Shown here one piece after another: positions 1-64,000 of a stretch of 64,000 nt of DNA (positions are counted from its first letter, which is position 1; each line of letters opens with the position of its first letter). The position numbers and the translations under genes are program-made. The notes beneath the pieces were generated by a model, which worked only from the letters and a program-made list of their open reading frames with translations, was not told where the DNA came from and searched no databases. This stretch comes from Epibacterium sp. Ofav1-8 (GTDB lineage Bacteria > Pseudomonadota > Alphaproteobacteria > Rhodobacterales > Rhodobacteraceae), in assembly GCF_022348185.1 (NCBI RefSeq), contig NZ_JAKRFD010000003.1:248001-312000 (forward strand), written 5' to 3'.

Positions 1-252
1 TTTCGAGCGTGCGGCAGGCAAGCTGGTCGGGGCCGCCCCCATGCTGCCAGCAGGGCGGCGGCGCAGAAGGGTATTTGCTGCAAAACCTCTTGCCAGCGCC
101 CCGGCCAGCCGACACATTGCCTGTGACCTCGCGTCCGGTGCGAAGAGAGTTGATGCGCATGAGCGTCATCTGTTATTCGGAACGCCGGATCGTGAACGGG
201 TGGGTGACAGGGCATCCGTGGCGTCAAATGAAAAACCCGGGAAAGGGCGAAC

Positions 253-2490
253 ATGGTTGAGAACACGGAATCCGAGAGCAGGAAGCTTCTGGGTCGTCTG
301 CGCGAGGCCATGGCAGGAGATGATGCCGGGCAGGCCCGCCTTGATAAGATCACTCAGCTGATTGCCGACAGCATGGGCACCGAAGTGTGCTCCATCTATC
401 TGTTTCGCGACGAAGAAACGCTGGAGCTCTGCGCCACCGAAGGTCTGAACCGCGAATCCGTTCACCAGACCCGCATGCGCGTGGGCGAGGGGCTGGTGGG
501 GCGCGTGGCCCGCACCGGCAAGGTCATCAACACCCCCGATGCCCCCAGCGCGCGCGGCTTCCGCTACATGCCCGAGACGGGGGAAGAGCGGTTTTCCTCT
601 TTCCTCGGGATTCCGATCCAGCGTCTGGGCGAGATGATGGGCGTCCTGGTGGTGCAGTCCAAGGAGACCCGTGAATACTCCTCCGACGCGGTTTATGCGC
701 TTGAGGTGGTGGCCATGGTCATTGCCGAAATGACCGAGCTGGGAGCCTTTGTGGGCGAGGGCTCGGCGATGTCGCCGCTGCACCAGCAGTCCGTGATCCT
801 GAAGGGGATCACCGCCCAGGAGGGGGCGGCCGAGGGCAATATCTGGCTGCATGAACCCCGCGTGGTGGTCACCAACCCGATTGCCGATGATCCGCACCGC
901 GAACTGGAGCGCCTGCAAGAGGCCGTGGACGAGCTGCGCGTGGGCGTTGACAAGATGCTTCAGGTCTCCGGCGCGGACAAGGAGCAGGCGCAGGTTCTGG
1001 AAACCTATCGGATGTTTGCCAATTCCAAGGGCTGGATGCGGCGCATGGAAGAAGACATTGCGCGTGGCCTCAGCGCCGAAGCTGCGGTGGAAAAAGAGCA
1101 ATCCCTCGCCCGTGGCCGTATGGCGCAGGTGCAGGATGCCTATTTGCGCGAACGTCTGAGCGATCTGGATGATCTCTCCAACCGCCTGCTGCGCATTCTG
1201 ACCGGGCAGGGCAAGGACACTGGCGCGGAGTTGCCGGAGAACCCCATTCTAGTAGCCCGCAATATCGGCCCGGCCGAGCTGCTGGAATATGGCCGCAAGC
1301 TCAAGGGGATTGTCCTTGAGGAAGGCTCCGTGGGCTCTCATGCGGCGATTGTGGCGCGGGCGCTGGCGATCCCGCTGGTGGTGCGCGCTGCGCGGATCAC
1401 GACAGAGGGGCTGAACGGTGATCATGTGCTGGTCGATGGCGATCAGGGCGTGGTGCATCTGCGCCCCGACGATCCCGTCGTCAGCGCCTTTCGCGACAAG
1501 ATCGCGATGCAGGCACAGGCGCAGGAGCGCTACGCGTCGATACGTGACAAACCTGCTATAACGTCCGATGGTCAAAGAATAAATCTGGTGATGAATGCCG
1601 GTCTGATGGCGGATCTTCCGTCGCTGGACAACTCCGGTGCAGAAGGCGTTGGCCTGTTTCGGACCGAGTTGCAGTTTCTGGTCCGCAACAAGATGCCCAA
1701 GCGGTCCGAGCTGGTGGCGCTCTACCAGCGGGTTCTGGAAGCCGCGCATGGCAAACGTGTGGTGTTTCGCACACTCGATATCGGCTCCGACAAAGTGCTG
1801 CCCTACATGAAGCCGCAGGATGAACCCAATCCGGCGCTTGGCTGGCGGGCGATCCGCGTGGGGCTTGATAAACCCGGCGTGATGCGGATGCAGCTGCAGG
1901 CGCTGATCCGGGCGGCCAATGGCGGCCCGCTGACGGTTATGTTTCCCTTCGTCGCCCAGTTCGAGGAGTACCGGCTGGCAAGAGAGGAAGTGAACAAAAC
2001 CATCGAACGCGAAAAACGTCTGGGTCATATCCTGCCCTCCAGTCTGGAGGTCGGGGCGATGCTGGAGACGCCATCGCTTGGTTTTGCGCCGCTCAAGTTC
2101 TTTGAGGAAGTGGATTTCCTGTCGATCGGCGGCAACGATCTGAAACAGTTTTTCTTTGCGGCGGATCGTGAAAATGAACGGGTGCGCAAACGCTACGATA
2201 CGCTGAATGTGAGCTTCCTGAGCTTTATCGAACGCATCGTGGAGCGCTGCGATATCTCTGGCACGCCGCTGAGTTTCTGCGGCGAAGATGCCGGGCGTCC
2301 GATCGAGGCGGTCTGTCTTGCGGCCATGGGCATCCGCACCCTGTCGATGCGCCCGGCCTCCATCGGTCCGGTCAAATCGCTGCTGATGCGGGTGGATCTG
2401 GGCGAGTTGCGCAAGATCATCTCTGATGCGCGCCATCGGGGCGATCAGACCGTGCGCCCGGCAGTGATGCAATATCTACGAGGACTTTAA
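253..2490 (+). CDS. ptsP: PTS-Ntr enzyme I (PEP-protein phosphotransferase PtsP)
   Basis: A 745-residue protein that takes phosphate from phosphoenolpyruvate and passes it to NPr in the nitrogen-related phosphotransferase system, a cytoplasmic regulatory relay that imports no sugar. An N-terminal GAF domain (about residues 15-160) separates it from sugar-PTS enzyme I. The swivelling domain carries the phospho-accepting His363 in GSHAAIVARALAIP. The C-terminal PEP-binding barrel has GVGLFRTE, FLSIGGNDLKQFFFA and the active-site Cys676 in LSFCGEDAGRP. Length and domain order are normal for the family. The ATG at 253 follows a purine-rich GGGAAAGGGCGA. No gene is visible in the first 252 bases, so it is probably the first gene of its transcript here. 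Confidence 0.97.
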   Translation: MVENTESESRKLLGRLREAMAGDDAGQARLDKITQLIADSMGTEVCSIYLFRDEETLELCATEGLNRESVHQTRMRVGEGLVGRVARTGKVINTPDAPSARGFRYMPETGEERFSSFLGIPIQRLGEMMGVLVVQSKETREYSSDAVYALEVVAMVIAEMTELGAFVGEGSAMSPLHQQSVILKGITAQEGAAEGNIWLHEPRVVVTNPIADDPHRELERLQEAVDELRVGVDKMLQVSGADKEQAQVLETYRMFANSKGWMRRMEEDIARGLSAEAAVEKEQSLARGRMAQVQDAYLRERLSDLDDLSNRLLRILTGQGKDTGAELPENPILVARNIGPAELLEYGRKLKGIVLEEGSVGSHAAIVARALAIPLVVRAARITTEGLNGDHVLVDGDQGVVHLRPDDPVVSAFRDKIAMQAQAQERYASIRDKPAITSDGQRINLVMNAGLMADLPSLDNSGAEGVGLFRTELQFLVRNKMPKRSELVALYQRVLEAAHGKRVVFRTLDIGSDKVLPYMKPQDEPNPALGWRAIRVGLDKPGVMRMQLQALIRAANGGPLTVMFPFVAQFEEYRLAREEVNKTIEREKRLGHILPSSLEVGAMLETPSLGFAPLKFFEEVDFLSIGGNDLKQFFFAADRENERVRKRYDTLNVSFLSFIERIVERCDISGTPLSFCGEDAGRPIEAVCLAAMGIRTLSMRPASIGPVKSLLMRVDLGELRKIISDARHRGDQTVRPAVMQYLRGL

Positions 2491-3066
2491 CCGCTCAAAT
2501 TGTCTGGGGGCATGACAGCGTTGATCGCGCTCAGCGGGCGCGCGATCTGTCTTGGCCACGGCTGGGTTTGAGTGCAATGGCGGGGATTGCGATGTCGGCG
2601 GCCCTAGAATGCGTTGTCCTTGTCCGATTTTTCTCGCAGAATATTCCAAAAATTTTTTCTATAATTGTCTTTAATCAACATTTCTGCGGTTTCTGGCTCA
2701 AATGCCTATCCGGTGATGAAAGCCTAGATTTGGCTGAGCAGCGTGTTCGCCTGATCAACGCAACGGAGCCCACGGGGAGATCGGCAATAGAGTAGCGTCA
2801 TCGGGGCCGGCAGCACATGCGAGCGGTGGCGATACCCACATGATGACCTGGGCAAAACCACTTGAGCTCAAGCGGAAATCCCGAATTTATCCACAGATTT
2901 GACTGGCGTTTTCCACAGCCTTTGACGGTGGCTTTGTCGGCGCGGCCACCCGGCTGGCGTCAATTTGACAGCTTGCTCGTAAATCTGCCGAATTCCCCCT
3001 CACTGGGTCTAGGCGCAGCCTTTGCAATGGATATGATCCCGGCGATCAGGAGAGGAAGACCAACAG
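2491..3066. other. Intergenic region, no gene seen
   Basis: About 575 bases between ptsP and the thiamine-diphosphate enzyme. An 8-bp inverted repeat (GATCGCGC/GCGCGATC, 2523-2547) just after ptsP may end its transcript but lacks a T-tract. An AT-rich patch around 2645-2690 breaks the high-GC background. Open frames here have no family resemblance and poor starts. The promoter of the downstream gene presumably lies in this stretch. Confidence 0.5.
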
Positions 3067-4779
3067 ATGTCCAGCGTATCAGCACCATCCACCACACCGC
3101 CGCGCCGCAGCGGGGGCAGAATTCTTGCGGATCAGTTGCGCATTCTAGGGGCAGACACGATTTATTGTGTACCCGGAGAAAGTTACCTGGAGTTGCTCGA
3201 CGGGCTTCACGCCCATCAGGAGGCGATAAACGTCGTCACCTGCCGGCACGAATCTGGTGCGTCGAATATGGCCGACGCCTATGGCAAGCTGACAGGCAAG
3301 CCGGGGATCTGCGCCGTGACGCGGGGGCCGGGGGCGACCAACGCGTCGAACGGCGTGCACACCGCGTTTCAGGATTCCACCCCGATGATCCTGCTGATCG
3401 GGCAGGTGGGGCGCGAGATGGTCGACCGGGAGGCCTTTCAGGAGATCGACTATCGCCGCATGTTCGGCCAGATGGCGAAATGGGTGGCGCAGATCGATGA
3501 TGCCGCCCGTATCCCGGAGTATATGGCGCGGGCATGGAAAACGGCTCTGTCGGGGCGCCCCGGACCGGTGGTGCTGGCGCTGCCCGAGGACATGCTCACC
3601 GATGAGGTTGCGGTCGCGGACCTGCGGGCGACCCCGCCGGCACGCCCGGCGCCGACCGCAGGCGATGTGGAGACCCTGCAGGCGATGATCGCGCGCGCCG
3701 AACGGCCGATGCTGATGGTGGGTGGCCCCGGCTGGAGCGACCGCTGTGCGCAAAAGGCGCTGGCATTTGCCGAACGGCTCGGGCTGCCGGTGACCACATC
3801 GTTCCGCAGTCAGGACTATGTGGACAACGGTCACGACAATTATGTCGGTCCTGTCGGCATCGCGCCGATTCCCAATCTTCGCAAACGCTTGCGTGAAGAT
3901 GTTGACCTTCTGATCGCGGTCGGGCCGCGTCTTGGCGAGATGACAACCCAGGGCTACGAGCTGATCGACATCCCGCATCCACAGATGACATTTGTGCATG
4001 TGCATCCGGGCGCCGAGGAGCTGGGGCAGGTCTATCAGCCGGATCTCGCGATCCACTCCGACCCGGAGCTGTTCTTTGACGCCGCCGAGGCCATCACCGT
4101 CCCCGATGGGCCGTATGTCTGGGCGGACTGGCTTCAGGACCAGCGGGCGGACTACCTTGCCTTCCAGACCCCGACCGAGGTGCCCGGTGATGTGAACATG
4201 GGCCATGTGGTGCGCCACATGAGCGAGACGCTGCCGCAGGACACGATCTATACCAACGGGGCGGGGAACTACACGGTCTGGCTGCACCGGTTTCACCAGC
4301 ATCGCGCCTATCGGACCCAGCTTGCCCCCACCAGCGGCTCCATGGGGTATGGGGTGCCTGCGGCCGTGGCGGCCAAGCTTCAGCATCCTGATCGCACGGT
4401 GGTTGCCATGGCCGGTGACGGCTGTTTCATGATGACATCGCAGGAGCTTGCCACCGCCGTTCAGCACGGCGCAGATGTGATCTTCGTTGTGGTGAACAAC
4501 GGCATGTACGGCACCATCCGGATGCACCAGGAGCGTCACCACCCCGGCAAGGTGATGGCGACCAAGCTGGTGAACCCGGATTTTGTGGCCTATGCGGCTT
4601 CCTTCGGCATCGCAGGCGAGCGGGTCTTGTCCACGAGCGATTTCCCGGCCGCGCTGGAACGTGCCCGGACTGCCAGGGGAGGCTACATGATCGAGATTGT
4701 CGTCGATCCGGAGGCTCTGACGCCCAACCAGTCGCTCTCGGCCGTGCGCGCAGAAGGCGAAGCGACGCAGAAGGCCTGA
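3067..4779 (+). CDS. Thiamine-diphosphate-dependent enzyme, acetolactate synthase large-subunit-like
   Basis: A 570-residue member of the TPP enzyme superfamily with three domains in the usual order: pyrimidine-binding (about 15-180, Glu38 in CVPGESYLELLDG being the expected cofactor-activating acid), central (about 195-330) and diphosphate-binding (about 370-540). The TPP/Mg signature runs from MAGDGCFMMTSQEL (near 448) to VVVNNGMYGT. The family includes acetolactate synthase, glyoxylate carboligase, sulfoacetaldehyde acetyltransferase and decarboxylases. No small regulatory subunit gene is adjacent, which argues against the housekeeping ilvBH enzyme. Substrate cannot be set from sequence alone. 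The ATG follows AGGAGAGGAAGACCAACAG. It is transcribed alone. Confidence 0.85.
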   Translation: MSSVSAPSTTPPRRSGGRILADQLRILGADTIYCVPGESYLELLDGLHAHQEAINVVTCRHESGASNMADAYGKLTGKPGICAVTRGPGATNASNGVHTAFQDSTPMILLIGQVGREMVDREAFQEIDYRRMFGQMAKWVAQIDDAARIPEYMARAWKTALSGRPGPVVLALPEDMLTDEVAVADLRATPPARPAPTAGDVETLQAMIARAERPMLMVGGPGWSDRCAQKALAFAERLGLPVTTSFRSQDYVDNGHDNYVGPVGIAPIPNLRKRLREDVDLLIAVGPRLGEMTTQGYELIDIPHPQMTFVHVHPGAEELGQVYQPDLAIHSDPELFFDAAEAITVPDGPYVWADWLQDQRADYLAFQTPTEVPGDVNMGHVVRHMSETLPQDTIYTNGAGNYTVWLHRFHQHRAYRTQLAPTSGSMGYGVPAAVAAKLQHPDRTVVAMAGDGCFMMTSQELATAVQHGADVIFVVVNNGMYGTIRMHQERHHPGKVMATKLVNPDFVAYAASFGIAGERVLSTSDFPAALERARTARGGYMIEIVVDPEALTPNQSLSAVRAEGEATQKA

Positions 4780-5261
4780 TTGTCGAGCGCGCCCCTGACG
4801 CTCGCGCTGCCTAGCGCTGGGGCGGGCAACAAATCCGGAACCATCATGCGATCTGGTCCGCCGCGGACCGGATCGCGCTTCAGCTTGTGAAACATGTCCC
4901 GCGCCAGCAGTTAGGCCACCCTGCGCCCAGCAGCCATCTCGCAGTCTAGGCGACATGGCCGTGCCGTACGCGGTCACAAACCCAAGGGAAACTCTTCCTC
5001 CGCCGCATGAGCGGTTCTTACAGGACCCTGTCGTTCTGCCGTTGGTTTCGGTGACATCGCGCGCACTGCCGTGCTGAGGGCGCGGTTTCTTCGCGCGCCG
5101 TGGTGTGTGCGATGTCGCCACCACTGAGAGGCTTATCACCACCCGTTGATTGGCGCAGAAACATGCGGAAGGGGCTGCGTGCACCACGACGCAAGACGAA
5201 CGGCACGAGGCCAAAACGCGAATGTTGAGCAGAGGGGTGAGAGCCGGAATTTGCTAGATAT
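4780..5261. other. Intergenic region up to the left end of the integrated element
   Basis: About 480 bases with no convincing gene. The long antisense frame that runs through here is the shadow of the upstream enzyme. No tRNA, repeat or clear terminator was recognised. The chromosomal side of the element's left att repeat begins at 5262. Confidence 0.5.
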
Positions 5262-5308
5262 TGGAGGCGAGTACCGGAATCGAACCGGTGTACACGGATT
5301 TGCAATCC
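5262..5308. repeat. attL, 47-bp direct repeat (displaced 3' part of tRNA-Cys)
   Basis: Identical over 47 bases to 15566-15612. On the minus strand it corresponds to the tRNA-Cys segment from the anticodon stem-loop through the T arm, acceptor 3' strand and CCA. The 5' half of the tRNA is missing, so this copy is not a functional tRNA gene. It is the footprint left by site-specific integration. Confidence 0.95.
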
Positions 5309-5429
5309 TTCGGATACCTCTGAAAACGCAAGACAAAGCTGTAAACACCCCCCCTTTAAGGGTGTCCAAAAATCAAACGGTTACGCGCCGCCTGTAAACC
5401 GAAAAGGCGGATCCAGCCTCGGCCGCTTC

Positions 5430-5801
5430 ATGAAACCTGCGCACAAGCGCATGTCACGGATGATCGGCTATTGCCTCACCCTTGGCACTGCCGATGCCTG
5501 GTCCGGTTTTAGCTTGGTTGCAGCGAGGAGGCTTTCTGAGACCGAGCGCGCGGCGTTGGCGTTCTCGGCCCTCAATTCCCTTGAATTGGATCACGCTGAA
5601 ATGACGGCGGCGGCGTCTATCGGTTCGGCCGGTACGCCTTTGCCCCCGTTTCTCGGAGGCATGGAGGATGCTCGGTTCTGGGCATCATACGCCAGCCGCT
5701 CAGAACTCAAGGCATATGCCCTCGCGTGTTTCAACGCCATGCCCGCCAGCGATCAGGCGGCGTTCTTCCAGTACATCAGCGCAAAGGAGGTGGCAGCATG
5801 A
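5430..5801 (+). CDS. Hypothetical protein, first gene of the element's head operon
   Basis: A 123-residue, alanine-rich, mostly helical protein with no recognised family. Its stop overlaps the start of the head-tail connector gene (ATGA-type junction at 5798-5801), so it is translationally coupled to a structural gene. The start at 5430 has no good ribosome site, and later ATGs at 5451 and 5460 are possible. The position suggests a head- or packaging-related role, but nothing in the sequence fixes a function. A small terminase analogue or a helper-interaction protein cannot be excluded. Confidence 0.6.
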   Translation: MKPAHKRMSRMIGYCLTLGTADAWSGFSLVAARRLSETERAALAFSALNSLELDHAEMTAAASIGSAGTPLPPFLGGMEDARFWASYASRSELKAYALACFNAMPASDQAAFFQYISAKEVAA

Positions 5802-6352
5802 AGATGCTTGTGCGCCAAACCCCGGTTGGCAGTGAACTGCCTTTCGTACTCGACCTGTTGAAAGGCCACATCCGGGCCGATCCCAGCGATACCAGCGAGG
5901 ATGTCGAGATCACGAACCTCGGACTGGCGGCGGCGGCGGAAATTGAGCAGGTAAGCCAAATCGCGCTGCTGGAAAAGACAGTCCGCGTGACGGTGTTTGA
6001 AGCATCCATGGGCGAGCTTTGGCGGCTTCCCATTGGACCGGCTAAAGATACCGCTACACCGACCGTGACGATCAACGGCCAGCCCTTCTCAGACTATACT
6101 TTCTTCGGAGGCAACCGCCCTCACCTGAAGTGGGGCAACAGCTTCGCAAACCTGAGCTTGAGTTGGGTTCAGATCGAGTACCAGGCAGGCTTTGGCGACA
6201 CGGCATCCAGCATCCCGGCTGATTTGTCCTATGCGCTGATGGATCAGGCCGCGCTCCTATATGATGCGCGTTCTCCACTCAGCACCAAATCCCTCACCCA
6301 CTCCCCGCACATGGCGCGCATTGGGGCCAAGTATCGAGGAGTGAGCCTGTGA
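5798..6352 (+). CDS. Phage head-tail connector protein (gp6-like)
   Basis: A 184-residue protein resembling the gp6-like head-tail connector family, which forms a ring under the portal and receives the tail. Family signs are the N-terminal helical segment with LLKGHIRADPSDTSEDVEI and the later IEYQAGFGD-type phrase followed by a helix rich in Ala and Leu. ATG 5798 is chosen because AAGGAGG lies just upstream at 5784-5790; a longer frame upstream of it has no support. It overlaps the preceding stop by 4 bases and the following GTG start by 4, as in a coupled late operon. In an element without tail genes this ring would be the surface presented to a helper's tails. Confidence 0.8.
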   Translation: MKMLVRQTPVGSELPFVLDLLKGHIRADPSDTSEDVEITNLGLAAAAEIEQVSQIALLEKTVRVTVFEASMGELWRLPIGPAKDTATPTVTINGQPFSDYTFFGGNRPHLKWGNSFANLSLSWVQIEYQAGFGDTASSIPADLSYALMDQAALLYDARSPLSTKSLTHSPHMARIGAKYRGVSL

Positions 6353-6579
6353 CCGAAGAAGAACTGGATCTCATCATGACATTCCGGTGGCCGCGTGTAG
6401 TGCGTCAGGTCATGGGATTAGCCAACGATGAGCGGTTGATGGGCTTTGTCTGCTCAATCGCCAGGAGCGGCAAGTGTCGCAACTGGCACCCCTCCAAGAA
6501 GCAAGAGGCATGGATGCGCAACATCCTGGCTGACTTCGACGCCGCGCATGAGCCGGAAATTCAGCTGATCGAGAGGTGA
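6349..6579 (+). CDS. Small hypothetical protein of the head operon
   Basis: A 76-residue protein starting with GTG 6349, overlapping the connector stop by 4 bases. It is tryptophan-containing and mixed-charge (MTEEELDLIMTFRWPRVVRQ at the start, a KKQEAWMRNILADFD stretch later). No family was recognised. It is the last gene before the 395-base gap ahead of the large terminase. Tight coupling supports that it is real. A DNA-binding or adaptor role is possible but not shown. Confidence 0.6.
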   Translation: MTEEELDLIMTFRWPRVVRQVMGLANDERLMGFVCSIARSGKCRNWHPSKKQEAWMRNILADFDAAHEPEIQLIER

Positions 6580-6589
6580 TAAGAACGAA

Positions 6590-6611
6590 GCCCGCCGGGC
6601 GAACGGCGGGC
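6590..6611 (+). terminator. GC-rich hairpin after the first three head-operon genes
   Basis: Perfect 7-bp stem CCCGCCG/CGGCGGG with a 6-base loop, 11 bases after the stop at 6579. There is no T-tract, so it may attenuate or shape the transcript rather than terminate it. Confidence 0.45.
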
Positions 6612-6974
6612 CTATGCGGCAGGTGGCTTTCACGGGTTAGCCGGGCCTGACGCATCACAGTGCTACCGGGAAACGGGCCAAAGCACAAGGGCAGCTATTC
6701 CGCGTCTTGCGGTCATTCCATGCCCTAAGGCCCCACTGCCACCCTCTAAGGCGGTGAACATGGGAGTGCGGACCGAGCCGAGGGAAAGGCAGGTCTGGCC
6801 ATATGCTGGGGCCTTCCGAAGTGGCGGGCAACATGGCGGCGGTCAGGGCGGGAGGCGGGGTTTTATCCCCTGCCACGGTAACCCGCTTTCTGACCGTCAC
6901 CAAGATAACCAACGTTGGAAGGCTTAGAAGAAGAGAACAACGGTTAGGTAGAGAGATACGCGCGAGGACAGACG
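6612..6974. other. Gap inside the head operon; possible packaging-site region
   Basis: About 360 bases between genes that are otherwise overlapping. An open frame of 59 codons (6803-6982) ends 8 bases inside the large terminase gene, but its arginine-rich product matches no family I know and its start is unsupported. The minus-strand frame across the region is not convincing. In HK97-type phages the small terminase gene normally precedes the large one; none is recognisable here. The gap could hold the cos/pac site, an unrecognised small terminase or an RNA element. GAGG at 6964-6967 serves the large terminase ATG. Confidence 0.4.
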
Positions 6975-8690
6975 ATGACTGAGGTAAAGAAAAAAAAGGA
7001 CAGGCAGTGGCGCAAAGCAGACGGCTCAAAGCTGCCGACGCCAGCCCCCGCACCGACGCTTGCGGAACAACGGGAACAAGACCTCTTCGGAAATGGTCCC
7101 AATGCCGAGACTTTGAAGAATGCAGGTAACCGAGGGTATGAGTTTTCTCTTTTCGCGCAGGACGAAAAGTTCGCCGCAGCGCCGCCAGCCGAAAGAGCTA
7201 TGCAATTCATGCATAGCCTGGCCATTCCCGAAGGTCCGAACGCGGGCACCCCAGTCATCCTCGCGCCGTTTCAACGCCAGTTCATCGAAGGCGCACTAGC
7301 TGCCGACACTGTCAACGCCATTCTCAGCATTGGGCGCGGCAACGGCAAATCTGCAATCACGGCGGGCTTGGCGCTTGGTGGCCTGATCGGCATCTGGGAC
7401 CGTCAACCACGTCGGGAAATCATCGCTGCCGCACGGACGCGCGACCAGGGCCGGATTATCTGGGACTTTGTGGCAGGCTTCGCGGCCTCTCTACCCCTCG
7501 AAATCCAGAAACAGTTGATCTACCGCCGTGCCCCCCGCTTGGAAATCGAATTCACTGGCGACGGTGGCGGGCATGTTCTGCGGGTGATTGCGGCTGACGG
7601 TAAATCCGCCCTGGGCGGTGCTCCTACCATGGCAATCCTGGACGAACGCGGACACTGGGCGCTTGATCGCGGTGATGAGCTGGAACACGCTTTGCTGTCT
7701 GGCCTGGGGAAGCGCGGCGGGCGCGCGGCCTTGATCAGTACCAGCGCCAGCGACGACACTCACTCCTACTCACGCCACATCGACGATCCATTGCCCGGCA
7801 CCTATGTGCAAGAGCATCGGCCCGCGCCCGGTCTCCCTGCGGACGATCCAGAAAGTTTGCTGATCGCCAACCCCGGCGCGCCTCATGGTATCGGCGCTTC
7901 GCTGGAATGGCTCGAAGCCCAGGCCAAGCGGGCGATTGCGCGAGGTGGATCCAGCCTCACGAGCTTCCGGCTCTACAACCGCAATGAGCGCGTGTCCGGT
8001 GAGGCGCGTGACATGCTGATTACCTTGGACGAATGGTTGGCCTGCGAAACCGATCCTTTGCCGCCCCGGCAGGGCAGCGTCGTGATCGGCATCGACCTGG
8101 GCGGATCGGCCAGCATGACGGCGGCTGCGTTCTATTGGCCCGAGACCGGGCGGCTAGAATGCCGGGGAGCCTTCCCTTCGCAGCCGTCCCTGCTGGATCG
8201 CGGGCAGGCCGATGGCGTGGCCGGGCGATATGTAGAGATGCAGGACCGGGGCGAATTGTCGGTTCTGGGCGACAAGACGGTGCCCGTTGCGCCATGGCTG
8301 GCCGAGGTGGTGCGCCATGTCGAAGGCCAGCCGATCAGCGCGATCACGATGGATCGCTTCAAACGGGCCGAACTGAGCGAAGCGATCACGCGGGCGGGCA
8401 TCCGTGCTCCGCTGGTCTGGCGCGGGCAGGGCTTCTTCGACGGTGGCGAGGATGCAGAACGTTTCCGCCGCGCGGCCTTTGACGGCCAGGTGAAGGCCAG
8501 CCCGTCACTGCTGTTGCGCTCTGCCTTCGCGGATGCGGTCTGCCTGCGCGACCCTTCGAACAACATCAAGATTGCCAAGGCCCGTTCGAACGGGCGGATC
8601 GACGCGGCGGCGGCAACGGTTCTGGCCGTCGCCCAGGGCGCGCGGATCGCGGCACAACCCAAAGCAAAAGCGAGGATGGCATGGTTCTGA
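6975..8690 (+). CDS. Phage terminase large subunit
   Basis: A 571-residue packaging motor that drives DNA into the prohead by ATP hydrolysis and cuts the concatemer. The ATPase half shows a Walker-A variant GRGNGKS (about 120-126) and Walker-B MAILDE (about 219-224). The nuclease half begins at VVIGIDLGGSASMTAAAF (near 370), the RNase-H-like metal site, and ends in a basic tail. Length fits the Terminase_1 (HK97/P27-type) family. The gene overlaps the next start by 10 bases. No recognisable small subunit, which normally selects the DNA, accompanies it. The N-terminal 40 residues are lysine-, proline- and alanine-rich and probably disordered. Confidence 0.92.
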   Translation: MTEVKKKKDRQWRKADGSKLPTPAPAPTLAEQREQDLFGNGPNAETLKNAGNRGYEFSLFAQDEKFAAAPPAERAMQFMHSLAIPEGPNAGTPVILAPFQRQFIEGALAADTVNAILSIGRGNGKSAITAGLALGGLIGIWDRQPRREIIAAARTRDQGRIIWDFVAGFAASLPLEIQKQLIYRRAPRLEIEFTGDGGGHVLRVIAADGKSALGGAPTMAILDERGHWALDRGDELEHALLSGLGKRGGRAALISTSASDDTHSYSRHIDDPLPGTYVQEHRPAPGLPADDPESLLIANPGAPHGIGASLEWLEAQAKRAIARGGSSLTSFRLYNRNERVSGEARDMLITLDEWLACETDPLPPRQGSVVIGIDLGGSASMTAAAFYWPETGRLECRGAFPSQPSLLDRGQADGVAGRYVEMQDRGELSVLGDKTVPVAPWLAEVVRHVEGQPISAITMDRFKRAELSEAITRAGIRAPLVWRGQGFFDGGEDAERFRRAAFDGQVKASPSLLLRSAFADAVCLRDPSNNIKIAKARSNGRIDAAAATVLAVAQGARIAAQPKAKARMAWF

Positions 8691-9022
8691 GCGCCGGTAG
8701 TCTCAACCGCCGCATTCAAGTCCAGCGGGTAACCAAAACCCCGGACGGCTATGGTGGTTTCAACAGCGAATGGAACGATCACGGCCCGGCGATCTTCGCC
8801 AGGCGACGCGACGTGTCCGACGTTGAACGCCTGAGTGCCGGTGCTTGGAATAACAAGCTTGTCACTCGCTTTATCATCCGCGCCACTGCATTCGGCAAAG
8901 GCATCCGCCGCACAGATCGCTTGGTGCACGAGGGTTTTACCTACGAAATCAGCGGCATCAAAGAGGTTCCGGACACCCGCGCATTTCTCGAGATCACAGC
9001 CGAAACGGAAGAAACACTGTGA
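8681..9022 (+). CDS. Phage head closure / head-tail adaptor protein
   Basis: A 113-residue protein of the SPP1 gp16 / head-tail adaptor type, which seals the connector after DNA filling and forms the tail docking face. The characteristic pattern is present: an N-terminal LNRRIQVQRVTKTPDGYGG, then a strand-rich core with FIIRATAFGKGIRRTDRLVH and YEISGIKEVPDTRAFLEIT. Normal size for the family. The start lies inside the terminase stop and its own stop overlaps the HNH start, so it is co-translated with both. Confidence 0.85.
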   Translation: MVLSAGSLNRRIQVQRVTKTPDGYGGFNSEWNDHGPAIFARRRDVSDVERLSAGAWNNKLVTRFIIRATAFGKGIRRTDRLVHEGFTYEISGIKEVPDTRAFLEITAETEETL

Positions 9023-9360
9023 GCGCGCGCAAGGAACATCACCGGCATTCCCGGAAGGTCACCCGCACCAAGCGCTGGAAGGCACTGCGCGCGGAGATCC
9101 TCGAACGTGACCGCTACCGCTGCAAGTCTTGCGGCTGCGGTGGGCGGCTCGAAGTGGATCACATCAAGCCGGTCAGGACGCACCCCGAACTGTCTTATGC
9201 CCCCCACAACCTACAGGCGCTCTGCCCGAGCTGCCACACACGGAAAACTCGGATCGAGTGCGGGCATCCCCCGCCCCGAAAAGACCGCCAAGACTGGCGG
9301 CAAGCGGTCGAGGCGATGGAACGCCCCGGCAAAACCCAAACCAACAACCGCGAGGAATGA
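9019..9360 (+). CDS. HNH endonuclease of the packaging module
   Basis: A 113-residue HNH nuclease. The zinc ribbon CKSCGCGGRLEVDHIKPV and the second pair CPSCHTRKT frame the catalytic His in LEVDHIKP. In HK97-like phages and in capsid-forming satellites an HNH protein next to the terminase is needed for cos cleavage during packaging, and that is the likely role here. GTG start at 9019 overlaps the head-closure stop by 4 bases. The capsid gene follows within 3 bases. Basic N and C termini fit DNA binding. Confidence 0.9.
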   Translation: MSARKEHHRHSRKVTRTKRWKALRAEILERDRYRCKSCGCGGRLEVDHIKPVRTHPELSYAPHNLQALCPSCHTRKTRIECGHPPPRKDRQDWRQAVEAMERPGKTQTNNREE

Positions 9361-9362
9361 GC

Positions 9363-10634
9363 ATGTTGGATTCTGTGAAGATCGCCCGGCGGCAAAGCGA
9401 AATCCGCCAGCAACTGGCCGAACTGGCAGGCAAGGAAACCCCGACCGAGGACGAAGTGCGGTCGATGGAAACGCTGGACCTGGAATACCGCCAAAACGAA
9501 ACCAGGTATCGCGCCGCCCTGATCGCGGAAGACACCGAGCGACGTGATGCGGGCACCGAGCTGGAAACCCGCTCCGCCCAGGAATGGGCCGAACTGATGG
9601 GTGGTTTCGAGCTGCGCCAGGTCGCACTTGCGCTCGATGAAGGGCGTCAGCTCGACGGGCAAACGGCCGAGATCGTGACGGAGCTGCGCAGCGCGGGTGG
9701 CTTCCGTGGTATTCCCGTGCCCTGGCAGGCGCTGGAAGTTCGGGCCGGTGAGACCGTCGCCACCGGCACCCCGAACCCGATCCAGACACGCCCCATCATC
9801 GACCGGCTTTTCCCAGACAGCGTGGCGGCGCGCATGGGAGCGCAGATGATCAGCATCGACGCGGGCGCGGTAGAATGGCCCGTGACCACCTCGGCCGTCA
9901 CGGCGGGATGGGCCGATGGCGAGACGGCGAACGTGGCCGGGCCGACGACCTACGCAACCACCGACCGCGCCATGTCGCCGGACCACAATCTCGGCATTCA
10001 GATGCGCATCACGCGCAAGACGCTCAAGCAGTCCGGCGCGGCGCTGGAGCAGGCGGCGCGCCGGGACATGAGCGGGGCAATGGGCGCGGCGATGGATCAG
10101 GCGGCTTTCCTCGGCACGGGGGCCAATGGTCAGCCGCTCGGCGTCATCACCGGCGCGGCGACCTATGGCATCACATCTACGGGCGTGGATGCACTGGCGA
10201 GCTGGGGAGCGTTTCGCTCGGCCGTCACCCGCTTCATGACCGCAAATGCCGCCGGTTCACCGGACGCGGTGCGGGCGCTGATCCGGCCCGAGCTGTGGGA
10301 CTTTCTGGACGGCGCGCTGATCGACGGCACGGCGGTGTCCGAGTGGGACCGCTTGGTAAAGAACCTGCCCTCAGCCAACATCGCCATGACGAACAATGCG
10401 CTTGCTGCACCGTCAGGATCCCCCGCGGCCACATCTTCGCTGCTTACCACCGCGGCGGGCGGGGTTGCCCCGATCTTCATCGGTGCATGGGGCGCGGTGG
10501 ACATGATCCGCGACCCTTACAGCGATGCACAGTCCGGCGGGCTGCGGATCACTGCACTCGCGACCATGGACGTGACCGTAGCTCGGCCGGCCCAGCTTGA
10601 ACTGCTGACCGGCCTCCAACTGGCGGCGGCGTAA
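9363..10634 (+). CDS. Major capsid protein, HK97 fold
   Basis: A 423-residue HK97-family capsid protein. The first ~105 residues are helical and charged (IARRQSEIRQQLAELAG and on), matching the delta/scaffold domain that the prohead protease removes. The shell domain follows, with GGFRGIPVP, a long ITRKTLKQSGAALEQAARRD spine-helix region and QAAFLGTGANGQPLGV, a phrase typical of this family. ATG 9363 is preferred over 9357 because GAGGA sits 7 bases upstream. The open frame extends further 5' but overlaps the HNH gene. It forms the icosahedral head together with the protease and portal downstream. Confidence 0.93.
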   Translation: MLDSVKIARRQSEIRQQLAELAGKETPTEDEVRSMETLDLEYRQNETRYRAALIAEDTERRDAGTELETRSAQEWAELMGGFELRQVALALDEGRQLDGQTAEIVTELRSAGGFRGIPVPWQALEVRAGETVATGTPNPIQTRPIIDRLFPDSVAARMGAQMISIDAGAVEWPVTTSAVTAGWADGETANVAGPTTYATTDRAMSPDHNLGIQMRITRKTLKQSGAALEQAARRDMSGAMGAAMDQAAFLGTGANGQPLGVITGAATYGITSTGVDALASWGAFRSAVTRFMTANAAGSPDAVRALIRPELWDFLDGALIDGTAVSEWDRLVKNLPSANIAMTNNALAAPSGSPAATSSLLTTAAGGVAPIFIGAWGAVDMIRDPYSDAQSGGLRITALATMDVTVARPAQLELLTGLQLAAA

Positions 10635-11212
10635 TGCTCTGGGGCGCTCATACCGGCAGCATTGAGCTGCGCAACGAGGGCGGGGAAACCCGCCTTCGGG
10701 CAACCTTTCCCTATGGCCTGGAAACCGTGCTAGCCGAGCGCGTGGGCATGGGCCGTGAGCGTCGTGAGATGATCGCAGCGCGTGCCTTCGCGGATCGGAT
10801 CGAGCGCGGCGAGGACGTGCACTTTCTGTCCGGCCATGACTTCAACAAGCCGTTGGCCTCACGTTCGGCCGGCACCCTGACCCTGACGGAAACGGATAAC
10901 GCGCTGACGGTAGAAGCGACGATCAGCGCAGACATGGGTCAGGTCAGCTATGTCCGGGACTTCCTCTCGGCCCACGCGGCCGGTCTGGTGCGAGGTCTGT
11001 CCCCAGGTTTCCGCGTCCGGCCGGGCGGCGAGGCAGTCGAGGAACGCGGCAACGCGATCCTGCGGACCATCAAGGCGGCTGACTTGATCGAGATCAGCGC
11101 CGTCACGAAACCCGCCTATCCCCAAGCCCAGATCGAGGCCCGAAACTGGCAACCCATCGGCGAGGTGGTCAAACGCCTGACGCACCGCCCCGCCGCAATC
11201 CGATGGAGGTGA
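10634..11212 (+). CDS. HK97-family prohead protease
   Basis: A 192-residue S78-type serine protease that trims the capsid scaffold domain during head maturation. The catalytic His lies in FLSGHDFNKPLASRSAGTL and the Ser in RGLSPGFRV, spaced as usual. Its ATG overlaps the capsid stop by one base (TAATG), so the two are coupled. Size is normal. It sits after the capsid gene rather than before it, which is the reverse of the HK97 order. Confidence 0.9.
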   Translation: MLWGAHTGSIELRNEGGETRLRATFPYGLETVLAERVGMGRERREMIAARAFADRIERGEDVHFLSGHDFNKPLASRSAGTLTLTETDNALTVEATISADMGQVSYVRDFLSAHAAGLVRGLSPGFRVRPGGEAVEERGNAILRTIKAADLIEISAVTKPAYPQAQIEARNWQPIGEVVKRLTHRPAAIRWR

Positions 11213-11214
11213 CC

Positions 11215-12279
11215 ATGTTTGGATGGCTCATGAACAAGCTGCGCCCGATCGAGGCCAGGTCCAGCGGATCTGGCTATACCGCCCAGGTCATGGCGGCGCG
11301 GGACAGCTTTATCAGCGGCCGGCGCGGCGTGGCCGAGCTGACGGCGACGGTGCAGAGCTGCGTCAGCCTTTGGGAAGGCGGGTTCGCAATGGCGGACGTG
11401 TCCGGCACCGAGTTGCTGACCCGCCAGACGATGGCGATGATTGCCCGTGCGGCCGCGCTGAACGGCGAGGCTGTCTATCTGATTACCGAACTGGGGCTTG
11501 TGCCGGCGACAGATTGGGACGTCACAACCCGTGATGGCAAGCCGCGCGCTTATCGCCTGTCCATCCCCGAGGCAGGCGGTGGGCGCACGGTAACCGCTCT
11601 TGCTGCCGAGGTGCTGCACCTTCGGATCGGCTCGGACAACCTGACGCCCTGGATCGGCACCGCCCCGTTGCGCCGGTCCAGCCTCACCGGGGCCATGCTC
11701 CACGCCGTGGAATCGGCCCTGGGCGAAACCTTCGAGAATGCCCCGCTCGGCTCTCAGATCGTGCCACTGCCGGACACCGGGGCCGAGGATATGGCATCAA
11801 TGCGTGATGAATTTCGTGGGCGGCGCGGCTCCACGTTGGTGATCGAGGGCATAGCGCAGGCGACGGCGGCGGGCATGAACCCCCAAATCGGGCAGAAGCC
11901 GGATCAGCTCTCGCCAGACCTGTCCAGGAGCATGACGGCTGAGACGCTCGCCGCAGCCCGAGAGGGTATCCTCATGGCCTATGGCGTCCTGCCGTCGCTG
12001 GTGAACCGTGCCGCCACAGGCCCAGTCGTTAGGGAAGCGCAACGCCAGCTCGCAATTTGGACGCTGCAACCTATCGCCGCCCTGCTGGCCGATGAGGCAT
12101 CCGCCAAACTCGGCGGGCTGGTGGAGATCGACACTATCCGGCCGCTGCAAGCCTTTGATGCAGGCGGGCGCGCCCGCGCCCTGTCCGCGATCATCAAGAC
12201 GATGGCCGAGGCGAAAGAGGCGGGCATTCCGCCCGGTGACGTGTCCGGGGCCATGCGCATGGTGGATTGGAAGGAATAG
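11215..12279 (+). CDS. Phage portal protein
   Basis: A 354-residue HK97-type portal, which forms the dodecameric DNA entry ring at one capsid vertex. Recognisable features are the N-terminal SGYTAQVMAARDSFISGRRG, the VLHLRIGSDNLTPWIGTAPL segment and the C-terminal helices with YGVLPSLVNRAATGPVVREA, where the portal binds the packaged DNA. ATG 11215 is chosen because GGAGG lies 7 bases upstream; an ATG at 11203 is in frame but lacks such a site. The gene is shorter than many portals (about 400-430), lacking part of a C-terminal extension. It is the last gene of the plus-strand head operon; about 135 bases later the strand switches. Confidence 0.88.
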   Translation: MFGWLMNKLRPIEARSSGSGYTAQVMAARDSFISGRRGVAELTATVQSCVSLWEGGFAMADVSGTELLTRQTMAMIARAAALNGEAVYLITELGLVPATDWDVTTRDGKPRAYRLSIPEAGGGRTVTALAAEVLHLRIGSDNLTPWIGTAPLRRSSLTGAMLHAVESALGETFENAPLGSQIVPLPDTGAEDMASMRDEFRGRRGSTLVIEGIAQATAAGMNPQIGQKPDQLSPDLSRSMTAETLAAAREGILMAYGVLPSLVNRAATGPVVREAQRQLAIWTLQPIAALLADEASAKLGGLVEIDTIRPLQAFDAGGRARALSAIIKTMAEAKEAGIPPGDVSGAMRMVDWKE

Positions 12280-12414
12280 GCAGGGCGCGCCTCGGGTAGC
12301 TTTATCCAGCTTGTTCAACCCGAAAGCGCCTCGGATCAGTCGGTGAGTGCCGTATCAACCCCGACAGCGCGCGGCCCAATGCTCCAATTCCAGCGGGCGC
12401 GGCGCGCATTTAGG

Positions 12415-12687
12415 TTAACTCATGTCTTCGGGTTTTTGGTATTCATAACCACCAAACTCTACAACAGCAGTCCTAGGGTCTTCCGAGGCGTCCCAATCGA
12501 GCAGGTTCGCAGAGTGGAACATTATACTTGCGACGTTGAAGATCAGAGGGGTTGCTGAGTGGTAAGCAACCAACTGCAATAGCGCTCCATCCACTTTCTC
12601 AACTTTCCAGTATGTGGAAGTAAAAAAAACACCCTGTTCGTCACGACCAGATGTAATAAACTCGTAACTCTTTCCAACTTCAAACAT
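12415..12687 (-). CDS. Small hypothetical protein downstream of the Arc-type repressor
   Basis: A 90-residue protein with alternating strand-like segments (VGKSYEFITSGRDEQGVFF, STYWKVEKVDGALLQLVAYH). No family recognised. GAGG lies 6 bases before the ATG. It is 43 bases after the repressor stop on the same strand and probably in the same transcript. The DNA is AT-richer than the head genes, as is typical for accessory or immunity genes of phages and satellites. It could be an immunity, anti-phage or helper-interference protein, but that is only a positional guess. Confidence 0.55.
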   Translation of the reverse strand: MFEVGKSYEFITSGRDEQGVFFTSTYWKVEKVDGALLQLVAYHSATPLIFNVASIMFHSANLLDWDASEDPRTAVVEFGGYEYQKPEDMS

Positions 12688-12730
12688 TTTCGGCCTCGAT
12701 AGTTATTTCTTTCAATTGGGGCTCAGTTTC

Positions 12731-13018
12731 TTATTCACGGCCGTTTTTCTCAGCTTTCAAGCCTCTTTCAAGAACTTCAATCCCCCAGTCATACAACTGG
12801 CGCAACTCCGCTTTGTGCGAGTCGTCTGATGCAAGCAATCTATCGTACTCTTCAAGGAGTGACTTAAGTTTGTCCTCAGCGGAGGCCGGAAACTGTTCGT
12901 CTAGCGCTGTTACAATTGTAGCGTTCAAGGAAGAAGCGCCGCCTGCCGCATTGATGCGAGCATGCAAATCGCGCGGAAGGCGCAGAGTTATTCGAATCCA
13001 GTCATCTTGCTTTGCCAT
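12731..13018 (-). CDS. Arc-type ribbon-helix-helix repressor
   Basis: A 95-residue DNA-binding protein. The N-terminal 50 residues (WIRITLRLPRDLHARINAAG, then SLNATIVTALDEQF) fit the Arc/MetJ ribbon-helix-helix fold, in which a beta strand enters the major groove. The C-terminal half is a charged helix, probably for oligomerisation. ATG 13018 (MAKQDDW) fits the Arc fold better than the in-frame codon nine residues upstream. It faces a divergent gene across an array of TAGTGT-type operators, so it is the likely master repressor of the element. Helper-phage proteins would be expected to relieve it if this is a satellite. Confidence 0.85.
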   Translation of the reverse strand: MAKQDDWIRITLRLPRDLHARINAAGGASSLNATIVTALDEQFPASAEDKLKSLLEEYDRLLASDDSHKAELRQLYDWGIEVLERGLKAEKNGRE

Positions 13019-13050
13019 AACAGCAGAATAGCAATGCCGCACCAAATTGC

Positions 13051-13100
13051 CACCAAAATAGTGTTGACACTAATATAGTGTCTGCACCAAAATAGTGTCA
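13051..13100. promoter_or_regulatory. Three-site operator with overlapping promoter between the Arc-type repressor and the divergent gene
   Basis: Two direct copies of CACCAAAATAGTGT (13051-13064 and 13085-13098) flank the inverted repeat GACACTAATATAGTGTC (13066-13082, 7-bp arms). All three share TAGTGT. TTGACA at 13064-13069 overlaps the central site, with an AAAAT-containing weak -10 about 18 bases on, pointing to the plus-strand gene. This arrangement suits cooperative binding by a small RHH repressor. Confidence 0.75.
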
Positions 13101-13130
13101 CACCGCAGTTGACCTATGAGAGGTTCTTTG

Positions 13131-13553
13131 ATGTTGAAAAATCGCGTTCGCGCGCATGGCGGAGCTGTGTCTCGCCGTGCCCTCCTGGCATCACTACCAG
13201 CCAGCCCGCTAGCTCTTTCGCTAGTTGAGCCAGTCGCAGCCCGTTCCACAGACCCCCTAGTCGCGATGCATGATGAGTGGATGTCTCTTCGTCGAGAGTG
13301 GGACAAACTAGCCAAGCTCCCTGGCAACGAGAGCTTGGTCACGCCTCCAATGGTCGAACTAGAGGATAGGTGGATCGCACTAGAAGAGCGTATGGCAGAT
13401 TGCACCCCGACCTCACTGGAAGGCATCGCCGCGCTTGCGTCCTTATCCTGGTACTATCTAGCAATGGAAGGAGGCGAAGAAGATGCTGAGAACCGTGCGG
13501 TTCGTTCCATCTGGCAGGCATGCACAGGAAAGGCAGGCAACCCGCTCATTTAG
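13131..13553 (+). CDS. Hypothetical protein, first gene of the element's early operon
   Basis: A 140-residue protein transcribed divergently from the repressor. ATG 13131 is favoured by AGAGG seven bases upstream; an in-frame ATG at 13116 lacks a site. The N terminus contains SRRALLASLPASPLALSL, which looks like a twin-arginine-type signal or a cryptic hydrophobic segment. The rest is acidic and helical with many Trp and Glu residues. No family recognised, though I believe similar proteins occur in alphaproteobacterial prophages. Being first under the operator, it could be a replication, excision or helper-interference gene; the sequence does not say which. Confidence 0.6.
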   Translation: MLKNRVRAHGGAVSRRALLASLPASPLALSLVEPVAARSTDPLVAMHDEWMSLRREWDKLAKLPGNESLVTPPMVELEDRWIALEERMADCTPTSLEGIAALASLSWYYLAMEGGEEDAENRAVRSIWQACTGKAGNPLI

Positions 13554-13616
13554 CACTTAGTGCGTAATCATCATTTAGGGTTGACGGCTACCCTTAATAA
13601 CGCTTAGTCATTTAGG
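13546..13616 (+). repeat. Three TCATTTAG direct repeats before the HTH-like gene
   Basis: TCATTTAG occurs at 13546-13553, 13571-13578 and 13608-13615, all on the plus strand. The last two extend to TCATTTAGG. TTGACG at 13581-13586 lies between them and may be a -35 element. The layout suggests an operator or iteron-like set controlling the gene that starts at 13618. Confidence 0.45.
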
Positions 13617-13617
13617 C

Positions 13618-14244
13618 ATGCGTAAGGGACCGTTCATATCAACTGTAGCCACCTTCACCCGGATCGAGGAGAAGACTGTGCAGATGTACGCTCGTGAGCT
13701 CATAAACAATGGCCTGTTTTCAACCGGTGCCAGAGGCGTCAACGCTCCGCATATGACAAAGAGTGACCTGTCCAATACGCTCAGCGCGCTATTGGTCACA
13801 AACCGCCCCGCCCACGCTCCTGAACTGGTCCGGTACTTTGGTGCGATGCAATTGAGCATTCCAGAGGCTTGGCGCTCCAGTGGGACGCTTCCCAGTGACC
13901 CAGATCACACATTTTCTGAACTCTTGGAGTGTTTTTGCGATCCGCTTAACAAAATACCTAGCGGGATCCTAATCAACATCATCGGAACGTCTTCAGTAGA
14001 AGTCTGCAACCAAGATGTGCTCGATGATAACGGCAAGCCGCTTTCCTTCACGTATTACTCCCGTGAACTGATGGCTCGCCTAATGGATGGAGAATATTCT
14101 CCACTTCTAGATCAGCGCGGCATTACGCGTTCCAGTTCAATTGATGCGATTACGATTGAGCACATCAAAGCGAAAGTGTTCGAAGGTGTTGATCCGGCTC
14201 AAGGCCCTCACCTTTCGAACTCTGCGACGAGCGAGGAGGCCTGA
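13618..14244 (+). CDS. HTH-like prophage-type protein, putative regulator
   Basis: A 208-residue protein. Residues 5-40 (TVATFTRIEEKTVQMYAREL, then NNGLF) read as a helix-turn-helix, followed by a TGARGVNAPHMTKSDLSNTL phrase that I associate with uncharacterised proteins of alphaproteobacterial prophages. The C-terminal half has no recognised domain. It sits directly after the TCATTTAG repeats and just upstream of the integrase pair, where excision and induction control genes usually lie. It could be a functional counterpart of AlpA or of a satellite transcription activator, by position only. Base composition is lower in GC than the head genes. Confidence 0.65.
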   Translation: MRKGPFISTVATFTRIEEKTVQMYARELINNGLFSTGARGVNAPHMTKSDLSNTLSALLVTNRPAHAPELVRYFGAMQLSIPEAWRSSGTLPSDPDHTFSELLECFCDPLNKIPSGILINIIGTSSVEVCNQDVLDDNGKPLSFTYYSRELMARLMDGEYSPLLDQRGITRSSSIDAITIEHIKAKVFEGVDPAQGPHLSNSATSEEA

Positions 14245-14245
14245 A

Positions 14246-14452
14246 ATGGAGCGCCGCCCTGCCGCGATCCGCAAGTCTGATCTCACGCCCGCTTTCGAAG
14301 CCGCGAAAGCTGCGGGCTATGATCAGGTGTCCATCGTCGTAGAAACCACTGATGGCAAACGTTTCCTGATCACGGCGGGAACCGCCGGCGATGCTACCAA
14401 GCCGGACATGACCCCGCTCGAAAAGTGGAGGGCAGGCCGTGCCACAAGCTGA
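14246..14452 (+). CDS. Small hypothetical protein coupled to the integrase
   Basis: A 68-residue protein starting at ATG 14246, one base after the previous stop, behind GAGGAGG. It contains DLTPAFEAAKAAGYDQVSIV and DGKRFLITAG, an alpha-beta pattern often seen next to integrases in alphaproteobacterial phages. A longer in-frame start inside the upstream gene is unlikely. It overlaps the integrase GTG by 14 bases. A recombination directionality role is possible, but no winged-helix excisionase motif is evident. Confidence 0.65.
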   Translation: MERRPAAIRKSDLTPAFEAAKAAGYDQVSIVVETTDGKRFLITAGTAGDATKPDMTPLEKWRAGRATS

Positions 14453-15491
14453 TCTGCCCAAAGGTGTGCACCGCGTCCGGCGGAAGCTGGCGAACGGCAA
14501 GAGCCGCTTTCACTTCTATGCATGGCGTGGCGGTCCCAAATTCTGGGAAGGTGACCACCGCAAGCCGAACGACCCTGCGTTCTATCAGGCATTCGCGGAA
14601 GCCGCTGCGCGCCCGAAACCGGCTGACTACACGACGCCCGAAATGGTGGATGACTTTCTGTCCAGCACCGCCATGCCCAAGGGCGAACGGTCCCGCGCCG
14701 ACATTCGGAAATGGGGCCTGCGATTCGCGGACCATTTCAAGGATGCGCCTGCCGTCATCTTCGAGGAACGCGGCGCACGGGGCGAGGTGAACGCATGGCG
14801 GGCGCTCTGGAAGCACTCACCGAAGCAGCACGATATGGCGGGCACCCACGCGGTTCGCATTCTCAATTGGGCGGTGGATGAGGGCAAGCTGTCCGAGCAT
14901 CACTGCCACAAGCTCCACCGGCTCTATGAGGCGGACCGCTCAGAAATCGTTTGGACCCAAGCCGACCGGGAAGCCTTTAACGCGGTCGCGCCGGAATGGG
15001 CCCGCCGCATTCTTTGCGTCGCCTGCGAAACCGGCTTGCGCCCGGCTGACCAGATCAAGCTGACCCCGGCCCACGTCGAGCAGACGCCGCGCGGCCGTCG
15101 CCTTCGCGTCAGGACGAACAAACGCAAGCGGCTGGCCCATATCCCGATCACGCCCGCGCTGGCCGAGGTGATCGACACGACTCCGCCAGGCCGGTTGCTG
15201 ATCCTCACCAATGCCAACGGCAATGCCCTGACCCCGCACCGCGCGTCCGAGGGTGTCCGCCAGTGGCGCGACAAAGCCAAGCTGTCCGATGAGCTGCGCC
15301 TATATGATGCACGCGGGACGGCTGCAACGCGCCTGCTAAATGCCGGTCTATCCCTTGCTGAGATTGCCAATCACATGGGCTGGTCAGTTCGCTATGCAGG
15401 GAACGTGATCGAGCATTACGCCCGTGTATCGCCTGACGAAACCGATGCTGTTCTGGCCAAGCTGGCGCAATCGGAAGGGGGCGCAGCATGA
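14439..15491 (+). CDS. int: Tyrosine recombinase integrase
   Basis: A 350-residue phage-type integrase that recombines attP with the tRNA-Cys attB. The catalytic domain has Arg201 in CETGLRPADQIKL, a lysine in the basic hairpin LRVRTNKRKRLAHI, Arg292 in LYDARGTAATRLL, Trp315 in HMGWS and the nucleophile Tyr327 in VIEHYARV. The usual HxLRH box is YDARG here, so both box histidines are replaced while the arginine is kept. The start is GTG 14439, overlapping the preceding gene. The stop is 74 bases from the att repeat, the normal position for an integrase that uses a tRNA gene as target. Confidence 0.93.
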   Translation: MPQADLPKGVHRVRRKLANGKSRFHFYAWRGGPKFWEGDHRKPNDPAFYQAFAEAAARPKPADYTTPEMVDDFLSSTAMPKGERSRADIRKWGLRFADHFKDAPAVIFEERGARGEVNAWRALWKHSPKQHDMAGTHAVRILNWAVDEGKLSEHHCHKLHRLYEADRSEIVWTQADREAFNAVAPEWARRILCVACETGLRPADQIKLTPAHVEQTPRGRRLRVRTNKRKRLAHIPITPALAEVIDTTPPGRLLILTNANGNALTPHRASEGVRQWRDKAKLSDELRLYDARGTAATRLLNAGLSLAEIANHMGWSVRYAGNVIEHYARVSPDETDAVLAKLAQSEGGAA

Positions 15492-15565
15492 ACAAAATTG
15501 TAAACGGGTATGTAAACGGCGCAGGCCGCGTAAGCGATGGCGAAGCGCAAGTGTCTGAAAATAAA

Positions 15566-15612
15566 TGGAGGCGAGTACCGGAATCGAACCGGTGTACACG
15601 GATTTGCAATCC
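15566..15612. repeat. attR, 47-bp direct repeat within tRNA-Cys
   Basis: Identical to 5262-5308. It covers the anticodon loop through the CCA end of the intact tRNA-Cys gene, so integration restores the tRNA. Confidence 0.95.
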
Positions 15613-15639
15613 GCTGCGTCACCACTCCGCCAACTCGCC
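15566..15639 (-). tRNA. tRNA-Cys (anticodon GCA)
   Basis: A 74-nt cloverleaf with encoded CCA. Acceptor GGCGAGT pairs with ACTCGCC, the anticodon loop is TTGCAAA and the T arm contains GGTTCGATTCC. It is the integration target of the 10.3-kb element and stays complete after insertion. Confidence 0.97.
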
Positions 15640-15896
15640 TTATCAATCGCTTAACAGTGGCGGGTGGTGTCCTGCCACTTAGCGTGCCACACTGTCTATT
15701 TGTGTTCTGATGGGTTCGCAAGGGGCAAAACGACGATCTCTCACGAAATTCTTGGGACTTCTCGAAGCCTGGTTTGAGGCGCTGCGGGACGGGGAAACGG
15801 AGACCATTGAATGCTCTGCCCGTTCCGGCCGTTCCGTCAATTGGGCCGCTGGCAAGCGATACGCTAGGCGGGACAATCTGGGGTGCTGAAAGAGGG

Positions 15897-16613
15897 CTAA
15901 CCCTGCGCCGTCGCGCTTTGGTGATGCGTCCGGAGGATGGCCTTGGCGATTAGCCCGGGGACGCCGGGCAGTGCGCCGAGAACGGGCAGGGTGGCGCCCT
16001 GAAAGCCGGCCTGGGCCAACGCTTCGGGGATGTCTTCGCGCACATGTGCGCCGGATTGGGCAAAGAAGGGCAGGCATAGGGCGCGGGGACCAAGGGATCG
16101 GGCCGCGTCCGCGATGAACGGTGTCTCCTCGACAAAGCCGGTGCGCAGGTTCAGCCCTGGCAGGGCGGCGCGCAGTGTCGCAGCAAAGGACTCGGCGGCC
16201 TCGGCTGCCTTCGGACCGCGTGCAGAGCCATGTGCAGCCAGCAGGATCTCGGTATCGTCGAGCGCCCAGCCACGCGCTGCAACCGCATCCCGGATGGCGG
16301 TGACCGTGAGCGCCGGCAGCGCCGGATCAAGGCCAAACGGCGCGGCGATCCGGTATCGCCACCCGGTCAGGCGCCGCGGCAAGACCTTGCCGGTGAACCA
16401 TCCCCGCGCCATGAAAAAGGGATAGATCACCGCATCCTCACACATGGCGGCCTCCAGAAACCCCTTGGACGAAAGGGTTGCAGACCGGACATCCCAATCG
16501 GGCAGCTGGTCGTTCACGGCTGCTGCCACCGCGGCGAGATGGATCTCGGGGGGAGGGGGTGCAGACGGCTGGCCATGAGAGGTCAGGATGGCAACGCGGG
16601 GGAGATGCGGCAT
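15897..16613 (-). CDS. CbiX/SirB-type sirohydrochlorin chelatase-like protein
   Basis: A 238-residue class-II chelatase with two half-domains. Each has a histidine motif at the metal site: LTSHGQP near the N terminus and LLAAHGSARGPKAAEAAESF in the second half. Members insert Co or Fe into sirohydrochlorin for cobalamin or siroheme. No other tetrapyrrole genes are near, so the substrate is uncertain. ATG 16613 (MPHLPRVAIL) is chosen because the 71 residues upstream in the open frame look non-coding. It lies just outside the integrated element, 257 bases from the tRNA-Cys. Confidence 0.78.
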   Translation of the reverse strand: MPHLPRVAILTSHGQPSAPPPPEIHLAAVAAAVNDQLPDWDVRSATLSSKGFLEAAMCEDAVIYPFFMARGWFTGKVLPRRLTGWRYRIAAPFGLDPALPALTVTAIRDAVAARGWALDDTEILLAAHGSARGPKAAEAAESFAATLRAALPGLNLRTGFVEETPFIADAARSLGPRALCLPFFAQSGAHVREDIPEALAQAGFQGATLPVLGALPGVPGLIAKAILRTHHQSATAQG

Positions 16614-16802
16614 GAGGGGCTCGGGGCTGTGAAGGGGCAGAGACCTCCTGACACTAGGGGCTCTGTGCAATGTGGAAAAGGGGGCGGGTCTGATCCGCCG
16701 AAGAGAGACCGCGAAAATCCGGGGCGACGCGGGTCCGGCGGGAAAAATACCGGATATGTGGTTGACGGCAAAAAAACCTTCACATACATCACACGATACG
16801 AA

Positions 16803-16876
16803 GCGGGTATGGTGAAATGGTATCATAAGAGCCTTCCAAGCTTAAGGTGCGGGTTCGATTCCCGCTACCCGCTCCA
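16803..16876 (+). tRNA. tRNA-Gly (anticodon TCC)
   Basis: A 74-nt cloverleaf with encoded CCA. Acceptor GCGGGTA pairs with TACCCGC, the anticodon loop contains CTTCCAA and the T arm GGGTTCGATTCCC is standard. Confidence 0.96.
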
Positions 16877-17055
16877 ATTCTTTCCCAGCCGATAAAAAGA
16901 CCTGTTGCTTCAACTGCTTGTATTGCGCAACTGCGGCGATACTACCCAGTTTAGCGGCCAATGCAGCCTTGACCTGCCAGTGGCGCGGGGCCATGACACG
17001 GGGCGGGACGGGCGCTGTGCGCGCCAGACGAAGATTGGCGAGCAAAGGAGCCCTC

Positions 17056-18858
17056 ATGGCACGACGTGCGGTGCAAACCTCAGGCGGCAACGAAGATCGC
17101 GAGAGCTCTCGCCGGATTGGCGTTCTTAAGGCGCTTTGGCCCTTCATGCGGCCCTATCGGGGGATGATCCTTGCGGCGCTGGCGGCGCTGACGCTGACCG
17201 CGGGCGTGTCTCTGTCCCTGCCGCTGGCGGTGCGCCGGGTGGTCGACAATTTCCGGATCACGGATGCGGCGCTGTTGAACCAGTATTTCACCGCGGCGAT
17301 GGTGATGGCGGCGCTGCTGGCCTTTGGCACCGGGCTGCGCTACGCGCTGGTGACCAAACTGGGCGAACGGGTGGTGGCGGACATCCGCAAGGCGGTGTTC
17401 GACCGCATCATCGGCATGAGCCCGGCCTTTTTCGAGCGAATCATGACCGGCGAGGTTCTGAGCCGGATCACCACCGACACCACGCTGATCCAGTCGGTGC
17501 TGGGCTCTTCGGCCTCTGTCGCGCTGCGCAATCTCCTGATCTTTGCGGGCGGGCTGGTGCTGATGCTGCTGACATCGGCCAAGCTGACGGCGCTGGTGTT
17601 GCTGATCGTACCGGCGGTGATTGTCCCGATCTTGTTTCTGGGCCGCCGCCTGCGGGCGATTTCCAAGGAGAACCAGGACTGGATCGCCGCCTCCTCGGGC
17701 AATGCGGGCGAGGCGCTGGGGGCGGTGCAGACCGTTCAGGCCTTCACCCACGAGGATCTCAGCCGTCAGCATTTTGCAGAGATGACCGAAACCGCTTATG
17801 ACGTCTCGCGTCGCCGCATCCAGACGCGCGCCTGGCTCACGGTGATCGTGATCTTTCTGGTCTTTGCCGGTGTTGTCGGCGTGCTGTGGATCGGCGCCAA
17901 CGACGTGCGCTTTGGCGACATGTCCGAAGGCGCATTGGTGCAGTTCGTGATCTATGCGGTGATGGTGGCTGGCTCGGTTGCGGCCCTGTCCGAGATCTGG
18001 AGCGAGTTGCAACGCGCGGCGGGGGCCACCGAACGGCTGGTCGAGCTGTTGCAGGCCGAGGACAGCGTCACCGACCCGATGTCGGCACAGACCCTGCCAG
18101 AGCCGGTGCGCGGCGAATTGCGGTTCGACAACGTGTCCTTCACCTATCCGTCGCGGCCGGATGTCTCGGCGCTGGACCGCGTCGATCTGACCATTCATCC
18201 CGGCGAAACCGTGGCCTTTGTCGGCCCGTCCGGGGCGGGCAAGACCACGATCATCCAGATGATCCAGCGGTTCTATGACCCGCAATCCGGCGAGGTCCGG
18301 TTGGACGGGGTGCCGCTGAACGCCCTGTCGCGTCAGGACTTCCGCCGCCATGTGGCGATGGTGCCGCAGGATCCGGTGATCTTTGCCGCCACGGCGCGTG
18401 ACAATATCCGCTTTGGGCGCCCGGATGCCACCGATGCCGAGGTCGAGGCCGCCGCACGGGCTGCCGCCGCGCATGACTTCATCATGAAGCTGCCCGAAGG
18501 GTATGATGCCTATGTGGGCGAACGCGGCGTGATGCTGTCGGGCGGGCAGAAGCAGCGCATCGCCATTGCCCGCGCCATCCTGCGCGACGCGCCGGTGCTG
18601 TTGCTGGACGAGGCGACCTCGGCGCTCGATGCGGAGAGTGAACGTCTGGTGCAGGCCGCGTTTGAGGATCTGAGCCGGGATCGCACCACCATCGTGGTGG
18701 CCCACCGGCTGGCGACCGTCAAACAGGCTGATCGGATCGTGGTGATGGATCAGGGCCGTATCGTCGCCGTCGGCAGCCACGACAGTCTTGTGGCCGAAGG
18801 TGGGCTCTATGCGCGTCTGGCGCGCCTGCAATTCACCGATGGGGCCGCGGTCGCCTGA
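17056..18858 (+). CDS. ABC exporter half-transporter (MsbA/LmrA type)
   Basis: A 600-residue fused membrane-ATPase subunit working as a homodimer in the inner membrane to export a lipid or drug-like substrate. About six membrane helices occupy residues 25-325. The nucleotide-binding domain has Walker A GPSGAGKTT (near 390), signature LSGGQKQR (near 494), Walker B LLLDEATSALD (near 516) and the H-loop in VAHRLATV. ATG 17056 with AAAGGAG upstream is preferred over the longer frame. It follows tRNA-Gly and stands alone, so the substrate cannot be assigned. Confidence 0.92.
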   Translation: MARRAVQTSGGNEDRESSRRIGVLKALWPFMRPYRGMILAALAALTLTAGVSLSLPLAVRRVVDNFRITDAALLNQYFTAAMVMAALLAFGTGLRYALVTKLGERVVADIRKAVFDRIIGMSPAFFERIMTGEVLSRITTDTTLIQSVLGSSASVALRNLLIFAGGLVLMLLTSAKLTALVLLIVPAVIVPILFLGRRLRAISKENQDWIAASSGNAGEALGAVQTVQAFTHEDLSRQHFAEMTETAYDVSRRRIQTRAWLTVIVIFLVFAGVVGVLWIGANDVRFGDMSEGALVQFVIYAVMVAGSVAALSEIWSELQRAAGATERLVELLQAEDSVTDPMSAQTLPEPVRGELRFDNVSFTYPSRPDVSALDRVDLTIHPGETVAFVGPSGAGKTTIIQMIQRFYDPQSGEVRLDGVPLNALSRQDFRRHVAMVPQDPVIFAATARDNIRFGRPDATDAEVEAAARAAAAHDFIMKLPEGYDAYVGERGVMLSGGQKQRIAIARAILRDAPVLLLDEATSALDAESERLVQAAFEDLSRDRTTIVVAHRLATVKQADRIVVMDQGRIVAVGSHDSLVAEGGLYARLARLQFTDGAAVA

Positions 18859-19055
18859 CGTCCTGCGCAGGTCCATGTGCGGGCAGGGCAGGGCAGGGCG
18901 GTGTCCTGACCTATGTCGGCGGCAAATGGCGTAGCGTCACAAATGAGCTTCCTTTACGTGAACCGCCCGTGTCGCTTGCACGCTGATGCAATTGCAATCA
19001 TCGTATCCGGTGAGGAACAATCAAGATCCGAGGAACGGGCTAGGGGAGGAGAAAT

Positions 19056-20942
19056 ATGGCTTTTGCAACGACCGCGGATGTCGCGGCGATCGAACAGGAA
19101 TGCGCATGGGCGGACCGGGATGTGCCCAAAACGCTCTATGGGCTCCTGTCACGCACGGCGGGGAATTTCCCGAACAACAAGGCGGTGAGCTATCAGATCC
19201 TGTCCGGCCCGACCGACAAGGCGGAGACGCTGACCTGGCGCGAGCTGAAGGACAAGACCACCCAGGCCGCAAACCTGTTCCGGTCCCTCGGGATCGGGGA
19301 AAAGGACGTGGTCGCCTATGTGCTGCCCAATGCCAACGAGACGCTGATTACCATGCTCGGCGGGGCCGTGGCGGGGATCGTCAACCCGATCAACCCGCTG
19401 CTGGAACCCGAGCAGATCGCGTCCATCCTGCGCGAGACCGGCGCCAAGGTTGTGGTGACGCTCAAGGGCTTTCCCAAGACCGACGTGCCGCAGAAGGTGG
19501 CCGAGGCGGTGGCCCATGCCCCCAGCGTCAAGACCGTGCTGGAGGTCGATCTCAACCGCTATCTGACGCCGCCGAAATCCTGGATCGTGCCGCTGATCCG
19601 GCCCAAGGTGAACAAGGCGCATGCCCATGCGGACTACAAGTGTTTTCGCAAGGAAATGGCGAAACAGCCGACCGAGCTGACCTTTCCCGACAGCGACGGC
19701 GACCGGGTGGCCTGCTATTTCCACACCGGCGGCACCACCGGCATGCCCAAGGTGGCGCAGCACACCTATCAAGGGATGATCTACAACGGCTGGCTCGGTC
19801 ATACGCTCCTCTTCACCGAAGAGGACAACATCATGTGTCCGCTGCCGCTGTTCCATGTCTTTGCCTGCCATGTGATCGTCATGGCCGCTGTTGCATCTGG
19901 TGCGCATGTGGTGTTCCCGACCCCGCAGGGCTATCGCGGCGAGGGGGTGTTCGACAATTTCTGGAAGCTCTGCGAACGCTGGAAGATCACCTTTATCATC
20001 ACCGTGCCAACAGCGATCTCGGCCAAGATGCAGCGCCCGGTGGATGCGGATGTCTCCACCATCAAGACCGCGTTTTCCGGCTCTGCTCCCTTGCCGCTGG
20101 AGCTGTTCCGCCGTTTTGAAAAGGCCACCGGAGTCACGCTGGTGGAGGGCTATGGCCTGACCGAGGCGACCTGTCTTGTATCCTGCAACCCGGTGGAGGG
20201 GGAGAAAAAGGTCGGATCGATCGGCATTCCCTTCCCCTATTCCGATGTGAAGATCGTGAAGGGCACGCCGGACGGGCTGACGGAATGTGGCTGCGACGAG
20301 ATCGGCGAGATCTGCGTCTATACGCCCGGCGTGTTCCCCGGCCACACCTATACCGAGGCCGACAAGAACGTGGACCTCTACTATCAGGAGAAATACCTGC
20401 GCACCGGCGATCTGGGGCGGGTGGACAGCGACGGCTACCTCTGGATCACCGGCCGCGCCAAGGATCTGATCATTCGCGGCGGTCACAATATCGACCCGGC
20501 AGAGATCGAAGAGGCGCTGCTGGGCCATGACGCGGTGGCTTTTGCCGGTGCCATTGGCCAGCCGGATGCCCATTCGGGTGAATTGCCCTGCGCCTTTGTC
20601 GAGCTGGTGGACGGTGCCACGGTGACCGAGGAGGAGTTGCTGGCCTATTGCAAGCGTCACATCCATGAACGGGCCGCGATCCCCAAGCACCTGACAATCC
20701 TGCCGGAATTGCCCAAAACCGCGGTGGGCAAAGTGTTCAAGCCGGACTTGCGGCGGCATGCGATCATTCGCATCTACGATGGCGCGTTGGAGGCCGCTGG
20801 CCTGCCTGCCCGGGTCAGTTCGGTCCTCGACGACAAGAAACGCGGTCTGGTCGCGCAGGTCAGCCTGAACGGATGCGCGTCCGAGGATGTCGGCAATGTG
20901 CTGGGCGCCTTCACCCGCCCCTGGGAGCAGGCCGAGGCATAG
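19056..20942 (+). CDS. Acyl-CoA synthetase (AMP-forming)
   Basis: A 628-residue ANL-superfamily ligase that activates a carboxylate through an acyl-adenylate to the CoA thioester. The P-loop-like YFHTGGTTGMPK is at about 221-232, VEGYGLTEATCLV near 364, and the hinge region has RTGDLGRVDSDGYLWITGR. PKTAVGKVFKPDLR holds the C-terminal catalytic lysine. The N terminus is long (about 30 extra residues) and the C terminus extends ~50 residues past the catalytic lysine. GGGGAGGAGAA precedes the ATG. A strong terminator follows. Chain-length preference is not evident; a fatty or branched acyl substrate is likely. Confidence 0.9.
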   Translation: MAFATTADVAAIEQECAWADRDVPKTLYGLLSRTAGNFPNNKAVSYQILSGPTDKAETLTWRELKDKTTQAANLFRSLGIGEKDVVAYVLPNANETLITMLGGAVAGIVNPINPLLEPEQIASILRETGAKVVVTLKGFPKTDVPQKVAEAVAHAPSVKTVLEVDLNRYLTPPKSWIVPLIRPKVNKAHAHADYKCFRKEMAKQPTELTFPDSDGDRVACYFHTGGTTGMPKVAQHTYQGMIYNGWLGHTLLFTEEDNIMCPLPLFHVFACHVIVMAAVASGAHVVFPTPQGYRGEGVFDNFWKLCERWKITFIITVPTAISAKMQRPVDADVSTIKTAFSGSAPLPLELFRRFEKATGVTLVEGYGLTEATCLVSCNPVEGEKKVGSIGIPFPYSDVKIVKGTPDGLTECGCDEIGEICVYTPGVFPGHTYTEADKNVDLYYQEKYLRTGDLGRVDSDGYLWITGRAKDLIIRGGHNIDPAEIEEALLGHDAVAFAGAIGQPDAHSGELPCAFVELVDGATVTEEELLAYCKRHIHERAAIPKHLTILPELPKTAVGKVFKPDLRRHAIIRIYDGALEAAGLPARVSSVLDDKKRGLVAQVSLNGCASEDVGNVLGAFTRPWEQAEA

Positions 20943-20978
20943 GGTGCCGCCTGCGCGCCGCATGGCGCTGTGACAGAG

Positions 20979-21008
20979 AAAAGCACGCCGCGTCCGGCGT
21001 GCTTTTTT
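20979..21008 (+). terminator. Rho-independent terminator of the acyl-CoA synthetase gene
   Basis: Ten-bp stem AAAGCACGCC/GGCGTGCTTT with a 6-base loop, followed by a T run. Confidence 0.93.
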
Positions 21009-21079
21009 CATTTTGCCATTTTCATCGTGGGGCTGCGGTCCTAGGCTTTCTGGGACGCGACACCAGCCACGGTGAGGAC

Positions 21080-22009
21080 ATGGACTACGAAAAGCTGATT
21101 GACGAGGAAACCTGGACCTTCATCCGGGAGACGGGCCGCCACTATCCGGAGGATTCCGTGGCCCTCGGCATCGACGAACAGCGCGAGGTCTACAACAAGA
21201 TGGCGGCGGCGTTCCGTAAACCCCGGGCGGAGGTTGTGGAGGTTACCGAGCGGACGGTCCGCACGGTCTCGGTGCGTATCTATCAGGCCGGTGATCCCAC
21301 CCGCACGGTCATGTACTGCCATGGCGGAGGCTTTGTTGTCGGCGATCTCAACAGCCACGATGATGTCTGTGCCGAAATCTGTGAACAGACCGGCTATCGC
21401 GTGGTGTCCGTGGACTACCGGCTTGCTCCCGAAAACCAGCACCCGGCGCAGTTCGACGATGCCTGGACGGTGCTGGAATGGATTGCGGAAACCTATGACG
21501 AGGGCGGCGTGGTGCTGGCGGGCGACAGTGCCGGCGGCATGCTGAGCGCTTGCGTGGCGCATCATGCGCGCGGTCGGCTCGATGTGGTGCTGGGACAGGT
21601 GCTGATCTATCCGGGCCTTGGCGGCGATCACAGCCTGCCGTCCTATCGCGAGCATGCCCAGGCGCCGATGTTGACGCTCGAAGATGTCAAATTCTATGCG
21701 GGTGTGCGGTCTGGTGGCACCGAACCGGCGGGCGATCCGACCTATGCGCCGCTCCAGGATCGCGACTTTTCCGGCCTGCCGCCCACGGTGATGTTCTCTG
21801 CGGACTGCGATCCCCTGCGCGATGATTGTGGCGCCTACCGCGATGCCATTCGCAAGGCGGGCGGTCAGGCGGAGTGGATCAACGAGGCCGGGCTGGTGCA
21901 CGGCTACCTGCGCGCCCGTCACAGCGTGGGCAGAGCCCGGGACAGTTTCGAGCGGATCGTTCTGGCGATCGAGGGGCTTGGGCAGGAAATCTGGCCCTAC
22001 GACGAATAG
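21080..22009 (+). CDS. Alpha/beta hydrolase, HSL-family esterase
   Basis: A 309-residue esterase of the hormone-sensitive-lipase family. The oxyanion HGGG is at about 81-84, the nucleophile in GDSAGG at about 148-153, the acid in ADCDPLRDD and the histidine in GLVHGYLRARH. A helical cap (residues 1-45) precedes the core. ATG 21080 follows GTGAGGAC; the frame is open further upstream but crosses the terminator of the previous gene. The substrate is probably a short-chain ester. The ~240 bases after it hold no recognised gene. Confidence 0.9.
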   Translation: MDYEKLIDEETWTFIRETGRHYPEDSVALGIDEQREVYNKMAAAFRKPRAEVVEVTERTVRTVSVRIYQAGDPTRTVMYCHGGGFVVGDLNSHDDVCAEICEQTGYRVVSVDYRLAPENQHPAQFDDAWTVLEWIAETYDEGGVVLAGDSAGGMLSACVAHHARGRLDVVLGQVLIYPGLGGDHSLPSYREHAQAPMLTLEDVKFYAGVRSGGTEPAGDPTYAPLQDRDFSGLPPTVMFSADCDPLRDDCGAYRDAIRKAGGQAEWINEAGLVHGYLRARHSVGRARDSFERIVLAIEGLGQEIWPYDE

Positions 22010-22251
22010 GGCCACCGAGTGCCGGTAGGTTGAGCGAAGCGACGAGGACTGCGACCTCCCCTTCGGCGTCTCAAGCGGGTTTTCTGCGGGGCATCGCGGT
22101 CTTTGGCAGCCGCGCTGGATTATTCCGGGCTTGTCTGGGCGATGGCGTTTGATCTGCTGCTCTCTGCCCATTCGCCGACGCCGCTCAGCAGGGCCGAGAT
22201 CGTGGCCATCCGTGTGGCGGCCACGAGGGGGGTCAGGCGCCGCTCGGGCTG

Positions 22252-23088
22252 TCAGCGCAGAAAGGGCGTGGCCTTCATCGTATCGGCGACCGGTGCGCCG
22301 AGGCGGGACAGGATGCTGGGGGCCAGTTGCAGCTGGTCGATCACATCGCCTTCGCCGGGGCCCTCGCCGTCGCCAAAGTAATAGAGCGCGGTTTCCTGTT
22401 GCAGCGGATGGCGTCCGCCGTGGTGGCCGCGGTCGTCCTGGCCGTGATCTGCGGTCACGATCACCTCATAGCCCATGGCACGCCAGCGCGGGATGAAGGG
22501 TGCGAGCATCTCGTCCATGACAAAGCAGGCTTTGTCCATCTCGGCGCTTTCGTGAAAGAACCGGTGCCCCATGCTGTCCAGCGTGCAGGTGTGCAACATG
22601 CCGTAATCGAGATCGAAGCGCCCGCAGAGGTTGGTGAGCGTGGCAAAGAGATCCACATCCGAGGGCGTCATCTGGTTGTCGTGGCCATAGCCCGTCATCG
22701 AATGAAACCGGCCATGGTTGATGGTGGCGCTTTCTGGCTCGTCATATTCGATGTCGCGCACATAATCGAAGGGGGAGCGGTTGAAGAACTCCGACCAGAA
22801 GCTATGCGCCACGGCGCCCGTGGTGCCGCCGCCTTTGCGCACTTGTGAAAACACGTCGTCGTGGTTGAGGCGAAAGACATTGCCGTTGCCGGTGCAGCCA
22901 TGTTCCTGCGGGCTGACCCCGGTGTGGATCGAGGCATAGCAACTGGCCGAGATCGAGGGCAGCACCGCGCGGTGTTTCCAGACGCGGGCCTCGCCAGAGG
23001 CAACCCAGCCTTCGAGGTTGCCAAACAGGCGACGGAAATTGCGGTAGGGCACGCCATCAAGAATGATGAGCAGGAGTTTGCGGTCCAT
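22252..23088 (-). CDS. Alkaline-phosphatase-superfamily phosphodiesterase/phosphatase
   Basis: A 278-residue protein of the nucleotide pyrophosphatase / phosphodiesterase branch. Metal ligands are seen in LLIILDGVPYRNFRRL at the start and VIVTADHGQDDRGHHGG towards the end; the PSISASCYASIHTGVSP segment holds the nucleophile region. There is no signal peptide, so it is probably cytoplasmic. It lies downstream of and in the same direction as the ABC importer operon, separated by a long hairpin, so it may or may not be cotranscribed. The substrate is unknown; a role in catabolising a phosphorylated compound imported by that system is a guess. Confidence 0.82.
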   Translation of the reverse strand: MDRKLLLIILDGVPYRNFRRLFGNLEGWVASGEARVWKHRAVLPSISASCYASIHTGVSPQEHGCTGNGNVFRLNHDDVFSQVRKGGGTTGAVAHSFWSEFFNRSPFDYVRDIEYDEPESATINHGRFHSMTGYGHDNQMTPSDVDLFATLTNLCGRFDLDYGMLHTCTLDSMGHRFFHESAEMDKACFVMDEMLAPFIPRWRAMGYEVIVTADHGQDDRGHHGGRHPLQQETALYYFGDGEGPGEGDVIDQLQLAPSILSRLGAPVADTMKATPFLR

Positions 23089-23238
23089 GGGAGAGGTCCT
23101 GGGCTGGGAGTGGATGATTGGTTCCGGTAAAGGCGGTAGCTGACCGGGATCAGCGGGCGGCGAGGACCGGGGCTTGGCCTGTCAAAATCGCGAAGGAGCG
23201 AAGCGTGAGAGGGGGAGGTTTTGTTCGGCCGCAAGGCC

Positions 23239-23302
23239 GGACAGCGCCCGACCCTCCCCCAGGGAGGGCGCTTCACGCCCACCCTAGGCTCGGGCGCTGT
23301 CC
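23239..23302 (-). terminator. Long imperfect hairpin after the ABC importer operon
   Basis: Perfect 13-bp arms GGACAGCGCCCGA (23239-23251) and TCGGGCGCTGTCC (23290-23302) enclose a 38-base GC-rich loop that can itself pair (CCCTCCC/GGGAGGG). It lies 18 bases past the ATPase stop. There is no clear T-tract. Confidence 0.55.
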
Positions 23303-23320
23303 TCTTGGTTCACTCTGGCA

Positions 23321-24958
23321 TCAATTGCCCGCGCTCTCCATCTTGCGATTGGCGATGACCTCTTCGAGCCAGCCCAGTTTCATCTCTGGTACGGAGCTGA
23401 GCAGAAGGTCGGTGTAATCATCAAAGGGCGGGGTCAGCACCTGCGTCTTGCCGCCATAGCGTTGCACCTTGCCCTTGTACATCACCGCGATGTTGTCGGA
23501 GATCGCCTTCACCGTCGCCAGATCGTGGGTGATGAAGAGATAGGCCACATCCTCGATCTTTTGCAGGTTCAGCAACAGCTTCAGGATGCCGTCCGCAACC
23601 AGCGGATCCAGCGCCGAGGTGACCTCGTCGCAGATGATCATCTTGGGCTTGGCCGCCAGCGCCCGTGCGATGCAGACACGCTGTTTCTGCCCGCCCGACA
23701 GCTCTGCCGGATAGCGGTCGATGAATTTCTCGCCGAGTTCGATCTCGTCCAGAAGCTCCACGATCCGCTTTTTCTTCTCCGCCCCCTTGAGGCCGAAGTA
23801 GAACTCCAGCGGGCGGCCGATGATGGTGCCCACGGTCTGGCGCGGGTTCATCGCCACATCCGCCATCTGGTAGATCATCTGCAACTCACGCAGATCCTCG
23901 CGGCTGCGGTGGTTGAAGTCCGGCGTGAGCGTGCGCCCGGCAAAGTAGATCTCGCCCTCGCGCGGTGGCAGCAGACCGGTGATGACCCGCGCCAGCGTCG
24001 ACTTGCCCGAGCCGGACTCGCCCACCACGGCAAGTGTCTGGCCGGGGTAAAGATCGACGTTCACGTTGTGCAGCACATCGAACTTGGTGCCCTTGTAGCG
24101 CGCGGTGATATTGCGCACCGACAGCACCGGTTCTTCCGTTGGGGCCTTTTCCTCGTGGTCGATGGAGCGCACCGACACCAGCGCCTGGGTGTACTCTTCC
24201 TGCGGTTCGTTGATGATCTGGTTGACGTCGCCATATTCCACGGTTTCGCCATGGCGCAGCACCATGATGTCATCCGACACCTGCGCCACCACCGCGAGAT
24301 CGTGGGTGATATAAAGCGCCGCCACACCGGTGTCGCGGATCGCTTCCTTGATCGCCATCAGAACGTCGATCTGCGTGGTCACATCCAGCGCCGTGGTGGG
24401 CTCGTCAAAGACCACCAGATCCGGTTCCGGGCACAGCGCAAGTGCTGTCATGCAGCGCTGCAACTGGCCGCCGGAGACCTGGTGCGGATAGCGGCTGCCG
24501 ATATTGTCCGGATCGGGCAGGCCCAGCTTGTCAAACAGCGCCCGCGCACGGGCCTCGGCATTCTTGCGGGAGAATTTTCCCTGCTCGACCGAGGCCTCGA
24601 CCACCTGTTCCATGATGGTCTTGGCCGGATTGAAGGAGGCGGCCGCCGATTGCGACACATAGGTCACCTCGCCGCCCCGCAGCTTGCGGATATCGCCCAG
24701 TTTGGACTTGAGGATATCGCGTCCGTTGACCCAGACCTCGCCGCCGGTGATCTTCACGCCGCCGCGGCCATAGGCCATGGACGACAGACCAATGGTGGAT
24801 TTGCCCGCGCCGGATTCACCGATCAGACCCAGCACCTTGCCCGGCATCAGGTCAAAGCTGACGCCATGCACGATCTCGATGTCATGGGGTTTCTCGCCCG
24901 GCGGATAAACCGTGGCGCCGATTTTCAGGTCGCGGACCTTCAGGAGTGGTTCGCTCAT
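23321..24958 (-). CDS. Double ATP-binding ABC subunit, dipeptide/oligopeptide importer
   Basis: A 545-residue protein with two complete nucleotide-binding domains in tandem, equal to a DppD-DppF fusion. Domain 1 has GESGAGKST and VSGGQLQR; domain 2 has GESGSGKST and LSGGQKQR. Both keep Walker B (LVVFDEPTTALD and IICDEVTSALD). It powers import through the two permeases encoded upstream in the same operon, its start overlapping the permease stop by 4 bases. Fused ATPases are common in this transporter family (for example YejF, GsiA). Confidence 0.93.
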   Translation of the reverse strand: MSEPLLKVRDLKIGATVYPPGEKPHDIEIVHGVSFDLMPGKVLGLIGESGAGKSTIGLSSMAYGRGGVKITGGEVWVNGRDILKSKLGDIRKLRGGEVTYVSQSAAASFNPAKTIMEQVVEASVEQGKFSRKNAEARARALFDKLGLPDPDNIGSRYPHQVSGGQLQRCMTALALCPEPDLVVFDEPTTALDVTTQIDVLMAIKEAIRDTGVAALYITHDLAVVAQVSDDIMVLRHGETVEYGDVNQIINEPQEEYTQALVSVRSIDHEEKAPTEEPVLSVRNITARYKGTKFDVLHNVNVDLYPGQTLAVVGESGSGKSTLARVITGLLPPREGEIYFAGRTLTPDFNHRSREDLRELQMIYQMADVAMNPRQTVGTIIGRPLEFYFGLKGAEKKKRIVELLDEIELGEKFIDRYPAELSGGQKQRVCIARALAAKPKMIICDEVTSALDPLVADGILKLLLNLQKIEDVAYLFITHDLATVKAISDNIAVMYKGKVQRYGGKTQVLTPPFDDYTDLLLSSVPEMKLGWLEEVIANRKMESAGN

Positions 24959-25770
24959 CCCCGGCCTCCTTTCAGCGATGTGGTACGGTTCAGGATCCAG
25001 TCCGCCACCAGGTTCACCGAGATCGCAAGCGTTGCGATGGCGAAGGCGGGGATCAGGGCGGCGGGGACGCCGTAGACGATACCGTCCTTGTTTTCTTTCA
25101 CGATGCCGCCCCAGTCTGCCTCAGGAGGCTGCACGCCCAGACCCAGGAAGGACAGGGTGGAGACAAAGAGCACCATGAAGATGAAGCGCAGACCCATCTC
25201 TGCCACCAGCGGCGACAGCGCATTGGGCAGGATCTCGCGGAAGATGATCCAGGCGGTTTTCTCGCCGCGCAGACGGGCCGCCTCCACATAGTCCATCACC
25301 TCGATATCGACGGCAACGGCGCGGGCCAGACGGAACACGCGGGTGGAATCCAAAAGCCCCATCACCAGGATCAGCATCGGCACGGTCACCGGCGTCACCG
25401 ACAGCACCACAAGGGCAAAGATCAGCGTCGGGATCGACATGATGAGATCGACAAAGCGCGACAGCATCTGATCCACCCAGCCGCCCGCCACCGCGGCAAA
25501 GATGCCGAGGACGGAGCCGGTGGTGAAGGAGATGATGGTCGCCACGGTGGCGATAAAGATGGTGGTGCGACCGCCGTAGATCATGCGCGACAACAGATCG
25601 CGCCCGATATTGTCGGTGCCCAGAAGATAGTCGGCGCTGGAGGGCTCCCAGACGTCGCCGACCACTTCGGCCATGCCATAGGGGGCCAGGAGCGGCGCAA
25701 AGATCGCGCCGAGGAAGTAAAGGGCCGTGAAAAACAGCCCGATCAGAGCGGATACGGGGATATTCTTCAT
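24955..25770 (-). CDS. ABC importer permease, DppC type
   Basis: A 271-residue inner-membrane permease with an N-terminal hydrophobic helix, about five further helices and the EAA loop near EAARLRGEKTAWIIFREILP, which docks onto the ATPase. LLGTDNIGRDLLSRMIYGGR is the usual DppC-type phrase. Start and stop overlap the neighbouring operon genes by 4 bases each. Confidence 0.93.
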   Translation of the reverse strand: MKNIPVSALIGLFFTALYFLGAIFAPLLAPYGMAEVVGDVWEPSSADYLLGTDNIGRDLLSRMIYGGRTTIFIATVATIISFTTGSVLGIFAAVAGGWVDQMLSRFVDLIMSIPTLIFALVVLSVTPVTVPMLILVMGLLDSTRVFRLARAVAVDIEVMDYVEAARLRGEKTAWIIFREILPNALSPLVAEMGLRFIFMVLFVSTLSFLGLGVQPPEADWGGIVKENKDGIVYGVPAALIPAFAIATLAISVNLVADWILNRTTSLKGGRG

Positions 25771-26723
25771 TTCGGGTGCCTCAGACGCGGGTTCGACAGG
25801 ATCGAGACGATATCGGCAATCATGTTGAGGCCGATATAGACGGCGGCAAAGATCAGGCCGCAGGCCTGCACCACCGGAACGTCGCGTTTGGACACGTGAT
25901 CCACCAGATATTGCCCCATGCCGGGATAGACGAAGACCACTTCGATCACCACGACACCGACGACCAGATAGGCAAGGTTCAGCATCACCACGTTCACGAT
26001 CGGGGCAACCGAGTTCGGAAAGGCATGGCGCCAGATCACCTTGAAGGTCGAAAGCCCTTTCAGTTCAGCGGTCTCGATATAGGCGGACTGCATCACGTTG
26101 AGGATCGCTGCACGGGTCATCCGCATCATGTGGGCAAGCACCACGAGCGTCAGCACCGCAACAGGCAGGGCGATGGAATTGAGCTTCTGCCACAGGTTCA
26201 TGCCGTCGTTGATCATCGCAACGGAGGGGAACCAGCGCAGTTTTACGGCGATCAGATACATCAGGACGTAGCCGATCAGGAATTCGGGGATCGAGATCGA
26301 CGCCAGGGTCACGGCGGAGATCAGCTTGTCGGGCCAGCGGTCCTTGTAGCGCACCGCCAGAAGGCCGAGGAAAATCGCCAGCGGCACGGCGATGACCGCC
26401 GCCCAGAAGGCAAGAAACAGCGTGTTCGACAGGCGCGAGCTGATGGCAGAGGTAATGTCCTGCCCGGAGGTCAGCGCCGTGCCCAGATCACCCTGAATGG
26501 CGCCGAACAGCCATTGGAAGTAGCGGGTGACAGGCGGATCATTCAGTCCCAGCTCGGCGCGCAGATTGGCCAGCGCCTCGGGGGTTGCGGATTGTCCAAG
26601 GATGGATTGGGCCACATCTCCCGGCAGGATCATGGTACCGGCAAAGATCAGCACCGAGATCATCAACAGCAGGAGGAGGCTCAGCGCAATGCGCTGAGCC
26701 AGAAGTTTTACAACCGGATTCAT
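25767..26723 (-). CDS. ABC importer permease, DppB type
   Basis: A 318-residue permease starting with the typical N-terminal helix LLLLLMISVLIFAGTMILPG and the phrase LGLNDPPVTRYFQWL. The EAA-type loop is ETAELKGLSTFKVIWRHAFP. It pairs with the DppC-type permease to form the channel. It follows the binding-protein gene by a single base and overlaps the next gene by 4. Confidence 0.93.
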   Translation of the reverse strand: MNPVVKLLAQRIALSLLLLLMISVLIFAGTMILPGDVAQSILGQSATPEALANLRAELGLNDPPVTRYFQWLFGAIQGDLGTALTSGQDITSAISSRLSNTLFLAFWAAVIAVPLAIFLGLLAVRYKDRWPDKLISAVTLASISIPEFLIGYVLMYLIAVKLRWFPSVAMINDGMNLWQKLNSIALPVAVLTLVVLAHMMRMTRAAILNVMQSAYIETAELKGLSTFKVIWRHAFPNSVAPIVNVVMLNLAYLVVGVVVIEVVFVYPGMGQYLVDHVSKRDVPVVQACGLIFAAVYIGLNMIADIVSILSNPRLRHPK

Positions 26724-26724
26724 A

Positions 26725-28308
26725 TCAGGCTTTGACCCACATCTTCAGCGGGGCATAGGCGTTCATCAGCGCATGGCCTTTGACGCCGTCTTTCCAGCCG
26801 TCGATCCGGTCGGATGTCGCGTCGACAAAGTCGTTGAACATCGGGCAGATCAGGCCGCCTTCGTTGCGCACCATGGTGGACATGTCCGCATACATCTGGG
26901 TGCGCTTGGCCTCGTCCAGCTCGCCGCGGGCGGCGATCAGCATCTGGTCGAACTGCTCGTTGTTGAACCGGGTGTCGTTCCAGTCCGCCGTCGAGAGGTA
27001 GGCGGTGGTGAACATCTGGTCCTGGGTCGGACGCCCGCCCCAGTAGGAGGTGCAGAACGGCTGCTTGTTCCAGACCTCGGACCAGTAGCCGTCGTTGGGC
27101 TCGCGCTTGATGTCGAGGGTGATGCCCGCGGCTGCCAGCGATTGCTGGAACAACGCCGCCGCATCCGGTGCCCCGGGGAAGGAGTTGTCCGATGTACGCA
27201 GCAGGATCGAGCCGTCATAGCCCGATTTTTCCATGTGGAACTTGGCCTTGTCGGGATCGTACTCACGCTGCTCCAGCTGGGTGAACAGCGGGTAGGAGGC
27301 GTTGATCGGGGTGTCGTTGCCCACCGAGCCAAAGCCGTTCAGGATCTTGTCGACCATTTCCTGACGGTTGATGCCGTACTTCAGCGCCAGACGGACGTCG
27401 TTGTTGGCAAAGGGGTCGGTGTTGCAATGGGCGATGAACACGTAGTGACCCGGACCCGCGGTGGAATGCACGGTGATATTGGGGGCACGGTCGACCAGTT
27501 TCGCGGTGCGCGGCGGCACCCGGTCGATCATGTCCACCTGACCGGCCTGCAAGGCTGCGACGCGGGCGGTGTTGTCGTTGATGACCACATATTCGATGGT
27601 GCCCGCGTTGCCGAGATCGCCCCAGTAGTTCGGGTTCTTTTCGGCCACAAAGCGCACGCCCATGTCCACGGACTTCATCACGTAGGGGCCGGTGCCGATC
27701 GCTGCGGTGGGATCATCCATGCCGCCTTTGGGCTGGATCACCAGGTGGTAGTCGGTCAGCAGATAGGGCAGGTCGGCGTTGGGGTTGTCCAGTTCGAACA
27801 CCACCGTGTTGCCATCGGCCTTCACATTGGTGATGGAGCGCATGATGCCAAGCGCGCCGGACTTGGTGTCCTCGCCGGAGTGGCGCTCCATGGTTGCCAC
27901 CACGTCTTCGGCGGTGACCGGCTGGCCGTTGGAGAAGGTGATGCCGGAGCGGATCTTGAAGGTCCAGGTCTTGGCGTCGGCAGAGGCTTCGAAGCTCTCG
28001 GCGACCATACCTTCGAGACCGCCGTCTTCGCCCAGTTCCACCAGCGGTTCCCCCCACAGACGGATCACGGACAGTGCAACCTGGTTGGTCGCCAGCGCCG
28101 GATCCATGCTGTCGGTGGTGGAGCCGCCTTGCAGACCGACCTTGATGGTGCCGCCCTGTTGCGGGCCGGCGGCCTTCACGGCAGAGGCCAGCAGCGTGTT
28201 GGCCCCCAGTGCGGTGACACCCAGCGCCGCAGCGCGGCCGAGGAATTCACGGCGGCCCATGCGGCCAAGCGCGGCTTCCCGTGCGAGGTGTTTCAGATGA
28301 TTGTTCAT
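26725..28308 (-). CDS. Periplasmic substrate-binding protein of the peptide/opine ABC importer
   Basis: A 527-residue SBP_bac_5 family protein. The N terminus has a twin-arginine signal, GRREFLGRAAALGVTALGAN followed by a cleavable Ala-rich end, so it is exported folded through Tat. The mature protein has the family's lobes and the phrases GTGPYVMKSVD and ALKYGINRQEMVDKI. ATG 28308 with GGAGA upstream replaces a longer frame. It is the first gene of the operon and so the likely promoter-proximal, most abundant product. Ligand not determinable; peptides, opines or glutathione-like compounds are all handled by the family. Confidence 0.92.
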   Translation of the reverse strand: MNNHLKHLAREAALGRMGRREFLGRAAALGVTALGANTLLASAVKAAGPQQGGTIKVGLQGGSTTDSMDPALATNQVALSVIRLWGEPLVELGEDGGLEGMVAESFEASADAKTWTFKIRSGITFSNGQPVTAEDVVATMERHSGEDTKSGALGIMRSITNVKADGNTVVFELDNPNADLPYLLTDYHLVIQPKGGMDDPTAAIGTGPYVMKSVDMGVRFVAEKNPNYWGDLGNAGTIEYVVINDNTARVAALQAGQVDMIDRVPPRTAKLVDRAPNITVHSTAGPGHYVFIAHCNTDPFANNDVRLALKYGINRQEMVDKILNGFGSVGNDTPINASYPLFTQLEQREYDPDKAKFHMEKSGYDGSILLRTSDNSFPGAPDAAALFQQSLAAAGITLDIKREPNDGYWSEVWNKQPFCTSYWGGRPTQDQMFTTAYLSTADWNDTRFNNEQFDQMLIAARGELDEAKRTQMYADMSTMVRNEGGLICPMFNDFVDATSDRIDGWKDGVKGHALMNAYAPLKMWVKA

Positions 28309-28499
28309 TCGTCGTCTCCCTGTCGAGGTTTCGGGTGAGCCCCGATTTCTTGAATGGTGAATCAAGATTTGCCGATTTGGCGCAGTGGGGCAAGAAATAT
28401 TGCCAGAAATTTCGCGCAGGCTTTGTGATCACACATGCCGCAGGCCAGCTTTGAACCTGGTAACGCGTCTAAATCCGGCGTGGACGGGCCGGGGCCCGG

Positions 28500-28961
28500 T
28501 CACTTCGTCTTGCTGGGACGATCCTCGGTGTCCAGCCAAACTGTAACAGGACCGTCATTCACAAGTGAAACTTTCATGTCTGCTCCGAATTTGCCGGTCT
28601 CCACGGGCACTCCTGTCGCCCGGATGTTCTCGCAAAAACAATGATAGAGCCGTTCTCCTTCTGTTGGTGACGCGGCTTTGGAAAAACCGGGTCGTGTGCC
28701 GCTGCGGGTGTCGGCGGCAAGGGTGAACTGGCTGACCACCAGTACCGCACCGTGGACATCCGCCACCGAGCGGTTCATCTTGCCTGCCTCATCGCGAAAG
28801 ATCCTCAGGCGTGAAATTTTATGCGCCAGCTGTGCGGCCTCGGCCTCGCTGTCGCCCTGCATCGCGCAGACCAGCACCAGAAGACCGGATTCGATCTCGC
28901 CGGTGATGGCCGAGTCGATGGTGACGCTGGCCGCGCTCACACGTTGCAAGAGGGCGCGCAT
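28500..28961 (-). CDS. dtd: D-aminoacyl-tRNA deacylase
   Basis: A 153-residue enzyme that hydrolyses D-amino acids wrongly attached to tRNA. The active-site strand [17 protein letters not shown] and the cross-subunit Gly-cisPro motif in [13 protein letters not shown] are both present. ATG 28961 gives the family's normal length and [14 protein letters not shown] terminus; 67 extra upstream codons in the open frame are not part of it. Transcribed alone towards the ABC importer operon. Confidence 0.95.
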
Positions 28962-29520
28962 GGGGCTCCTTCCTGCGGGCCTGTCCCCGCATCGTGGCGT
29001 GATGTCCGATGACCGCGCCCGACACAGGCAGCTGCTGGCGTGGCCGTCGCGATTCTCGTCCGTTGTGGCGCCGAAAGGACCGCCTTCTGCGGCTGTCGGC
29101 GCGCGGATCGTGCATTGCCTGCGGTCATCGCCCACGCTCCCCGTCTTTACCATGGCCCTCACGGCGGCGGTTGTGAACCGTCTGCCAGGGTAAAGGGGCG
29201 GTCCGATCTGGCGCGCTCAAGGTGCTGTTGGGCAATGTCCGATCTCTCCCGGGGTTTGGCGCAACATGCCGTCGAGGTCGTGAAAACGCAAGCAGGTGTC
29301 GGAAATAAGCCATGTCGGCGTCGGTCGAGAGGGGTGGTTTCAAAAATATATATGTAATTCAGATCCTTACGGCTGCATCCCGATCCTGTTCCGAAGCTCG
29401 GCACCCACCCTCGGGGATGCTGTCGGATTCGCAGCGGACATGACGAGGCGCGCGCCCGAGACCGGGGGCGGAGCGGATGTGTCCGGTTGTGGGCCCTGCG
29501 CCGGCCGGGTCGTCTGGGGG
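28962..29520. other. Intergenic region between dtd and the zinc-ribbon gene
   Basis: About 560 bases without a convincing gene. It should carry the dtd promoter on the minus strand. An AT-rich stretch AAAAATATATATGTAATTC (29342-29360) stands out from the GC-rich surroundings. Frames here on both strands are arginine- and proline-rich shadow-type translations. Confidence 0.45.
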
Positions 29521-30654
29521 TCAGCTTTGCGATGCGAGATAGGCCACGCCTGCCGCGACGATCAGGCCGAGCACCAAGGCGCCGGCGATCTTCCACGCGG
29601 AATAGGGGCGTTCGCCCTGAACGCGGCCGGACTGGCCGTTGACGACAAAGCGATAGCTTTGGCCACGGTATTTATAGGCCGCCATCCAGACCGGCAGCAG
29701 CACATGTTTGAAGGTCACCGCGCTGACGTCGGTATCGACCGAACTGATCCGCTGGCGGTCGCCGCCGATGTCGAATTTGATGTCGCGTTCGATAACCCGG
29801 TCCATTTTCTGGCGCGCATCGGCAAAGCCTGTCTCAAGGTCGACTGTATAGGCCTCGGCCCGGAAGCCAGCCAGATACTTGGGCTGATAGGGGGCAAGCT
29901 GCGACAGATCCCAGGGCTCCAGCCCTTCGGTATATTTGCGCGGCAGGCTCTTGGAAGCCAGCACCAACACGTCGTCAAAGAACCGCTGCACGCGCCCGCG
30001 CACATTGGACCAGCGCACGCGGATTTCGGTGCGCACCTGCGGTTTGCCATCGACCATCACGGTGCGGTTGACCGTATATTCCGTGCCGCGCTGGCCACTG
30101 TATTGGCTGCGGGTCTGGGCGTCATAGGTCCAGTAGGGGACATAGATCCCATCCATCTTGCGCCCTTTGCGGGCGTAGTCCTTGAGACCGTTGGGCGCAA
30201 ACCACAGCCCGCCGAGCCAGTCCTCCATCGCCTGATGCGCGGCGCGTTCGTCAAACTGAAAGGGCAGCACCCCCTTGGGTTTGATATGGCGATTCTCGCC
30301 GGTGTCCGCCACCACCGGGGTCGCGCAGAAGGGGCACTCCAGCGCATGCACCGAGGGGTCGAACTCCACCTGCGCGGCGCAATTGGGGCAGGAGGAGACG
30401 CGCGTCACTTCCATCTCGGCAGCGGGAAGTTGTTCGCGCAGGGCCTTGAGGAAATCGAGCTCCTTCAGCGCACCACCGCCCCATGGGCTTTCAACCAGGT
30501 CTTTCTGGTGACCGCAGTGATCACAGATCAACGCGCCCTCGGCGGGGGCAAAACGGTAGTCCGCACCACATTGCTCGCAGGGAAAACGATGGGTTTCCTC
30601 GGCCTGTTGCGGGGCTGCGTCCAGTGCGGGCGGGGGCGGCGGTGTCTGGGTCAC
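29521..30654 (-). CDS. Double zinc-ribbon membrane protein (YdjG-like)
   Basis: A 377-residue protein. Two zinc ribbons sit at the N terminus: Cys26/29 with Cys44/47, and Cys89/92 with Cys107/110. A central region follows (GIYVPYWTYDAQTRSQYSGQ, RVRWSNVRGRVQRFFDDVLV), then a single C-terminal membrane helix WKIAGALVLGLIVAAGVAYL. The layout matches proteins sometimes labelled as PriA-like zinc-finger or TFIIB-type proteins and Bacillus YdjG, which works beside an SPFH protein. The next gene upstream in the same direction encodes just such an SPFH protein. Molecular function unknown. Confidence 0.75.
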   Translation of the reverse strand: MTQTPPPPPALDAAPQQAEETHRFPCEQCGADYRFAPAEGALICDHCGHQKDLVESPWGGGALKELDFLKALREQLPAAEMEVTRVSSCPNCAAQVEFDPSVHALECPFCATPVVADTGENRHIKPKGVLPFQFDERAAHQAMEDWLGGLWFAPNGLKDYARKGRKMDGIYVPYWTYDAQTRSQYSGQRGTEYTVNRTVMVDGKPQVRTEIRVRWSNVRGRVQRFFDDVLVLASKSLPRKYTEGLEPWDLSQLAPYQPKYLAGFRAEAYTVDLETGFADARQKMDRVIERDIKFDIGGDRQRISSVDTDVSAVTFKHVLLPVWMAAYKYRGQSYRFVVNGQSGRVQGERPYSAWKIAGALVLGLIVAAGVAYLASQS

Positions 30655-30763
30655 GTCAAGCGGGCTCTTTGAACACAGGTTTGGTCACGGGAAGGGGGCA
30701 GGGCGCAGATATAAGAGGGGCGGGCGTCAGTGCGCCCGACCTTAGGGCCTTGTAGCGCGAGGT

Positions 30764-31954
30764 TCAGCTGTCCGCAGGTGGCGGCGGCGGAGGAGGCGGG
30801 GGGAGGATGGTGAACAGCTGTGCCAGTTCGGTCACGTCGCCCGCGCGCATCCAGCCGTCCTGACCCGGTGTCCAGACATGGGTGTCGCGGGTAAGCTGGC
30901 CTTCTTGGGCCATGCGTCCCATGCGGGCCTTGGAGTAGGGGCCGGAGGTCTGACCGTTTTCCGCAATGTGCCAGACATGTTCCACCGGCGGTGGCGGCGG
31001 GGCCATCGGTGCGGCCTGCGCAGGCGCTTGCGAGGCAGCGGGTGCGGGCCGTGCGCCCCAGGGACCGGAGGTCTGACCCGCTGCCGCCGGGGACTGCGCC
31101 TGGTGCAAGGTCTGACCCATCTGCTGTGCCATCGCCATGCCCATCCCCATGCCGAGGCCAGCGCCCATGCCGCTGTTGGGGGTCGTGGCGGCGGCTTCCA
31201 TCGCTTCGGCGGCCTTGAACTGGGTATAGCGGCCCAGATCTCCGATGATGCCCATCTGGGTGCGCTTGTCCATCGCCTGCTCCACCGCCGGCGGCAGGGA
31301 GATATTCTCCACATATAGCTCAGGGATCGAGAGGCCGTATTCAGCCACAACGGGGCCGATCTCGGCGGCGACCAGCTTGCCCAGATCGGCGGTGTTGGCG
31401 GCCATATCAAGCACCGGAATGCCGGAGCTTGCAATCGCGCGAGAGAACTCCTGCACGATGATATTGCGGATCTGGTAAGAGATCTCGTCCATGGTGAACT
31501 CACCATCGGTGCCGACAATCTCGGTCAGGAACCGCGCCGGGTCCACCACTCGCACCGAATAGGTGCCGAAGGCGCGCAGGCGCACCGGGCCGAACTCCGG
31601 GTCGCGGCACATGATCGGGTTCTTGGTGCCCCATTTGAGGTCATTGAACCGCGTTGTCGCGACAAAGTAGATCTCGGATTTGAACGGCGACTGGAAACCG
31701 TGGTCCCAGTGCTGCAGCGTCGTCATCACCGGCATGTTGTTGGTCTCGAGCATATAGAGCCCGGGCGTGAACACATCCGCCAGCTGGCCTTCATGCACAA
31801 ACACCGCCGCCTGACCCTCGCGGACCGTGAGTTTGGCACCGTATTTAATCGCATGGCCTTCGCGCTCGAACCGCATGACCATGGTGTCGCGGGTGTCATC
31901 GGTCCAATGGATGACGTCGATGAATTCGCCTTTGAGGAAGTCAAAAATACCCAT
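30764..31954 (-). CDS. SPFH/band-7 protein with C-terminal GYF_2-like domain (YdjI-like)
   Basis: A 396-residue protein. Residues 1-290 match the YdjI ('virion core protein') SPFH family, starting MGIFDFLKGEFIDVIHW and including the FGTYSVRVVDPARFL strand. A glycine-methionine-rich and then Pro/Ala-rich linker follows, and the C terminus has a GYF_2-like peptide-binding domain (WHIAENGQTSGPYSKARMGR). A proline run closes it. ATG 31954 with AAGG upstream is used. These proteins scaffold membrane microdomains, and the zinc-ribbon membrane protein downstream is the usual partner. No membrane helix is visible, so association is presumably peripheral. Confidence 0.85.
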   Translation of the reverse strand: MGIFDFLKGEFIDVIHWTDDTRDTMVMRFEREGHAIKYGAKLTVREGQAAVFVHEGQLADVFTPGLYMLETNNMPVMTTLQHWDHGFQSPFKSEIYFVATTRFNDLKWGTKNPIMCRDPEFGPVRLRAFGTYSVRVVDPARFLTEIVGTDGEFTMDEISYQIRNIIVQEFSRAIASSGIPVLDMAANTADLGKLVAAEIGPVVAEYGLSIPELYVENISLPPAVEQAMDKRTQMGIIGDLGRYTQFKAAEAMEAAATTPNSGMGAGLGMGMGMAMAQQMGQTLHQAQSPAAAGQTSGPWGARPAPAASQAPAQAAPMAPPPPPVEHVWHIAENGQTSGPYSKARMGRMAQEGQLTRDTHVWTPGQDGWMRAGDVTELAQLFTILPPPPPPPPPADS

Positions 31955-32265
31955 GAGCTGACCTTCTTTGGTTTGCGGAGGTTGGTGTGCGGATGGCTGA
32001 GAGGGCGGAGGGATGTTGCGCAGCGGAGACCCAACCGGCGTAAAGGGCTTGCGGCGGGTGCCGGTCTCTCCGCAGCATGCCCGATGATGTCGCCATGGCG
32101 TGGCTCCTCCGTGTTCCAAAACGCGATGGGGCAGACCCCATGCAACGACAACAGTCCCGAACGCCCGGCTGCGTGTTCATACCCCGGCCCGGCTGCGTCC
32201 TCAGTATATAGGCGCGCAAGCCGGTTGTCGCCACGGCGGGCAAGTGGCCAAAAGCGTGATCCATG
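31955..32265. other. Intergenic region upstream of the SPFH gene
   Basis: About 310 bases with no gene seen. It separates the SPFH and zinc-ribbon pair from the DUF2927/TelA/XpaC set on the same strand and probably carries a minus-strand promoter. AGTATATAGGCGCG (32203-32216) is the only AT-containing promoter-like spot. Confidence 0.4.
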
Positions 32266-33219
32266 TCAGGTCCCTGGGCCTCCCATGACCTCTCTTGCGA
32301 TGCGCTGAACGATGGGACGGGCCTCCGCCGCGCTCATGCCGACACGCAACCGGCGGTCATAGAGCATCTGCAACAGTTTCTCGTCATGGCTGGTCAGGCG
32401 GGCAAACTCATCGTCGTCGTTAAAGATCGAGGGCCGTGCCTTCGGGCTGTCGTTTCGCAGGCCAAGGCCCTGGGCGATTTCCTCGTGGATACAGCTCTCG
32501 CGCATCAGGTCCGGCTGTTCGGCCCGGATCAGCGCCACGCCGCGGGCATAATTCAGCGGATCACGCTGTGGCCCCCCGGCAGAGACGAGGCAATAGAACT
32601 TGCGCGGCGGGGTCGCAAACAGCGCAAGGTCACCCGGGGACAGGTTGGGCAGCAGGCGGCGCACCTTATCCTCGACAAAATCGGCATCGTCTATGCCGGC
32701 AAAGATCACGGTGAAGTTGCCGCTGGTGCCGACCGTGACCGGATGACCGGTGATCCGGGCCAGTCGCGCAGCATAGGCGGTGAGGGTAGCGCGGTCTCTC
32801 TCGGCCTGTGCTTTGGTCACCGAGGGCCCAAAGACCGGCACCAGCTGCACGGGCTGTTCCCAGCGTCCCATGCCCCCGGCACCGCCGTCAGATACGCTGG
32901 CGTATTCATCGTAAAACGCAAGGGTTTCAAAACGTTCCGCCAGATCTTCGGCATCGTAGGGCGTTTCCGGCCCGCCGCCATCCGTCCGCAAGAGCCCGCG
33001 CGTGAGCAGGTCCTGTTCCAGATCGGCATAGTATTTGGTGAGCGTCTGCGCCTCCACCGATGGGGTATAGACCGGCGTAACCGGGCGCGGGGTCGGGCGC
33101 GGCGTGTCCTTGGGGCCGGGCGCAAGCGCCAGACAGCCGCCAAGCGCCAGAGCGGCACTCAAGGCAAGGAGCGCGCCCAGTGGCCGCGCTCCGGTTCTGG
33201 TATTGTCGCGAGGGTTCAC
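32266..33219 (-). CDS. DUF2927 lipoprotein
   Basis: A 317-residue predicted lipoprotein. The lipobox LGGC follows LLALSAALALG, then comes a proline/threonine-rich linker. The DUF2927 region contains SCIHEEIAQGLGLRND, an HE-containing motif that resembles a zinc-metallopeptidase centre. GTG 33219 avoids overlap with the upstream telA gene; a frame extending to 33255 is possible but would overlap. It is in the same orientation as telA and xpaC and within 11 bases of telA, so it is probably a member of that operon acting on the periplasmic face. Confidence 0.75.
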   Translation of the reverse strand: MNPRDNTRTGARPLGALLALSAALALGGCLALAPGPKDTPRPTPRPVTPVYTPSVEAQTLTKYYADLEQDLLTRGLLRTDGGGPETPYDAEDLAERFETLAFYDEYASVSDGGAGGMGRWEQPVQLVPVFGPSVTKAQAERDRATLTAYAARLARITGHPVTVGTSGNFTVIFAGIDDADFVEDKVRRLLPNLSPGDLALFATPPRKFYCLVSAGGPQRDPLNYARGVALIRAEQPDLMRESCIHEEIAQGLGLRNDSPKARPSIFNDDDEFARLTSHDEKLLQMLYDRRLRVGMSAAEARPIVQRIAREVMGGPGT

Positions 33220-33229
33220 GCGGTCAGGC

Positions 33230-34420
33230 TCACTTGGGCACGGCGGTGCCAGCATTGTCGCCGACCCCGTCCTTGCGGGACTTGGCCGCCGCCAATGTGT
33301 CGCGCAGCTCGGTTTCCATCTTTTTCAGCTCTGTCTCGGCTTCGGCGCGCTTGCGTTTGCCCTCGTCGGCGATTTGCAGGCTTTCCTCGATGGTGCCGAT
33401 CAGGTCGGCATTGGCCTGTTTGACCGCCTCGATATCAAAGACGCCGCGCTCCATTTCCTCGCGGATGACCTTGTTGCTCTCGCGCAGGTTGGCGGCATTG
33501 GCGGTCAGCAACTCATTGGTGAGGTTGTTGGCATCGCGCACCGCATTTGCGGCTTCGGCAGAGCGTTGGATGGTCACCGCCTGCGCCAGCTGGGTTTCCC
33601 AGAGCGGCACGGTGTTCACCAATGTCGAGTTGATCTTGGTGACCAGCGATTTGTCGTTTTCCTGCACGAGGCGAATGGAGGGCAGGGACTGCATGGTGAC
33701 CTGACGGGTGAGCTTCAGGTCATGCACGCGGCGTTCCAGATCGTCACGGGCGGCGCGCAGATCGCGCAGCTCTTGCGCTTTGATGACCTGATCATCCTCT
33801 GGTGCAGCCTGAACTGCGGCCTCCAGCGCGGGGATCTCGGTGGCGTCCAACTCGGCCAGCTTGGCTTCACCGGCCGCGATGTAAAGCGCCAGTTCGTCGT
33901 AGAAATCCAGCGTCTTCTCATAGAGAACATCAAGCGATTTGATGTCTTTCAGCAGCGTGTGCTCATGCGCCAGGAGGCTGTCGGTGATCTTGTCAATCTG
34001 GCCCTGCACGGTCTCATATTTGGCGGTGAACTTGGCAAAGGGCGCGGCGCGGCCCAGGAGACGCTCCCAGAAGGTCGGCTTGCGGCGCACGTCCAGTTCC
34101 GACACCGAAAAGCCGCGGATGGTGGTGACGATATCGCGTAAGGAATCACCGGCAGGGCCCACATCCTTGTTGCGCACATCCGTGAGCATCGCCTGGCTGA
34201 TCTGCTGCAATTCGCCCTGTGCGGCAGAGCCGAAGGAGATGATCGAATTGGTGTCGCCCATGTCGATCTCGTCAATGCGCTTGCGGATCGCGGTGGAGGT
34301 CTCCGGGTCTGCAGCTTCCAGCGTGGCAAGCTCGCCTTTGGGCTCGGGCAGGGCAACATCCGTCACCTCCTTCACCAGCGTTTCGGCTTCCACAGCTTTC
34401 TTCTGAATGGTCTCGGACAT
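33230..34420 (-). CDS. telA: TelA-family protein (toxic anion resistance)
   Basis: A 396-residue, highly charged helical protein of the TelA/YaaN/KlaA family. FGSAAQGELQQISQAML and KPTFWERLLGRAAPFAKF in the N half and long coiled-coil stretches throughout are typical. Members are linked to tellurite, colicin and cell-envelope stress resistance, but the biochemical activity is unknown. It follows the xpaC gene by 21 bases, the same pairing as Bacillus xpaC-yaaN, which supports a joint function at the membrane. Cytoplasmic, no signal. Confidence 0.9.
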   Translation of the reverse strand: MSETIQKKAVEAETLVKEVTDVALPEPKGELATLEAADPETSTAIRKRIDEIDMGDTNSIISFGSAAQGELQQISQAMLTDVRNKDVGPAGDSLRDIVTTIRGFSVSELDVRRKPTFWERLLGRAAPFAKFTAKYETVQGQIDKITDSLLAHEHTLLKDIKSLDVLYEKTLDFYDELALYIAAGEAKLAELDATEIPALEAAVQAAPEDDQVIKAQELRDLRAARDDLERRVHDLKLTRQVTMQSLPSIRLVQENDKSLVTKINSTLVNTVPLWETQLAQAVTIQRSAEAANAVRDANNLTNELLTANAANLRESNKVIREEMERGVFDIEAVKQANADLIGTIEESLQIADEGKRKRAEAETELKKMETELRDTLAAAKSRKDGVGDNAGTAVPK

Positions 34421-34441
34421 GGGCCAGGCCTTTCTGTCAGG

Positions 34442-35350
34442 TTAAGAGGGGCGGTCCAGCTGGACGCCTTCGCGCTCCAGCCGGGCGCGCAATACATCAA
34501 TTTCAATATTCAGATCGCCCCGGTCCTCCAGCAGGAGTTTTTCATTCCGGGCGGCGAAGTTCTGTTCCAGATCGTCGAGCAGCGCGAGGTAGTCCGCGCG
34601 TGCCTCAACATTGCCGCTGCGGGCAAAGATGTCGGCGAACTTGATCGTCGCGTCCCGCGCACCAAGCAGATAGACGGTCAGATATTTGCGCGCGGCGGTC
34701 AGATCGCGCGGGTCTTCTTCGACGGTGCGGCAAAGATCGCGTGCCACCGCCTGAAACTGGTCTACGCGCAGCTCCACCTGACGATCCTTGGCGCGCAGCA
34801 CCGCGTCTTTCATCGCCGCCAGATGGGTTTCGGCCTCATCCACCACACGCGCCACGCGGGAGCTTTGAAATTCGTCGACGCCCTCGACGCCCTTGTCGCT
34901 GAGGGGATCGATGCCGAAGGCGGCCAGATGCAGCCCGAGGCAAGCCACACCATAAAGTGCGGCGGTGATCACGCCCGGCTCGCTGGACCATGCGCCCACT
35001 GCGCCGCCGAGGCCGCATAACAGACCGGCAAGGATCTTGCGGGGCAGGGCGGGGCGGCGCGCCACTTTGCGCGCCTCATAGGCGGCTTGCGCCTTAAGCC
35101 CTTCGCGCAGCATCACAGCGGCTGCGGCCCAGAGGCCAGCCCCGATCAGTCCGAGGACCAAACCAGAGGCGCCAGCGCCCAGTGAAAACAGCATGAGTAT
35201 CGCCGCAGGCACGAACATCAGGTTCGCACGCAGCCCCACGGGATTGACCCGTGCGCTGGCCATCATGCGGGAATTGCCTGTGGAGCGCCCGTCGGGGCGG
35301 GTGGAGTGCTGAGCTGAAGGGCTGAATTTGCCGCCAAACCGCTGTGCCAT
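34442..35350 (-). CDS. xpaC: XpaC-family membrane protein
   Basis: A 302-residue protein with hydrophobic helices in the N-terminal half (ILMLFSLGAGASGLVLGLIG and around VITAALYGVACLGLHLAAFG) and a cytosolic helical C-terminal half (RDLCRTVEEDPRDLTAARKY). It fits the family first named for 5-bromo-4-chloroindolyl phosphate hydrolysis, now considered an envelope-stress partner of TelA. It is the first clear gene of this operon. The start is as given by the longest frame; Met28 is an alternative. Confidence 0.8.
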   Translation of the reverse strand: MAQRFGGKFSPSAQHSTRPDGRSTGNSRMMASARVNPVGLRANLMFVPAAILMLFSLGAGASGLVLGLIGAGLWAAAAVMLREGLKAQAAYEARKVARRPALPRKILAGLLCGLGGAVGAWSSEPGVITAALYGVACLGLHLAAFGIDPLSDKGVEGVDEFQSSRVARVVDEAETHLAAMKDAVLRAKDRQVELRVDQFQAVARDLCRTVEEDPRDLTAARKYLTVYLLGARDATIKFADIFARSGNVEARADYLALLDDLEQNFAARNEKLLLEDRGDLNIEIDVLRARLEREGVQLDRPS

Positions 35351-35353
35351 CCG

Positions 35354-35443
35354 TCAGACCCCGACGATCCAACCGGTCCCGATGCCCAGCATCAGGATCA
35401 GCAACGCGACATAGGCGATGGTTTGCACCGTTTTGGCCCCCAA
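35354..35443 (-). CDS. Possible 29-residue hydrophobic peptide before xpaC
   Basis: A short frame with TTG start and GGGGA five bases upstream encodes one membrane helix (VQTIAYVALLILMLGIGTGW). It ends 3 bases before the xpaC start codon. Spacing and hydrophobicity suggest a small membrane subunit, but the start codon is weak and no family is known to me. Confidence 0.3.
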   Translation of the reverse strand: MGAKTVQTIAYVALLILMLGIGTGWIVGV

Positions 35444-35514
35444 GATTTCCCCAACATGTTGAAACCTAGGGGATTGCAGGCGCGCCTGCTAGGGGGAAGT
35501 CCGCTTCGGGGGGC

Positions 35515-36663
35515 TCAGCCCTGCGGTTTTTTGCCAAATCGCCGCGGGCCGGGGGCTGATTTGCCGCCGGATGCGCCACCGGCTTTGCCCGCACCTGCGC
35601 CGCCTGCGGGTTTGCCTCCGGACGGTTTGCCAGAGAAGGTCTTGCCAGCAAATGCCTTGCCCGCGCCCTTGCCAGCCGCTTTGCCGGTGGGGCGACCCTT
35701 TGGGGCGCTGCCGCCTTTGCCTGCCGGTTGTGCGCCGGGGGTTCCGCCGGGATTGCGCGGGCCACGTCCGGGGCGGGTGGGTTTTTTCTTGGCTTCACCG
35801 TCGCCCTCGGGGGCGGCCAGACCCAGCTGGTCGCGCACCACGCGCGGGCGCAGTTCTTCGACCTCGCCTTCCTTCAGCGTGCCAAGCTGGAAAGGCCCGT
35901 AAGAGATCCGCAGCAGCCGGTTCACCGGGTATCCGACCTCTTCCATGGCGCGGCGAATTTCGCGGTTCTTGCCTTCGCGCAGCCCGATGGTGAGCCAGGC
36001 ATTGGCACCCTGCTGACGATCAAGGCTGACGGTCATCGGCTGGAAACGTTCGCCGTCGATCACCACGCCTTTGCGCAGCACATCGAATTCATGGTCCTGC
36101 GGTCGGCCATTGATGCGCACCCGGTAGCGGCGCAGCCAGCCGGTGGAGGGCAGCTCCAACTGGCGCTTGACGCCGCCGTCGTTGGTCAACAGCAACAGAC
36201 CTTCGGAATTGAGGTCGAGACGCCCGACCGTCATCACCCGCGGCAGATCCTCGGGCAATTCGTCAAAGATCGTCCTGCGGCCTTTTTCGTCCGAATTGGT
36301 CGTCACCAGACCGGTGGGTTTGTAGTAGAGCCACAGGCGCGGGGCCTCGGCCTCGGGCAGGGGATTGCCATCCACCACGATGCGATCACTGCCGGTCACA
36401 TTAAGCGCCGGGCTGTCGATCACTGCGCCGTTGACCGCAACGCGGCCCTCGGCAATCATCCGCTCCGCCTCACGGCGCGAGGCCACACCGGCGCGCGAGA
36501 GCACCTTGGCAATGCGGTCGCCCTCTGCAGAGGGCCGCGCGTCCCCTGCTGCGCTTGCCTGCGGGGCTTTGGGACCGCGCGGCGTCGCTGAGGGTTTCGC
36601 CTGTGGCCTGGCGCCTTTGGCTGCGCGATGCGCGGAGGGGGAGGATGGGGTTTTCTTGCTCAT
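35515..36663 (-). CDS. RsuA/RluB-family pseudouridine synthase with Gly/Lys/Ala-rich tail
   Basis: A 382-residue enzyme that isomerises uridine to pseudouridine in rRNA. It has an S4 domain (RIAKVLSRAGVASRREAERM) and the catalytic core with the Asp in TVGRLDLNSEGLLLLTNDG, plus GKNREIRRAMEEVGYPVNRL. Both ends are long, low-complexity and basic: an N-terminal ~60-residue Pro/Ala/Lys stretch and a C-terminal ~95-residue Gly/Lys/Ala/Pro tail with repeated GK steps. The added tails are disordered and may bind RNA. ATG 36663 is the only sensible start. Divergent from tadA. Confidence 0.9.
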   Translation of the reverse strand: MSKKTPSSPSAHRAAKGARPQAKPSATPRGPKAPQASAAGDARPSAEGDRIAKVLSRAGVASRREAERMIAEGRVAVNGAVIDSPALNVTGSDRIVVDGNPLPEAEAPRLWLYYKPTGLVTTNSDEKGRRTIFDELPEDLPRVMTVGRLDLNSEGLLLLTNDGGVKRQLELPSTGWLRRYRVRINGRPQDHEFDVLRKGVVIDGERFQPMTVSLDRQQGANAWLTIGLREGKNREIRRAMEEVGYPVNRLLRISYGPFQLGTLKEGEVEELRPRVVRDQLGLAAPEGDGEAKKKPTRPGRGPRNPGGTPGAQPAGKGGSAPKGRPTGKAAGKGAGKAFAGKTFSGKPSGGKPAGGAGAGKAGGASGGKSAPGPRRFGKKPQG

Positions 36664-36765
36664 GGCGCTGCCATAGCCTATTCGCGAGAGCGGCGAAAGC
36701 ATCCATTGCAGGGGTGCGCGGCCGGTAGTGCGGGCGGTTTGGCGACAGAAAGGGGCAAGGCACAC

Positions 36766-37218
36766 ATGGAGTTTCGATCCTTCATGGCAGAGGCGCTGGA
36801 AGAGGCGCAGGCCGCCGCCGCGCGTGGTGAGGTGCCGGTGGGTGCGGTGCTGGTCAGCCCCTCGGGCGAGGTGGTGGCGCGGGCAGGCAATCGAACCCGT
36901 GAACTCAACGATCCCACCGCCCATGCCGAGGTGCTGGTGATCCGCGCGGGCTGCGCGGCACTGGGCAGTGAGCGGCTGACGGGGCATGATCTCTATGTGA
37001 CGCTGGAGCCCTGCGCCATGTGTGCCGCTGCCATCGCCGCCGCCCGCGTCGCGCGGGTGTACTACGGCGCGTCTGATCCGAAATCCGGTGGCGTGGCCCA
37101 CGGGGCCTGCGTGTTCGACCATCCGCAAGCGCACCATGTGCCAGAGGTTTATGACGGATTTTCCGCACCACAGTCAGAAGCGTTGTTGAGGGCCTTTTTT
37201 GCGAAACGGCGCGGATGA
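36766..37218 (+). CDS. tadA: tRNA-specific adenosine deaminase
   Basis: A 150-residue zinc deaminase that converts A34 to inosine in tRNA-Arg(ACG). Zinc ligands and catalytic Glu are His53-Ala-Glu55 in TAHAEVLVI and Cys83/Cys86 in EPCAMC. ATG 36766 gives the normal length. The next gene starts 20 bases inside its 3' end. Confidence 0.95.
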   Translation: MEFRSFMAEALEEAQAAAARGEVPVGAVLVSPSGEVVARAGNRTRELNDPTAHAEVLVIRAGCAALGSERLTGHDLYVTLEPCAMCAAAIAAARVARVYYGASDPKSGGVAHGACVFDHPQAHHVPEVYDGFSAPQSEALLRAFFAKRRG

Positions 37219-38050
37219 GCCTGCCTCCCCCCCTCCACACACAGACCTGTTGCGGCGCTTTGGACTGAGTGCGCCGGAACTGGTCGCTGAAACCGCGCGC
37301 GCCATAGTCTGGCGGGTGCGGCAGAAAACTGGCACGCAGGCAGCGCTGAAACACTATCCCGCCGGGCATATGGGAAATGAAACCAGTGGCTTGGCCTATC
37401 TGGAGCGTGTCGAGGGCGCCGGGGCCGTGCGGGTGTTTGCGCGGTCAACAGATGCAGTGGTGATGGAGTGGCTTCAGGGGCCATCGCTTGGGGAACTGGC
37501 GCGTACACAGGACCCGGAGGCCGCGGATCGCGGGTTGACCGAGGTGGCCGCACGGTTGTTTGCGGCAGAGGTTTCCGCAGATGGGCTGCTGCCGGTGGCC
37601 GAAATCATGGCGCCGTTGCGGGATGCCTGTTTTACCGCGTCTGAGGCGCGTGAGGCGCAGGACATAGCGTGGGCCTGTTTGGATCAGATGCAGCGCGGCG
37701 CGGTTGAGAGTGTCGCCCTGCACGGTGATCTGCATCACGATAATATCATTCACACTGCGCAGGGGTTGCGGGCTTTTGATGCCAAGGGATTGGCGGGGCC
37801 GCGGGCGTATGAACTGTCCAATGCGTTCCGCCATCCGCGCGGGTGTCACGCTTTTGCGGCGGATGCGCAGGTGATCCGGCACCGCGCGATCACGTGGGCG
37901 CGTGTGGCGGGATGTGGCGCGCAGGAGCAGCTCAGATGGGCCATCGCCAAGCTGTTGCTTTCAATGCTCTGGTCCGGGCAGGAGGCCACGGAAGAGCGTG
38001 CCTTGTTGCGCCAAATGCTGAGGGTGGCTGAAAAGGGCTTGCCAGATTAG
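37199..38050 (+). CDS. APH(6)/hydroxyurea-kinase family phosphotransferase
   Basis: A 283-residue small-molecule kinase of the aminoglycoside/hydroxyurea kinase (APH_6) family, which includes streptomycin 6-phosphotransferases. The Brenner-type catalytic loop LHGDLHHDNII and the metal-binding FDAKGLAGPRAYELSNAF are clear. The start is TTG 37199, overlapping tadA by 20 bases; other in-frame starts would cut conserved sequence. No transfer signs surround it, so it looks like a chromosomal kinase whose native substrate may not be an antibiotic. The stop codon lies in the first TetR operator site. Confidence 0.82.
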   Translation: MRNGADEPASPPPHTDLLRRFGLSAPELVAETARAIVWRVRQKTGTQAALKHYPAGHMGNETSGLAYLERVEGAGAVRVFARSTDAVVMEWLQGPSLGELARTQDPEAADRGLTEVAARLFAAEVSADGLLPVAEIMAPLRDACFTASEAREAQDIAWACLDQMQRGAVESVALHGDLHHDNIIHTAQGLRAFDAKGLAGPRAYELSNAFRHPRGCHAFAADAQVIRHRAITWARVAGCGAQEQLRWAIAKLLLSMLWSGQEATEERALLRQMLRVAEKGLPD

Positions 38051-38089
38051 GTCACTTGTCCTAACTAGGCATTAGGACAACTGACCTAA
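38047..38089. promoter_or_regulatory. Double inverted-repeat operator upstream of the TetR gene
   Basis: Two 18-bp sites, TTAGGTCACTTGTCCTAA (38047-38064) and TTAGGACAACTGACCTAA (38072-38089), are near-perfect inverted copies of each other around a 7-base spacer, and each is itself a TTAGG-N8-CCTAA palindrome. Centres are 25 bp apart. They lie 49 bases before the TetR start, with TATTAT at 38108-38113 as a possible -10. Autoregulation is the natural reading. Confidence 0.75.
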
Positions 38090-38137
38090 TCGTCATATTC
38101 GCGCCTGTATTATGTCTTAGTCGAGGATGAAGTGGCG

Positions 38138-38719
38138 ATGCCCAGCACGAGAGAGCGGATCGTCGAACAGGCCGATGTGCTGTTTTATGAGCGTGGGTAT
38201 GAGGCCACCTCGCTGGCCGATATTGCTGCGCCCCTGGGGCTGTCGCGCGGCAATTTCTACTATCATTTCAAGACAAAGGACGAGATCCTGGATGCGGTGA
38301 TCGACCTGCGCCTGTCGCGCACAGCCGCGATGCTGACCGCGTGGGAGGCCGAGGGCGACACGCCGCTGGCGCGCATCACCTGTTTCATTCGCATCCTGAT
38401 CCGCAACCGCGCCAAGATCATGTCATGGGGCTGCCCGGTGGGCACATTGGTGAGCGAACTTTCAAAGCTCGAACACATCGCCCAAGCACGCGCGGCGGAG
38501 CTGTTCACACTCTTTATCGACTGGCTCGCGGTGCAATTTCGCAGCGCCGGTGTAGAGCGCGACGCCAGGGCGCTTGCCACGCATCTGATGGGCCGCAGTC
38601 AGGGCGTCGCAGCGCTGGCTCAGGCCTTTGGCGATGAGGCGCTGATCGAGGCGGAGGTCGCGCAGATGACGGATTGGGTGGCACAGCAAATCGCGGCGCA
38701 ACCCACAGAGTATTCATAA
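38138..38719 (+). CDS. TetR-family transcriptional regulator
   Basis: A 193-residue repressor. The N-terminal HTH is clear (RERIVEQADVLFYERGYEAT, then SLADIAAPLGLSRGNFYYHF). The ligand domain contains GCPVGTLVSELSKL, a phrase seen in TetR proteins near oxidoreductases and YciI genes. ATG 38138 is used; GTG 38132 is an alternative. It is followed at short distance by the YciI and tag genes on the same strand, and the double operator ahead of it suggests control of its own transcript. Confidence 0.88.
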   Translation: MPSTRERIVEQADVLFYERGYEATSLADIAAPLGLSRGNFYYHFKTKDEILDAVIDLRLSRTAAMLTAWEAEGDTPLARITCFIRILIRNRAKIMSWGCPVGTLVSELSKLEHIAQARAAELFTLFIDWLAVQFRSAGVERDARALATHLMGRSQGVAALAQAFGDEALIEAEVAQMTDWVAQQIAAQPTEYS

Positions 38720-38736
38720 CACGAGGGAGGGTCGCC

Positions 38737-39030
38737 TTGTTTGTGATCTTTTTAAAATTCACCAAAGAGAAGACCCGCGCCGGAGAAGCTATGGAGGCGC
38801 ATAAAGCATGGCTGGCGCAGGGGTTTTCCGATGGGATTTTTCTTGCGGCAGGCTCTCTGGACGATGGCGCAGGGGGCGCGATCCTTGCTTTCGGCGAAGA
38901 TCGCGACGCCTTGGAGGCGCGGGTGGCGGCAGACCCTTTTGTGCGAGAGGGCATTGTAACGGCTGAGATTACCGGATTTACGCCCACGCGCACCGATGCG
39001 CGGCTGGGGTTCCTGAAGGTGGCCGGATGA
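38737..39030 (+). CDS. YciI-like protein
   Basis: A 97-residue ferredoxin-like alpha+beta protein of the YciI family, small dimeric enzymes or binding proteins of mostly unknown role. AHKAWLAQGFSDGIFLAAG and EARVAADPFVREGIVTAEI contain the conserved His and Asp-Pro positions. The start is TTG 38737, chosen because GGAGG sits 5 bases ahead and a longer frame overlaps the TetR gene. It overlaps tag by 4 bases. Confidence 0.8.
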   Translation: MFVIFLKFTKEKTRAGEAMEAHKAWLAQGFSDGIFLAAGSLDDGAGGAILAFGEDRDALEARVAADPFVREGIVTAEITGFTPTRTDARLGFLKVAG

Positions 39031-39629
39031 GCCGCGTTGTCACGAGCACGGATGGCCGGCAGCGCTGTGCATGGTCGGCCACGGCACCGGAGTTTGATGC
39101 CTACCACGATGCGGAGTGGGGCTTTCCGGTGGGGGACGACCGGCGGCTGTTTGAGAAGATTTGTCTGGAGAGTTTCCAGTCCGGCCTCAGTTGGCGCACC
39201 ATCCTGTCAAAACGCGAGAACTTTCGCGCCGCCTTCGACGGCTTCGACTATCACAGGATGGCGGGGTATGGCCAGGAGAAAGTCGCCGCATTGTTGCAGG
39301 ACGCGGGCATCATCCGTCATCGCGGCAAGATCGAGGCGGTCATTAACAATGTCGCGCGCGCGGTCGAACTGGAAGCCAGCGCGGGATCTCTGGCCGCATT
39401 TTTCTGGCGTTACGAGGTCAAGACACCCCCGGAGCCGCAGACCGTTTCCACCTGCCCAGAGTCAGTCGCGCTGTCGAAGGACTTGAAAAAACGGGGCTGG
39501 AAATTCGTCGGACCAACCACCTGTTTTGCCTTTATGCAGGCGATGGGGCTGGTCAACGATCACGCCGAGGGCTGCTACTGTCGCCCGCTGGCGGCTGAGG
39601 CGCGCCAGGCGTTTTCGGTTCCCCTCTGA
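39027..39629 (+). CDS. tag: DNA-3-methyladenine glycosylase I
   Basis: A 200-residue base-excision enzyme removing 3-methyladenine from alkylated DNA. The zinc-staple ligands are visible: Cys14 (RCAW), His27 (DAYHDAEWG) and the HxxxC pair in NDHAEGCYC. The core ESFQSGLSWRTILSKRENFR and FVGPTTCFAFMQAMGLVNDH is typical. It is the last gene of the TetR-YciI-tag run and is followed by two hairpins. Confidence 0.95.
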   Translation: MSRVVTSTDGRQRCAWSATAPEFDAYHDAEWGFPVGDDRRLFEKICLESFQSGLSWRTILSKRENFRAAFDGFDYHRMAGYGQEKVAALLQDAGIIRHRGKIEAVINNVARAVELEASAGSLAAFFWRYEVKTPPEPQTVSTCPESVALSKDLKKRGWKFVGPTTCFAFMQAMGLVNDHAEGCYCRPLAAEARQAFSVPL

Positions 39630-39735
39630 CGATTGGCCTGTGACCATTGGCCTGAAACTGCAGATGGCCGCGCAAATTTACGACAGCCCCCGCAAAAAAG
39701 AGGGGGTACCATGCGACTGCCGGGTTTGAGGGATT

Positions 39736-39792
39736 TCGCTTTGGGCAAAGCCCAAAGCGACCCGCGCCGCGCGCCCTTCGGGCGCGCGGCGC
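39736..39792. terminator. Two adjacent perfect hairpins between convergent genes
   Basis: Hairpin 1 is an 11-bp stem TCGCTTTGGGC with loop AAA (39736-39760). Hairpin 2 is a 13-bp stem GCGCCGCGCGCCC with loop TTC (39764-39792). Lying between tag and the minus-strand M24 gene, they probably stop transcripts from both sides. Confidence 0.75.
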
Positions 39793-39885
39793 TTGGCCCA
39801 ACGGGAAGCGTGGTTTTTTATAAACCGCGCTGACGGGCGGGAGGTCACCCGCCTGCCAGTGAAGCCGACCGGTTGAGGGGCAGGG

Positions 39886-41055
39886 TTACTTCACCACGAT
39901 TTCGCGCGGCACATCGACCAGAGCTTCGCCGCCGTTCGGGGTCACCACAAATGTCTCGGTGATCGCCATGCCCCAGTCCGGGGTCCACAGACCCGGCATC
40001 AGGTGGAACGTCATGTTTTCTTCGAGCTTGGTGGTATCGCCTGGACGCAGCGACATCGTGCGCTCGCCCCAATCCGGAGGGTAGCTGAGGCCGACCGGAT
40101 AGCCGGTGCGGTTGCCCTTGATGTAGCCCGCGCGGCCAAAGCTCTCATAGACGCAGGCGGCGACCTCTTCGCAGGTGACGCCGGGCTTGGCGACCGCAAA
40201 CGTGTCTTCGATCGCTTGCAGGATTGCCTTTTCTCCGCGGCGGATGTCCTCGGGCGGGCTGCCGAGGAACAGCGTGCGGCTGATCGGGCAATGATAGCGG
40301 CGCACGCAGCCCGAGATCTCGAAATAGGTTGCCTCGCCGGGGGCCAGCGGGCGGTCATTCCAGGTGATATGCGAGGCGGAGGCCTCAATGCCCGAGGGTG
40401 CGATGGGGGAGATTGCCGGATAATCCCCGGCCAGAAGCGGCAGACCCTCGATGCCGGCGGCCTGCACCCGAGCCACCAGCGCGTTCTTGGCAATGCCTTC
40501 GTTGAACTCGGCCCGCAGCACCCCGTGCATATGCGCCGAGAGCTTGCCTGCCGCCTGCATCAACTGCAGTTCCTGTTCGCTTTTGACCGCGCGTTGCCAG
40601 TTCACAAGGCCGGTGGCATCCGCAAAGGCATCGCGGCCAAAGGCGGTCTCCAGAATCTCATGGCTGCGGGCGGAGTAATAGTAGTTGTCCATTTCAACGC
40701 CGATGGCTTCGGTCCAGCCATATTCGCGCAGCAGATCCACCAGCGAGTCAAACGGGTGATGATCGGGATGCTGGACGTGTTCTTCGGGCCAGTCAAAGAG
40801 ATGATCGGCCTCCAGCCAGGTGGTCAGCGCGGCGCCGGGCTTGTCCTGGGTGCGGCCCCACCACATCGGCATGCCGTTCTCATGCAGAATCACCGCCTGC
40901 GGGACATAAAAGCTCCAGCCGTCGTAGCCGGTGAGCCATGCCATGTTGGAGGGATCGCAGATCACCAGTGTTTTAAGGCCCTTTGCTGCCATGGCGCGGC
41001 GGGTCTTTTCCAGTCTGCGGGCGTATTCGGTGGTGGTAAAATCGTTGGCGGGCAT
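39886..41055 (-). CDS. M24-family hydrolase, ectoine hydrolase (DoeA)-like
   Basis: A 389-residue member of the creatinase/prolidase fold. The opening MAWLTGYDGWSFYVPQAVIL, EMDNYYYSARSHEILE and RTGYPVGLSYPPDWGERTM strongly resemble DoeA, which opens the ectoine ring to N-acetyl-diaminobutyrate. Metal-site residues differ from classical aminopeptidase P, as usual for this branch. No other ectoine catabolism or uptake gene is in the window, so a related amide substrate is possible. It overlaps the UPF0173 hydrolase gene by one base and is co-transcribed downstream of it. Confidence 0.8.
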   Translation of the reverse strand: MPANDFTTTEYARRLEKTRRAMAAKGLKTLVICDPSNMAWLTGYDGWSFYVPQAVILHENGMPMWWGRTQDKPGAALTTWLEADHLFDWPEEHVQHPDHHPFDSLVDLLREYGWTEAIGVEMDNYYYSARSHEILETAFGRDAFADATGLVNWQRAVKSEQELQLMQAAGKLSAHMHGVLRAEFNEGIAKNALVARVQAAGIEGLPLLAGDYPAISPIAPSGIEASASHITWNDRPLAPGEATYFEISGCVRRYHCPISRTLFLGSPPEDIRRGEKAILQAIEDTFAVAKPGVTCEEVAACVYESFGRAGYIKGNRTGYPVGLSYPPDWGERTMSLRPGDTTKLEENMTFHLMPGLWTPDWGMAITETFVVTPNGGEALVDVPREIVVK

Positions 41056-41747
41056 TAGAACTCGATGTCTTTCATTACCTGTGGCTCGATGACGTTGACG
41101 CCGGGAAGCCCGTCAATCAAGTCCTGTGCGCTCTGTTCCAGCAATGGAAATGTGCGATAGTGGCAGGGAATGACCGTTTTGAAGGCAAAATAGCGCTTTG
41201 CGGCATAGGCGGCGGCCTTCATGTCCATGGTGAAATGACCACCAGCCGACAGGATGCCGATGTCGGGCCTGTAGTAGTCGCCCATCCAGTCCATGTCAGC
41301 CATGATGTCGGTGTCCCCCGAGACATAGATCGTCTGTCCCTCGGCTTGGATCATATAGCCCACTTCGCTGCCGGCGGTGCGCAGCCCGTCGCGGGTGGAA
41401 AACGTGTTGGAATGCGACGCGGGCACCATCGACACGCGGGTCTCGCCCACATCAACCGTGCCGCCCTTGTTGAAGCCCACGGTTTCCACGCCCTCGGTTT
41501 CACCCCAATAGCCCATCAGGTCATATTGGCCGATGATCGGAATCGATAGGTGCTTGGCAAGGCCGAGTACATCCGCCACATGGTCGAAATGCGCATGGGT
41601 CAGCAGGATATGGGTGGCCCCTTCGGTGGCGGCGGTGTGCTGGCTTTCTTCCAGCATCGGATTGCCGGTGAGCCAGGGGTCGATGAGGAGGGTGGTCTCG
41701 CCCGTTTCCAGACGAAAGCCGCCATGACCAAGCCAGATCAGTTTCAT
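41055..41747 (-). CDS. UPF0173-type metallo-beta-lactamase-fold hydrolase
   Basis: A 230-residue metal-dependent hydrolase. The zinc motif THAHFDHVADV is intact, with further ligands expected in VPASHSN, YVSGDTDI and IPCHYRTFP. The family is broadly conserved but of unknown substrate. It is the first gene of a two-gene operon with the DoeA-like enzyme, suggesting that both act on related small molecules. ATG 41747 faces the plus-strand ceramidase-like gene across an 80-base gap. Confidence 0.9.
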   Translation of the reverse strand: MKLIWLGHGGFRLETGETTLLIDPWLTGNPMLEESQHTAATEGATHILLTHAHFDHVADVLGLAKHLSIPIIGQYDLMGYWGETEGVETVGFNKGGTVDVGETRVSMVPASHSNTFSTRDGLRTAGSEVGYMIQAEGQTIYVSGDTDIMADMDWMGDYYRPDIGILSAGGHFTMDMKAAAYAAKRYFAFKTVIPCHYRTFPLLEQSAQDLIDGLPGVNVIEPQVMKDIEF

Positions 41748-41825
41748 GAGCGTTTCCCCGCAGTCTATATATGAGGTGTTTGGAGTGTCTTTATCGCGAC
41801 CCTATCAGGGGATCAGGAAAAATCC

Positions 41826-42482
41826 ATGGATCTGACGCAAGAGATTGACGCCTATTGTGAGCGCCTTGGCCCCGGCCTCTGGGCGGAGCCGCTGAATGCG
41901 GTGACCAACCTGGCCTTTGTGATCGTTGCGGGGATCATGTGGCAGCGCGCCGGAGGTGCAGGACAAGGGCGGGTCATGGCGCGGGTGCTCTGCCTGCTGA
42001 TGGCGGCGATCGGGATCGGCAGCGGACTGTTTCACACCGTTGCGCAGGCGTGGGCCGCGCTTGCGGATGTGCTGCCGATCGCCCTGTTCATACTGACCTA
42101 TCTGTTTGCCGTGCACCGGGATGTGCTGCGCTTGCGGCCTGTCTGGGCGTTCGGCGCGACGGCGATGTTTCTTCCCTATGCGGCCATGACGGGCAGCGTC
42201 TTTGCGCAGGTAAGCTGGATCGGAGGATCCGCAGGCTACGCGCCGGTGCCGCTGCTGATCCTGATTTACGGCATCGCGCTGCGCCGGCGCTTGCCTGCGG
42301 TATCACGCGGGTTCCTTGTCGGAGCTGGACTGTTGATCTTGTCCCTGGTGTTTCGAACGACGGATCTGCCGGTCTGCGGCGCTTTCCCGTCCGGCACACA
42401 TTTCTTCTGGCATCTGCTGAATGCGGCGATGCTCGGCTGGATGATCGAGGTCTATCTCCGCCACCAGCGCGCACAGGCCTGA
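41826..42482 (+). CDS. Ceramidase-domain (CREST-type) membrane protein
   Basis: A 218-residue protein with about seven membrane helices. The motif GIGSGLFHT and the C-terminal HFFWHLLNAAMLGWM match the alkaline-ceramidase/CREST hydrolases, which place Ser, His and Asp residues around a membrane-embedded zinc. The substrate in bacteria is unproven; many roseobacters are not known to make ceramides. ATG 41826 is the frame start after GGAAAAATCC. Confidence 0.82.
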   Translation: MDLTQEIDAYCERLGPGLWAEPLNAVTNLAFVIVAGIMWQRAGGAGQGRVMARVLCLLMAAIGIGSGLFHTVAQAWAALADVLPIALFILTYLFAVHRDVLRLRPVWAFGATAMFLPYAAMTGSVFAQVSWIGGSAGYAPVPLLILIYGIALRRRLPAVSRGFLVGAGLLILSLVFRTTDLPVCGAFPSGTHFFWHLLNAAMLGWMIEVYLRHQRAQA

Positions 42483-42553
42483 GCACAGACGCAGGGGCAG
42501 CGCTCCCGCCCGCTCTCATGCCCCTGTGGGGCCTTGCGATCCGTTGGGCCGAG

Positions 42554-42610
42554 CGCGCGCGGACAGCATAGCTGTCCGCGCGCGGGTCGCATCGGGCACA
42601 GCCCGATGCG
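42554..42610. terminator. Two adjacent perfect hairpins after the ceramidase-like gene
   Basis: Hairpin 1: 14-bp stem CGCGCGCGGACAGC with loop ATA (42554-42584). Hairpin 2: 10-bp stem CGCATCGGGC with loop ACA (42588-42610). There is no T-tract. They sit 70 bases after the stop and before gatC. Confidence 0.6.
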
Positions 42611-42726
42611 AAACACCTCAGTCGGCGCTGGGATTTGGACCGCGCGGGCGGAGAATTCCCAAGGCAGGCTTGCGGCGCGCAAGCGCGAGCGGTAAACGCG
42701 TGGACAAGACGAGATGAGGGTTATTG

Positions 42727-43014
42727 ATGTCGATTGACCAAAGCACAGCCGCGAAAGTGGCCAAACTGGCCCGGATCAAGGTCGAAGAGGACGCTCTGCC
42801 TGCGCTGGCAGAGGAGTTCAACACGATCCTCGGGTTCATCGAGCAACTGAATGAAGTGGATGTCGAGGGCGTCGAGCCGATGACCTCCGTCACCCCGCAG
42901 CGCCTCAAGCGCCGCGAGGATATGGTCACCGACGGCAACCAGCAGGAAAAGGTGCTGGCCAATGCCCCGGATGCTCGCGAAGGCTTCTTTGCTGTGCCCA
43001 AGGTTGTGGAGTAA
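42727..43014 (+). CDS. gatC: Aspartyl/glutamyl-tRNA amidotransferase subunit C
   Basis: A 95-residue subunit that clamps GatA to GatB in the complex converting Glu-tRNA(Gln) and Asp-tRNA(Asn) to the amidated forms. VAKLARIKVEEDALPALAEE and EQLNEVDVEGVEPMTSV are the family's standard phrases. ATG 42727 after GAGGG. gatA begins 3 bases after its stop; gatB is not in this window. Confidence 0.95.
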   Translation: MSIDQSTAAKVAKLARIKVEEDALPALAEEFNTILGFIEQLNEVDVEGVEPMTSVTPQRLKRREDMVTDGNQQEKVLANAPDAREGFFAVPKVVE

Positions 43015-43017
43015 GAC

Positions 43018-44505
43018 ATGTCTGACCTGAACAAACTGGGCCTTGCAGAGGCCCGCGATCTGCTGCGCAAGGGTGACACCACCTCTGTGGAACTCACCGA
43101 GGCCTGCCTCAAGGCCATCGACGGCGCAGAGGCGCTCAACGCGTTTGTGCATAAAACCCCCGAGATCGCGCTGGAACGTGCCAAGGCGGCGGACGCGCGT
43201 CTTGCCGAGGGCGATGCGCCCGCCATGTGCGGCCTGCCCATCGGCATGAAGGATCTGTTCTGCACCAAGGGTATCGACAGCCAGGCGGCGTCGAACATCC
43301 TCAAGGGGTTCAAGCCTGAATATGAATCCACCGTCTCGCAGAAACTGCAGGACGCAGGCGCGGTCATGCTCGGCAAGCTGAACATGGACGAATTTGCCAT
43401 GGGCTCCTCGAACGAGACCTCTGCCTATGGCAATGCCATCAGCCCATGGCGGCGCGGCGCGGACGAGACCCCGCTGACCCCCGGTGGGTCTTCGGGTGGC
43501 TCTGCAGCGGCTGTGGCGGCAGACTTGTGCCTTGCGGCAACCGGCACCGACACCGGTGGGTCGATCCGCCAGCCTGCGGCCTTTACTGGCACCGTCGGCA
43601 TCAAACCCACCTATGGGCGCTGCTCGCGCTGGGGCATCGTGGCCTTTGCTTCCTCGCTGGATCAGGCCGGGCCGATGACCAAAAACGTACGCGATGCCGC
43701 CATCATGCTGGAGGCCATGTGCGGCCATGACGCCAAGGATTCGACCTCTGCGGACCTCGCGGTCCCCAATTTTGAGGCGATGCTGACCGGCGACATCAAA
43801 GGCAAGAAAATCGGCATCCCGCGCGAATACCGCATGGACGGCATGCCCGCCGAGATTGCCAAGCTCTGGGATGAGGGCGCGGCGATGCTCAAGGCTGCGG
43901 GCGCCGAGATCGTAGACATCTCGCTGCCGCACACAAAATACGCGCTGCCCGCATATTACGTGATTGCCCCGGCCGAGGCCTCTTCGAACCTCGCGCGTTA
44001 CGACGGCGTGCGCTACGGCCACCGCGCGACGCTCGCGCAGGGGGACGGCATCACCGAGATGTACGAGAAAACCCGCGCCGAAGGCTTTGGCCACGAGGTG
44101 CAACGCCGCGTGATGGTCGGAACCTATGTGCTGTCGGCGGGGTTCTATGACGCCTATTACAACCGCGCCCGCAAGGTCCGCACCCTTATCAAGAAGGACT
44201 TCGAGGACGCTTTTGCCGCAGGTGTGGACGCAATCCTGACCCCGGCGACGCCCTCCGCGGCCTTTGGTCTTGGCGAGATGAATGACGAAGATCCGGTTAA
44301 GATGTACCTGAACGACGTCTTCACCGTCACCGTGAACCTTGCCGGGCTGCCGGGGATTTCGGTACCAACCGGTGTTGACACCCAAGGTCTGCCGCTGGGG
44401 CTGCAACTGATCGGACGGCCGTGGGAAGAAGGGGACCTTCTGAATACCGCCTATGCGCTGGAGCAATCCGCTGGCTTTGTGGCCAAGCCCGCGCAGTGGT
44501 GGTAA
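43018..44505 (+). CDS. gatA: Aspartyl/glutamyl-tRNA amidotransferase subunit A
   Basis: A 495-residue glutaminase/amidase subunit that releases ammonia from glutamine for tRNA-dependent amidation. The amidase-signature catalytic triad is intact: Lys in [11 protein letters not shown], cis-Ser in [12 protein letters not shown] and nucleophile Ser in [12 protein letters not shown]. Length is normal. Coupled to gatC. Confidence 0.97.
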
Positions 44506-44545
44506 GACAGGCGGCAACGACAGACAGAGCAGACAGGTGACACCC

Positions 44546-45304
44546 ATGCGAGTACTGGCAACCCTAGCGGCGGTGAGTGCGATTGCACTCGCGGCCTGTA
44601 GCCCGCAGGTACCCGACAGCGCCGCCGGGGTCGGGGACGAGACCAGCCCCTTTAACGCGCCGCCCGAAGTGGAGGCGGGGCGCACGCTGAATGGTGATCC
44701 GCTGGTGCCACCGGCACGCCTGTCCGACGAAACATCAGCCAATAACGCCAATTGGCAACAGCCGCGCCCATCGGGCGCGGCGGCCTCCAACGATGACATC
44801 GCCCGCGAGGCGGCGGCCGCGATTTCCGCTGCGGGGCAGAACTCCGGCCAGGCTCCGCTGGACGCGAGCCCCTCCAATCCGGCGCCGTCGCTTGTCGGCA
44901 ATCCCGGGATTTCGGACGAGAACAGTTTTGAGGCGGTGGCGGCCCGGCAAACCATCGAAAGCGATGCGGAGCGCATCGCCCGCCAGCGCGCCCAATACGA
45001 GGTGGTGGCCCCCACCGCGGTGCCGGAGCGTCCGCGCGATCTGTCGCCAAATATCGTGCGCTACGCATTGTCCACCTCGAACCCGCGCGGCCAGCGGATC
45101 TACAGCCGCACCGGCATCAACATGCAGGCGCGCTCGCAGCGCAATTGCGCGCAATATGCCTCCGCCGATCTGGCACAGGCAGCTTTCCTGGAGATGGGCG
45201 GGCCAAAACGCGACCGCAAGGCGCTGGACCCGGATGGGGATGGCTACGCCTGCGGCTGGGATCCGGCGCCCTTCCGCGCGGCTGTGCGTGCACAGGGCAA
45301 CTGA
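44546..45304 (+). CDS. Lipoprotein with C-terminal Excalibur calcium-binding domain
   Basis: A 252-residue envelope protein. Signal peptide plus lipobox LAAC end near residue 18. A long Pro/Ala/Asn-rich disordered region follows, and the last ~45 residues form an Excalibur domain (ADLAQAAFLEMGG, DPDGDGYACGWDP) with a DxDGDG calcium loop. The paired cysteines of the domain are present (NCAQY and YACGW). It precedes a peptidoglycan amidase gene by 9 bases, which suggests a cell-wall role. Confidence 0.82.
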   Translation: MRVLATLAAVSAIALAACSPQVPDSAAGVGDETSPFNAPPEVEAGRTLNGDPLVPPARLSDETSANNANWQQPRPSGAAASNDDIAREAAAAISAAGQNSGQAPLDASPSNPAPSLVGNPGISDENSFEAVAARQTIESDAERIARQRAQYEVVAPTAVPERPRDLSPNIVRYALSTSNPRGQRIYSRTGINMQARSQRNCAQYASADLAQAAFLEMGGPKRDRKALDPDGDGYACGWDPAPFRAAVRAQGN

Positions 45305-45313
45305 TCCCCCGAC

Positions 45314-45973
45314 ATGGCTGCGCTGGCCCCAATCTGGCATCCGAGCCCAAATTTCGGGCCCCGGCGCGATGGTCTGCGACCGCATCTGATCGTGCTGCAT
45401 TACACTGCCATGCAGAGCGCCGATGCGGCGCTCACGCGGCTATGTGATCCGGCATATGAGGTCTCCGCCCATTACCTGATCGGTGGCGATGGCAGGCTCT
45501 GGCAGCTGGTCGCGGAAGACCAGCGCGCCTGGCACGCGGGCGCAGGCGAATGGGCGGGCCAGCAGGACATCAATTCGCGCTCGATCGGGGTTGAGCTGGA
45601 CAATCGCGGCGATCACCCGTTTTCCGAACCGCAAATGCGGACGCTGGAGGCGCTGCTGCCGCAGATCATGACGCGCTGGGAGATCGCGCCCGAAGGGGTG
45701 ATTGGCCATTCAGACCTTGCCCCGGGGCGCAAATGGGACCCGGGGCCGCGCTTCGACTGGCAGCGGCTTGCGACCCTCGGATGTGCGCGGCCCGCCAGCC
45801 GGTCACATGCCGCCACCGCCGCCACACCGCACACCTTGCGCAAGGCGGCTCAGGCCTGCGGGTTCACCGCCGAGGTTGACGATGCCACGCTTCTGGAGGC
45901 CGTGCGTCTGCGCTATCGGCCCTGGGGGGAGGGGGCGCTGTGCCGCGACGACCTCATCCCGCTTCTGGACTGA
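45314..45973 (+). CDS. N-acetylmuramoyl-L-alanine amidase (AmpD-like)
   Basis: A 219-residue Amidase_2 enzyme that splits the muramic acid-L-Ala bond in peptidoglycan fragments. Zinc ligands are expected in VLHYTAMQSAD, the RAWHAGAGEWAG histidine region and GHSDLAPGRKWDPG, where His and the DxG site lie. A C-terminal helical part (HTLRKAAQACGFTAEV) resembles a peptidoglycan-binding tail. No signal peptide, so it probably acts on cytosolic recycled muropeptides. rnpB follows on the same strand. Confidence 0.9.
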   Translation: MAALAPIWHPSPNFGPRRDGLRPHLIVLHYTAMQSADAALTRLCDPAYEVSAHYLIGGDGRLWQLVAEDQRAWHAGAGEWAGQQDINSRSIGVELDNRGDHPFSEPQMRTLEALLPQIMTRWEIAPEGVIGHSDLAPGRKWDPGPRFDWQRLATLGCARPASRSHAATAATPHTLRKAAQACGFTAEVDDATLLEAVRLRYRPWGEGALCRDDLIPLLD

Positions 45974-46050
45974 TTTTCACCTTCTCACAAATATCCTGGG
46001 GTGAATGCGCATCCGCGCAGAGGGGCAACGCCCCTCCCACCCGTGCCACC

Positions 46051-46079
46051 TTGACGCAACGCCCCCGCCGGCGTAGGCA
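46051..46079 (+). promoter_or_regulatory. rnpB promoter
   Basis: TTGACG (46051-46056), 17-base spacer, TAGGCA (46074-46079). The predicted start, 7 bases on at 46086, coincides with the first base of the rnpB P1 helix. Confidence 0.7.
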
Positions 46080-46085
46080 GGCCGC

Positions 46086-46513
46086 GCGCAGAGAGCCGGA
46101 TGGCCGCGTTGGGGCACACGCCCCCGCGAGGAAAGTCCGGACTCCCTGAAACAACGGTGCCGGGTAACGCCCGGGCAGGGCAACCTGACGGAAAGCGCCA
46201 CAGAAATGAGACCGCCTCGCCGCTCTGGAGGTTCGCCAAAGGATGCGACGGGGTAAGGATGAAACGGTGGGGTAAGAGCCCACCGCACCGCTGGCAACAG
46301 GGGTGGCACGGCAAGCCCCACCGGGAGCAATGCCAAATAGGGCCTCCGCGCGGGCCGGGTCGGGCAACCGAGACCGCCGCTAGGGATGTTTCACCCGAGA
46401 GAGGCCGGGTTGGCAGCTAGAGGCGTCCGGCAACGGGCGTCCCAGAAGAATGGTCATCAAACCCTGCCTCTCGGGGCAGGGGGAACAAGATCCGGCTTAC
46501 AGGCTCTCTGCGC
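46086..46513 (+). ncRNA. rnpB: RNase P RNA (type A)
   Basis: The catalytic RNA that removes tRNA 5' leaders, about 428 nt. P1 forms between GCGCAGAGAGCC at the 5' end and GGCTCTCTGCGC at the 3' end. Conserved region I has GAGGAAAGTCCGGACTCC (46119-46136); GGTAAGAGCCCACCG (46270-46284) and the pseudoknot strands are present. Standard alphaproteobacterial form. Confidence 0.95.
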
Positions 46514-46603
46514 AAAACACCCTCGCCGGGCAGGCGGGATCATCGCAAGTCCCTTCGGAGGCGCGATTTTAGCGAGAGCTGCAATTTAGCCGGGCGAATC
46601 CTA

Positions 46604-46631
46604 TTGACACTCGCCACCACAAAGGTAAAAG
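46604..46631 (+). promoter_or_regulatory. rpmG promoter
   Basis: TTGACA (46604-46609), 16-base spacer, TAAAAG (46626-46631), about 65 bases before the rpmG ATG. Confidence 0.65.
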
Positions 46632-46695
46632 CGCACGCTCATATAGGAATTAGACCCGAGAGGCCCCCTGCCTTTTCGGACGCAGGAGAAGCACA

Positions 46696-46863
46696 ATGGC
46701 GAAGCCGACGACCATCAAAATCCGCCTGAACTCGACCGCGGGCACGGGCCACTTCTACGTGACCAAGAAAAACGCGCGCACCATGACCGAGAAAATGACC
46801 ATTCGTAAATACGACCCGGTCGCGCGCAAGCACGTCGAGTACAAAGAAGGCAAAATCAAGTAA
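46696..46863 (+). CDS. rpmG: 50S ribosomal protein L33
   Basis: A 55-residue basic ribosomal protein ([20 protein letters not shown] start, [20 protein letters not shown] core). It lacks the four cysteines of zinc-binding L33, so it is the C-minus, zinc-independent form usual in alphaproteobacteria. AGGAGAA lies 5 bases before the ATG. Its own promoter and terminator frame it as a single-gene unit. Confidence 0.96.
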
Positions 46864-46897
46864 GCCTTTCGGGGTCCCATCAGGATCTCTTGATTTG

Positions 46898-46930
46898 AAA
46901 AGGGTCGCGCATCTGCAGCGGCCCTTTTGC
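46898..46930 (+). terminator. rpmG terminator
   Basis: Eleven-bp stem AAAAGGGTCGC/GCGGCCCTTTT (one G-T pair) with a 9-base loop, ending in a T run. Confidence 0.88.
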
Positions 46931-47009
46931 TTTGAAGGGGGCAGCTATCTGGCCGCCTCGCGCACCATCGGCCAATGGTTTCGCGCCTCCGCAGAAAATG
47001 GGGCAAGCC

Positions 47010-47528
47010 ATGTTTCGGATCAGAGCGGCCACACCGGATGATCACGCCGCGGTGGAGCGCCTGTTGGCGGACAGTTACCCAAGGCTCCTGCAGGGGGCTT
47101 ATCCGTCGCCGGTGCTAGCGGCTGCGCTGCCCAAGCTGATCCGGGCCAAGCCAGAACTGTTGCAAAGCGGGACGTATTTTCTGGCGATTTGCAAACGTGA
47201 TGACCGTATCCTGGGTGCCGGTGGGTGGACTGCGGATCCGTCCCGGCCAGGTCATGGCCATATCCGTCACGTGGCGACAGCCCATGACAGCGTGCGTCGC
47301 GGCGTGGGGCGGGCGGTACTGGCGCACGCGCTTGCCTCTGCCCGCGCGGCTGCGGTCCGGGATGTGGTCTGTCATGCGACTCTGCCGGCGGTGCCATTCT
47401 ACCGGGCTCTTGGGTTCGTGGAACAGGGCCGCACCGAGATGGAGCTGGCGCCGGGGCTTGGTTTTCCGGTGGTGGTGATGCATCAGACGCTTTCTGACGG
47501 ATGCTGGCGATCCCGTGGAGTTTTCTAA
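47010..47528 (+). CDS. GNAT-family N-acetyltransferase
   Basis: A 172-residue acetyl-CoA-dependent transferase. IRAATPDDHAAVERLLADSY opens the fold; HVATAHDSVRRGVGRAVLAH is the pyrophosphate-binding loop, and PFYRALGFVEQGRTEMEL the closing strands. ATG 47010 fits the family's N terminus; ATG 46998 is an alternative. Substrate unknown. Confidence 0.85.
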   Translation: MFRIRAATPDDHAAVERLLADSYPRLLQGAYPSPVLAAALPKLIRAKPELLQSGTYFLAICKRDDRILGAGGWTADPSRPGHGHIRHVATAHDSVRRGVGRAVLAHALASARAAAVRDVVCHATLPAVPFYRALGFVEQGRTEMELAPGLGFPVVVMHQTLSDGCWRSRGVF

Positions 47529-47633
47529 AATCCGCCGGGAATGGCGTCACGCGGTCCCCCGCAGTGCACAGTCTTGCCATATTTCAACATCAAACCGGGG
47601 CTGTGGTGTGAGAGACGTTTAGGGGTAAGTGTC

Positions 47634-47759
47634 ATGCGCAAGCTGTTTGGATTATCGCTACTGGTGGTGTTGTTGCCGGCTGCGGCGGCGGTCACGGGAG
47701 AGCGGGATACGGTGATGTATCTGGAGGCTCCGGCCCGGATCACGGTCGTGCCGCTCTGA
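47634..47759 (+). CDS. Small secreted peptide, 41 residues
   Basis: A short frame with a signal-peptide-like start (MRKLFGLSLLVVLLPAAAAV) and a ~20-residue mature part. AGGGGT lies upstream of the ATG, but the spacing is long. No family recognised. It could be a small periplasmic protein or a chance frame. Confidence 0.4.
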   Translation: MRKLFGLSLLVVLLPAAAAVTGERDTVMYLEAPARITVVPL

Positions 47760-47830
47760 GATCCTGCGCATCCGAGGGGGCGCTACCAGGGTGGCCAGGC
47801 GCGACCTTCGGAGCTGCAGGCCCGCCCGGC

Positions 47831-48322
47831 TCAGCCGCGGGTGTGGGGCTCCGCCCGCCACTCGGCCATGGTGATCACCGGCTCCAGCCCGAAATGGCGC
47901 ATCAGGGCCGCTGAGGCCACGTTGAAGGGCGCATAGGTGACACCGATCACATCGGCCCCTTTCTCAAGAGCGTCATGCTTCATGCGCGTCATCAAGGCCT
48001 TGCCAACACCGATCCGGCGCAAGGCCGGTGCGACCGTGATGTGGTGCACCATTGCGCGCCGCTCTGCCGGGCGCACGGGCAGGGCAGGGCGATCCTCCAA
48101 TTCATAGATCAGATAGCCCATGATGGCGTCCTGCGGGCTGACCGCCGCAAGGGCGTGTATGCCGGGCTGTGCCAGCCAGTCCTCAAGCCAGGTGCACAGA
48201 TGGTCGGTTGAGGGCTGCGCGGTGTGGCGTTCAGGCTGATGCGCGACATGCAGCGCGTGCAGATCCTGCAACAGGGGCACCAGAGATGCGGCCCGGTCGG
48301 GGCCAATGGGTTCAATCTTCAT
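47831..48322 (-). CDS. GNAT-family N-acetyltransferase
   Basis: A 163-residue transferase. The acetyl-CoA loop VAPALRRIGVGKALMTRM follows the strand MVHHITV, and NVASAALMRHFGLEPVITM closes the domain. Transcribed downstream of the Bax-inhibitor gene but after its terminator. Substrate unknown. Confidence 0.87.
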   Translation of the reverse strand: MKIEPIGPDRAASLVPLLQDLHALHVAHQPERHTAQPSTDHLCTWLEDWLAQPGIHALAAVSPQDAIMGYLIYELEDRPALPVRPAERRAMVHHITVAPALRRIGVGKALMTRMKHDALEKGADVIGVTYAPFNVASAALMRHFGLEPVITMAEWRAEPHTRG

Positions 48323-48370
48323 CGGTCAATCCTTGGCTCGTGTCGAAATCAAATCACGGATCTGAAAAAG

Positions 48371-48399
48371 AAAAGGGGCGGATCGATCTGATCCGCCCC
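48371..48399 (-). terminator. Terminator of the Bax-inhibitor-1 gene
   Basis: Ten-bp stem GGGGCGGATC/GATCCGCCCC with a 5-base loop; on the minus strand it is followed by a T-rich run. Confidence 0.92.
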
Positions 48400-48426
48400 G
48401 GCTGTCTGTCAGTTGGGAGTGTGCGG

Positions 48427-49206
48427 TTATTCGCGGTTCCCAAGCAGCTGGAGCAAGAACATGAACATGTTGATGAAGTCCAGATAGAGGCTCAACGCGC
48501 CCATGATCGCCGATTTCGCCAGCCAGTCCTGATCGCCAGCGTGGACCATCTCAAGGTAGTCGTTCTTGATGCGCTGGGTGTCATAGGCGGTCAGACCTGC
48601 AAAGATCAGCACGCCCAGTACGGAAATCGCAAAGGCCATCGCGGAGGAGGCCAGGAAAATGTTCACCACCGAGGCCACGATCAGGCCGATCACGCCCATG
48701 ATCAGGAACGAACCCATGCCGGACAGGTCTTTCTTGGTGGTGTAGCCCACCAGCGACAGACCCGCAAAGGCGATGGAGGTGATCAGGAACACCTGCGCGA
48801 TGCTCTCGCCGGTGAACACCACGAAGATCGAAGAGATCGACAGGCCCATCAGCGCGGCAAAAGCGTAGAACACCAGCTGCACGCCAGCGGCGGAGAGGCG
48901 CTTCACCGCAGCGCCAAAGCCGAAGAAGACAAAGGCCAGCGGGGCGAACATGATCACCCACCTCAGCGGTGAACCATAGATCGCGTAGCCGAAGTTGGTC
49001 AGGTAGGTATCGCTGCTCAGCTGCGCGACGGCCGCAGACGGATCGGAGGTGACCGAGAGGCCCGCGATCGCCCAGGCGGCGAGGAATGTGATGAGTGTGC
49101 CCACGGACATGGTGCCGTAGACCTTGTTCATATGGGCGCGAAGCCCGGCGTCGATCTCGGCGCTGCGCGCACCGGCAGCAGATCGAATGCTGTCAAACTG
49201 TGCCAT
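48427..49206 (-). CDS. Bax inhibitor-1/YccA family membrane protein
   Basis: A 259-residue protein with seven predicted membrane helices, of the TMBIM/YccA type. Typical segments are IFVVFTGESIAQVFLITSIA, GMGSFLIMGVIGLIVASVVN and the C-terminal YDTQRIKNDY followed by LYLDFINMFMFLLQLLGNR. Family members are proton/calcium channels or FtsH modulators. Stand-alone gene with its own terminator. Confidence 0.95.
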   Translation of the reverse strand: MAQFDSIRSAAGARSAEIDAGLRAHMNKVYGTMSVGTLITFLAAWAIAGLSVTSDPSAAVAQLSSDTYLTNFGYAIYGSPLRWVIMFAPLAFVFFGFGAAVKRLSAAGVQLVFYAFAALMGLSISSIFVVFTGESIAQVFLITSIAFAGLSLVGYTTKKDLSGMGSFLIMGVIGLIVASVVNIFLASSAMAFAISVLGVLIFAGLTAYDTQRIKNDYLEMVHAGDQDWLAKSAIMGALSLYLDFINMFMFLLQLLGNRE

Positions 49207-49432
49207 GTATCATGGTCTCCGTCTAGATTCTCCCTCAGAGCACACCCGCGACGCGGATCTGCCTGTTGCCCTGAATATTGGCATTTGTGCCCGCCGGTTC
49301 AAGGGTTTCCGGGCAGGATCAGGGCAAAAGCGAAGCCACAATTATATATTTTTTGCCGGAACCGGTCAGGGGGTGTCGGTTGGGCCGGTTCCGGCGGCTG
49401 TTGTACGTGTGTATTGGGTCATGTGGGTGGGC

Positions 49433-49645
49433 TCAGCGCATCCAGTGTTCCGGGGCATCCCACATGCTGCGCCGGGCTTCGGCATCGGCCTGCGTGCGAT
49501 CAATGCCGATATCCTTGAGCTGCGCATCGCTGAGTTGCGCCAGGTTGTGACGTTGCCGGCGCAGGGCCAGGGCCGCGCCCAGCCTCGAGAATACGGACGC
49601 CCGGCGCTGGGGCAGGCAGGTGTGTTGGGACAGACTATTTGCCAT
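49433..49645 (-). CDS. DUF1127 (YjiS-like) small protein
   Basis: A 70-residue basic protein ending in the DUF1127 helix pair (LAQLSDAQLKDIGIDRTQAD). GGAGAT precedes the ATG. In alphaproteobacteria such small proteins take part in RNA turnover and phosphate or stress adaptation. Divergent from the LysR gene. Confidence 0.88.
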   Translation of the reverse strand: MANSLSQHTCLPQRRASVFSRLGAALALRRQRHNLAQLSDAQLKDIGIDRTQADAEARRSMWDAPEHWMR

Positions 49646-49771
49646 GACGGATCTCCATAGATTGTTTTGTGATGAGTTGTCGTTGTTGCATCACTGGTAT
49701 TGATCTATATGGGAAGAATGTGCCATTCTCAAAACGAATGATTTTGAAGGTGTCCATCAAGGAGTGTGATA

Positions 49772-50689
49772 ATGAGAAATCTGGACGTCACCACGCTGCG
49801 CTCGTTCGTGGCGGTCGCCGACACCGGCGGTGTCACGCGCGCGGCATCTTTCCTGCATCTGACGCAATCGGCGGTGTCGATGCAGCTCAAGCGTCTCGAA
49901 GAGATGCTGGGCGTGGAGCTGCTGGATCGCACGGGGCGCAATATCGGCCTGACCGCGGCCGGCGAGCAGCTCTTGGGGTTTGCGCGCAAGATGCTGAGCC
50001 TCAATGACGAGATCATCACCCGCCTGACCGATCAGGCCTTTGAGGGTGAGGTGACGCTGGGGGTGCCGCACGATGTGGTGCATCCGGTGATCCCGATGGT
50101 GATGCAGCGCTTTAATGTGCAGTTCCCGCGGGTGAAGGTGAATCTCTGCACCTCCAACACGCGCGATCTGAAGATGGACTTCGATCAGGGGCGGTTTGAC
50201 CTGATTGTCACCACCGAGAGTTCTGCGGGCGCGGGGGGGGAGACCATCCACCAGATGCCGTTGCGCTGGATCGGGGCATTGAGCGGTCAAACCTGGCGTC
50301 AGCGACCGCTGCGCATCGGCTTCTGCCGCAATTGTATCTTCCGCAGCCTGGCGACGGCGGCGCTCGATGATGCGGGCATCCCGTGGGAAATGGCGGTGGA
50401 CAGCGAGTCCGACCGCACGGTCGAGGCCACCGTCAGTGCGGATCTGGCGGTGGGCGTGCTGCTGGAGGGCACCCAGCCCGCGCACCAGCAGGTGATCGAC
50501 CACGGCGGCAGCCTGCCCACATTGCCGGTCCAGCACATCAACCTCTATGGATCGGACCGGGCGCGCGCCCAATATGTCGAGCACCTGGCCGGTCTGATCC
50601 GTCAGGGGTTCTCCGGCCTGTCGCAGCCGGGCCTGCGTGCCGTTGGCACCGATATGGTTAGCCCGGGTGCGCAGCTCGGGGTTGTATGA
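49772..50689 (+). CDS. LysR-family transcriptional regulator
   Basis: A 305-residue regulator. Winged HTH at 1-60 (LRSFVAVADTGGVTRAASFL, QSAVSMQLKRLEEMLGVELL), effector domain from ~90. AAGGAG lies 7 bases before ATG 49772. Its 3' end overlaps the convergent oxidoreductase gene by 32 bases. The target is unknown; the divergent DUF1127 gene and its own promoter share the 126-base upstream gap. Confidence 0.93.
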   Translation: MRNLDVTTLRSFVAVADTGGVTRAASFLHLTQSAVSMQLKRLEEMLGVELLDRTGRNIGLTAAGEQLLGFARKMLSLNDEIITRLTDQAFEGEVTLGVPHDVVHPVIPMVMQRFNVQFPRVKVNLCTSNTRDLKMDFDQGRFDLIVTTESSAGAGGETIHQMPLRWIGALSGQTWRQRPLRIGFCRNCIFRSLATAALDDAGIPWEMAVDSESDRTVEATVSADLAVGVLLEGTQPAHQQVIDHGGSLPTLPVQHINLYGSDRARAQYVEHLAGLIRQGFSGLSQPGLRAVGTDMVSPGAQLGVV

Positions 50690-51632
50690 CCACCTTGCCG
50701 GTGGCCGCGCGGGTTCGGATCAACTCCAGCCCCCGCGCGGTTTCGCTCAACGGCAGCCGATGGCTGATGTGCGGGGTGATCTGCCCCTCCGCCAGCCAGG
50801 TCATCAGTGTGCTGAACGTATCCTGCCCCACCTCGGGGCGCAGCTTCACCAGTCCGCCGAGGTAAAAGCCGATCACGGTCAGGTTCTTGACCAGCAGATG
50901 ATTGGCCGGGATCTGTGGCACCTCGCCGCCGGCAAACCCGATCGGAATCAGACGCCCGCCCGGATTGGTGGCCCGAAACGCCGCCGTCCAGGTGTCGCCG
51001 CCCACCGCGTCATAGACCACATCCGCCCCGCCCAGGTCCTTGACCCGTTGCCGCAGGTCGTCTGTGGCGTCGATCAGGTGATCTGCGCCGGCAGCCTTGG
51101 CCACCGCCAGTTTGTCCGCGCCCCGGGCCTGAGCAATCACGGTCGCGCCAAGGCGCTTGCCGATCTCGACCGCGGTCAGCCCCACGCCGCCAGCCGCCCC
51201 GGTAACCAGCAGGGTTTCCCCGGCCTTCAGACGCGCCTGGTGCTGAAGCGCCAGCAGGCTGGTGCCGTAGGCGATCAGCGATGCGGCGGCATCGTCAAAG
51301 CTGACCGCATCCGGAAGGTGAACCGCCTGGGCCGCGTCAAAGACCCCGTATTCGGCCAGCCCGTCCTGGCCACAAAACACCGCCACGCGATCCCCGATTT
51401 CGAAATTCGAAATATCAGATCCGAGTTTTGTAATGATTCCGGCGCATTCCAGCCCCGGCGTAAAGGGCAGCGGCGGCGTGTCCTGATAGCGTCCCTCGGT
51501 CATCAGGAGATCAGCAAAGTTCAGGGCGCAGGCGTGAATTTCAATCTGAATTTCCCCCTGTTCAGGATCCGGTATTTCGACCTGTTGCAGCTGGCCGGGG
51601 GTCTCGTGTTTTCCTATACGAAAGGATAGCAT
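50658..51632 (-). CDS. Zinc-less NADPH:quinone oxidoreductase-type MDR protein
   Basis: A 324-residue medium-chain dehydrogenase/reductase. GroES-like N-terminal part with TPGLECAGIITKLG, then a Rossmann domain with VTGAAGGVGLTAVEIGKRLG. The zinc-binding Cys/His pattern of alcohol dehydrogenases is absent. ATG 51632 follows AAAGAGGC; 14 more upstream codons are unlikely. Reduces a quinone or enoyl substrate with NADPH. Confidence 0.9.
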   Translation of the reverse strand: MLSFRIGKHETPGQLQQVEIPDPEQGEIQIEIHACALNFADLLMTEGRYQDTPPLPFTPGLECAGIITKLGSDISNFEIGDRVAVFCGQDGLAEYGVFDAAQAVHLPDAVSFDDAAASLIAYGTSLLALQHQARLKAGETLLVTGAAGGVGLTAVEIGKRLGATVIAQARGADKLAVAKAAGADHLIDATDDLRQRVKDLGGADVVYDAVGGDTWTAAFRATNPGGRLIPIGFAGGEVPQIPANHLLVKNLTVIGFYLGGLVKLRPEVGQDTFSTLMTWLAEGQITPHISHRLPLSETARGLELIRTRAATGKVVIQPRAAHPG

Positions 51633-51984
51633 GCCTCTTTTCCTTACTGATTCGCTCTTGATTGATTCGGTCAAAACGCTGCTTCGTAAACCGGCAAAAA
51701 ACGGCTCACCATTTATGGGGAGACGCCATTCGCCGTCGTCTTACCGTATTTCGCGCTAATTTTTGATGCATTAAATCATATGTTTGAGGGGCGAGCCCGT
51801 TGCGCGCGTGCTGCTTTACTTGAATTCAACCAAGAAGGGCGTACACTTTCCACAATACTGAACTTCTGACCCGAAACAAATGAACTCCGATGACGAATTG
51901 ATGCGCCATCGGTACGTGGTTCCGGAAATGGTCGTAATGTAACGTGGCAGGCTTCTGGAATGCCGTAACTGGGAGAATAACAAA
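51633..51984. other. Divergent promoter region, quinone reductase gene / XRE gene
   Basis: About 350 bases, AT-richer than its surroundings, with no gene. TTGAAT (51820-51825), a 16-base spacer and TACACT (51842-51847) are a weak candidate promoter for the XRE regulator. Short frames on the minus strand overlap one another and look spurious. Confidence 0.45.
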
Positions 51985-52356
51985 ATGGCACATCCCGTCG
52001 ATACACATGTGGGGAAACGCATTCGTCATCGCCGCTGGTTGATCGGAATGACGCAACAGCAATTGGCGGAAAAGGTTGGCATCAAGTTTCAGCAGATCCA
52101 GAAGTACGAAACCGGTGCAAACCGCGTCAGTGCTTCGCGGCTGTGGGATATTTCCGATGCCCTCGACGTGAATGTCAGCTTTTTCTTCGAAGGGTTGCAG
52201 GACGAGGACAAGGCCGTGGCCGAAAAGGCGCGCGTGCCCGCGGATCTGATGGGCGACAAGGAAGCCCTCGATCTGGTGCGGTCCTACTACGCCATTCCGG
52301 AGAACCAGCGCCGCCGCCTGTTCGAACTGGCGCGCGTGCTGAGTGACGTCGCCTGA
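51985..52356 (+). CDS. XRE-family transcriptional regulator
   Basis: A 123-residue DNA-binding protein. HTH_3 domain at residues 10-65 with TQQQLAEKVGIKFQQIQKYE and ANRVSASRLWDISDALDVNV. The C-terminal part (LVRSYYAIPENQRRRLFELA) is the helical extension common to the alphaproteobacterial group of these regulators. GGGAG lies before the ATG. Single-gene unit with its own terminator. Confidence 0.93.
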   Translation: MAHPVDTHVGKRIRHRRWLIGMTQQQLAEKVGIKFQQIQKYETGANRVSASRLWDISDALDVNVSFFFEGLQDEDKAVAEKARVPADLMGDKEALDLVRSYYAIPENQRRRLFELARVLSDVA

Positions 52357-52383
52357 GAGCCAGGCTGACGTCGATGTAATCTG

Positions 52384-52410
52384 AAAGGCCGCTCTCTGGG
52401 CGGCCTTTTG
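52384..52410 (+). terminator. Terminator of the XRE gene
   Basis: Nine-bp stem AAAGGCCGC/GCGGCCTTT, 7-base loop, ending TTTTG. Confidence 0.92.
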
Positions 52411-52521
52411 TCATGTGGGATGTGCAGGGCGATGCGTTGACGGCGGCTTTGGGCTTGATTGCCCTGACCTGCCATGGCACGCGATTGAAACCAGCCCCTG
52501 CAATGACCGGAGCCCGTTTGC

Positions 52522-53316
52522 ATGACCACTTCCGCGACCTTGTCCGATCTGGACGTTGCGCGCCGCCTCGCCGATGCGGCACGCGCGGCGATCCTGCCGC
52601 ATTTCCGCAATACGGCCACCACGGCGGACAACAAGCTCGAAGCAGGCTTTGATCCGGTGACGGTCGCCGACCGCGCCGCCGAAGAGGCGATGCGCGCCGT
52701 GCTGGCGGAGATGCGCCCCGAAGACAGTATTCTGGGCGAGGAACTTGCGCCCACCGCTGGGACAAGCGGGCGGACCTGGGTGCTCGACCCGATCGACGGC
52801 ACGCGCGGTTTCATCAGCGGCACGCCCACATGGGGGGTGCTGATCGCGCTGTCGGATGCAAATGGTCCGATGCTCGGCGTCATGGATCAGCCCTATATCG
52901 GTGAGCGGTTCGAGGGCTGCCGGGGGCATGCTCAGGTGGTCGGCCCCCATGGCAAGCGGCCGCTGGCGACCCGCAGGACAGAGACCCTGGATGAGGCAAT
53001 CCTGTTCACCACCTTTCCGGAGGTCGGCACCGCCGCGGATCGCGCCGGGTTCGAACGTGTCGCGCGCCACGTCAAGCTGACCCGCTACGGGATGGATTGC
53101 TACGCCTATGCGCTGCTGGCGGCGGGGACGGTGGATCTGGTGATCGAGGCCGGATTGAACGCCTATGACATCCAAGCCCCCATCGCCGTGATCGAGGCCG
53201 CAGGTGGCATCGTCACCAATTGGGAGGGCGGCCCGGCCCATGACGGCGGCCGCGCGCTTGCCGCCGCAAACCCGGAGATTCACGCGGCGGCACTGGCACA
53301 CCTGCAGGAATCCTGA
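52522..53316 (+). CDS. hisN: Inositol-monophosphatase-family histidinol-phosphatase
   Basis: A 264-residue lithium-sensitive-type phosphatase. Metal-site motifs: DPVTVADRAAE, LGEE, VLDPIDGTRGFISG and AYDIQAPIAVIEAAGG. Similarity to alphaproteobacterial HisN, which makes histidinol from histidinol phosphate, is strong by these signatures. The activity could instead be on inositol or nucleotide phosphates. ATG 52522 is the frame start. Confidence 0.85.
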   Translation: MTTSATLSDLDVARRLADAARAAILPHFRNTATTADNKLEAGFDPVTVADRAAEEAMRAVLAEMRPEDSILGEELAPTAGTSGRTWVLDPIDGTRGFISGTPTWGVLIALSDANGPMLGVMDQPYIGERFEGCRGHAQVVGPHGKRPLATRRTETLDEAILFTTFPEVGTAADRAGFERVARHVKLTRYGMDCYAYALLAAGTVDLVIEAGLNAYDIQAPIAVIEAAGGIVTNWEGGPAHDGGRALAAANPEIHAAALAHLQES

Positions 53317-53499
53317 TCGCAGCCGCGCCCGCCCGGGACACTTGATGGCAAGCGGATAAACAGTTTTTCCGATTGTCCGGCTTGCCCCGGATGCGGGCGC
53401 TGGGATAGCAATGGACCCGCGCCGAGTCCTTTGCCCGTATTCCGTCGGCGTCTCTTCACCTCCACCTTATGAAACGGGCAGATTTTGGAGCGTGAAGCC

Positions 53500-54840
53500 A
53501 TGACTGATTTTCTACTCAAGAACGCCGAAACCCTGCTGACCATGGATGATGACCGGCGGGTGTTGAAATCGGCCGACATCCGGGTGCGGGACGGCGTGAT
53601 CGTCGAGATCGGGCACGACCTGCAAGGGGCGGAGACAACCGTGGACGCCAGCGGCACCGTGGTGACGCCGGGGCTCGTCAACACCCATCACCACCTCTAT
53701 CAGAACCTCACCCGCGCCGTGCCGGGCGGGCAGGATGCGCTGCTGTTTGGGTGGTTGCAGACCCTCTATCCGATCTGGTCGCGCATGAGGCCGGAGCATT
53801 TGCAGATCTCCACCCAGCTTGGTCTGGCGGAGCTGGCGCTGTCGGGATGCAGCCTGACCTCTGATCATCTCTATCTCTTTCCCAACGGTGGACGGCTGGA
53901 CGACACCATTCATGCCGCGGCCGAGGTGGGGCTGCGGTTTCATCCCACCCGGGGCGCAATGAGCATCGGCGAAAGCGACGGCGGCCTGCCGCCCGATGCC
54001 CTTGTGGAGCGCGAAGCCGACATCCTTGAGGATATGATCCGGGTGGTGGATGCGTTCCACGATCCCGGCGAAGGCTCCATGTGCCGGGTGGGGCTGGCGC
54101 CCTGTTCGCCATTCTCGGTCAGCCGGGAGTTGATGCGCGACGCGGCGGTGTTGGCGCGCGAAAAGGGCGTGATGCTGCACACCCATCTGGCGGAGAATGA
54201 CGAGGACATCGCCTATAGCGAGGCGAAATTTGGCTGCCGCCCCGGTCAATACGCCGAGGAACTGGGCTGGACCGGCGATGATGTCTGGCACGCGCATTGC
54301 GTGAAACTGGACGGGCAGGAGATTGATCTCTTTGCCAAAACCCGCACCGGCGTGGCTCATTGTCCGTGTTCCAACTGCCGCCTTGGCAGCGGTATCGCGC
54401 CGGTGCGTCAGATGCGGGATGCGGGCGTCAAGGTGGGGCTGGGGGTCGATGGCTCTGCCAGCAACGACATGGCCAACCTTTGGGACGAGGCGCGACAGGC
54501 GATGTTGCTGCAGCGGGTCGCCAATGGCGCGGATGCCATGTCCGCCTATGAGGCACTGGAGATCGCCACCCGCGGTGGTGCGGATGTGTTGGGTCGGCCC
54601 GATTGCGGTCGTATTGCGGTCGGCAAACGCGCAGATTTGGCGGTCTGGGACGTCTCCGGCCTTGCCTCCAGCGGCAGCTGGGATCCGGCGGCGTTGGTTC
54701 TGGCGGGACCGCGCCAAGTGCGCGACCTGTTCGTCGAGGGGCGTCGGGTGGTGGCGCAGGGCCAGGTTACCACGCTCGACATGTCGGCGGTGATCCAACG
54801 GCATGGCGCGATGACCCGCGCTCTGGCGAACGGCGACTAG
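53500..54840 (+). CDS. 8-oxoguanine deaminase-type amidohydrolase
   Basis: A 446-residue zinc amidohydrolase. HxH pair in LVNTHHHLYQNLTRAV, HTHLAENDEDIAY, the HCVKLDGQEIDLF helix and GVDGSASNDMANLWDEARQA are the metal and substrate sites. HCPCSNCRLGSGIAPVR is the phrase that marks the 8-oxoguanine deaminase group. ATG 53500 with GGAG upstream. It is convergent with guanine deaminase, so both purine-base deaminases lie together. Confidence 0.85.
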   Translation: MTDFLLKNAETLLTMDDDRRVLKSADIRVRDGVIVEIGHDLQGAETTVDASGTVVTPGLVNTHHHLYQNLTRAVPGGQDALLFGWLQTLYPIWSRMRPEHLQISTQLGLAELALSGCSLTSDHLYLFPNGGRLDDTIHAAAEVGLRFHPTRGAMSIGESDGGLPPDALVEREADILEDMIRVVDAFHDPGEGSMCRVGLAPCSPFSVSRELMRDAAVLAREKGVMLHTHLAENDEDIAYSEAKFGCRPGQYAEELGWTGDDVWHAHCVKLDGQEIDLFAKTRTGVAHCPCSNCRLGSGIAPVRQMRDAGVKVGLGVDGSASNDMANLWDEARQAMLLQRVANGADAMSAYEALEIATRGGADVLGRPDCGRIAVGKRADLAVWDVSGLASSGSWDPAALVLAGPRQVRDLFVEGRRVVAQGQVTTLDMSAVIQRHGAMTRALANGD

Positions 54841-54899
54841 GCGATCCGGTCGCAACCCGTGAAGGGGGCGGCGCTGGCGGGCGCCGCGCCCGGATGCTG

Positions 54900-56189
54900 T
54901 CAGTGCGCCTTGCGACCGTTGATGCGCACCTCGGATATGGCGCGATCATCGCCCATCATCAGCGTCGGGAACAGCGCTTCCCAGATGTCATTCGCGCGAT
55001 TGGCGCGCTGGGCAATGGCTGGGGTTGAGGCAAGATCGAGCACCACCAGATCGGCCTCCATACCCACCGCGAGATTACCAACCTTGTCCTGAAGTCCGAG
55101 CGCCGTGGCAGAGCCCTGGGTCGCCAGCCACAGCAGTTGCGCCGCATGCAAAGGCGTGCCGCGCAGCTGGGCGACCTCATAGGCGGCGGCCATGGTGCGC
55201 AGCATCGAAAAGCTCGATCCGCCGCCGGTGTCGGTCGCGAGGCCAATGCGTTGCCCCTCCTGTATCAGCCCCTGCATGTCAAAAAGGCCGGAGCCGATGA
55301 AGGTGTTGGAGGTGGGGCAATGAATGAGGCTTGCACGCGCCTCGCGCAGGCGGTCGCGTTCGCGCGGTTCCAGATGGATGGCGTGGCCAAAGAGAGCGCC
55401 TTCGCCGAGTAGGCCAAATTGTTCGTAAGTGTCGAGATAGTCGCGCGCCTCGGGGTACAGGCTGCGCACCCATTCAATCTCGTCGAGTTGCTCGCTCAGA
55501 TGGGTTTGCATCAGGCAGGTGGGGTGCGCGGCCCAAAGCGCGCCGAGCGCGTCGAGCTGTTCCGGCGTCGAGGTGGGCGAAAACCGCGGCGTGATGGCGT
55601 AGGTGATCCGGTCGACACCGTGCCAGCGCTGGATCAGCGCGGCGCTGTCGTCATGGGCGCTCTGCGGTGTATCCCGCAGGCCCTCGGGGGCGTTGCGGTC
55701 CATGCAGGTCTTGCCCGCAACCACCCGCTGCCCGCGCGCCTGCGCCGCCTGAAACAGCGCATCGACGCTTTCGGGATGGATGGTGCAGTAGCTCGCCACC
55801 GTTGTGGTGCCGCAGGCGGTGGTCAGATCCAGATAGCGCGCCGCGATCTCTGCCGCATAGCCCGCATCGCCAAACCGCATTTCCTCGGGGAAGGTGTAGG
55901 TATTGAGCCAGTCGATCAGCCGCTTGCCCCAGCTGGCGATGATCGCGGTCTGCGGATAATGCACATGGGCATCGACAAACCCCGGCACGATCAGCTTGTC
56001 GCCATGGTCGATGATCTGCGCCTCCGGCAGCGCCTTGACCAATGCCGCCTTGGTGCCGAGCGCCACGATCTTGCCGCCGCGCAGGGCGATGGCCTCGTAT
56101 TGGTCGATCGCCGCCTCCGGCCCGGCCGCATCAAAGGGCGACGCCGAAAAAGAGAGCACCCGGCCCAGCACTATCAGATCTTGTTCCAT
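54900..56189 (-). CDS. guaD: Guanine deaminase
   Basis: A 429-residue amidohydrolase turning guanine into xanthine. GFVDAHVHYPQTAIIASWG, TTTVASYCTIHPESVDALF, TCLMQTHLSEQLDEIEWVR and ATDTGGGSSFSMLRTM carry the zinc and substrate ligands. Length normal. Divergent from mgtE. With the neighbouring 8-oxoguanine deaminase it forms a purine-base salvage pair. Confidence 0.95.
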   Translation of the reverse strand: MEQDLIVLGRVLSFSASPFDAAGPEAAIDQYEAIALRGGKIVALGTKAALVKALPEAQIIDHGDKLIVPGFVDAHVHYPQTAIIASWGKRLIDWLNTYTFPEEMRFGDAGYAAEIAARYLDLTTACGTTTVASYCTIHPESVDALFQAAQARGQRVVAGKTCMDRNAPEGLRDTPQSAHDDSAALIQRWHGVDRITYAITPRFSPTSTPEQLDALGALWAAHPTCLMQTHLSEQLDEIEWVRSLYPEARDYLDTYEQFGLLGEGALFGHAIHLEPRERDRLREARASLIHCPTSNTFIGSGLFDMQGLIQEGQRIGLATDTGGGSSFSMLRTMAAAYEVAQLRGTPLHAAQLLWLATQGSATALGLQDKVGNLAVGMEADLVVLDLASTPAIAQRANRANDIWEALFPTLMMGDDRAISEVRINGRKAH

Positions 56190-56326
56190 CGCCGCATCAC
56201 ACCTGTTGTCAAATCACGCAGACACAGGATAGGCCGCGGTGGCGCAGGGGTAAATTGCTGACGCACCGTTGTTTTCCCCCGCGGGAATCCTTTAGACAGG
56301 AAGTCGGAAAAACCGGAGGGCTGCGG

Positions 56327-57715
56327 ATGACGACTGGCGAGATCACCCCCGACGCAGAGGTCACGGGCGAAGACGCCTACGAGCTGGATCGCAAGCGGGT
56401 CGCGCAGATCCTCTTTGCCCTGGATCGGGATGACCGGGAGGCGCTGGTCGAGCTGATGGAGCCGCTGCACCCGGCCGACATCGCCGACCTTCTGGAACAG
56501 ATCAACGCCTTTGACCGGGGCCGGCTGATCCGGCTCTACGACCAGGAGTTCGACGGCGACATCCTGTCGGAATTGGATGAATCCATCCGCGAGGAGGTCA
56601 TTGCCGCCCTGAACCCGCAGGTTCTGGCCGATGCGGTGCGCGACCTCGACAGCGACGATGTGGTCGACCTGCTCGAAGATCTGGAAGAGCCGCAGCAGGT
56701 GGCCATCCTCGGCGCGCTCGAAGACAGCGACCGGGTGGCGATCGAACAATCGCTGGCCTATCCGGAAAACTCTGCCGGGCGATTGATGCAGCGCGAGGTG
56801 GTGACCGCGCCCGAACACTGGACCGTGGGGCAGGCCATCGACCATATGCGCGAGGCAGAAGAACTGCCCGAGCAGTTCTATCACGTGGTGATCGTGGACC
56901 CGCGCATGCATCCTGTCGGGCAGGTGACCCTGGGCCGGCTGATGAGTTCGCGCCGCACCAAACCCCTGATCGAGATCCTGGAGGAGACCTTTCAGGTCAT
57001 CCCGGCGGCGCAGGACGAAGAAGACGTGGCCTATGCCTTCAACCAGTATCACCTGATCTCCGCGCCGGTGGTGGACGAGGACGGGCGGCTGGTCGGCGCT
57101 ATCACCATCGACGATGCGATGGCGGTGCTGGACGAGGAACACGAGGAAGACATCCTGCGTCTGGCCGGTGTCGGCGAGGGCAGCCTCTCGGACAATGTGT
57201 CCGAGACCACCAAGCAACGCTTTCCCTGGCTTGCGGTCAATCTGGTCACCGCGATCTTTGCCTCACTGGTGATTGCGCAGTTCGAGGCAACGATCGCGCA
57301 GTTTGTGGCGCTGGCGGTGCTCATGCCCATCGTCGCCTCCATGGGCGGCAATGCCGGGACGCAATCGTTGACGGTGGCCGTGCGCGCGCTGGCGACCCGC
57401 GACCTGACCGGATCAAACGTCTGGCGGGTGATCCGGCGCGAGGTGCTGGTGGGGCTGATCAACGGCGCCATCTTTGCACTGGTGATGGGCGTCATCGGGG
57501 TGGTCTGGTTCGGCACGCCGATGCTTGGCGTGGTGATCGCTGCCGCAATGGTGATCAACCTTGTCGTCGCGGGGCTCGCGGGCACGGTGATCCCGGTTAT
57601 TCTCGACCGCATCGGTGTCGACCCGGCGCTGGCCTCGGGTGCATTTGTGACCACGGTGACGGATGTTGTGGGCTTTTTCGCCTTCCTGGGCCTTGCGGGT
57701 GCGATACTGCTGTAA
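56327..57715 (+). CDS. mgtE: Magnesium transporter MgtE
   Basis: A 462-residue Mg2+ channel. N domain (VAQILFALDRDDREALVELM onward), two CBS domains (about 145-265), then five membrane helices. The pore phrase MGGNAGTQSLTVAVRALATR is conserved. Acidic residues between domains sense Mg2+ and close the gate. ATG 56327 with GGAGGG upstream replaces a much longer frame. Confidence 0.96.
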   Translation: MTTGEITPDAEVTGEDAYELDRKRVAQILFALDRDDREALVELMEPLHPADIADLLEQINAFDRGRLIRLYDQEFDGDILSELDESIREEVIAALNPQVLADAVRDLDSDDVVDLLEDLEEPQQVAILGALEDSDRVAIEQSLAYPENSAGRLMQREVVTAPEHWTVGQAIDHMREAEELPEQFYHVVIVDPRMHPVGQVTLGRLMSSRRTKPLIEILEETFQVIPAAQDEEDVAYAFNQYHLISAPVVDEDGRLVGAITIDDAMAVLDEEHEEDILRLAGVGEGSLSDNVSETTKQRFPWLAVNLVTAIFASLVIAQFEATIAQFVALAVLMPIVASMGGNAGTQSLTVAVRALATRDLTGSNVWRVIRREVLVGLINGAIFALVMGVIGVVWFGTPMLGVVIAAAMVINLVVAGLAGTVIPVILDRIGVDPALASGAFVTTVTDVVGFFAFLGLAGAILL

Positions 57716-57735
57716 CAGGTCGGCAGGAGCAGGAC

Positions 57736-58323
57736 ATGAGCGAGACGGATCACGACGCAGAGGAGTTGGCGGCGATCAAGGCCGCGGCGCGCAAGGCGGC
57801 TTTTGTGCGTCGCAAGGGCGCGTTTGAGGCGCAACGCCCCGGCGCGGCGGGCCATCTGGCCGAGGTGCTTGCGGGCTATCGCGGCGTGCCGCTGGCGGGA
57901 TACATGGCGATCCGCACCGAGATCGACCCGGTGGCCGTCATGGCCGAGGCCGCGGCGCATGGCCCCGTGGGCGTGCCGGTCATTCAGGGCGCGGGCCTGC
58001 CGCTGGAGTTCAGCCGCTGGCAACCAGAGGGTGCGCTGCGCGATGGACCTTTTGGCGCCAAAGTCCCGGAAGTGGACGATTATTTCGACCCCGAAATCCT
58101 GATCGTGCCGCTGGTGGCCTTTGATGCGACGGGCAACCGTCTGGGCTATGGCGGCGGTTTTTACGACCGCACGCTGGAACGTTTGCGCAGCCGCCGCGCC
58201 ACGCTGGCGATCGGCTTTGCCTTTGATGCGCAAGAGGCCGAAGGCCTGCCGCTGGAGCCCACCGACCAGCCGCTCGACATGATCGTGACCGAAAGCCGGG
58301 TGCTGGATTTCAAACGCGGATAG
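57736..58323 (+). CDS. 5-formyltetrahydrofolate cyclo-ligase
   Basis: A 195-residue enzyme making 5,10-methenyl-THF from 5-formyl-THF with ATP. RLGYGGGFYDRTL is the ATP/phosphate signature; LIVPLVAFDATGNRLG precedes it. It starts 20 bases after mgtE and is probably cotranscribed. Confidence 0.93.
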   Translation: MSETDHDAEELAAIKAAARKAAFVRRKGAFEAQRPGAAGHLAEVLAGYRGVPLAGYMAIRTEIDPVAVMAEAAAHGPVGVPVIQGAGLPLEFSRWQPEGALRDGPFGAKVPEVDDYFDPEILIVPLVAFDATGNRLGYGGGFYDRTLERLRSRRATLAIGFAFDAQEAEGLPLEPTDQPLDMIVTESRVLDFKRG

Positions 58324-58397
58324 CCGCGGGACGTCATGGCACGTCGCCGGGCGCGCGCCCGGCGGTGTCCCCGCTGTCCCGTCGTTGTTCTGGTGGC

Positions 58398-59237
58398 TCA
58401 GAACCCCAGCTTTTCCAGCCGCCAGGCCAGCTTGCGGTGGAGCGCGGGCGGCAGCAGGTCTTGCAGCAGCTCGCGGCGGGCCACCTGACGGTCGCGCTGG
58501 TCCTTGGTGCCGGGGCGCGGTTTGAACAGCGTGGTGTGGCTCTTGCGGGTGCTGTCCCAGGTGGCGGTGTAGTAATAAAGCGCGATCGACATGCGCGGCT
58601 CGCCATCGGGATGGTTCACCGGCTCGGGGTTGCCATGCCAGCTCTCGGAGGAGGTGGAGAACATGCACATCCGGTTGAACTCCGGCACGTAACTCGCAAG
58701 TTTGCCGGACATATTCTCGTCCCAGACCTCAAAGGAGCCACCGTATTCCTCGCGCCAGTCCTTGTTGAGGTAGATCAGCATATTGACCCGGCGCTCCAGG
58801 TTCAGCCCGGCGTGGTGGTTGAAATCCGCATGGATGTCGAGATGGCCGCCATTTGCCACCACATGCACGCCGCCGCCGGCGAAATAGGGGTCGGGGATCA
58901 GACCCTTGATGCCGGTCAGTTCCTCGACGAAGGCCAGCACCGGGCGCGAGTTCAGCGCATAGAACAGCTGCCGGGTGTACATCGGCAGGCGTTCCGGCAC
59001 ATAGGAGGTCTTCAGCCTCTCCTGCGGGCGGTCATAGCTGTTCTCCGCCTCGGGCAGCTGTTTCAGCTCCTCGCGCACGCGCTCCAGGATCTCCGGGTTG
59101 AGGAAATTGTCATAGCCGCCATAGTGGAACGGCGCGCGCGACTGATACTGCGGCGCCAGCGCCGTGGCCGCCGCGCGGGCGTCCTTGCTGGACATCAGCA
59201 ATGTGTCGGGGTCGAGGTTCAGAACGGGTGTGGTCAT
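58398..59237 (-). CDS. 2-oxoglutarate/Fe(II) dioxygenase, prolyl-4-hydroxylase-like
   Basis: A 279-residue oxygenase. Iron facial triad: HxD in HLDIHADFNHH and the distal His in SSESWHGNPEPV; Arg in EPRMSIALYYYT binds 2-oxoglutarate. ATG 59237 is chosen from a longer frame. Substrate unknown; the family hydroxylates proteins or small molecules. Stand-alone gene convergent with the folate gene. Confidence 0.85.
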   Translation of the reverse strand: MTTPVLNLDPDTLLMSSKDARAAATALAPQYQSRAPFHYGGYDNFLNPEILERVREELKQLPEAENSYDRPQERLKTSYVPERLPMYTRQLFYALNSRPVLAFVEELTGIKGLIPDPYFAGGGVHVVANGGHLDIHADFNHHAGLNLERRVNMLIYLNKDWREEYGGSFEVWDENMSGKLASYVPEFNRMCMFSTSSESWHGNPEPVNHPDGEPRMSIALYYYTATWDSTRKSHTTLFKPRPGTKDQRDRQVARRELLQDLLPPALHRKLAWRLEKLGF

Positions 59238-59712
59238 GGTAACTCTCTGGAAAATAACGGCGACAGGACTGGGCGAGACCTGCGTGGGGCATGGGGCAGG
59301 CTGTTGACAGGCAACATGCGCCGCAGGACGAGCTGAATGACATTTTATTAAACTTTGGTGGTTTGTGCAGGGGGCATCGGCGTTGCAGGGCGAAATAGCC
59401 GAAATAGACAGGTTTGGTGTTTCCGGCGCGGCGACAATCCGGCCCGTGTCACTCTTTCTTGCGCTCCACGCAAATGGTCCGGTCGTCGCCGCTGATCCGG
59501 GTGGCCCCGGGTGGCCCCGAGTGGCACTGGGCGACACTGGTTGGCGCTGGTGCGGCCTATGCGCCGGGCAGGCGGCTGTGCTAGCCTGACCGAGACCCGT
59601 GCCCGATGTTGCGATCACGGGGCAGGGCGCGCGAGGCGCTGGTGGTGGGGCTGGCCGGGGCGCGTGATCGCCTCAGGCAGGGCCACCGCAAATCCCGCAG
59701 GAGGGAGAACAC
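59238..59712. other. Intergenic region with short GGTGGCCCC-type repeats
   Basis: About 475 bases without a convincing gene. An AT-rich patch TTTTATTAAACTTTGG (59342-59357) may be the minus-strand promoter of the oxygenase gene. GGGTGGCCCC is tandemly repeated at 59497-59517 with degenerate continuation. Frames here are Arg/Gly/Trp-rich and look spurious. Confidence 0.4.
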
Positions 59713-59877
59713 ATGCAGATCGTGAGTGCAGGTGCTGGTCCATTCCCCCGACGCCGGGCGGATTACCTGCCGGTCGCAGAGCCGGGCCCGACCGGGCGTG
59801 CCTGGCCCGTGCCGCATCGGGCGCTGCTCCTGTGGTCTGGGGGAGCACGGCCGCGATGCGCCCCTGCGCTTGTCTGA
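59713..59877 (+). CDS. Possible 54-residue leader frame before the ClpP-like gene
   Basis: An ATG preceded by AGGAGGGAGAAC opens a 54-codon frame ending 10 bases before the next ATG. The product is Pro/Arg/Ala-rich with no family. The strong ribosome site is the only support. Confidence 0.3.
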   Translation: MQIVSAGAGPFPRRRADYLPVAEPGPTGRAWPVPHRALLLWSGGARPRCAPALV

Positions 59878-59887
59878 GGGCGGTAGC

Positions 59888-60739
59888 ATGTCGGTGTTTG
59901 CAGTTCCCCCACGCGGTTCCTTCGCTGAGAGCATCTGGCAGCTGGTGCTGCCGCGGGGGGCGGTGCTGCTGGCGATCTGGGGGATGAACCAGACACTGCA
60001 TCTGCCTGGCTGGCTTGCCTATCTGCTGGTCACCGGCGATGCCGCCCTGTTGCTGTTGCAGATCGCGCGCTACCATGGCGCGGCAGAGGCGCATATCCGC
60101 GATACCGGCGCCATGGCCGCAAGCTGGGCCGGCTATCTGATCTGCCTGCTGGCGCTGCTGGCGAGCGCGACGCTGTGGTGGGACATGATACTGATCGCCC
60201 ACCGTCCGCCTGCAGAAGAGCGCTACGACGAAAAGATGCGCCGCGCTCGCGAGGCGCTGTACCTGCTCACGCTGGACCCGGATGGTCGCACCGTCATCTT
60301 CGAGGGCGAAATAACCTTTGGCCTCAAGGCGCGCCTGGCGCAGACGCTGGCCCAGGCCCCGGATGTGCGTGAGATCCGCCTGAGCAGTCCGGGGGGGCAC
60401 GTCTACGAGGCGCGCGGGGCCGCGCAGGTGATTGCCGAGGCGGGCTTGGCGACCCGGGCGGTGGGGGAGTGCAGCTCGGCCTGCACCCTCCTCTTTATGG
60501 CGGGGGTCAGACGAGACCTGCCGGCGGGCGCGCGATTGGGGTTTCACGGTTATGGTCTGGGCGAAGCCGTGCATCTGCCCTGGTACGACATCCTCGGCGC
60601 TCAGGACAAGGATCGCGCCTATTTCATCGCACAGGGTATGCGGCCGGAGTTTGCAGCGCGGATCTTTGACATGCCGCCGGACCGGATGTGGTATCCTGAC
60701 CCGGCGGACTTGCGGGCGGCGGGGGTATTGCGCCCATAG
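59888..60739 (+). CDS. Membrane protein with periplasmic ClpP-like domain
   Basis: A 283-residue protein. The N half has about three membrane helices (VLLAIWGMNQTLHLPGWLAY, LICLLALLASATLWWDMIL). The C half is a crotonase/ClpP-fold domain: REIRLSSPGGHVYEARGAAQ, then VGECSSACTLLFMAG with the expected nucleophile Ser, and RLGFHGYG with the His. The pattern fits the COG3904-type predicted periplasmic proteases. ATG 59888 behind GAGGGCGG. Confidence 0.8.
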   Translation: MSVFAVPPRGSFAESIWQLVLPRGAVLLAIWGMNQTLHLPGWLAYLLVTGDAALLLLQIARYHGAAEAHIRDTGAMAASWAGYLICLLALLASATLWWDMILIAHRPPAEERYDEKMRRAREALYLLTLDPDGRTVIFEGEITFGLKARLAQTLAQAPDVREIRLSSPGGHVYEARGAAQVIAEAGLATRAVGECSSACTLLFMAGVRRDLPAGARLGFHGYGLGEAVHLPWYDILGAQDKDRAYFIAQGMRPEFAARIFDMPPDRMWYPDPADLRAAGVLRP

Positions 60740-60910
60740 GGTCGGTCGACCGCGGAGCGGGGGGCTCCCGCCCCTTTGCAGGTGTGGCGGAGCCACCCCC
60801 GAAAGCGTTGGGCCCGGCGGCGGCCGCGCGATGCGCAGGGCGCAGCGCAACACCTCATGCCGCGCTTGCAAATCAGGTTCCCCGCTCTCGCAGGCCGGTG
60901 TCGGAACGCA

Positions 60911-60943
60911 AAACGGCCCCGACCAAACCGGTCGGAGCCGTCG
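60911..60943 (-). terminator. Terminator of the YebC-family gene
   Basis: Minus-strand stem ACGGCTCCGACC/GGTCGGGGCCGT (one mismatch) followed by a TTTT run. Confidence 0.88.
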
Positions 60944-60967
60944 TTGCAAGCCTAAGACCGCTCTGGC

Positions 60968-61708
60968 TCAGAGCTGCGCCATCACCTCGTCGGAGGCCTC
61001 AAAGTTGGTGGTGACGCGTTGCACGTCATCGTCATCTTCAAGCGCGTCGACCAGCTTCATCAGCTTCTGCATGCCTTCAAGGTCCAGCTCGGTGGTGGTG
61101 GTTGGCTTCCAGATCAGCTTGGTGCTCTCGGATTCGCCAAGCTCCCCCTCCAGCGCGGTGGAGACCTCGTTCAGATCCGTGTCGGCGCAGTAGATCACAT
61201 GACCGTCCTCGGAGCTTTCGACATCTTCGGCACCAGCCTCGATCGCGGCCATCATCACGGTGTCGGCATCGCCCACCTCAGCCGGGTAGGTGACCTCGCC
61301 CTTGCGCTCGAACATGAACCCCACGGAGCCCGTCTCGCCAAGGTTGCCGCCGTTTTTGGAAAACGTCGAGCGCACGGTGGAGGCGGTGCGGTTCTTGTTG
61401 TCGGTCATGGTTTCGACGATCACCGCAACACCGTTGGGGCCGTAGCCCTCATAGCGGATCTCGTCGTAATTCTCCGCGTCACCGCCGGTGGCCTTCTTGA
61501 TGGCGCGATCAATCACGTCCTTGGGCACCGAGTTCGACTTGGCTTCCTTGACAGCAAGACGCAGGCGCGGGTTTTTCTCGGGGTCCGGGTCGCCCATCTT
61601 GGCGGCGACGGTGATTTCTTTAGAAAGTTTGGAGAAGAGCTTGGACCGCGCAGCATCCTGGCGACCTTTACGGTGCTGGATGTTTGCCCATTTGGAATGG
61701 CCTGCCAT
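60968..61708 (-). CDS. YebC/PmpR-family translation or transcription factor
   Basis: A 246-residue protein. [20 protein letters not shown] is the invariant N terminus; [20 protein letters not shown] and [10 protein letters not shown] are core phrases. Classic annotation is a DNA-binding regulator; more recent work describes the family as ribosome rescue factors for poly-proline stalls. In many genomes it neighbours ruvC; here it is alone with its own terminator. Confidence 0.95.
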
Positions 61709-61829
61709 GGTGCATCCTGTGTTTTGATTTCAGAAACTGGCGCTCATATAGCCCCGGAGCGCACAGGCTTTCAAGGCGGGGCTTTGGCTGCATGCCCCAT
61801 TCTCCGCCCCATAAACCGTTCAAGGCTGC

Positions 61830-62669
61830 TCAGAGCGTATATCTTATCGGGTTGGCCTGCCCCCGTTTCTTGGGCACGCGGCGATTGAGGTACCTATTCC
61901 GCACATCATCCGGCGCAGGCTGTCCTGAGAAGGAATACCGCCCGTATCGCCCAATCTCTGGATGGTGATGCCAGGCTTTCACTTCAAAGACCTCGATCAC
62001 AAAGCCCTGAAACTCCGCCAGCACATATTTGATCTGCTCGGTGCGCCATTTGGCCATGACCCAATTGCCTTTGACTGCTTCGAGAACCCCTTTGGAGTCA
62101 TCAAAGCGGGTGTACTCCCGGTTGATATTGATCAGCACCGCCTGTTCCGGAAGTGATTTGAGCTCTTCGCTGACATAGCGGCGCTGGATTTCATCCGCCG
62201 TCATCAACCCACGGCTTCGCGCCCCGTGCCCGGATTGAATATTGGTGAGCCCAGCCGCTGCAAAATCCTGGTTGCGGTGGCGCAGCACATCAATCAGCAC
62301 GCTCTCGATCAGCCGGGCTTCATCTTTGTTCAGGCCGTGGCGCAGGATCAGGTATTCGACGTCCTTGCCCGCACGCTTGATCTGGCCGATCATATCGAGC
62401 TTTTCACTTTGCGCATCCTTCTGGACCTGCTCCTCGATCACATGACTGTAGAGTCGATTTCCCTTGCCTTCTCCGATGTAGAATATCTTGTCGGTGCACG
62501 GGTCGATCAGCGCGTACACATAATGGCCGATCCGGTCCAAGAGTACGTTCTCGAAATAGGGAACCTGCTTAGACAATTGATTTTCCTCAAAATAGCGGTC
62601 ACTCCTGTAGGCAGATAGCTCAGCCTGACTCACGCGCGCAAGATCAAAGATCGGAGCCCCGAATGACAT
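61830..62669 (-). CDS. GIY-YIG (LEM-3-like) domain protein
   Basis: A 279-residue protein. The GIY-YIG module is at about 47-140 (GHYVYALIDPCTDKIFYIGE), with RLYSH and the later Glu in EARLIESVLIDVLRHRN as expected nuclease residues. The C-terminal ~100 residues (EYTRFDDSKGVLEAVKGNWV, EFQGFVIEVFEVKAWHH) form an unrecognised domain. GC content is lower than in neighbours, which hints at acquisition. The ATG overlaps the divergent SLC13 start by 7 bases; an internal GTG at 62633 is an alternative. Function unknown. Confidence 0.75.
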   Translation of the reverse strand: MSFGAPIFDLARVSQAELSAYRSDRYFEENQLSKQVPYFENVLLDRIGHYVYALIDPCTDKIFYIGEGKGNRLYSHVIEEQVQKDAQSEKLDMIGQIKRAGKDVEYLILRHGLNKDEARLIESVLIDVLRHRNQDFAAAGLTNIQSGHGARSRGLMTADEIQRRYVSEELKSLPEQAVLININREYTRFDDSKGVLEAVKGNWVMAKWRTEQIKYVLAEFQGFVIEVFEVKAWHHHPEIGRYGRYSFSGQPAPDDVRNRYLNRRVPKKRGQANPIRYTL

Positions 62670-64000
62670 TGGACCAGACCCTGCTTTTCAGCCTCTTCGC
62701 CGCCGTTTTTGGCCTCCTGCTCTGGGGCAGGTTTCGCTATGATCTGGTGGCGTTTGCCGCGCTGATGGTGGCGGTGGTGTTGGGGTTGGTGGAGAGCAAG
62801 GACGCCTTTGCCGGCTTTGGTCATCCGGCCACATTGGTGGTGGCACTGGTGCTTGTGGTCTCAGCAGGGCTGGTGAAATCCGGTGCGGTGCATCTGATCA
62901 CGCGCACGCTGGTGGACCAAAGCCGGGCGCTTGGGGCGCATATTGCCCTGATGGGCAGCGTGGGTGCAGTGCTTTCGGCGTTTATGAATAATGTGGCGGC
63001 GCTGGCGCTGTTGATGCCGGTGGATATTCAGACCGCGCGCAAAGCGGGACGTGCGCCGGGGCAAAGCCTGATGCCCTTGTCCTTTGCCACCATCCTTGGC
63101 GGTATGGCCACGCTGATCGGCACGCCGCCCAACATCATCATCGCCACGATCCGCCATGATACATTGGGCGAGCCGTTCAAGATGTTTGACTTTGCCCCCG
63201 TCGGCCTTGCGGCGGCGGCGGCGGGTCTGGCCTTTGTGGCACTGGTGGGCTGGCGGCTGATCCCGGACCGCTCTGGCGCGGCAGGCGCAACCGAGAGCCA
63301 GCTCGCCCCCTATGTGGCGGAACTGACAGTGCCCGAAGAATCTGAGCTGATCGGCCAGCGGCTCGGCAGTCTGGATACCGAGGCCGAGAAAGCCGATGTG
63401 GCCATTCTTGGACTGATCCGAAGCGGCCAGCGCCGCTATGGTCGCGCCTCGGGCGCGCTATTGCAGGCCGGCGATACCATCGTGCTGGAGGCCACGCCCG
63501 AGGCGCTGGATGAGTTCCGCACCACCCTGAAACTCGATTTCTCGGATGCGGCGCGCGAAGAAAAGCTCAAGGCTGCAGGCGATGGGCTGGAGTTGATTGA
63601 GGTGGTGGTGCCGGAACATTCCCGCATTGCCGGCCGCAGTGCTCAGGCCGTGGGGCTGGCGTGGCGGCAAAGCGCGGTTCTGTTGGGGATTGCCCGGCAA
63701 GGTGAGCGACTGAAAAAGCACCTGCGCCAGACCGAAGTGGCCGCCGGTGACATTCTGCTGATCCTGTGCCCACGTGATCGCGGCGCAGAGGTGGCAGACT
63801 GGCTGGGCTGTCTGCCGCTCGCGGCGCGCGGCCTTTCGGTGACGGCAAATGACAAGACATGGTGGGCCATTGGTCTCTTTGCGGCGGCGGTTCTGGCGGC
63901 CTCGGTGGGCTTCCTCTATTTGCCGATTGCACTGGGGCTGGTGGCGATCGGCTATGTGTTGTTGAAAATCCTGCCGGTGGCAGAGATCTATGACCACGTG
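62663..64000 (+). CDS. SLC13-family permease with RCK_C/TrkA_C domains (3' end outside window)
   Basis: At least 446 residues, cut by the window end. N-terminal helices include LMGSVGAVLSAFMNNVAALA and ILGGMATLIGTPPNIIIATI, the two re-entrant hairpin motifs of DASS/SLC13 transporters. Two TrkA_C-type regulatory domains follow (about 225-290 and 310-385), then helices resume. Such proteins move sulfate or dicarboxylates with Na+. ATG 62663 has GGAG 7 bases upstream. Confidence 0.9.
   Translation, partial: MTLDQTLLFSLFAAVFGLLLWGRFRYDLVAFAALMVAVVLGLVESKDAFAGFGHPATLVVALVLVVSAGLVKSGAVHLITRTLVDQSRALGAHIALMGSVGAVLSAFMNNVAALALLMPVDIQTARKAGRAPGQSLMPLSFATILGGMATLIGTPPNIIIATIRHDTLGEPFKMFDFAPVGLAAAAAGLAFVALVGWRLIPDRSGAAGATESQLAPYVAELTVPEESELIGQRLGSLDTEAEKADVAILGLIRSGQRRYGRASGALLQAGDTIVLEATPEALDEFRTTLKLDFSDAAREEKLKAAGDGLELIEVVVPEHSRIAGRSAQAVGLAWRQSAVLLGIARQGERLKKHLRQTEVAAGDILLILCPRDRGAEVADWLGCLPLAARGLSVTANDKTWWAIGLFAAAVLAASVGFLYLPIALGLVAIGYVLLKILPVAEIYDHV

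Follow-up and report, generated by a model that had tools for sequence, protein, structure and literature searches.

The tRNA-Cys gene in the window, a 64,000-nucleotide stretch of the genome of Epibacterium sp. Ofav1-8, holds an integrated unit of 10.3 kb (5262..15612) in which the genes of a phage head occur and none is recognised for a tail. This raises the question of whether the unit is the remains of a phage or an element with a way of life of its own. An exact 47-bp direct repeat bounds the unit (5262-5308 and 15566-15612). A sequence-only reading had described a 10.3-kb unit with a perfect 47-bp repeat, an integrase and HK97 head and packaging genes, all of which were matched in our analysis (Table 1). 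Its claim that tail, lysis and replication genes are absent is in agreement with our comparison of the 16 element proteins with PHROGs and Pfam, in which none of these families was recognised (for the HNH protein, among the 25 of 37 PHROG matches listed). The proposed Arc-type repressor stands as a ribbon-helix-helix match, and a weak one. The frames said to be coupled are joined by overlaps of 1-10 nt from g1 through the adaptor (start placed at 5798) to g3, and likewise from TerL through portal, but not across the 395 nt of non-coding DNA between the end of g3 (6579) and the start of terL (6975). An AT-richer half had been placed at 12.4-14.2 kb, and GC indeed drops to 0.50-0.55 at about 12.0-14.5 kb of the window. 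The suggestion that this half serves helper interference gained little from PADLOC, which found five families among 90 accessory proteins, mostly representatives of 102 clusters (228 ORFs from 35 elements) together with window proteins: mad1 in four members, and HTH_VI, Control_protein, capH and PDC-M06B in one member each. For the accessory proteins, 25 of 66 PHROG families were listed.

Table 1. Features of the integrated unit, in window coordinates, with the matches that support them.
Feature	Position	Strand	Evidence or remark
att, left copy	5262..5308		perfect 47-bp direct repeat; copies tRNA-Cys 3' end
g1, 123 aa, all-helical, conserved at left end	5430..5801	+	HMM matches 75/164 sequences (many of these contigs incomplete)
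head-tail adaptor (gp6-like)	5798..6352	+	phrog_442 E=1.4e-9
g3, 76 aa, conserved beside RNA	6349..6579	+	HMM matches 67/164 sequences
structured RNA, type T1	6581..6919	+	nhmmer matches 74/234 sequences; covariation
terminase large subunit (TerL)	6975..8690	+	phrog_9 E=1.5e-57, PF20441, PF03354
head closure protein Hc1	8681..9022	+	PF05521 E=6.5e-17, phrog_25
HNH endonuclease	9019..9360	+	PF01844, phrog_144
HK97-fold major capsid protein	9357..10634	+	PF05065 E=2.1e-15, phrog_617
prohead protease S78	10634..11212	+	PF04586 E=2.1e-22
portal protein	11203..12279	+	PF04860 E=3.1e-13
90-aa protein	12415..12687	-	HMM matches 4/164 sequences
ribbon-helix-helix (Arc-like) regulator	12731..13045	-	phrog_795 E=1.1e-6, phrog_582 E=0.03
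g140, 140 aa	13131..13553	+	HMM matches 27/164 sequences
g208, 208 aa, helical N-terminus, alpha/beta C-terminus	13618..14244	+	model pLDDT 87
g68, 68 aa	14246..14452	+	HTH or AlpA-like protein here in some relatives (by eye)
tyrosine integrase	14439..15491	+	PF00589 E=8.9e-12, phrog_1
att, right copy	15566..15612		3' part of tRNA-Cys 15566-15639, minus strand

The element is not a lone broken prophage. The sequence-only reading had called for a look at tRNA-Cys in other Rhodobacteraceae and for a search of phage collections. Relatives of the capsid were found in 31 of 295 sampled Rhodobacteraceae genomes (the host's own genome counted, and one relative at 32% identity), and capsid matches, all at about 27% identity or less, occurred in only 9 of 50,697 phage records. 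Occurrence of the same layout in dozens of loci excludes chance for the observed arrangement. The relatives' genes were called by a hexamer script, some element ends were estimated, and many IMG/VR loci are duplicates of genome loci. Length is 10,154 ± 343 bp in 33 of 39 measured rows, some with repeats of just 16-20 nt; the set leaves out two loci whose repeat was not accepted as att (L052, L056), one at a contig end (L080), copies of L017 and L018 (L089 and L093 respectively), and L116, which at 13.7 kb lies beyond the family size range. In 52 genome loci scanned for tRNAs, the insertion sites include Cys, Glu, Phe, Thr, Arg, Lys, Leu, Ser, Met and Asn tRNAs and tmRNA, so that tRNA-Cys is one site among many. 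Purifying selection acts on capsid, TerL and portal, with dN/dS of 0.03-0.18 in six pairs; in one pair the values for Hc1 and protease rise to 0.62-0.63, and all these ratios are rough, several dS being >1 or saturated. In one relative (L186) the contig ends overlap by 123 nt with terL spanning the overlap, which implies that the DNA is circular or in tandem, with a unit of about 9.43 kb.

The near-constant size of the 33 elements, the many att sites, purifying selection and a capsid without a close tailed relative lead us to regard the element as probably a phage satellite of the integrative kind, with a head of its own making and tails taken from a helper. Once induced, probably by a phage, the element would be excised by its integrase and multiply, and its terminase would pack about 10 kb into small heads of its own. 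Adaptor and head closure are where siphophage tails attach, and in the satellite these two proteins would dock the tail of a helper siphophage, with lysis and entry supplied by the helper. Several observations count against this reading: the lack of a recognised TerS, the size of L116, a Neck1-like protein in L041, a tape-measure fragment in L043 (E=8e-14), and the tail genes of L234. The last is a 17.6-kb contig with the same element ends, another head, and major tail and tape-measure (tail-tube) genes, the only time that tail-tube genes were met with these ends. The sequence-only reading had named related full-length tailed prophages as a ground for rejecting the satellite, and none of this kind was met, although L234 combines the same ends with tail-tube genes and a different head.

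A self-sufficient particle, with a minimal tail hidden among g1, g3, g140 and g208 or with release in vesicles, could draw on several conserved small genes without known function. It is nevertheless improbable, given that the element has genes for adaptor and head closure, the docking points of siphophage tails, that g1 and g3 are both undetected in 26 of the 101 elements having these heads, and that no lysis gene is recognised. Still less credible is a remnant of an ordinary tailed prophage after loss of its tail and lysis genes. Such an origin would be consistent with the HK97-type late genes, the tape-measure fragment of L043 and the tail-tube genes kept in L234, but near-constant size (10.2 kb) across many sites, purifying selection and the want of a close tailed relative in the phage records argue against it. 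So does the repetition of apparent taillessness with another head: lambda-type head genes occur between the same element ends (10,154 bp in the one measured), and no tail gene was recognised in these lambda-head elements. Least probable of all is that the element serves the host, as a gene transfer agent (GTA) or as head genes that were domesticated. In favour of this, the adaptor at the host's GTA-like locus is matched by the HMM of the element's adaptor (E=1.2e-17), but the host has a separate GTA-like cluster on contig C22 (named from its layout), and the element has an integrase, att repeats and patchy presence. Rhodobacterales GTAs of the RcGTA type are fixed, non-mobile clusters for a complete particle with a tail and without an integrase; the matched adaptor is what the element shares with them, in contrast to its integrase, att repeats and lack of a recognised tail.

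The satellite reading also finds support in the host's own phage loci. Contig C12 carries a resident prophage with genes for major tail, tape measure, tail fibre and endolysin. Of three other Hc1 proteins taken from this genome, one that lies beside tail genes on contig C19 gives the best score with the HMM of the element's Hc1 (5e-17; the other two, 1.5e-5 and 1.4e-4). Connector likeness is mixed, the closest match being the GTA-like locus for the adaptor and C19 for Hc1, and we name no helper on this basis.

Capsid-forming PICIs (cfPICIs), such as EcCIEDL933, were reportedly described by Alqurainy in 2023. In cfPICIs the small terminase adjoins the large one, and AlpA and PICI-type primase or replication genes are present. 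Their capsids fall in three clades (PMC11389934). The element and cfPICIs have in common an own head, an own terminase, no recognised tail, integration at att sites and tails presumed to come from a helper. The element has the capsid, portal, protease, connectors and TerL of a cfPICI, with integrase and att repeats, and no tail or lysis genes among its 16 proteins, some unrecognised genes remaining. In contrast to cfPICIs, no TerS, AlpA or primase was recognised among its proteins in PHROGs and Pfam, and an RNA lies where a replication gene is expected; its relatives are alphaproteobacterial, its capsid is far from recorded phage capsids, and its size is about 10 kb. Our best reading is that the element works like a cfPICI, membership being judged by gene content. 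Of the earlier proposal of a capsid-forming satellite, the own head with a tail from elsewhere is supported, and membership of the cfPICIs is not shown by these genes. A divergent TerS may yet lie among the unrecognised genes. A match of the HNH protein to phrog_4581, a family labelled small terminase, lies in its HNH part. As candidates for TerS, g1 has an all-helical model (pLDDT 86, pTM 0.50) but no PDB match at E<=0.001, and g208 likewise has none at that threshold; a phrog_57 'small terminase' match in L020 ranks under DNA-binding and excisionase families. Some relatives do carry AlpA-like and primase-helicase genes, and at the position of g68 some have an HTH or AlpA-like protein (judged by eye). 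PICIs and P4-like satellites use helper capsids, unlike the element, which encodes its head; they share with it a small integrative form and opposite-strand regulators, and with some of its relatives an AlpA-like protein and a primase-helicase.

The sequence-only reading of the gene content overlooked a structured RNA of about 340 nt, which fills most of the 395-nt gap 5' of terL. This RNA is absent from Rfam and has strong covariation support. Its fold has 75 pairs, 33 of them changed on both sides, with observed values attained in 0 of 500 shuffles, and covariation is 0.247 against 0.036-0.064 when slid. A separate test against 8 simulated null alignments gave seven column pairs at E<=0.5, four inside the structure and three outside. 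Alignment A2 comprises 42 of 44 non-redundant T1 sequences, L009 being omitted as a presumed chimera and L186 omitted as well. In an Rfam scan of 5000-16000 only tRNA matched, and the four matches listed in 6400-7100 all had E>=4.3, none above the gathering threshold. Across 101 elements (76 after dereplication), the slot holds the RNA in 58, an O-like initiator in 14, a primase-helicase in 12 and none of the three in 17, and in no element do two of them occur together. The T2 training set for this count excludes L019, in which an O-like ORF occupies the gap; the T2 fold still included L019 and L017. L186 has the RNA and, outside the slot, a protein whose HTH_36 match is too weak for the cut-off (E=2.5e-4). 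T2 17-mer matches in L213, L214, L218, L219 and L224 lack the expected neighbour (L219 has HNH only) and are probably due to chance. That the RNA and the replication genes exclude each other may mean that one has replaced the other at a single locus, and need not mean that they serve the same function.

The RNA before terL would take the place of the initiator or primase-helicase of sister elements, for example as an origin or primer; this suggestion is weaker than the satellite reading. In ColE1-type RNA-primed origins the place expected for an initiator protein is taken by a structured RNA, and the likeness lies in this hypothetical role alone, with no known sequence relation and no Rfam match of the element's RNA. 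We tentatively propose, as a possibility that we would not yet back, a large alphaproteobacterial satellite lineage with a ~340-nt RNA as origin or primer, a chassis of ~10 kb that swaps whole head modules (HK97-type, lambda-type), and borrowed tails; in the course of evolution the RNA and the O-like initiators or primase-helicases would have taken each other's place. The RNA might conceivably be a late-operon leader instead, acting in antitermination, attenuation or helper sensing. It opens the morphogenesis region regardless of head type, even in L234, where TerS and TerL are distal to it; yet O-like or primase genes take its region and never stand beside it in the 101 elements, and we hold the leader to be somewhat doubtful. 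A cos-like packaging site, a packaging RNA or a stand-in for TerS is unlikely. The RNA adjoins terL here, and direct repeats at its 3' end change together, as might suit packaging; however, TerS and RNA are both present in the lambda-head L188, and apparently in other lambda-head relatives, terL of L234 is >7 kb from the RNA, and frequent G-U pairs speak for an RNA and against a DNA site.

If the satellite reading is true, tail theft by own-head satellites is common in Rhodobacteraceae, the probable family of most relatives, and one satellite chassis accommodates two head types or more. A covariation-supported RNA outside Rfam, in the position of the replication proteins of sister elements, makes satellite replication by means of RNA a directly testable question. 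We note that in Paracoccus phage KLEP18-1 a homologue of g1 (47% of g1 covered) stands before the primase-polymerase gene.

The element, a unit of 10,304 bp, is bounded by exact 47-bp repeats, the right-hand one of which is the 3' part of a tRNA-Cys gene. From the left it carries g1 (123 aa) and g3 (76 aa), both without recognised function and with a head-tail adaptor gene between them, and a non-coding gap, followed by genes for large terminase (TerL), head closure protein (Hc1), HNH, HK97 capsid, S78 protease and portal, two minus-strand genes (one of 90 aa, the other for a ribbon-helix-helix regulator), three small genes without recognised function and a tyrosine integrase. A family scan of 16 element proteins listed none with a tail, lysis or replication function, nor was a separate small terminase (TerS) recognised. 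The element works like a capsid-forming PICI (cfPICI), which builds its own head and takes tails from a helper phage, as such satellites are presented in the review PMC11389934. We do not claim membership, because, unlike cfPICIs, the element is without recognised TerS, AlpA or primase. Some members of its family may already be listed among published cfPICIs; literature searches for such satellites in Rhodobacter, Rhodobacteraceae or Alphaproteobacteria listed nothing on point.

Positions of the features discussed, in the window or in relative loci (L-numbers) from genome contigs and IMG/VR
Feature	Sequence	Position	Strand
Left 47-bp repeat	window	5262-5308	
Right 47-bp repeat	window	15566-15612	
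tRNA-Cys	window	15566-15639	
Gap between g3 and TerL	window	6580-6974	
T1 RNA	window	6581-6919	+
Direct repeats at RNA 3' end	window, within T1 RNA	T1 alignment A2, columns ~312-323 and 418-428	
End of lambda-type element, then HK97-type element	L099	261-12695	
Chassis ends with RNA, different head and part of a tail	L234	1-17633	
Fragment after portal gene	L043	13596-14327	

A capsid search of genome contigs gave 52 loci, and in IMG/VR the capsid was found in 108 of 113 candidate stretches, the best 80 of which were retained. Capsid matches occurred in 31 of 295 host-family genomes (E<=1e-20; own genome counted; one match only 32% identical), in 9 of 50,697 phage records, none above ~27% identity, and in 4 of 72,556 plasmid records, one at 83%. 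TerL matched 111 phage records, all below 60% identity and at 26-28% among the 25 matches listed. HMMs of the window proteins showed an order common to many relatives, g1-adaptor-g3-gap-TerL-closure-HNH-capsid-protease-portal-regulators-integrase, and a second layout in which an additional gene of ~500 bp separates protease from portal. Where a tRNA was detected at the 52 genome loci, the elements sat at tRNA-Cys, Glu, Phe, Thr, Arg, Lys, Leu, Ser, Met or Asn, or at tmRNA. Element length was 9,317-10,880 bp (mean 10,154, SD 343; 33 elements with usable repeats, six rows dropped). In six pairs dN/dS was 0.07-0.15 for capsid, 0.06-0.18 for TerL, 0.03-0.09 for portal and 0.10-0.63 for protease, the top value belonging to the pair whose dS is lowest, and these ratios are rough since several dS values exceed 1. 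The spread of the family, its steady length and low dN/dS point to an inferred packaging limit and away from decay. Capsid relatives labelled outside Rhodobacteraceae were a Rhizobiales bacterium (L032), Methyloceanibacter (L050), and a Ponticaulis (L025) and an Oceanospirillaceae (L034) MAG, both possibly mis-binned. In L043, of the second layout, a fragment resembles part of tape-measure proteins.

DNA patterns taken from the gap detected further elements, in which chassis ends (g1, g3, gap sequence and integrase) matched while the head genes were of other kinds. Six (L188, L193, L194, L200, L215, L217) carry lambda-type head genes: L188 by PHROGs (TerS, TerL, portal, protease-capsid, adaptor, decoration), the other five assigned by eye from similar sequences. 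No tail genes were recognised in these six sequences, read by eye. The genes of L194 recur in L237, a 10,154-bp element flanked by 46-nt repeats at tRNA-Cys. In L099 the integrase of a lambda-head element directly precedes g1 of an HK97-head element. The 17.6-kb L234 joins the chassis ends and RNA to a different head, TerS/TerL, and major tail and tape-measure proteins, on which PHROGs was run; no distal tail or lysis gene was recognised among its called ORFs, and L234 is possibly an intermediate between phage and tail-less satellite. Differing heads on shared ends imply that the chassis exchanges morphogenesis modules, in one case with part of a tail.

By its covariation, the gap is a structured RNA. 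The RNAalifold consensus of 42 sequences of the window's type (T1) has 75 pairs, 33 with both-sided changes; pairing holds in 97.4% of alignment cells, a figure favoured by deriving the structure from the same sequences. The covariation score was 0.247 against 0.036-0.064 with slid partners and was reached by 0 of 500 shuffles, a test inflated by kinship among the sequences. Single sequences fold only moderately better than shuffles on both strands (z -2.35 and -2.27), and the common G-U pairs favour RNA over DNA. Of 234 sequences, several of them duplicates, 74 contain T1, and a second type (T2, ~46% identical) was detected in 65 by a rebuilt model; with an earlier T2 model, 33 of 74 loci had also been T1 loci. 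Nothing like it was found in Rfam, and blastn against the phage collection gave no match; literature searches, with passages of PMC2864571 and PMC8632094, turned up no description of such an RNA, a weak negative. The short direct repeats at its 3' end, ~90-100 nt apart, co-vary between elements in several alleles, resembling paired protein-binding sites.

Of the HK97-type elements, 101 extend far enough upstream of terL for this region to be read: it holds the RNA (58), an O-like initiator (14), a primase-helicase (12) or none of these (17), and never two together; dereplicated by capsid (n=76), the counts are 40, 10, 10 and 16. In L017 and L019 the O-like gene sits in the g3-terL interval, and L032 and L038, among the 17, encode a protein assigned to a PHROG with the name DNA topoisomerase. 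Mapped on a capsid tree of the 76 dereplicated elements, at least 26 state changes, against a mean of 32.7 and a minimum of 27 in 500 label shuffles, indicate frequent swaps. In a Paracoccus phage a g1 homologue directly precedes a primase-polymerase gene. Taken together, the exclusivity, the swaps and this neighbour suggest a replication role for the RNA. However, mere replacement at one locus would by itself yield exclusivity, the RNA's position also fits a late-operon leader, and L186 carries the RNA together with a weak HTH_36 protein elsewhere.

The window's genome holds a prophage on contig C12, whose genes include those for major tail, tape-measure, tail fibre and endolysin, a tail module (C19) and a GTA (gene transfer agent)-like cluster (C22). 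Large terminase has a further five matches close to the ends of contigs (C32, C33, C34, C31:441685 and, weakly, C6). The element's Hc1 is nearest to that of C19 and its adaptor to that of the GTA-like locus; connector likeness is thus mixed and names no helper.

The ends of L186 (IMG/VR 3300013935_000005) overlap by 123 nt with one mismatch, an inexact overlap measured for this locus alone, and terL spans the junction, so that L186 is a circle or tandem of ~9.43 kb. It carries the HK97-type head and RNA, the integrase HMM found no integrase, and it is perhaps a plasmid-like capsid-building satellite. A scan for exact end repeats across 125 IMG/VR loci (some duplicates) caught only L196 (3300009472_001028), with a 123-nt repeat and a unit of ~9.34 kb. 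L196 gave no capsid match and runs g1-adaptor-g3-RNA-TerL, then an opposite-strand ORF of 1,224 aa where head genes would be.
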